From positions 1 to 24,125 of the IMG/VR virus record IMGVR_UViG_3300021197_000292: DNA of 24,125 nt. The stretch is one strand, 5' to 3'. Below the pieces are notes generated by a model. That model saw nothing but the letters and a program-made list of their open reading frames with translations, did not search any database and was not told the origin of the DNA. The stretch comes from a virus. The translations under genes and the position numbers were made by a program. Positions 1-24,125 of this stretch are shown piece after piece (within the stretch, counting starts at the first letter, position 1; the number at the start of each line of letters is the position of its first letter).

Positions 1-2
1 TA

Positions 3-2003
3 CCACTTTTAGAGGATGTAATTAAACAAATAAACGACGGTAAAATTATAACTCAAACTGATTTAAAAGCTGCGGATGGCTCTATAATATCAAAAACTAC
101 ACCTGCTCTTACTGGCCTTGAAGAGTACGAAGCCTCGTTACCTATATCCGAAGACATGCAGCGAAAGTTAGATGTTCTTGAACTTGCACGAACAGGTGCA
201 GGTGCAGCAGATATTGCCGACTCTTTGGGAATGAAAGTAATTGATGTAATAGATATGGGTATGGGCGCATTAGGTAATGGTACTTTGCGCGCCTCTGCAC
301 TTGCACAAGATATACAATCGTGGCTTGCAGGAACTGTAATTGGTGATGCACCAGCAGCAGAAGCACTTGCAAAAAACGCAACGGCTATGCGAGAGTTTGC
401 AGACGGATTATTTTATAAAGACGATAATTGGATGCCAAGAGCATCTAGTATGATAGAAACTGTATTTGATATTTCTAATAGTGGAGACGCTGCTGCCGCA
501 GAATTAGCGGCGTACCAAACGGCATTAGATACAAAAACCGCTAACCCTGAGTTAAGAGCAAAAATTAACGCCATGCCTGAAAGCAGTGCAGTATTTGCTG
601 AAGGCTCACCCACGCAGTACACTCCTGCAGGAATAGCAGCCCTAAACCGTGAATACGGTCCTGCAGATGAAGATATGTCTAAAATGACTGGACAGATACA
701 GGGTGTATATGATGCAGAACAGGCTGTTAAAGACAAAGCACGTTTTTCTGGGTCTCCATATAGACAAGGTGTAGGTAACATAAACGAGTACGTGTCAGGT
801 GTTGCTGCACTAGATGCGGCTAACAGACGTTATTATCCTGAAGCACAAGGTGTGTCATCACTACCAAGCAACTTCCCAGTTGTTTCTCCTACTCCTGCGC
901 CACCACAAGCTACAATCGCAGCCGATATGGCTACTAATGTTGAGGGTGCTGATACATACGATGAAGGTATAGCTACTGCTATAAATAACGTACAACGTGA
1001 AGTGCCTAACAAAGAAGCAGCAGCTCAGACGGATGCAAACTCAGAGGCATCTTTAGACGATAAGGCGGCTATTGACATAGACCCTATGACGTTACTGCCG
1101 TATAATAACCCTCTTGCACAAAACCCAAAGCAAGGAACGTCAAAGTATAGCCCAAAAGGTTTATATGATACACATCTTGAATCAGTTCTAAGACGCCGCG
1201 CTGAAAGTGATGCACGTAGAGCCGAAAAAACACGTATTGCTGAATTAGAAAAAAGTGCAGCAGAAACAAGATCAGTCTACGGCGAAGTAAACGAAGATGG
1301 TAGCTACACACCTTACACAGAAATACCTGACGTGCCTTTAACGCCCGAGACAAAAGGTATAATCGGTGATCTTGCACAAAAAGACAAAGGTAAAGACAAG
1401 GGTTTAGCGGCTGTTAATCCTATGACTAGTCGTGCTAGTGACTCTCCATCGTCCTACGAGCAGAAGCTGTTGGATATTTTAGCAGAGCGTGAAAAGTCGG
1501 CAGATCAAGATAAGTGGCTGGGTCTAGCTGAGATGGGTATGCGGCTTATGGCTAGCAGTAATCCTAACCTGCTTAGTGCTATAGGTGAGTCAGGTCTAGG
1601 TGCCTTTGGATCATATAGAAAACAACAAGCAGGGCAGGATGCCGAAGAACTTAACATTCTTGGTAAGCTGGCTGATATGGACATGGCTGAACGAACTTTA
1701 CAAGCTCGTATAGATATCGCTAATGCTGCAGCAAGTGCTAAAGCAAATAAACCCCCTATGAACTTTTCGGCGCTAGGCAAATACTACGAAGATCGGTACG
1801 ATGATGCACTAGCTGCATATTTAGATGTAGACCCTGACACCGGACCCAATGCGGGTAATGTGAGTAATGATGAAGTAATGCGTAGGAGAAAGGCTGTTTT
1901 AGATGCACATAAAACAGTAACAGGTCATTACGCGTCTGAAGGGCTGCGCGGACCAACGCTACCTTTCGCGGCAGCAAACACAATAATTAAAACAGGGCAG
2001 TAA
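3..2003 (+). CDS. Virion/ejection-type phage protein, 5' end outside the window
   Basis: The frame is open from the first base of the window with no stop, so the gene begins upstream; the first internal ATG is at 156, but the 51 preceding codons read as normal coding sequence. About 666 residues are visible. The chain is Ala- and Glu-rich and low in cysteine, with a Pro/Ala-rich linker near nt 880-910 and a charged, probably coiled-coil stretch around nt 1170-1290 (many Arg/Glu/Ala). A Gly/Ala/Met-rich amphipathic segment follows near nt 1510-1620 (WLGLAEMGMRLMASSNP), then another Ala-rich helix. No enzymatic motif is seen. It ends 3 nt before the giant virion-type gene and is probably co-transcribed with it. 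By position and composition it resembles the smaller internal/ejection protein of podovirus-like phages; this is inference, not a family match. Confidence 0.8.
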   Translation, partial: PLLEDVIKQINDGKIITQTDLKAADGSIISKTTPALTGLEEYEASLPISEDMQRKLDVLELARTGAGAADIADSLGMKVIDVIDMGMGALGNGTLRASALAQDIQSWLAGTVIGDAPAAEALAKNATAMREFADGLFYKDDNWMPRASSMIETVFDISNSGDAAAAELAAYQTALDTKTANPELRAKINAMPESSAVFAEGSPTQYTPAGIAALNREYGPADEDMSKMTGQIQGVYDAEQAVKDKARFSGSPYRQGVGNINEYVSGVAALDAANRRYYPEAQGVSSLPSNFPVVSPTPAPPQATIAADMATNVEGADTYDEGIATAINNVQREVPNKEAAAQTDANSEASLDDKAAIDIDPMTLLPYNNPLAQNPKQGTSKYSPKGLYDTHLESVLRRRAESDARRAEKTRIAELEKSAAETRSVYGEVNEDGSYTPYTEIPDVPLTPETKGIIGDLAQKDKGKDKGLAAVNPMTSRASDSPSSYEQKLLDILAEREKSADQDKWLGLAEMGMRLMASSNPNLLSAIGESGLGAFGSYRKQQAGQDAEELNILGKLADMDMAERTLQARIDIANAAASAKANKPPMNFSALGKYYEDRYDDALAAYLDVDPDTGPNAGNVSNDEVMRRRKAVLDAHKTVTGHYASEGLRGPTLPFAAANTIIKTGQ

Positions 2004-2006
2004 CCT

Positions 2007-5000
2007 ATGGGCATGATGCAGGTTAAAGGTGACTATAGTGGCAAAGTCTATCAGGTAGAATTTGCGGGCGCATCACCAACACCAGAAGAAATTGCTAATG
2101 CCTCTGGTCAAATACAAGCCTTGGAGCGTCAGTTTGAAACTGAGTTTGAGGGTATCTATGGAGATCAAACAGTAGACGATGGCACTGGATTTGGACGTGG
2201 GTTTGAGTCTGGATTAACACAACTTAAAAGTAGTATTGGCACTGCCGTTAGACGGGCTGGTGAAGGTTCAGAGTCTGATTTTATTGCAGGGATTGGGACA
2301 GGACTAGAAGATTCGGCACGTAGGACACAACTCTCTCGTGTCGGTACAGCTACACCGTTTAGGACGTTTGATGAGGCCCGAAAAGGCGGTGTTGGAGATA
2401 CGCTTTCCTATATAGGAGAAATTGCAGGGCAATCTGGTCCGCAAACACTTGCAGGTGTAGGAGCCGCAGGGCTAGCTACTTTAGCAGTACCAGCCGCACC
2501 TGTAACAGCAGCACTTACCGCTAGTGCTGCGGTTTTATTCCCGTTGTTTTATGGGTCAAACATACAATCACAAGAAAGTGAAATTGCTGCGGGTAATCTT
2601 AGTGGAATTGACAACACTAAAGCATTACAGGCAGCAGCACTACAGTCTACTTTAAACAGTATTGCAGACAAACTGTTAATCGGCCCTCTGTTTAACCCCG
2701 CAAAGAAAATATTTACTAGGGTAGCTCAAGGCGCAGGTCAAGGTACGCTATCAGAAGTACCGACTGAAATATCTCAACAAGTGTTAGAACGCTGGCAAGC
2801 GGGTAAACCATTAGATAATCCAGAAGCTATAGCAGAGTACCGAGAAGTAGGTATTGCTGCAGGTATTCTTGGTAGTGGTATCGGCGGTACAACTAGCGTA
2901 TTTAAAGGCCCGTCTTTAGATAATGCTACAGACACTGAAATAGTAAGCTCTGCAAAAACGGATGTAGGCGGTGAGGTGGACGCAGACGAAGATGGTGACG
3001 TTAATGATGCTGGTGGCCTAGCATCTGTAAGCTCAAAAGTCGTAAACAAAGTCGCAGATAAAGTAGCAGGTGGTAGTAGCCCAATAATTAATGCTCAAGG
3101 CCAATACGAAATGGACCTTGGCGAAAAAGCTGCACAGGTTCTTACAAAACCTATTATAACAGAAGTAGATACTGCTGCGGCTAAAAAAGCCTTTGTAGAT
3201 GATCCTAGTTTGTATGCTAAAACTAATGATTTTATAAAAGAAGAACTAGATCAATTATATAGTCCTGAAGTATTGTCAGAAATTATACGTCTTAAAAATC
3301 AAGGTTTACCATCCGAGGCTAAAGTTAAAAAACAAACTGACGAAGCTGATCTAGCCAAAGACGCAGAGTTTTTACAAGGTACTACAGATGCCTCTATAGA
3401 TAATGCCAACGCAGAAGCAGAAGCTGACCTAGTTAAAAAAGGCAAAAAAAGTGTTATTAAAAGAAAAATTAAAGGAGCAAAGCCTGCACCTGTAGAAACT
3501 GTTACGCCTAAACCTGCAGAGCCTACACCCGTAGAGCCTGTAGTTACAGATCAGGGCACACCGCTGCAAGATGGGACCGAAAATTTATCTATCGAAGATA
3601 TTCAAGCAAAAATAGATGCCAACAAGAAACGTCGTGCTGCTGAAGGTGTGTCACTTAAAAGTCAAACCCTTGCAGATAGAGAAGCAGCAGAACTTGAAGC
3701 CAAATTAAAAAGTGTTCAAGCAAAAATAGATGCTAATAAAGGACGCCGTGCCGCTGAGGGGGTATCGCTTAAAAGTCAGACCCTTGCAGATAGAGAAGCA
3801 GCAGAATTTGCAGACAAACTAAGACGCAATAAAGAACAGTTTGAGGCCGAGGCAGCTAAAGGCGCTAATGCTAACTCCGAACTTTTAAAGGCGTTGCAGG
3901 ACCAATCATCTGCGCTAAACACCGCGTTGAACACACAGAAGGCTAATCCTTACGAGGGTGGCGATTACGGTGTCTATCCAGAGAGCGTTACCTCTGAGCC
4001 TGATGTAGGAGATGACCCTAAAGAACCTTTAGTACCCGCTAAAGTAACAGTAGCACCATCAGAAGAACAACCTGCGCCCCCTGTTACTAGGGACGAGAGC
4101 GGAGCGTTTGTAGGTGATGCAGTAGACCAAGCGTTTCCTGATGTGGGCGCAACGGTTGACCCAGCCCCGATTACATATGCAACAACACCCGTGCGTATGT
4201 CCTCTGAACGTATCGCCCTAATTGCAGGTGGGGGGTTAGACCCTGAGATTGCCCGTAGAGCGGTAACAGGAGATATATCCGATCCCGAACTACTAGCAGA
4301 GTTAGATGCGGCTGCGACTAAAACACTGTCTGATATGTTTGAAGGTCGGAACAGGGCCGTGGGGCGGGCAGCACAGGCTATAGAGAAACGTCAAGGCACC
4401 TTGGGCAACCCTGATCTGTTCCCCGACATAACTTCTTTTGAGGATAAACTTAACATTATTGAACTGCTTAACATGACGAATGAGCAGGTTAAGGCAATAT
4501 CAGACACAGAAGAACGGTTTAGAGTACAGGGGGCTAGGTACTACTTCATACGGTTCCGTAGACCTGCTGAAGCCATTAGCGAGATAATGGGTACTAGAAA
4601 CGAAGCGAATAACGTCGTGAAAATGACCGATGTTATGTCTTCCAAGAAAGAACCTGCCCTTGACCAAGGTAAACTTGACGAGGCTGCAGAAACAGAAAGA
4701 GTAGACCTAACTACTGCAGCGTTTAATGCTGAAGAAGATCGTTTGTTCTATAAAGACCTGACTACGCAAAATGCAAAACGTGCGTACCAGTGGATGCGTA
4801 GAAATATGTCCGTAGACACTAGGATGAAACTTTTAGAGGACTACAAGAACGGCAAGCTGCTTAAAGCCAGCATGATAACTGGGGAGAAGTTAGTCTCCTA
4901 TGACGTGACCATTAACGATGAGGGTCAAGTAGTTATAACCTCTACCTACGACGATGCAGACACAGGCAGTGTTGCGGAGGCTATGAGCAAACGTGCACGT

Positions 5001-8000
5001 AGTATGCAGATGGGGCAGTTCCTGAGTGCTGGTAGAGCGATGGTCGCTGCAGGTGAGGCACAAACAAAAGCGGAGCGTATTAGAACTGGGTTGCCTGATT
5101 ACGTTAACCCTAAACAGGCAGACCTAGACAAGCTAGAGCAAGAGTTAAACGCAGTAGATGCAGTAAATGCAGAGATAAAGCTAAACCCAAAAGAAGCTAA
5201 AAGCCTACGCAGTGTGTTTAATCTTAGAGGCACTGAAGAACGAGACGCTAATAGGGCTAATGACGTACTTGAAAGAAAGTTGTTTGCAAAACTTAAAGCT
5301 ATTTCACCCTTACTTAGGAGCAGTGTCGATACCAGCCAAGGTGGGGTCCAAGACATTAACCCTGCTGACGCCGCTCTAGCAGAGCTTGAATTAGTAGTTA
5401 AAGAAGACGGTGTAGTGTCTGAGCGGCAAATAGATGATGCTATGACTGCAGAATTAGAACGCCTTTTTATAGCTGGTAAGATTACAAAAACTAAAAAAAC
5501 TAAACAATTTCGGGCAAAGGATAAGAAGGCGGTACGAGACCGTATAGAAGCTGAAGTAGCAGAACAAGCCGCTGAACGAGCGCAGTACGTTAAGGACGTT
5601 GGCGATCCAACGGACGCGCTTGATGCAGATGTTGAACCATTGTTGGACGATGATTACGTAGCTGAAGTTTCTGAACTAGCAAGAGATGTGTTTTTTGAGG
5701 ATGCAGACAATACTTTTAGCCTTGTAGCAGACGCGGTTAGTGTACTAGCAGACCCGCTGCGCCCTAGCATACAGAATCAACTTGCTAACAATGACCTGCA
5801 GGGCGCGTTGATGAGTATGGCACTGACAAGTCCTTCTAAGACTGTGAGCAAAGCCGCTGCTAGGTTGATACGGTATGTCGGCAACACTGATCTAAAACTG
5901 GTCTCGGGTACATTAACAGACCCACGCGGACGTGCTGCTTCGGGTAGGTTTGATCCAAGCACAAACACTATATCTATAGACCGCGACACAGGTATGAACT
6001 CACATACCGTACTGCATGAGGTCTTTCACGCTGCGTCTGCTGCTAATATTGCAAACATGAAGTTGCCAGAGGCTAGGCAGTTAAGAACCATATACGAAGC
6101 CGTTAAGAAGCAGTTACCACCGTCTTACGCTACAAGCAGCTTAGATGAGTTTGTAGCAGAGGCGTTTAGCAACCCTGATTTCCAAACGTTGCTGGCAGGT
6201 ATACCCATGTCAGACTTGAAGATTGCCAACACAAGCATGACGAATGCGTGGGTAAATTTCAAGACTGCTATACGCCGTATGTATAACAGATTTATGGGTA
6301 GGCCACAGGATTCGGTTTTTGGTCAAGCCGACCTATTACTGGATAAGATACTGGCCCCACAGCTTAGTAACCGTGCCGCCCCTGCGATGTACTTAGCCGC
6401 GTCTAACCCCAACACGGCAGGAAAGTTACTCACAAACGCTATGGGTGCGGTCAAGCCTTCCACTAAAGAAGAGATACAAGCTAAGTTTACTAAGGTTAAA
6501 AACTCGGGTGCGCTCTCATCGGGTAAGGGTTTTCTGTACGGTATATCCCCACTAAACATACTCGCGGATACGTTAAAGCGTGACTATGGAAGTGATGCAG
6601 GTGTTCGCCTCAACAGGATGGTTAACAAGGTAAGTTCCAAGTTACGCGATAAGACAGTCAAGCTAGACTACATCGTTAATCAGATCAAAGACTTTAAAAA
6701 GTCTGCGGGTATGGAGAAGTACAAGCTACTGCAGGAGCTAGTACCCACGTCTACGCTAAACCAAGTGGACCCATCTGTTAAACGTAACATCTATACCTCT
6801 TACGGTGTTGTGGTCACTGATCCTGTGTCGTTAAAAAAGACACGTACAAACCATTCTACCATAGCAAGACGTGATGCTAAGATCGCTAAAATTCTAGCTG
6901 CAAACCCCGAGGCTAAGATAACTAAAATTGCCCCGCTAAGTAAGGATAAACTAGCGGTCTACGATGCGCTTGTAAAAGACTATGATAACTTAGGAGAAGA
7001 TGGACAGCGTGTATACCGCACCATGCGTAACTTCTTTCAAGAAACATATGACGAGATAGCACCCGCGCTAAAGAAGCGTATAGAAAGTATAAGTGACGAT
7101 GCAGCGGTACGTCAGACTGCGTTTGATAAGTTGTCTGAACTGCTACTCAAGGACAGCGGTATAATCACACCGTATTTCCCGCTTATGCGTAAAGGTAGTT
7201 ACCGTTTGTCCTACACAGCTATCGACCCTGAAGGAAGTGCGAGTGGTGGCCCACAGGTAGACCGCTACGTAGAATACTTTGCGTCCAAAAACGAGATGAT
7301 AGAGGCGAAGCAAAAGGTAAAAGACTACAACGCCGAGATGCTTAGAAGGCCCGATGTTATCGCCGCAAACCTCAACACAATCTTTGATGAGAAGACAGGG
7401 CAAAGCAGACCAAACCCCATGCTGTCTCCCGCGAGTATGGAACCCGAAGCTACAAAACTCACGCCAAACAGTAATTACGGGAAAGCCCCTTCATCAGGAT
7501 TTGTGTTTAACGTGTTGAACGTCCTACAGGCTGCAGGTGTGCAGAATATGGAAGGTGGCAAAGGTAATAAAGTCATCAGCGATATTCTTGACTTATCACT
7601 AGATGCTTTGCCTGAACGCTCGTTTATGCAAGGGTTCCGAACACGTAAGGGCGTCCGTGGTTTCTTGGGTGACACTACACCTACAGGCTACTCCCTCGCT
7701 AACTTCGATCTTATAGATATGATGGAGACTAAAGGCCGTGACCTCAACCGCCAAGTCGTGCAGCTACAGGGTAGTGCTGAAATACAAGGGGTAATGAGTG
7801 ACATAGAAAAACTTACTCAAGACCCAGAGACTACTGAAATAGGTGATCGCTTAAAAAAGATAGCTGAATTTGCGCAACGTCCTAATGTTAATCGTCTCTC
7901 GCAAATAGCGACTAACTTTGGTTTTGGCTGGACTATGGCCTATAATATATCATCTGCAGGACTTACCTTCTTTGATGTGGGTATGTCAGTTATGCCACTG

Positions 8001-9581
8001 TTGCAGGGTAAGTATGGCGCATCTAGCACTGCCCGTGCGTTTGCAGACGCAACCAAAGTTTTATACGGCTCTCCTACTTACAAAATGATAACGGTTACTG
8101 ATGAAGAAGGTAACAAGGTCAGAGAAAGGTATGATCTAGGAGCCTTTGGTAGGTCACTAGGTAATGTAGACTTTACTGATACTGCGTCTGTACCAGAGGG
8201 GATGCAGAAATATGACGTGTTAGCCCCATACGCCACTCAGCAAGCACAGCTTGGGCAGTCTCTTACACAGGAAACTTTAGAGATAGATATGATTACGGGG
8301 GATACAGGTAGTGATGTTGCTACTCGTAACGCCAGAATGTTGCTAGAGACCTCGCAAAAATGGGGCGGGGCCATGTTCCACCACTCGGAACGTTACGGAC
8401 GTGAAGTATCACTGATCGCTGCTTATGATTTAGAAATAGATAAGATCAGCAACGGCGGTAAGAAAGAAGTAACCAATGCCGACAAACAAAAAGCTGCAGA
8501 AGCGGCAGTAGATTTTGTAGAGTTTACCCTCGGAGGTACTGCATCGGCAGGACGCCCCGTATACGCACAGGGTCCGATAGGTAACGTACTATTCTTGTTT
8601 AAACGGTTCGCTATAAGTAAATACTACATGATGATCCGCATGACCGAAGATGCGACTAGGCTTAAACCAAGAAACGAGTACGACACAGAAGAAGCGTACC
8701 AAGAGGCAGTGCTTAACCGTAGAGTTGCGCGTCAGCAGTTAGCTAGTTTCTTAATCACCGTAGGGTTAATCGCAGGTCAGCAAGGGATGCCGATGTTTGG
8801 AGAGCTTGGTATTCTGTACGACTCGATAATTAAAGATGAAGATGAAGATAACTGGGATACTATGGCTAAAAAGTGGATGGGTGATCCCCTTTACGGCGGA
8901 CTTGTAGGCATGTCGGGCCTTGCGATTGGTGAGCGTATTGCGCTTAACAATCTGCTGTACCGTCCACCACTTATTGAAAAAGAACAAAATGTACTTTGGA
9001 CGATAGCGGAACAACTAGGCGGTCCAGTAATAGGTATAACAAGTCAAATGAGCAGGGCGGTAAATTTAATGTCGGAGGGTGAGTACCAGCGCGGAATAGA
9101 AGCTATAGCACCAGCAGCGGTACGTAACGTACTTAAAGCGGGGCGTTATACAGACGAAGGTAACCTCACCATGCGGGGGGATGACATAACATCTGTAAGC
9201 CCGTTCACGATTGTAGGGCAACTTATAGGGTTCTCAGGCCGCGAACATATTGACCAACTTAATATGAACCGCAATGAGCGGACAAAGTTTGCTGCCATGC
9301 AGGACCGTAAAAAGAGAATTTTACGTAAGGCTAACATGGCGCGGAGAGAAGGTGACATTGAGGGTCTGCGCCGTGCCTATGAGGAGTCTCGGGAACACAA
9401 CCGTAGACTACCCCAAGGTGCCGAAAAGCTGCAAATAACGAGTGAATCGTTTAAAAATTCATATAAGAACTTTGAGCGTAATACTAAAGAGATGGTAGGC
9501 GGCATGATCTATACGCCTAGCATGCGTAGGAGTGCGTCTGAATATGACGATGGTTTGTCTCCCCTTGGTCCTATAGACTAA
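2007..9581 (+). CDS. Giant polyvalent virion protein with HExxH metallopeptidase-like site and PLxRFG-like motif
   Basis: A 2524-residue protein, probably carried in the virion and delivered into the host. Residues 145-183 are a long hydrophobic Ala/Gly/Val stretch, and 240-295 resemble the Gly-rich membrane-associating N-terminal region of such phage proteins. Residues 310-680 are low-complexity linker with two 38-residue repeats (532-607). HEVFH at 1337-1341, followed by DEFVAEAF at 1380-1387, fits a gluzincin-type zinc site, with His1337, His1341 and a downstream Glu as ligands. YFPLMRKGSY (1723-1732) resembles the PLxRFG motif of giant phage 'polyvalent' proteins. Residues 2245-2257 are hydrophobic and the C-terminus is basic and helical. 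The start is uncertain: ATGs at 2007, 2013 and 2016 all lack a good Shine-Dalgarno sequence. Known family background supports delivery with the genome; the exact activity here is inferred. No RNA polymerase or lysozyme motif was recognised. Confidence 0.9.
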   Translation: MGMMQVKGDYSGKVYQVEFAGASPTPEEIANASGQIQALERQFETEFEGIYGDQTVDDGTGFGRGFESGLTQLKSSIGTAVRRAGEGSESDFIAGIGTGLEDSARRTQLSRVGTATPFRTFDEARKGGVGDTLSYIGEIAGQSGPQTLAGVGAAGLATLAVPAAPVTAALTASAAVLFPLFYGSNIQSQESEIAAGNLSGIDNTKALQAAALQSTLNSIADKLLIGPLFNPAKKIFTRVAQGAGQGTLSEVPTEISQQVLERWQAGKPLDNPEAIAEYREVGIAAGILGSGIGGTTSVFKGPSLDNATDTEIVSSAKTDVGGEVDADEDGDVNDAGGLASVSSKVVNKVADKVAGGSSPIINAQGQYEMDLGEKAAQVLTKPIITEVDTAAAKKAFVDDPSLYAKTNDFIKEELDQLYSPEVLSEIIRLKNQGLPSEAKVKKQTDEADLAKDAEFLQGTTDASIDNANAEAEADLVKKGKKSVIKRKIKGAKPAPVETVTPKPAEPTPVEPVVTDQGTPLQDGTENLSIEDIQAKIDANKKRRAAEGVSLKSQTLADREAAELEAKLKSVQAKIDANKGRRAAEGVSLKSQTLADREAAEFADKLRRNKEQFEAEAAKGANANSELLKALQDQSSALNTALNTQKANPYEGGDYGVYPESVTSEPDVGDDPKEPLVPAKVTVAPSEEQPAPPVTRDESGAFVGDAVDQAFPDVGATVDPAPITYATTPVRMSSERIALIAGGGLDPEIARRAVTGDISDPELLAELDAAATKTLSDMFEGRNRAVGRAAQAIEKRQGTLGNPDLFPDITSFEDKLNIIELLNMTNEQVKAISDTEERFRVQGARYYFIRFRRPAEAISEIMGTRNEANNVVKMTDVMSSKKEPALDQGKLDEAAETERVDLTTAAFNAEEDRLFYKDLTTQNAKRAYQWMRRNMSVDTRMKLLEDYKNGKLLKASMITGEKLVSYDVTINDEGQVVITSTYDDADTGSVAEAMSKRARSMQMGQFLSAGRAMVAAGEAQTKAERIRTGLPDYVNPKQADLDKLEQELNAVDAVNAEIKLNPKEAKSLRSVFNLRGTEERDANRANDVLERKLFAKLKAISPLLRSSVDTSQGGVQDINPADAALAELELVVKEDGVVSERQIDDAMTAELERLFIAGKITKTKKTKQFRAKDKKAVRDRIEAEVAEQAAERAQYVKDVGDPTDALDADVEPLLDDDYVAEVSELARDVFFEDADNTFSLVADAVSVLADPLRPSIQNQLANNDLQGALMSMALTSPSKTVSKAAARLIRYVGNTDLKLVSGTLTDPRGRAASGRFDPSTNTISIDRDTGMNSHTVLHEVFHAASAANIANMKLPEARQLRTIYEAVKKQLPPSYATSSLDEFVAEAFSNPDFQTLLAGIPMSDLKIANTSMTNAWVNFKTAIRRMYNRFMGRPQDSVFGQADLLLDKILAPQLSNRAAPAMYLAASNPNTAGKLLTNAMGAVKPSTKEEIQAKFTKVKNSGALSSGKGFLYGISPLNILADTLKRDYGSDAGVRLNRMVNKVSSKLRDKTVKLDYIVNQIKDFKKSAGMEKYKLLQELVPTSTLNQVDPSVKRNIYTSYGVVVTDPVSLKKTRTNHSTIARRDAKIAKILAANPEAKITKIAPLSKDKLAVYDALVKDYDNLGEDGQRVYRTMRNFFQETYDEIAPALKKRIESISDDAAVRQTAFDKLSELLLKDSGIITPYFPLMRKGSYRLSYTAIDPEGSASGGPQVDRYVEYFASKNEMIEAKQKVKDYNAEMLRRPDVIAANLNTIFDEKTGQSRPNPMLSPASMEPEATKLTPNSNYGKAPSSGFVFNVLNVLQAAGVQNMEGGKGNKVISDILDLSLDALPERSFMQGFRTRKGVRGFLGDTTPTGYSLANFDLIDMMETKGRDLNRQVVQLQGSAEIQGVMSDIEKLTQDPETTEIGDRLKKIAEFAQRPNVNRLSQIATNFGFGWTMAYNISSAGLTFFDVGMSVMPLLQGKYGASSTARAFADATKVLYGSPTYKMITVTDEEGNKVRERYDLGAFGRSLGNVDFTDTASVPEGMQKYDVLAPYATQQAQLGQSLTQETLEIDMITGDTGSDVATRNARMLLETSQKWGGAMFHHSERYGREVSLIAAYDLEIDKISNGGKKEVTNADKQKAAEAAVDFVEFTLGGTASAGRPVYAQGPIGNVLFLFKRFAISKYYMMIRMTEDATRLKPRNEYDTEEAYQEAVLNRRVARQQLASFLITVGLIAGQQGMPMFGELGILYDSIIKDEDEDNWDTMAKKWMGDPLYGGLVGMSGLAIGERIALNNLLYRPPLIEKEQNVLWTIAEQLGGPVIGITSQMSRAVNLMSEGEYQRGIEAIAPAAVRNVLKAGRYTDEGNLTMRGDDITSVSPFTIVGQLIGFSGREHIDQLNMNRNERTKFAAMQDRKKRILRKANMARREGDIEGLRRAYEESREHNRRLPQGAEKLQITSESFKNSYKNFERNTKEMVGGMIYTPSMRRSASEYDDGLSPLGPID
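3600..3827 (+). repeat. Two tandem 114-bp (38-codon) repeats inside the giant gene
   Basis: Unit 1 is 3600-3713 and unit 2 is 3714-3827, encoding residues 532-569 and 570-607. Both contain QAKIDAN, RRAAEGVSLKSQTLADREAA and a charged helical end. Many differences between the copies are synonymous (for example cgtcgtgctgct against cgccgtgccgct), so the duplication is not recent and the protein sequence has been kept. The repeats are charged and helical and probably extend a coiled-coil linker between the N-terminal membrane region and the enzymatic middle. Confidence 0.9.
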
Positions 9582-9607
9582 AAAAGCCCCTGCAATTAAG
9601 CAGGGGC
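9580..9607 (-). terminator. Intrinsic terminator of the leftward replication gene train
   Basis: A perfect 8-bp stem (gcccctgc 9586-9593 with gcaggggc 9600-9607) has a 6-nt loop. Read on the - strand it is followed at once by six T (complement of 9580-9585), the layout of an intrinsic terminator for transcripts arriving from the 9666-24070 gene train. On the + strand the hairpin is followed by agttcaag, with no T-run, so it should stop rightward transcription poorly. The T-run overlaps the stop codon of the giant + strand gene. Confidence 0.85.
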
Positions 9608-9665
9608 AGTTCAAGGGAGAACAGGCAACACGCAGTGGAAATGGATATTGCCTAACTGCCCTATA

Positions 9666-9893
9666 TCATGCGGTACGCCATATACGTAACCCCAATATTT
9701 TGTTTTCTACACGAACTTCGTGTTTAACCTCCCATTGTCGCAGCGATGCAACGGTGGACACCTGATCTTTAGTCTTCTCAGTGTCCACACAGGGTATAAA
9801 CACAGACCCGCTAACCGTAAGTTTGTCCCAGTTTACAATTACTCTAATCCCGTCAGGATTAAGGTCTTCAATTTTCATCACCTTCTGGTCCAT
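9666..9893 (-). CDS. Small protein of unknown function, last gene of the replication train
   Basis: About 75 residues, not recognised. It is mostly beta-strand-like and charged (NPDGIRVIVNWDKLTVSGSV, then a basic RVENKILGLRIWRTA end) with one cysteine. The start at 9893 is chosen because GGAG lies 6 nt upstream of this ATG; the longer readings from TTG 9908 or ATG 9905 lack such a site, and ATG 9878 has a purine run only 2 nt away. It overlaps the end of the primase-helicase gene by 26 nt, so translational coupling is likely. It is followed by the terminator at 9580-9607. The remaining 58 bases between them show nothing. Confidence 0.7.
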   Translation of the reverse strand: MDQKVMKIEDLNPDGIRVIVNWDKLTVSGSVFIPCVDTEKTKDQVSTVASLRQWEVKHEVRVENKILGLRIWRTA

Positions 9894-12678
9894 CAGGAAC
9901 TCCATCAATAGAAAAATCTACACATATAACTCTTGCAGAGGGTAGGTTCATATGTGTGCCTTTACTTAGGCGTATACGTGTTTTGGTGGCTTTCATCTTC
10001 TCGGTTAAATCTCTAATTAACTGTTCATAGTTTATCTGTTGATCTATACACCAAGTCTTCAGCGGCTTCGGTAATAGATAGACTTTCTTAATATCAGTCT
10101 CGTACCTAGCGACGAACTTGCCTCGGGGTGTAACTTCGGGCAGTGCCAACATATCTAGTGGATTGCTATCTATACCACCACGAGCATCATCTGTACTTTT
10201 GATCCAGAGTATGTTGCTCCAATGTTCGGATATATAGTTGTTCAACGTCTCAGTTACAGAAGAACCCATATCGGCAACGTAGGCTCTACGCTCCCGCAAC
10301 CTATTCACCGCAAACGTAAATACAGGCTTTACCTCAAAAGGTAGTACCCCTGCTTTCCTGCCTATCATAAGCGCAGATATAATAGCCGTAACAGCGGCAG
10401 ACCAAAATCGGTTCTCAGGACCAAGTTCAGCCTTTTCATCTACACGCGATTGCACATGCTTTATAGTACGTTCACACTCCACACGATTGTTTATGACCCA
10501 CTGCACAAACCGTACTCCTGCATGACCGTAGTTGCCTTTTAAAGCGGGCCACAGTTTATCAGTCTCCGCTTTACTAGCAGAACCAAAGAACTTCGCTTCA
10601 GTCCTAAACTCTAGTATGCGTTGAGCCTCCGCTTTGGGAAAACCTTTAACCCTACTAATCATTTCTATAAAGCTAGTGTTACCTGTACTGATAGCCAGTA
10701 GGCTCCACGGTTTGCCCCTGTGTCGCTCGGTGTTACCGCCTTGAGACATGCGATTACGCTGCTTACCACCTGTTAATTGGTACGCTAGATCAGACAGCTT
10801 ACCCCCTTTGGTATTAGTAAGTTCGTCCATCATAAGTGGTAGGTTGTGATATATTTCCCCACGGTGCATCTTAGAATTATATGTGTCTTGCTCTTCAAGC
10901 AAAAGTTCTTCGGGGTTGCCCCATGCCGATAACCCTGCCATCAACATAGTAGTTTTACCAACACCTGTGTCTCCGTACATATGTAACCCAGCAGAGCCGA
11001 TCCCTGTTAGTGGCATAAGTATCGAAGCGTAGGACGCAGCGATTGTGAATTGGTGTAACTCAAACCCATCCCGATTGTAGAAGTCTATTGCATCAAGGTA
11101 GCCTTGCTCAGTACCCTTGGGGGTAAAGTAATCTATCATACTTGCAGTCTGTGTAGATGGTGGGTTGTAGTCTTCATCATTACCGTAGATAACACGATCC
11201 CCTAAGATGAACGCGGTCATGCTATCATCAACCCACCCAAACTGTTTATGGGCTTCATCCTCTGCTTGAGTAAATTGTAGTTCCTCAATCCATGCCATTA
11301 TATACACCTGTATCTTGTCTAATTTTGCGCCAAACGCAGCCACACCCTGCGTAGACATAGCTTTCCTAAATTCATCCCGCGATGTGATGCTAGACATTGG
11401 CATCGTCCATTCACGCACACCGTCTCGGGGCATATGCAGCCTAAACACAAGTGCTTGGCCTATCTCTGTGTCCCATATACGGCGCATGATATAGATATCG
11501 TTGTGGTAGATGCACTCTTCTTCTATCTCACCGTCACTGTTACTGGTGCGTTTATACACGCCGCCTTTAGCGCCGCGAAAGTAAGGCTTCGGGTATGTCG
11601 GTATATTGTAGGTTTTAGGTGCACTGGCGGGACGCTTTGCGCTAGGTGCAACAACTTCGTTGTCAGCCTCGTCAGCTTCTTTAAATTGTTTGCCTAAAAC
11701 TATAGGAGATTTTATCTTACCCCATAAAGCACACTCCATACACACATCAGGTCTAAGACCGTTAAATGTACGACAAGTGTACGGCCCCTTAACCAAAGAC
11801 ATTTTCTGATGGGTTTCACCAGAGTTATAGTCAGGGTGGCCCCTAGACATTACCTGTGCAGCCCTGTCTCCGTCTTCGCAGAATTTAGCAATAGACAGTC
11901 CCGCTCTCCATAACGGTTCGGTCACATTGGCCTGATCTGTCAGTATATGCGCGAGTTGAGCGCATCCCTTACCTATTTGTATCTTCTTTACAATACGACC
12001 AAAGCTATTCTCAGCATTGACCGCTATAAATCCCGACACAACATTACCGCCAACAGGGGCTGTGTTTACAGGGGTAACGCCTCCCAGTAAACTTATGAAG
12101 TCAGCCAGCTCGATACTTGGTTCCGCACTTATCAAAGCCACTGGGGATGGCGGTGTGTCCTTAAAGTTACGTGTGTCAGGCATGCGTAGAATACGCGCTG
12201 CGTCAGCCGTAACTGCAGGATCGGCCTTGAGACCATTCTCCTCACAAAACTCTTTAAACCGTTCTGCCACAGGAACCCAATCATCCACAGGTACTGGTGC
12301 AGACAAAACCCAGTAAGCGTGGATTCCGCGCCCCGAGTTGACCTTAGTAGGTTCGGGCATGCTAGTCTTAGTGCAAAACGCCTGTAACGCCGATAGCGCA
12401 TCCTGCTGAGACGGGTATTCTTTGCTAGGGCCACAATCCAAGTCTACGAAAAAGGATTGTAGATGTAGTGCGTTATCGGCCCTACGATTAGTGTTGTTTA
12501 CGAATGTGCTTAACGCAAAATAAACATCGTGGTCTTTAGCATCAAAGGTGTCTACTGCCGCATGCAATTCATCAATAGTGTCATAGAAGTTCTGCGTTCT
12601 ACGTTCACCGTTGGTTGCAAATAAACAATAATGCCCTTCACTGCTTAAAACACTTTTTAGAAATTCTAGTCGTTCCAC
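9868..12678 (-). CDS. Primase-polymerase fused to DUF927-like P-loop helicase
   Basis: A 936-residue replication protein expected to prime and unwind phage DNA. The N-terminal third looks like an archaeo-eukaryotic primase domain: FFVDLDCG with Asp79/Asp81 as metal ligands, SGRGIHAYW (115-123) with His120, and RILRMPDTRNFK (162-173). A Cys-containing segment follows (YTCRTF...CMECALWG), possibly zinc binding. The C-terminal half has Walker A GDTGVGKT (569-576), a Walker B-like LPLMMDELTN, an AYQLTGGKQRNR segment and LLAISTGNTS, the order seen in DUF927-type helicases. The start is GTG, supported by GGAGGA 6 nt upstream; no ATG competes. It lies downstream of the SSB gene, separated by a structured 60-nt gap, and overlaps the last small gene. 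The primase assignment rests on motif pattern and the helicase assignment is firmer. Confidence 0.9.
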   Translation of the reverse strand: MERLEFLKSVLSSEGHYCLFATNGERRTQNFYDTIDELHAAVDTFDAKDHDVYFALSTFVNNTNRRADNALHLQSFFVDLDCGPSKEYPSQQDALSALQAFCTKTSMPEPTKVNSGRGIHAYWVLSAPVPVDDWVPVAERFKEFCEENGLKADPAVTADAARILRMPDTRNFKDTPPSPVALISAEPSIELADFISLLGGVTPVNTAPVGGNVVSGFIAVNAENSFGRIVKKIQIGKGCAQLAHILTDQANVTEPLWRAGLSIAKFCEDGDRAAQVMSRGHPDYNSGETHQKMSLVKGPYTCRTFNGLRPDVCMECALWGKIKSPIVLGKQFKEADEADNEVVAPSAKRPASAPKTYNIPTYPKPYFRGAKGGVYKRTSNSDGEIEEECIYHNDIYIMRRIWDTEIGQALVFRLHMPRDGVREWTMPMSSITSRDEFRKAMSTQGVAAFGAKLDKIQVYIMAWIEELQFTQAEDEAHKQFGWVDDSMTAFILGDRVIYGNDEDYNPPSTQTASMIDYFTPKGTEQGYLDAIDFYNRDGFELHQFTIAASYASILMPLTGIGSAGLHMYGDTGVGKTTMLMAGLSAWGNPEELLLEEQDTYNSKMHRGEIYHNLPLMMDELTNTKGGKLSDLAYQLTGGKQRNRMSQGGNTERHRGKPWSLLAISTGNTSFIEMISRVKGFPKAEAQRILEFRTEAKFFGSASKAETDKLWPALKGNYGHAGVRFVQWVINNRVECERTIKHVQSRVDEKAELGPENRFWSAAVTAIISALMIGRKAGVLPFEVKPVFTFAVNRLRERRAYVADMGSSVTETLNNYISEHWSNILWIKSTDDARGGIDSNPLDMLALPEVTPRGKFVARYETDIKKVYLLPKPLKTWCIDQQINYEQLIRDLTEKMKATKTRIRLSKGTHMNLPSARVICVDFSIDGVPDGPEGDEN

Positions 12679-12698
12679 TGCTAGTCCTCCGAGTATTA

Positions 12699-12737
12699 AC
12701 GGTGCGGCACCCTATACGATACCGCACCGTGTAGGGT
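12699..12737 (-). promoter_or_regulatory. Interleaved inverted repeats in the SSB-primase gap
   Basis: On the - strand, just after the SSB stop codon, come ACCCTA (12737-12732), ACGGTGCGG (12730-12722), TAGGGT (12714-12709) and CCGCACCGT (12707-12699). The 1st and 3rd pair (6 bp) and the 2nd and 4th pair (9 bp), an A-B-A'-B' order. The two helices could alternate, or form a pseudoknot in part; with only 1 nt between A' and B', both full stems at once would be sterically strained. The element ends 8 nt before the GGAGGA ribosome binding site of the GTG-started primase gene, so a role in translation of that gene is plausible. No U-run follows, which argues against an intrinsic terminator. Confidence 0.55.
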
Positions 12738-12738
12738 A

Positions 12739-13464
12739 TCAGTCTAACTCACCCCACTCACTTACAAGACTGTCCAGCTTGGCTTCTTCGACAACAGGGG
12801 GCTTCTTATTGGCCCGTACCTTGGGTGTCTCGTCTTGAAAACCATCATCAACAACTGCAGGGGCAGCGGGTGTTTCATCAACCTCAAACCCCGAAATCAT
12901 GGTAGGGGCTTCTTCAATACTGAACCCTTCTTCTGAACCAAACGGGGAATAATCTTCACGCTCTGCCAATTTTAGTACCTGCACAGCACGTAAACGCAAA
13001 GACACACCGTGATCCCGCATACTATACGGGACGCAGGAAACCTGTACGTTGACCGTACTGCCCGTAGTCAACTCAAAGTCTTTGGGTAACGGTTTGTTCT
13101 TAGAGTCAACCTGCACAGGCGGCTTGGTTACATCAGCACCGTAAGTCCCTTTAAGTACGGCTTTGGCGATGTAGTTGCCGTCCTCGTCCTCCTTAAAGAC
13201 TTCGGATGCCCTACCCAACTTTTGGGGCCAACTCTTTTCAGATGCTGCCCGTGCATTGTAGGCCGTAGCCATAACAGTATACAGGTCTTTTGCCTGTGCA
13301 GCATCCATCACAAACTGCAACTCGTACTTTGCGCCATCTGCAGTAGGATCACAGGGTACAGACTTACCACGCTCACCTGCGGATTGGTCAAACCGATACG
13401 TCCCATTTAAACGGGGGTATCTCGCAACAACTTTGCGGATAATGTGGCTTTCAACTTTTGCCAT
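12739..13464 (-). CDS. Single-stranded DNA-binding protein, DUF2815/gp2.5-like
   Basis: A 241-residue protein expected to coat single-stranded phage DNA and contact the polymerase and helicase. Residues 1-165 look like an OB-fold core: strands around ARYPRLNGTY, KYELQFVM, PPVQVDSKNKPL (115-126) and GVSLRLRAVQVLKL (153-166), the last two typical of the DUF2815-like phage SSB family. Residues 170-241 form an acidic, Pro/Ala-rich tail ending LVSEWGELD, like the acidic aromatic tail that T7 gp2.5-type proteins use for partner binding. AGGAG lies 8 nt before the ATG. The gene overlaps its upstream neighbour by 14 nt and sits just before the primase-helicase gene. Family placement is by motif pattern, moderately sure; the role fits the context well. 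Confidence 0.8.
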   Translation of the reverse strand: MAKVESHIIRKVVARYPRLNGTYRFDQSAGERGKSVPCDPTADGAKYELQFVMDAAQAKDLYTVMATAYNARAASEKSWPQKLGRASEVFKEDEDGNYIAKAVLKGTYGADVTKPPVQVDSKNKPLPKDFELTTGSTVNVQVSCVPYSMRDHGVSLRLRAVQVLKLAEREDYSPFGSEEGFSIEEAPTMISGFEVDETPAAPAVVDDGFQDETPKVRANKKPPVVEEAKLDSLVSEWGELD

Positions 13465-14152
13465 TTGGTAGTTCTCCTTTAGAGTTTTTATAGTCGAACC
13501 CGTCTTCTGTTGAGAACGGGGAAGTATTTACAGCCGCGAAACGGGCTATAGCTTGCAATGTCGCGGGGTCGTTCTTTAACTCTGCAACACTGCGTAGTTC
13601 ACTAGGCACCAAGGACCGTAAAGGCTTGAAGCATAGGCGGGGATATACGTAGGAATTATCTGGGTATACGGTAGTCACCACAGATGAAGTCTTTGTTCCC
13701 CTACCACCCAGAAACTTAGCGTATTCCTGTAGCGGCTTATTATTATTCTTACCCTTACCGAAGATAGCCGTGGCGGGTAACTGTAGTTGATACACCGTAT
13801 CGAACTCTCTATCAAGCACTACTGCTACCCTCTGCACAAATCTACAAGCCCTGCTATACCCCGAACCCGAACCTTTTATGTTCTGAGTGCAGTCCATACA
13901 CCTAGTGGCTTGCTTGTCTTCGCTAGGAACTAACTCGTCAGGTGCCTGTGTTGTAGAAGACCAACACGTAGGTAGCGTGGTATGTGCAGGGTCATAGTCG
14001 TTCTTGTAGTACAAACGAGATATGTTGGCAGCATTGACTACCACTACATCTATTTCACTTGCCACCACTTCCCGTTCTCCGTCCCCTACACGCACAAACA
14101 TACCGTCCTGATAACTAAGCCGCCTAAACTCAACCATCGTTAGGAGTGTCAT
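13451..14152 (-). CDS. Conserved phage protein with a four-cysteine cluster
   Basis: A 233-residue protein of unknown function. Cysteines at 63, 85, 88 and 103 (TCWSS, RCMDCTQN, SRACRF) form a C-x21-C-x2-C-x14-C pattern that could hold zinc or an iron-sulfur centre. A middle part with LQEYAKFL and a C-terminal helix (PATLQAIARFAAV) follow. The gene overlaps the HTH gene upstream by 23 nt and the SSB gene downstream by 14 nt, so it is part of the replication train and may assist SSB or replication; that is inferred from position only. The start is not certain: ATG 14152 has GGGAG only 3 nt away, and ATG 14137 has no clear site. Confidence 0.75.
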   Translation of the reverse strand: MTLLTMVEFRRLSYQDGMFVRVGDGEREVVASEIDVVVVNAANISRLYYKNDYDPAHTTLPTCWSSTTQAPDELVPSEDKQATRCMDCTQNIKGSGSGYSRACRFVQRVAVVLDREFDTVYQLQLPATAIFGKGKNNNKPLQEYAKFLGGRGTKTSSVVTTVYPDNSYVYPRLCFKPLRSLVPSELRSVAELKNDPATLQAIARFAAVNTSPFSTEDGFDYKNSKGELPNGKS

Positions 14153-14327
14153 CCTCTCCCAAAGCGGACAGAGCCTTATCTACTTCGTCCAACTTAAACC
14201 GTTGGGTGTTTTCGATTTTGACATATGTATGCTCAGGTATATAACCTTCCCGAACCCAATGCCGCACGGTGGATATAGATACAGAAAAGTGTTCTGCCAC
14301 ATCCGATATGTTCACATACTTCTTCAT
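14130..14327 (-). CDS. MerR/excisionase-type helix-turn-helix protein
   Basis: A 65-residue protein with a MerR/Xis-like DNA-binding fold. VNISDVAEHFSVSISTVRHW (5-24) is the helix-turn-helix, and VREGYIPEHTYVK followed by TQRFKLDEVDKAL is the wing and last helix. Length and layout fit the small 'helix-turn-helix, excisionase family' proteins of phages, which act as transcription regulators or recombination directionality factors. No integrase is in the window, so a regulatory role is as likely as excision. GAGG lies 5 nt before the ATG, and the start overlaps the upstream stop as ATGA, so translation is coupled. It is one candidate for reading the palindromic sites near 21.5-23 kb. Confidence 0.85.
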   Translation of the reverse strand: MKKYVNISDVAEHFSVSISTVRHWVREGYIPEHTYVKIENTQRFKLDEVDKALSALGEDDTPNDG

Positions 14328-14713
14328 TTCTTCCTCACAGTTAGGATGTACTCGGCATCCACATTAAGACCCATAGGTACAAGGTCAGGGTTCTCTTCCA
14401 AGAACTGCTTCATGTGAGTTTGGTTAAGACGCTTTTCAAACAACTCGGGAACCTCATGCTCTAACACGAACTTGTGCATGCTCTCCCAATCGCTCGTCCA
14501 GTAACGCTGTTTAACGCTACGATAAAACAAACCCGCTGCAGTTCTAACGCTGTCAATATTACTTTCGGCACAGTAATCCAACAACGCTTGCTTAACAGTG
14601 TTCTGTTGCTCAACGAGAGCACTGTCTTCTTCTTTAAACTTAGCGGATATCTCGGCGCGCTTATCGCGTATCCTTGTATATACTCGCGTCAGTTTTTCCA
14701 CGTCCACTGTCAT
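14324..14713 (-). CDS. Conserved phage protein with N-terminal coiled coil
   Basis: A 129-residue protein. The first 55 residues are a charged helix (RVYTRIRDKRAEISAKFKEE and on) likely to form a coiled coil. The rest has SVRTAAGLFYRSVKQRYWTS, HKFVLEHEVPELFEKR and FLEENPDLVPMGLNVDAEYI segments that resemble a family I have seen in replication regions of many phages, but I know no established function. GGAGGA lies just upstream of the ATG. The 39-nt gap before it is AT-rich and might hold a promoter, although I see no convincing -35/-10 pair. It overlaps the HTH gene by 4 nt. Confidence 0.8.
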   Translation of the reverse strand: MTVDVEKLTRVYTRIRDKRAEISAKFKEEDSALVEQQNTVKQALLDYCAESNIDSVRTAAGLFYRSVKQRYWTSDWESMHKFVLEHEVPELFEKRLNQTHMKQFLEENPDLVPMGLNVDAEYILTVRKK

Positions 14714-14752
14714 AAGTCCTCCGTTTATATCTATACTTGTTATCTAATAGTA

Positions 14753-16297
14753 TTAATTAGGATCGTCAAGTATTTCATGATATAAATTTACCATTTCTGC
14801 ATGGGCGTCTATGCGACCTGCAAGCATACGGTACATACGCTTTTCAACGTAAGAGCCTTGTAGCGATATAACAGTACACTTGTGTTTCTGCCCTGCTCTA
14901 TGAACCCTAGCGTTGGCTTGCGCGTAGGTTTCCAATGATGAAGTCGGCCCCCACCACACTACAGTATTAGCGGCGGTAAGTGTTACACCGTGCGCGGCTG
15001 CTTGTGGTTGGATAACTAACACCTGTGGATCAGTGTCCTCTTGAAACCGCTTAAATATCTCGGTGCGCTTATGTGCAGGTACATCACCCCTGATTACCTC
15101 AGACGTTATCTTGTCGGCTCGTAACTTATCGGTAAGTATATCTATCGTGTGCTTGAACGGGACAAATATCAGAACCTTCTGACTGCTCTCGTCTATGACC
15201 TCACGTAGCACTTTATATCTGTCTGATATATCGAACTCTACGGTTTCTCTTTCATCAGTGTAAACCGCACCTGCAGATATCTGTAATAACTTGCTCATGT
15301 TTACGGCAGCGTTGATAGCGGTTACTTCTTCACCCGCCACTTCCATAATCATACGCTTCTTCAAAAGATTGTAGTAGTGTTTCTGTTGCCCACTTAACGG
15401 TACAACCCTGTCCACGTACACCATGTCTGGCAAGTCCAGACACTCTTCTTTGGAGTAACGTATCGCAGGTTGCAGCACTGCATGTACGATCTTAGGTGCA
15501 GTTGGCTTAGGTTCAAATTTAAAGTGGCTCTTGCGGTCCATCACCATATCTTTAAACGAGCCAAAGAATTTAGGTACGCCCTGCGGGTTGACCAACTTAG
15601 CCAATCCATATGCGTCTAAGGGCGATTGTGCGGCGGGTGTACCCGTCATCATCCACAACCATGTGTCATCACGCAGGAGTTTCTTTAACGTCTTCCACCG
15701 CTTCGCCTGTGCGTTCTTATAGTGGGTAGCCTCGTCAATTATGATAAGGTCAAAACCACCATTTCTAATCTGCTCGGATACAATATCTACACCATCGTAG
15801 TTAATTATAACGAACTCTGCGCCCTGCTCTATTATGGCAGCGCGTTTCTTCTTAACCCCATGCGCCACGTCAACGGTACGGTGCATCGCAAAGGTGAATA
15901 GGTCGTTACGCCATGCGCTATCCATAATAGATAAGGGGCATATAACTAGAGCGCGTTTGACCTTGCCAGCTTTCATAAGATAATCAGCGGCCCATATAGC
16001 ACTGGCGGTCTTACCTGTACCCTGCTCATTAAAACAAAACCCCTTGCGGTTCATAGTTAGGAACGCTGCGGTTTTCTTTTGGTGATCGAAAGGGATGTGT
16101 TGCCCTGTCCAAGCATAGCGTCCTTCTATCGGGGATGGTGCGGGTATCCGCAAGGTACGCAGTTTGTGCGCTTCATCAATACCCCAATTAACAACCACTG
16201 CATCAGTACCCACGGCTTCGCTCTTAGGTATAATACTCGTGACTTGTTTGGGGTCCGCTAGTGACACTAGCAGAGCCTTGTTCTTTATTACTTGCAT
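14753..16297 (-). CDS. SNF2-type superfamily 2 DNA helicase/translocase
   Basis: A 514-residue ATP-dependent helicase or translocase acting on duplex DNA during phage replication or recombination. Motif I is NEQGTGKTAS (Walker A residues 91-97), motif II IIDEATHYKN (DEAT 188-191), motif III MMTGTPAAQ (218-221 TGTP), and motif VI ARVHRAGQKHK (463-473). HGVTLTAANTVVWW is the motif V region, and KVLIFVPFKHT starts the second RecA-like domain. Walker A reads EQGTGKT where SNF2 proteins usually have DEMGLGKT. It is a compact phage form with no extra N- or C-terminal domain. GGAG lies 6 nt before the ATG. Helicases of this type often travel with VRR-NUC nucleases in phages, and one is encoded at 21431-21739. 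Confidence 0.93.
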   Translation of the reverse strand: MQVIKNKALLVSLADPKQVTSIIPKSEAVGTDAVVVNWGIDEAHKLRTLRIPAPSPIEGRYAWTGQHIPFDHQKKTAAFLTMNRKGFCFNEQGTGKTASAIWAADYLMKAGKVKRALVICPLSIMDSAWRNDLFTFAMHRTVDVAHGVKKKRAAIIEQGAEFVIINYDGVDIVSEQIRNGGFDLIIIDEATHYKNAQAKRWKTLKKLLRDDTWLWMMTGTPAAQSPLDAYGLAKLVNPQGVPKFFGSFKDMVMDRKSHFKFEPKPTAPKIVHAVLQPAIRYSKEECLDLPDMVYVDRVVPLSGQQKHYYNLLKKRMIMEVAGEEVTAINAAVNMSKLLQISAGAVYTDERETVEFDISDRYKVLREVIDESSQKVLIFVPFKHTIDILTDKLRADKITSEVIRGDVPAHKRTEIFKRFQEDTDPQVLVIQPQAAAHGVTLTAANTVVWWGPTSSLETYAQANARVHRAGQKHKCTVISLQGSYVEKRMYRMLAGRIDAHAEMVNLYHEILDDPN

Positions 16298-16319
16298 ACT
16301 GTTCTCCGTGTAGCTGATG

Positions 16320-16622
16320 CTATCTTTTGTTTTTAGTTCTTCTGTTGCGGCCCTTACTTAACGAACCACCGTGCGACCTGTTACGCTTGCGGCTTTGCAC
16401 CGAAACGCCATCCTTATTCTTACCGCCCTTACTCAACGCCTTCTTATGAGAAACATCCTTGCCCTCACGTTTGTCGGCCCTGCCATCCTTGTTGGCATCC
16501 TTGCCTGTCTTATCCATCTTGCGCCGTGCGCGTTGACGCTCCATACGTGCTTCATGTTCACCACGCGCTTTTTGCAGTTGGTATTCACGTTTGTACGGGC
16601 GGGGGGTGTTCTTATAAACCAT
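16320..16622 (-). CDS. Small very basic HNH-like protein with an EF-hand-like loop
   Basis: A 100-residue protein, extremely rich in Lys/Arg, so it should bind nucleic acid. MVYKNTPRPYKREYQLQKAR resembles the N-terminus of small phage HNH-like proteins, and GKDVSHKKALSKGGKN (54-69) with a later NRSH corresponds to their DHxxPLSxGG region. The canonical first Asp-His is Ser-His here and the middle Asn is not obvious, so nuclease activity is doubtful. Residues 42-53 (DANKDGRADKRE) match an EF-hand calcium loop at positions 1, 3, 5, 6, 9 and 12. The start lies 1 nt after the stop of the Cas4-like gene; a weak GGAAAG is upstream. Confidence 0.8.
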   Translation of the reverse strand: MVYKNTPRPYKREYQLQKARGEHEARMERQRARRKMDKTGKDANKDGRADKREGKDVSHKKALSKGGKNKDGVSVQSRKRNRSHGGSLSKGRNRRTKNKR

Positions 16623-16623
16623 G

Positions 16624-17298
16624 TCAGTTCTTTCCGTTATGGGCGCACTCTAACACAGGACAGTGTTGCCTACACAAACCGCTAGGTCGTGGGTTCCACA
16701 CATCAGTATCGGCGGCTGCTTGCATACTAGCATAAGCATCTCGCCATTTCATCCATAAATCAGGAACTTGCTCTACCGTATACTCAGCCTTAATTAACGC
16801 TTTGGGTACTACAAACATCAGTGCTGCTTTTATAGTACGAACTTGTGGGTAGTGCTGGAATATAGACACCGCCATCAACTCAAGTTGTCCTTTGTCTGCA
16901 TACTTCGCGTTCTTACCCGTCTTGTAGTCTACGATAAACGCGGTTTCCTTTTCCTCATTCACGATAGCCAAGTCTACGATACCACGAAACCAAACATCTT
17001 TCGCTCCGAACTTGCACGGCTGCATATCCTCGGTTAGGCCAAGCCGCTGCTCCGCAATTTTCGTACCTTCGATAGCGTTAAGCGAATCCAGAGCGCCCTG
17101 CATGTAGCTGTACTTCTCAGGTAGCGGTTCACCTTTACCTATGTAGTTCTCGCATGCCGTATGAAAGTGTGTGCCGTACAGCATAGCCTGACTTACCTTG
17201 GTCGGATACTGCTTTAGTATCTTCTCATAGTAGAACTGTTTCGGACACTGCTGAAAACTTTTGATCTTGCTAAAAGACCACGGCGCTACTTTAGTCAC
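16624..17298 (-). CDS. Cas4/RecB-like PD-(D/E)XK nuclease with Fe-S cluster cysteines
   Basis: A 224-residue exonuclease-type protein. WSFSKIKSFQQCPKQFYYEK (7-26) is the usual N-terminus of this family, with Cys18. GTHFHTACE (42-50) gives the His, FRGIVDL Asp109, FIVDYKTGK Asp124/Lys126, and QLELMAV Gln138, so the catalytic core is complete. Cys209, Cys213 and Cys218 in GLCRQHCPVLEC would with Cys18 bind a 4Fe-4S cluster, as in Cas4 and AddB. No CRISPR array or cas1 is present, so it is a replication/recombination nuclease. The start is GTG 17298, with GGAGAGG about 10 nt upstream and an 8-nt overlap with the upstream gene. DUF2800-type phage nucleases are close alternatives. Confidence 0.9.
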   Translation of the reverse strand: MTKVAPWSFSKIKSFQQCPKQFYYEKILKQYPTKVSQAMLYGTHFHTACENYIGKGEPLPEKYSYMQGALDSLNAIEGTKIAEQRLGLTEDMQPCKFGAKDVWFRGIVDLAIVNEEKETAFIVDYKTGKNAKYADKGQLELMAVSIFQHYPQVRTIKAALMFVVPKALIKAEYTVEQVPDLWMKWRDAYASMQAAADTDVWNPRPSGLCRQHCPVLECAHNGKN

Positions 17299-17491
17299 GC
17301 TTAGGAAACCTCTCCATGAAATGCCCTTGGGCTTCTTCTATTGAGGCTCCTAACATAGCTAACAACACATCGGTCATTCCAACGTTAGGTCGATCTTCAT
17401 CGGCTCGTCGATACTCTTCACACAGTTTCGCAGCTATTCCCAACCGCGCGTATGTTGCTTCATATAACTGATCATCCAAACTCATAGACAT
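17291..17491 (-). CDS. Small helical protein of unknown function
   Basis: A 66-residue, all-helical, acidic protein (LYEATYARLGIAAKLCEEYR, then VLLAMLGASIEEAQGHF), not recognised. Its ATG overlaps the polymerase stop codon as TAATG, so it is translated by coupling to the polymerase. A GGGGAT lies 9 nt upstream. A second ATG 6 nt downstream is possible. It overlaps the Cas4-like gene by 8 nt. A polymerase accessory role is possible from position alone. Confidence 0.75.
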   Translation of the reverse strand: MSMSLDDQLYEATYARLGIAAKLCEEYRRADEDRPNVGMTDVLLAMLGASIEEAQGHFMERFPKRD

Positions 17492-19338
17492 TATTCGGTA
17501 TCCCCATACGATTTGCCAATACCGCTTTCACACTCAAGCGGTAGTCCTGCTGCCCAACTGGGTACATGACGCATGCACTGCTCTACGTGTGCCCTTGCTT
17601 GTACCACATCCTCATCGGGGCAACATATAGCTATGCTGTCATGCACAGTCATAACAGACTTATACTTCTGATTTATTAGTAGCATTTGTTCGCCAATGAT
17701 ACAACGTGCCAATGCCTGACATACGTTTTCAACCACCTTACCACCGTATATATTCTTACGTCCACGGCGCGTTTTGTATGAGTATTCGGGCCAAACATCT
17801 TCGGGTTCTACTCCCTTGGGCGCAGGGTCTAACTGCAAGTCTTCGTAAAACATGCGTAACCCCGATGGCAGGATTACTGCGCTCTGTGGTATATCTATAC
17901 GCAGCACATTTTCACGACCCACGCGAACCGCATGACCGTCTACAAGCTGCTTCAACATATACTGGGCTTCATCCCACAGCGTAGGTATCTTCCAATATGT
18001 ATCACGGTATATATCTATGACACGCCTAGCTTCCGTTAGATCAACCTCGACGCCCATACCTGCAAGCTGAGTTTTAAACTTCTTAGCCCCCATGCCGTAA
18101 CCTGCGCCAAGGATTGTAGTTTTGCCCACAAACCGCTGTGCGCCAGTAACGTCTGCCTCGGCTACTTTGTATATAGCCGCCGCCATTTTCACATAAACAT
18201 CTTCGCCATCAGAAAACGCCTGAGTTAATTCGTCTGCCTCGGCTAACCAAGCTAACACCCGCGCCTCAATCTGAGACGCATCGCACTCAACTATAGTATG
18301 ACCCTGTGGGGGTATTATGCTTTTCTTTAGCTTCTTGCCGTTAGCCCCACGACTCGGCAGGTTTTGCAGGTTGATCTTATCATCACCGCCCCACCGCCCA
18401 GTGTGTGCCGCATAATATCTAATGGGGACCGGAAGAGTACCACGTTTAGATATGTCTATAAACCGCTGTGTGCGTGTCTCTTCTAAGGTACTTTTAGTGC
18501 CCAGCCTAGCTGCTATCAGTGTTTGCACACGCTCGTCTTCATGTTCTTGTAATTCTTGAAACTCTTTGTCAGACTTGGCAAACGCAAATGTTTCTTTCTC
18601 TGTCGTGGGGCTGATCTTGACAGGTGGTGTAACACCTAACCCAGATAGCAACTCCGCGAACTTGGCATTACTCATTAAATCTTTTCTGTCAGTTATGTTG
18701 GCGTCAACCATCAACTTGTCTTTGCGATCCCGCACATCCTCTAGGTGCATCTCAAGCATGCCCATATCCAGCTCTAAGCTAGGCTCTGTAAACATGCGTA
18801 GCGTTGCGTCTATGATATCTAACTCTTGTTCAGGGAACTTGGCTTTCATCTGCTGAAAAATAGCGTAAGTCAGGTCCACGTCCTTCTTACAGTACCCTGC
18901 GTAGGCGGTCAGTTCTTCCTCGGTAAAATCGGCTAAGCGTTTGTCCTTCGCCATGATAACTTCGGTACCTTTTTCCCCGACACCGTAACGCTCCGCTACA
19001 TTTTTTAGAGACACGCTTTGCTCTGTACCGTGCAACGCTCTCGCCATACACAATGTGTCGAGTAGGAATTTAGGTTTGATATTATAACGCCAGCTCAGGA
19101 TGGCTCCGTCAAACATCATGTTGTGAGCCAGTACATGCGTGTTGCCCCAATCAACAGATGCTAGTAGTTCGGTTACATCATCGGCACCCTGCGCCCACTC
19201 GGTCGGATTGGGGCCGTGTTTCAGCCCCAACCCAATCACTTCAAACCTACGGTCACGTATGTATTGCTCTGTCGTTATCTTCGCCAGAGAAAAGTTCTGC
19301 GCGTAGTAGGTTTCAAAGTCTAACGTAACAAGGTTCAC
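17491..19338 (-). CDS. polA: Family A DNA polymerase with 3'-5' exonuclease (Leu762 type)
   Basis: A 615-residue replicative polymerase. The exonuclease domain has Exo I LDFET (Asp7, Glu9), Exo II AHNMMFD (Asp77) and Exo III YCKKD (Tyr149, Asp153), all intact. The polymerase domain has TGRWGGDDKINLQNLPSR (313-330), motif A CDASQIEAR with Asp353, motif B RFVGKTTILGAGYGMG with Arg402, Lys406 and Tyr414, and motif C TVHDSI with Asp567. The residue matching E. coli Pol I Phe762 is Leu410. Motif C has Ser568 where Pol I has Glu883. The 5'-nuclease domain is absent, as usual in phage enzymes. The start is GTG 19338, overlapping the MazG-like gene as GTGA, with only a weak purine run upstream, so it is probably coupled. 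Confidence 0.95.
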   Translation of the reverse strand: MNLVTLDFETYYAQNFSLAKITTEQYIRDRRFEVIGLGLKHGPNPTEWAQGADDVTELLASVDWGNTHVLAHNMMFDGAILSWRYNIKPKFLLDTLCMARALHGTEQSVSLKNVAERYGVGEKGTEVIMAKDKRLADFTEEELTAYAGYCKKDVDLTYAIFQQMKAKFPEQELDIIDATLRMFTEPSLELDMGMLEMHLEDVRDRKDKLMVDANITDRKDLMSNAKFAELLSGLGVTPPVKISPTTEKETFAFAKSDKEFQELQEHEDERVQTLIAARLGTKSTLEETRTQRFIDISKRGTLPVPIRYYAAHTGRWGGDDKINLQNLPSRGANGKKLKKSIIPPQGHTIVECDASQIEARVLAWLAEADELTQAFSDGEDVYVKMAAAIYKVAEADVTGAQRFVGKTTILGAGYGMGAKKFKTQLAGMGVEVDLTEARRVIDIYRDTYWKIPTLWDEAQYMLKQLVDGHAVRVGRENVLRIDIPQSAVILPSGLRMFYEDLQLDPAPKGVEPEDVWPEYSYKTRRGRKNIYGGKVVENVCQALARCIIGEQMLLINQKYKSVMTVHDSIAICCPDEDVVQARAHVEQCMRHVPSWAAGLPLECESGIGKSYGDTE

Positions 19339-20093
19339 TTCTTTGTTACTTTCTTTAGTGCTAACTCACCCGCACACGCCATGTACCCACAGGCGTCTAT
19401 GTAGTTGTCAGGGTTATGTTTGTTGGACTTGAGCCGTGCGATCTTCAACAGGGCCATCATCATCGCAACATCGGTGGGCGAGAAAGACCACTCATAACTA
19501 AAATACTGCTCCCACAGCATAGCTATAGCCTCAAAGTTATCCTCCATATCGCCATGCGTAGCTTCACGATCTTTGGTGACATACTGCTTGGCGGTATCAA
19601 GGACACTGCTACGTGTGTATGTACCTTCTTCGGGGGGCTTGCCGCCCTTAGTCAGATTGTAGGCAAAGTCACCAATCTTTGTAGGATCAACCTCGTCCGT
19701 TATATGTACGGGTAACGGGTCTGCTAGTGATACTTTCTTCAGATAATTAGCAGGTTTAATATCGGGTATCAGATCGGGAAACTTAACCCTAAACTCTGCC
19801 GCCCTTTGCTGAAACTTGTCCTCAGTCATACCCTTAACACCCTTATACCAAGGCCCGTCTACCCCTGCATCTACTTCGGCTTTGTGCTTCCCATAAGAAA
19901 CCCATTCCTTAAAGCCTGTCTCGCTTTCAGTGAACGGGGTTATGAAATACTTTTTACGTATCCCTTCAACGTATGAAAGGCTACCTCCACATGCAACCAT
20001 AACAGACCTGATTGTGGCAGTTGGGTTCTCAGTTATATATGCAGCAGCTTTGTAAGCCTTTGTCTTTTTCTTAGAGCGATATCGCTTAGTCAT
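19335..20093 (-). CDS. HTH-like domain fused to a MazG-like (DUF6378-like) nucleotide hydrolase domain
   Basis: A 252-residue protein starting at ATG 20093, chosen because GGAG stands 6 nt upstream; a longer reading to 20213 would run far into the neighbouring gene. Residues 1-50 are basic (KRYRSKKKTKAYK), then helical, with a possible helix-turn-helix (AAYITENPTATIRSVMVACG). Residues 55-155 are a less conserved linker. Residues 163-246 match the DUF6378/MazG-like phage pattern: TAKQYVTKDREATHGDMEDN, FEAIAMLWEQYF, DVAMMMALLKIARLK and DNYIDACGYMA, with acidic residues Glu184, Asp229 and Asp233 suited to metal binding. Related proteins hydrolyse dNTPs to monophosphates. It ends in a GTGA overlap with the polymerase, so a role in the dNTP pool is likely. 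The DNA-binding role of the N-terminus is inferred. Confidence 0.82.
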   Translation of the reverse strand: MTKRYRSKKKTKAYKAAAYITENPTATIRSVMVACGGSLSYVEGIRKKYFITPFTESETGFKEWVSYGKHKAEVDAGVDGPWYKGVKGMTEDKFQQRAAEFRVKFPDLIPDIKPANYLKKVSLADPLPVHITDEVDPTKIGDFAYNLTKGGKPPEEGTYTRSSVLDTAKQYVTKDREATHGDMEDNFEAIAMLWEQYFSYEWSFSPTDVAMMMALLKIARLKSNKHNPDNYIDACGYMACAGELALKKVTKK

Positions 20094-20103
20094 AGTTCTC
20101 TCC

Positions 20104-20625
20104 TTATTCAAATTCTGGTACAAACCAGTCATCATCCAACGCCCACAGACAGTAGGACGCTTTCTTTTGAGTGCCGAGGCGTGATACCTTGGCTTCCCAA
20201 ATCTCTCCATCACGATGCAGTTTACCCAACGCTAGTTGCACTTCATCGTTATCTGCGTCTAGCTTAGACGCTATCTCAGTAGCCCTATGTGCGAATTGAT
20301 TGTCTGTCTCAGACAACAAACTAAGTATACGATCTTCCATCTTAGCTACCACTACGCGAGGGGTTTCTTCTTCATCATCAAAAGTATCAACAGAATGTGT
20401 TACGCTCTCAGCGACAACACCCACAACCTGATACTTGGTTGAGTTAACCATTTTTGAAGTGTTGGGTATCACTCGCATCTGAGCAAGTGTACCTTCGGCA
20501 AGTCGATACTTTTTCACAAGGTTGGGCGGTATAAAGACACGCTCCCCTTGGTCTATGTCAACTCCAAATCCGCATTTCTTATCCACCAATACGTGCTGCA
20601 CGTATATCTTTAGTGTGTTTAACAT
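20104..20625 (-). CDS. Probable nucleic-acid-binding protein: OB-like N-terminus plus winged helix
   Basis: A 173-residue protein, not matched to a named family. Residues 15-55 (FGVDIDQGERVFIPPNLVKK then YRLAEGTLAQMRVIPN) look like a small beta barrel of cold-shock/OB type. Residues 75-90 are acidic linker. Residues 96-165 fit a winged helix: MEDRILSLLSE, then ATEIASKLDADNDEVQLALG and the wing DGEIWEAKVSRLG. Such a pair suggests an RNA- or DNA-binding regulator, possibly autoregulatory. GAGAGA is upstream of the ATG. The gene is preceded by the structured 112-nt gap at 20626-20737 and followed after 10 nt by the MazG-like gene. Confidence 0.75.
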   Translation of the reverse strand: MLNTLKIYVQHVLVDKKCGFGVDIDQGERVFIPPNLVKKYRLAEGTLAQMRVIPNTSKMVNSTKYQVVGVVAESVTHSVDTFDDEEETPRVVVAKMEDRILSLLSETDNQFAHRATEIASKLDADNDEVQLALGKLHRDGEIWEAKVSRLGTQKKASYCLWALDDDWFVPEFE

Positions 20626-20657
20626 TGTTCTCTCGCTTGTTTATGATATTGTTTTTA

Positions 20658-20730
20658 TGAGGGCGGTGATAATTCAAACCCACCTACCTGCGGTCTGCCT
20701 TATTGTTAGTTTCACCTACAGCCGCCCTCA
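20658..20730 (-). ncRNA. 73-nt structured, partly tRNA-like element
   Basis: On the - strand, TGAGGGCGG (20730-20722) pairs perfectly with CCGCCCTCA (20666-20658), closing a 55-nt interior. Inside, TGTAG...CTAACA can form a short stem with one bulge, and GGTGG/TCACC forms a 5-bp stem (competing at its end with the closing stem) around a 10-nt loop containing TTTGAAT, close to the tRNA T-loop TTCGAAT. Length, closing stem and T-like arm recall a tRNA. No anticodon arm can be drawn in the purine-rich middle and no CCA follows, so it is not a normal tRNA. It could be a degenerate tRNA or a leader RNA for the gene at 20625. It lies in the largest gap of the leftward train. Confidence 0.4.
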
Positions 20731-20737
20731 CCATTCT

Positions 20738-21004
20738 CTATGATTTGTTTAGGATACCCGCCATAAATTCATTGGCAGCGCGCACCGCTGCTTCTTCGTT
20801 ACGTGCGATGTGCTCCTCACGTTCTTCGCTTATAGCTGCGGATAGGGTAGCCGTTACAGCCATCATCATCTGAGGCCACGAATCTTGCTGTTCAAACAGT
20901 AGAACAAGATTAGCGATAATCAGCGACATAATCTCGGGTGACGCTTGGTCGGGCGCGGCTTTAGCTATGCGCTCCATAACCGCTTCAAACTTAGCTTTAT
21001 CCAT
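20738..21004 (-). CDS. Small helical protein of unknown function
   Basis: An 88-residue protein, not recognised. It is predicted to be all-helical with a hydrophobic centre (EIMSLIIANLVLLFEQQ, then MMMAVTATLSAAISEE) and a charged end (EEHIARNEEAAVRAANEF). The centre is too broken by charge to be a clear membrane segment. GGAG lies 7 nt before the ATG. It overlaps the upstream HTH gene by 8 nt. It is followed by the structured gap at 20626-20737. Confidence 0.75.
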   Translation of the reverse strand: MDKAKFEAVMERIAKAAPDQASPEIMSLIIANLVLLFEQQDSWPQMMMAVTATLSAAISEEREEHIARNEEAAVRAANEFMAGILNKS

Positions 21005-21290
21005 TTTTGCTCTCCTTAAATTTTATTTGGTATCGTTTGCATCTACGTAGTATTACCTCTACGGACATGCCTGTTATACGTGCGGTCTCGGCGGCACTAA
21101 AACCTTGTTCCGATAGACGCAGTATTTGCTTGGCGGGGTTTGATCTTTCGATCTCGGACATGCGGGGCTTACCGCTGCCTCTAGCGTGTTCTTGCACGAT
21201 CCCGTAGTTTAGGGATCGACCCCCACAATATTCAATCATCCGTTTGTTCTCAATCAAGGCCAACGCCTTCATCTTTTCCAAGGCCGTCAA
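20997..21290 (-). CDS. Small helix-turn-helix protein, TTG start
   Basis: A 97-residue protein. The C-terminal part ILRLSEQGFSAAETARITGM followed by VEVILRRCKRYQIKF is a resolvase/transposase-like helix-turn-helix, and the N-terminal half is basic and Gly-rich. It probably binds DNA and regulates phage genes. TTG 21290 is taken as start because GGGGG stands 5 nt upstream; ATG 21272 (without the first six residues) is the alternative and has only GGAAAA directly adjacent. It overlaps both neighbours (41 nt upstream with this start, 8 nt downstream). Confidence 0.72.
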   Translation of the reverse strand: MTALEKMKALALIENKRMIEYCGGRSLNYGIVQEHARGSGKPRMSEIERSNPAKQILRLSEQGFSAAETARITGMSVEVILRRCKRYQIKFKESKNG

Positions 21291-21417
21291 TGTTTCCCCC
21301 TAGCTTCTTTGTACCTGTTACATACATGACGAATAGCTGCTGCGTGATCTTCTCAAGTTCCGCTTTTAGTTCGCGGTTCTCCGCACACACGCGCTCGTAT
21401 TCATGGCGGTTAATCAT
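21250..21417 (-). CDS. Short coiled-coil protein
   Basis: About 55 residues, unknown function. RHEYERVCAENRELKAELEK has heptad spacing of hydrophobic residues typical of a coiled coil; the rest is Gly-rich. ATG 21417 is chosen because GTGGAG stands 7 nt upstream; ATG 21438 has no site and would lie inside the VRR-NUC gene. It overlaps the following HTH gene. Confidence 0.65.
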   Translation of the reverse strand: MINRHEYERVCAENRELKAELEKITQQLFVMYVTGTKKLGGNIDGLGKDEGVGLD

Positions 21418-21430
21418 ATTAAAACTCCAC

Positions 21431-21739
21431 TTAGTCATCTGATATTGCTGCCCATGCTGTTAGTGACTGACTAACACTACCCATGTTATCCTCATTGACA
21501 ACTATATCTAGGCCACCCGCTTTGCATATATCTTTTAGATTTTTAGCTTGCAGAGGTGTGGGTCTATTCTTACCCGCTTTACACTCAATGCCAAAGAACA
21601 ATCCTTTGTAGCAACCTACAATATCAGGCACACCACTTTTACCGTACCCGCCCGTAACAGGGTAGAAGTAGTACGCACCTATTGCGTCTAGCTGCCGTGT
21701 CACCTGCTTCTTAACTTTTGCTTCTGGCGTCATAGCCAT
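21431..21739 (-). CDS. VRR-NUC domain nuclease
   Basis: A 102-residue single-domain nuclease of the PD-(D/E)XK superfamily. MTPEAKVKKQVTRQL is the typical first helix. SGVPDIVGCYKGLFFGIECK gives Asp39, Glu52 and Lys54 as the catalytic set, with TPLQ (Gln64) and a helix after it. Phage VRR-NUC proteins are structure-selective nucleases, some acting on Holliday junctions, often found with an SNF2 helicase such as the one at 14753-16297. ATG 21739 is preferred: GGGGG lies 10 nt upstream and the domain begins there. The longer reading from TTG 21793 would run through the palindrome at 21758-21776 and has no binding site. The 3' end of the gene contains the third palindrome copy. Confidence 0.9.
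   Translation of the reverse strand: MAMTPEAKVKKQVTRQLDAIGAYYFYPVTGGYGKSGVPDIVGCYKGLFFGIECKAGKNRPTPLQAKNLKDICKAGGLDIVVNEDNMGSVSQSLTAWAAISDD
21458..21476. promoter_or_regulatory. Palindrome copy 3 (one mismatch) inside the VRR-NUC gene
   Basis: TGTTAGTGACTGACTAACA differs from TGTTAGTG-NNN-CACTAACA by one base in the right arm. It lies in the 3' part of the VRR-NUC coding sequence, 40 nt upstream of the start at 21417. A weaker member of the site family, or chance plus coding constraint. Confidence 0.45.
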
Positions 21740-21757
21740 AACTAAAAAACCCCCTTG

Positions 21758-21776
21758 TGTTAGTGCGTCACTAACA
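21758..21776. promoter_or_regulatory. Palindrome copy 2 upstream of the VRR-NUC gene
   Basis: TGTTAGTGCGTCACTAACA is a perfect 8+3+8 palindrome, ending 18 nt before the VRR-NUC ATG and next to its G-rich ribosome binding site. The arms are identical to copy 1. On the - strand both copies share the wider context CTTGTTAGTGA..CACTAACA.AAGG. It is either a DNA operator for a dimeric repressor or, in RNA, an 8-bp hairpin beside the ribosome binding site. Confidence 0.7.
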
Positions 21777-21804
21777 AGACCCCGTTTTCGCAAAAACTGG
21801 CATC

Positions 21805-21837
21805 GAAGGCTGCACAGGTTTACCCCGCGCAGCCTTC
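21805..21837 (-). other. 9-bp hairpin between the 98-residue gene and the VRR-NUC gene
   Basis: GAAGGCTGC (21805-21813) and GCAGCCTTC (21829-21837) form a perfect 9-bp stem with a 15-nt loop, just after the stop codon of the upstream gene. On the - strand a run of five T comes only after 8 further bases, so it is at best a poor intrinsic terminator or attenuator. It may instead protect the 3' end of the upstream message. A smaller GTTTT/AAAAC hairpin follows. Confidence 0.5.
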
Positions 21838-21843
21838 TACTGT

Positions 21844-22140
21844 TTAAAGATTAGATGGTTCGATTACCCAGAAAGTGCTATAGAACTCATTGTCATTAGC
21901 CTTGTGACCCACACCCTCTAAGTAAGCATCGTTCTCTAATAAAGATAACACCGCTAACCTCCCTTGGAACCAATCTGGTAGCTCCTCAAAAGGTATATAG
22001 GTATCTTTTACTATCGCGTCAAGTCTTTTAATCCCAAGACTTACTATCGTTACCCAGCCAGTATCTTTCTCTGTTTGTACGCGGTAACAAACGTCAGCCG
22101 CGTACAAAACGTCACTTATGCTCAAGTAAGTAGGAAGCAC
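21844..22140 (-). CDS. Unknown phage protein sharing a C-terminal GVG module with its neighbour
   Basis: A 98-residue protein of unknown function. Residues 53-80 (ELPDWFQGRLAVLSLLENDA then YLEGVGHK) align with residues 250-277 of the upstream gene product (TLPEDMMGKFSMLQLVDDCH then YVDGVGYR). The N-terminal part (SISDVLYAADVCYRV) is not recognised. The start is taken as GTG 22140, overlapping the upstream gene by 19 nt. No Shine-Dalgarno sequence is visible, so it is probably coupled; a TTG at 22125 is an alternative. It ends just before the hairpin at 21805-21837. Confidence 0.7.
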   Translation of the reverse strand: MLPTYLSISDVLYAADVCYRVQTEKDTGWVTIVSLGIKRLDAIVKDTYIPFEELPDWFQGRLAVLSLLENDAYLEGVGHKANDNEFYSTFWVIEPSNL

Positions 22141-22985
22141 ATACGATCAGAAACTCTGTACCCCACCCCATCAACATAGTGACAATCATCCACAAGCTGC
22201 AACATAGAAAACTTACCCATCATATCTTCGGGCAGCGTTTGTGGTGTGTACCACTGAACACAACTTTGTGGGTGTACGTCAGGGGTGTAGTTGGACAGAC
22301 CATCGACCTGCAGCACGGCGCACTGTTGTTCACCCCTACGTACAGTAGTGTATATGAACACACCGTTATCTGATCGAGCATCAAGCGTTTTGGTTTCATC
22401 CTTCTGGGCAAAGAAATCTACCAACCCTGCTTGCAACTCCTTGTCTACAAACTCATGCCCCAATGTCAAAAGGTTCTTCAACTCGGTCTCCATAGGCGAA
22501 TAGTTGCTAGAGATACCGTCATGCTGAAACAATCTATTACCCATCTTACGCATCTCATGGTTGGCGTTACTGCTCACATCACGAAACGATCTAGCCGCGT
22601 TCTTCGATGACATAGCTGCCATGTCTGCCACGTTAAGCGGTGAGATGTATCGCTTGGCGTTCTTCACCGCTGTCTCTAGCTTGGTTGTCATGGACATATG
22701 GTACTGTGGGTTGTAGTCGCTGTACTTATAATTAGCGATCAAGCGACTACAAACTGTGTACGTGCGAGTACCCTTACCGCCCCTACGAAAATCACCATAG
22801 CCAACCCAAGCGCAGCAATATGGGTCATTGTCGTAGTACACCCACGCACTGTTACCACTACGCGCAAGTGTGCTGATCGGCAAAGCATTCTCTAACTCTG
22901 CAATCCAAGGCACAATATGTCCCTGCAATTTTATGTTGTGCATTTGCGCGTGACTTGTAGCTTCTTTAACTGTCGATACTTCCAT
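22122..22985 (-). CDS. Unknown phage protein with a C-terminal GVG module
   Basis: A 287-residue soluble protein with no recognised fold. Visible parts are an N-terminal half rich in Tyr, Asn and Cys (SAWVYYDNDPYCCAWVGYGD), a charged helical middle (NANHEMRKMGNRLFQHDG; ETELKNLLTLGHEFVDKELQ), and a beta-rich C-terminal part that ends in LPEDMMGKFSMLQLVDD and YVDGVGYR, shared with the next gene. AGGAG lies 7 nt before the ATG, and palindrome copy 1 is directly upstream of it, so expression is probably controlled there. Confidence 0.8.
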   Translation of the reverse strand: MEVSTVKEATSHAQMHNIKLQGHIVPWIAELENALPISTLARSGNSAWVYYDNDPYCCAWVGYGDFRRGGKGTRTYTVCSRLIANYKYSDYNPQYHMSMTTKLETAVKNAKRYISPLNVADMAAMSSKNAARSFRDVSSNANHEMRKMGNRLFQHDGISSNYSPMETELKNLLTLGHEFVDKELQAGLVDFFAQKDETKTLDARSDNGVFIYTTVRRGEQQCAVLQVDGLSNYTPDVHPQSCVQWYTPQTLPEDMMGKFSMLQLVDDCHYVDGVGYRVSDRMCFLLT

Positions 22986-22999
22986 TTTAGTTCTCCTTC

Positions 23000-23018
23000 T
23001 GTTAGTGGTTCACTAACA
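23000..23018. promoter_or_regulatory. Palindrome copy 1 upstream of the 287-residue protein gene
   Basis: TGTTAGTGGTTCACTAACA is a perfect 8+3+8 palindrome lying 14 nt before the ATG at 22985, so its edge touches the AAGGAG ribosome binding site. Arms are identical to the copy at 21758-21776 and only the central 3 bases differ, as expected for a site read by a dimeric protein, or for a hairpin with a free loop. It occupies the only gap between the two genes. Confidence 0.7.
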
Positions 23019-23023
23019 AGTTA

Positions 23024-24070
23024 TCATTTCATAAACTTCGCGGTCTTGTTGACCCACGAATTGAACTTACTTCTTACTTCAGCCATATTCCCTTCCTGCA
23101 TATGTTCCTTGATAGTGGTTCGTTCATACCACCCACTGTTTCCTATAAGCGATGTAGTGAAATCGACCCACGCTGACACACGCATGGGATGCTCGGGGTC
23201 TTTCAACACATCACGCAACCATAACGCACGTCTCTTAGAATTGCCGTAATGTTCTCTTCTGTATTTATCTAGCTTGCCCCGTTCACCGTAGTTGTATGTG
23301 CCTGTCTCTAGTGGAAGAAGAGGGGTCATAGTGATGCCCCAATCATAGAACTCGTTCATGTGTGTTTTGTATTTGTCTTTCAGTTCCTTGTTCACTCTCG
23401 GCGCAGGGGGCAACGGTAAACCACCACTGTCATGCACCCATTGTTCTTCCCCGATCCTACGGAACACCAACGCAGCACCATCGTCCTTGGCGGTCATCCA
23501 CCCTTGGCGTTCTCGTATATACACGCTCTGTGCATTTGCTCGGCGGTAGTAGGCATCCCAATGTTTCTTGATGGGTGCGGGGACGCTAGTACGTTTAGCT
23601 AGGTAGTATTCCACATCATGCGGTTGACTCCACCGCACACCACGAATACGAATGAAGTGTTTACCATTCTTGTTGACGAACCGTAGTGGGTACGGCAGGT
23701 GACGAGTAAGCATATCGTATATAGAATTGTGATGCCCCCACGGGCCAGAGCCGTTAGCGACCTTAACTGTTTCAGTACCATCCCTGTGTCTGCGCCACAC
23801 TAACGCCGCAAACTGCTCAGTAGAATTAACTGAAGGTTTTACCTTACCACCCCCGTACCAAGGCTGGAACACAGGATCACCATACCCATACCCCTGCATG
23901 ATTGCGTAGCAGTTGCCATTGATCTTGTGGATACGCTCATGCTTGCGGCGTCTGTCACCGATAGGGCGTATGTCGTTTGCCTTACCAAACTTACTACGTA
24001 TCACAGGGGTAGTGTTGTATTGTGTTTCCACGTCTGCGAAACATCTGTGGTTAGTATGTATTAGTGCCAT
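23024..24070 (-). CDS. Unknown basic phage protein, first gene of the leftward train in this window
   Basis: A 348-residue basic protein of unknown function. It is rich in Trp, Tyr, Arg and His (QGYGYGDPVFQPWYGGG; VWRRHRDGTE; GSGPWGHHNSIYDML), with a basic helix near the end (KLDKYRREHYGNSKRRALWL). The composition suggests nucleic acid or nucleoprotein contact, but no motif is recognised. ATG 24070 is chosen because GGAG stands 7 nt upstream; ATGs at 24091 and 24115 lack a binding site. It ends with TGATAA just before palindrome copy 1. The remaining 55 bases to the window edge show only this ribosome binding site. Confidence 0.75.
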   Translation of the reverse strand: MALIHTNHRCFADVETQYNTTPVIRSKFGKANDIRPIGDRRRKHERIHKINGNCYAIMQGYGYGDPVFQPWYGGGKVKPSVNSTEQFAALVWRRHRDGTETVKVANGSGPWGHHNSIYDMLTRHLPYPLRFVNKNGKHFIRIRGVRWSQPHDVEYYLAKRTSVPAPIKKHWDAYYRRANAQSVYIRERQGWMTAKDDGAALVFRRIGEEQWVHDSGGLPLPPAPRVNKELKDKYKTHMNEFYDWGITMTPLLPLETGTYNYGERGKLDKYRREHYGNSKRRALWLRDVLKDPEHPMRVSAWVDFTTSLIGNSGWYERTTIKEHMQEGNMAEVRSKFNSWVNKTAKFMK

Positions 24071-24125
24071 GCTTGGTCTCCATATTCTCATCGGCCTGTA
24101 TCTCCCCCAAGCCATTACAATTATC

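Follow-up and report, generated by a model that had tools for sequence, protein, structure and literature searches.

A structured RNA element with a three-way junction is shared by unrelated, mostly marine phages

The 112-nt gap at 20626–20737 of a virus record (the whole stretch analysed, 24,125 nt, is hereinafter the window) contains a structured element encoded on the minus strand. Comparison with relatives shows the element to be a member of a predicted phage RNA family, with about 95 nt per member. The family is apparently undescribed; it comprises at least about 65 distinct sequences among the matches listed, on at least five phage backbones, mostly of marine phages. The comparison also supports a three-way-junction RNA inside a compact gene train, as proposed in an earlier note on this DNA. 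Marine phages have been little surveyed for structured RNAs, and here one overlooked gap leads to a family absent from Rfam, which gives many uncharacterised phage genomes one more conserved feature. An element of about 95 nt that is single-copy and dispensable is also a defined target for studying the action of phage RNAs on host machinery.

Results

Structure of the element in the window

The gap lies between two leftward ORFs (Table 1). Within it, an exact 9-bp stem, P1, is formed by UGAGGGCGG and CCGCCCUCA and encloses two hairpins, P2 and P3, in agreement with the drawing in the earlier note. The 79-nt element has a minimum free energy of −31.1 kcal/mol (z −4.0), which was matched in 0 of 200 shuffles, and the whole 112-nt gap folds with z −3.2. 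The sense strand is the better folded one, the opposite strand of the 79-nt element reaching −23.5 kcal/mol with z −2.8.

The structure does not end with the stem. Specifically, the tail TATCATAA starts exactly 10 nt beyond CCGCCCTC, and because this distance is fixed in relatives, the element reaches about 20641 and exceeds the 73 nt first assigned to it. At the other end, the leader triplet is UGG in the window element and UCG in most relatives.

Table 1. Features of the element and its flanking genes in the window
Feature	Position	Strand	Description and basis
Whole element	20641–20733	−	UGG leader, P1, P2, P3, 10-nt linker and UA(N)CA tail; extent set by comparison (CM R1/R2 matches and conserved 3' tail)
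P1 5' strand, UGAGGGCGG	20722–20730	−	partner 20666–20658; double changes at 3 of 9 pairs
P1 3' strand, CCGCCCUCA	20658–20666	−	folding and P1 covariation
P2 hairpin, UGUAG-GUGAAA-CU(A)ACA	20704–20720	−	GGUG in loop; contains the 'ACTAACA half-site'; compensatory changes in sister L003
P3 hairpin, (C)AGACC...GGUUU(G)	20675–20697	−	loop GCAGGUA-GGUG; C-G at the second pair, where other groups have A-U
Conserved P3 loop, GCAGGUA	20685–20691	−	replaced by GACAGGC, AAYAAAC or AACAAAAA in other subfamilies
Tail, UAUCAUAA (UANCA)	20641–20648	−	exactly 10 nt after CCGCCCUC; TA offset counts
Upstream gene	20738–21004	−	co-directional, 88 aa, no family; stop codon 4 nt before UGG
Downstream gene	20104–20625	−	173 aa, weak S1/CSD-like match (E 0.0054); adjacency to element not conserved

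Covariation among relatives

The downstream gene is carried at 69–100% identity in 36 loci, most of which keep the element. In sisters, P1 changes from GGGCGG/CCGCCC to GGGUGG/CCACCC, a compensatory replacement, and in sister L003 P2 reads UGUGA...UC(A)ACA, where AG/CU has become GA/UC by two adjacent compensatory pair changes. L242 and L241 have GACGGUGG/CCACCGUC as P1, two compensated changes off the common form.

Among the matches listed, 31 distinct sequences were aligned over P1, and 99.6% of their cells pair. Double changes occur at three of the nine pairs (A-U/G-C, G-C/C-G and C-G/U-A), with a covariation score that no shuffle reached, and the stem has no free indels; the check on covariation and free indels that had been set beforehand for the 9-bp stem was thus passed. 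The closing pair of P3 is C-G in 31/31 sequences, and its second pair is C-G in 15 and A-U in 16. U-G pairs are present on the sense strand. Our reading of the groups is that P1 has probably undergone at least five independent double changes, counts of distinct sequences not being equal to counts of independent events. The compensatory changes in P1, P2 and P3 therefore indicate that the element acts as RNA.

The element is absent at the corresponding place in L033–L036, and only its 3' part remains in four loci of one sub-clade (L015, L019, L022 and L023), probably as a remnant; the element is therefore dispensable.

Two motifs to which the earlier note gave weight did not hold up among relatives. 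The T-arm-like loop TTTGAAT is confined to the closest relatives, and elsewhere reads TTTAAAT, TTGATGT, TTTGTGT or TTAAAAT. ACTAACA, taken for a palindrome half-site, is part of P2 and is not conserved in sisters, which have ATCAACA or TACAACA. In L016, L020, L025 and L027–L029, the interval from the upstream gene to the element contains a palindrome, ACTAGGACGCGTCCTAGT or its ACGTGT/ACACGT variant, which may belong to the palindrome family to which the half-site was assigned.

A wider family of phage elements

The consensus of P1 is 5'-UCGUG-N-GGGYGG / CCRCCC-N'-C, in which N pairs with N' as A-U, U-A, G-C or C-G. The P3 loop has the consensus RACC-R-(A)YARR, of which ACC-GCAGGUA is the form in the window, and the P2 loops are UUGGC or UCGG in the wider-family alignment. 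The window element has the defining features of the family (UGGUGAGGGCGG/CCGCCCUCA, covariation, P2, P3 and TA at +10); in its clade, G takes the place of the 5' C of the consensus.

A stem scan recovered the same fold with the loop CGCAGGUR in two further settings. In the first, of the L056 type, the element precedes a homologue of the window's upstream gene. The second is a podovirus-like group, whose terminase resembles that of HTVC010P (54% identity); there, a 171-aa gene ends in a UGA that is also the first triplet of P1. More divergent elements came from a model search of polymerase relatives (L446, L449, L431 and L421), and a further stem scan added L452, L470 and L434. UCGUG-N-GGG is present on the 5' side in most of the divergent elements. 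Because the pattern of the last collection scan, described below, fixes UCGUG, its conservation in members found by that pattern is selected by the search; L470 and L434, which were found without it, also carry UCG.

The last collection scan used the pattern TCGTGNGGGYGG N35–64 CCRCCCNC, and its counts refer to the matches listed. Distinct matches with an AT-rich interior have complementary N/N' in 38/40 and complementary Y/R in 39/40, as against 14/45 and 27/45 for GC-rich matches, which serve as background. The models R1 and R2 derive from different subfamilies, and each finds the other's members at the right place and on the right strand; R2, built from the UUGGC subfamily only, gives E-values from 5e-5 (L031 and L075) to 0.6 (the window). 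Collection totals are lower bounds, and the family is larger than listed.

A tail at a fixed distance

UA (TA) is found at an offset of exactly 10 from CCRCCCNC in 34/38 and 26/31 distinct sequences among the matches listed, the set of 31 including four chance matches and L226, which is cut by an inserted module. At nearby offsets UA is found in 0–5 sequences, except that the CAGGUR family has a second UA at +15. The intervening linkers show no relationship to one another (AUAAAAACAA, AACGCGCUCA, ACAUUUUGUU and UCAGACUUUC). The combined site of stem end and tail has one match in the window, with a chance expectation of 0.04. Inspection by eye for pairing of the tail with the P2 or P3 loops gave nothing consistent.

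The same spacing could be read at the DNA level, with the 3' strand of P1, the following 10 bp and TANCA forming a promoter or a protein-binding site to which the stem is secondary. We retain this reading because TANCAU resembles a −10 box; a minus-strand TTATCA-18-TATCAT is predicted at the right place, overlapping the tail, and the spacing of exactly 10 would suit such a site. We nevertheless consider it improbable. P1, P2 and P3 covary and contain sense-strand U-G pairs, no −35 hexamer is conserved across subfamilies by inspection, and the 'promoter' would lie 3' of a co-directional gene, often pointing into convergent genes.

Position relative to neighbouring genes

The gene upstream is on the same strand as the element in 60 of 63 scorable loci (65 loci listed), and the three exceptions look, by inspection, like spurious ORFs. 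TAA or TGA immediately precedes UCGUG in 26 cases, and the element is often 0–7 nt behind a stop codon. The upstream genes are unrelated among loci. In the UUGGC group, the element stands last in its gene train, with lysozyme-type genes converging on it from the other side; the window copy lies inside its train. Each long record has one copy.

On the other side, 34 of the 65 loci listed have a convergent next gene and 30 a co-directional one, and there are at least six kinds of downstream neighbour. Since the downstream gene is convergent in so many loci and otherwise varied, the element is not a leader, and the suggested control of the OB-like/winged-helix gene that follows in the window falls with it. 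A metabolite or ion riboswitch, or another leader of the next gene, is thus largely refuted by the genomic contexts and is very improbable, even if the compact three-way junction and the conserved loops are what such a switch would have; moreover, the next ribosome-binding site lies outside the stem. One subfamily has a weak match to the nhaA-I (Li+-I) riboswitch (RF03057), with which it shares the order GGGUG ... GCAGGU. This identity is tempting, but the scores of 10.2 bits in L056 and 9.1 bits in the L246 record are at chance level and below the cut-off of 37 bits, the window record and six further phage records gave no match, and the element differs from nhaA-I in its helix arrangement and in having no downstream-gene association.

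The position behind co-directional genes is what would be expected of a cis-acting mRNA element, in which P1 and the hairpins block exonucleases or mark an RNase or protein site, and thereby fix a 3' end or separate mRNA segments. The frequent placement at the end of a train facing lysozyme-type genes and the tail fixed 10 nt past the stem fit as well. This reading is possible but rather unlikely: there is a single copy per genome, the loops are more conserved than a stem block needs, the upstream genes are unrelated, the window copy is internal to its train, and typical RNase III substrates are longer than the 9 bp of P1.

The phages that carry the element have different terminases (phrog_38; phrog_2/2472; phrog_2/5902; a 511-aa type). 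Carriers with unrelated terminases have small genes at 82–84% amino-acid identity (G001 9802–10113 with G004 8691–8975; G003 30271–30729 with G004 9133–9522), pointing to common hosts. Whole-record scans of seven further long PolA phage records did not find the element; it is accessory, with only some PolA phages carrying it. Taken together, the comparison shows what is probably a free-standing module: single-copy, tied only to the upstream strand, and located in unrelated backbones that exchange other genes.

Searches for known RNAs, isolates and bacterial copies

The size and the TTTGAAT loop had suggested a decayed tRNA or a tRNA mimic. This can be given almost no credence. The absence of an anticodon arm, already remarked in the earlier note, was confirmed, and the element also has no CCA (3' flanks TAAAAA, CATTTT, ACGCG and TCAGAC); the alignment refutes a tRNA, the T-loop being lost in relatives. 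Two of the searches that had been called for were negative: ARAGORN, applied to the window and to ten related loci, returned 0 tRNA or tmRNA genes, and Rfam 15 at the gathering cut-off returned 0 matches in the window and 15 loci of other subfamilies. Permissive Rfam searches gave chance-level matches only, none of them to tRNA. An intrinsic terminator (GC stem and U-run on the sense strand) was looked for in the window and in L587, and none is present at the element.

Among isolate phages, blastn found no copy, and model searches found none in HTVC010P, Greip, RHph_TM3_14A, KPP25, MEP301, phiM5 or one Manatee Spring record, some of which were covered in part. A bacterial genome scan with P1 fixed gave at least 116 matches, which is the chance level. 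In about 660 bacterial genomes, with the best candidates scored in each, R1 gave two matches in 385 alphaproteobacteria, which we attribute to chance (one falls within a TetR gene, the other lacks the conserved loop); R2 gave none in 385 alpha- and 274 gammaproteobacteria. A second R2 match in L470 lies inside a gene and was rejected. Other roles were also set aside. The element is away from the GC-skew extremum expected for a replication origin, TerL is far from it in the window type, as a packaging site would not be, and 8.5 kb separate it from the integrase gene in the TerL-type phage, which speaks against attP.

Proposed function

Independence of its neighbours, conserved RNA structure on the sense strand and location on the 3' side of the upstream gene argue that the element is therefore not a next-gene leader or riboswitch, a tRNA or a terminator. 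It could well be a small noncoding RNA, a 3'-UTR-type module that is cut from phage mRNA and acts in trans, a reading that we put forward tentatively. Specifically, a polycistronic phage mRNA would carry the element as a module of this type, and a nuclease would release the RNA, with UANCA 10 nt past P1 as the mark for processing or protein binding. The P2 and P3 loops would then act in trans on a target common to the hosts of the carriers; the RNA might, for instance, serve as a decoy that occupies an RNA-binding protein or nuclease of the host, or might act on mRNAs of the host or the phage. Three results weigh against action in trans: the element is dispensable, a search of five phage records for antisense targets of the P3 loop found no consistent complement near start codons, and a location immediately after a stop codon would suit a cis-acting 3'-end element too.

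The λ sib element (retroregulation) and the T7 RNase III sites are structured RNAs between or behind phage genes that act at mRNA ends. Like them, the element is structured and on the strand of the upstream gene; unlike them, it has one conserved copy behind unrelated upstream genes, its loops are conserved on a three-way junction, and its tail keeps a fixed distance of 10 nt. The 3'-UTR-derived small RNAs of bacteria and prophages are modules directly behind a stop codon and within an mRNA, as the element is, but no U-run terminator is present beside the two elements tested, so that the 3' end would need processing. Racr RNA anti-CRISPRs are short accessory noncoding phage RNAs that mimic CRISPR repeats (PMC10651486). 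The element is likewise short, accessory and phage-borne, and differs in having a 9-bp stem and two hairpins.

A broader view, doubtful as it stands, is that the family may represent a class of noncoding RNA widespread in phages, marked by near-fixed ends on a recognition stem, a tail at a fixed distance and exchangeable loops. Such RNAs would be passed among unrelated marine phages with shared hosts and would act in trans, with a factor of host defence or RNA processing as a conceivable target.

Other features of the window and of carrier genomes

The window is a 24-kb virus record in which a leftward replication train faces a rightward block. The train encodes a family-A DNA polymerase, a PD-(D/E)XK nuclease, an SNF2 helicase, an Enc34/Gp2.5-like ssDNA-binding protein and a primase/helicase; the best full-length matches of the polymerase among isolates are 30–34% identical. 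The rightward block contains a gene for a 2,524-aa protein (2007–9581) with an LPD39 domain, and related records have a matching ORF of 2,214–2,710 aa. At 19335–20213 is a gene for a DUF6378 protein, named phosphofructokinase in PHROGs; each of the five carriers included in the comparison has homologues, at up to 77% identity.

In L048 (1646–2240), L063, L075 and L107, the element is followed on its 3' side by a sigma-70-like promoter, a short leader, an intrinsic-terminator-like hairpin and then the small terminase gene, an arrangement that resembles the pR'-tR' layout of late-gene antitermination in λ. Reverse-strand XRE-type repressor modules adjoin the element in two loci, directly after it in L226 (1553–2209) and directly before it in L241 (4520–4954), the latter locus also having the palindromic operator-like sequence ATAGGGGCAACTGCCCCTAT.
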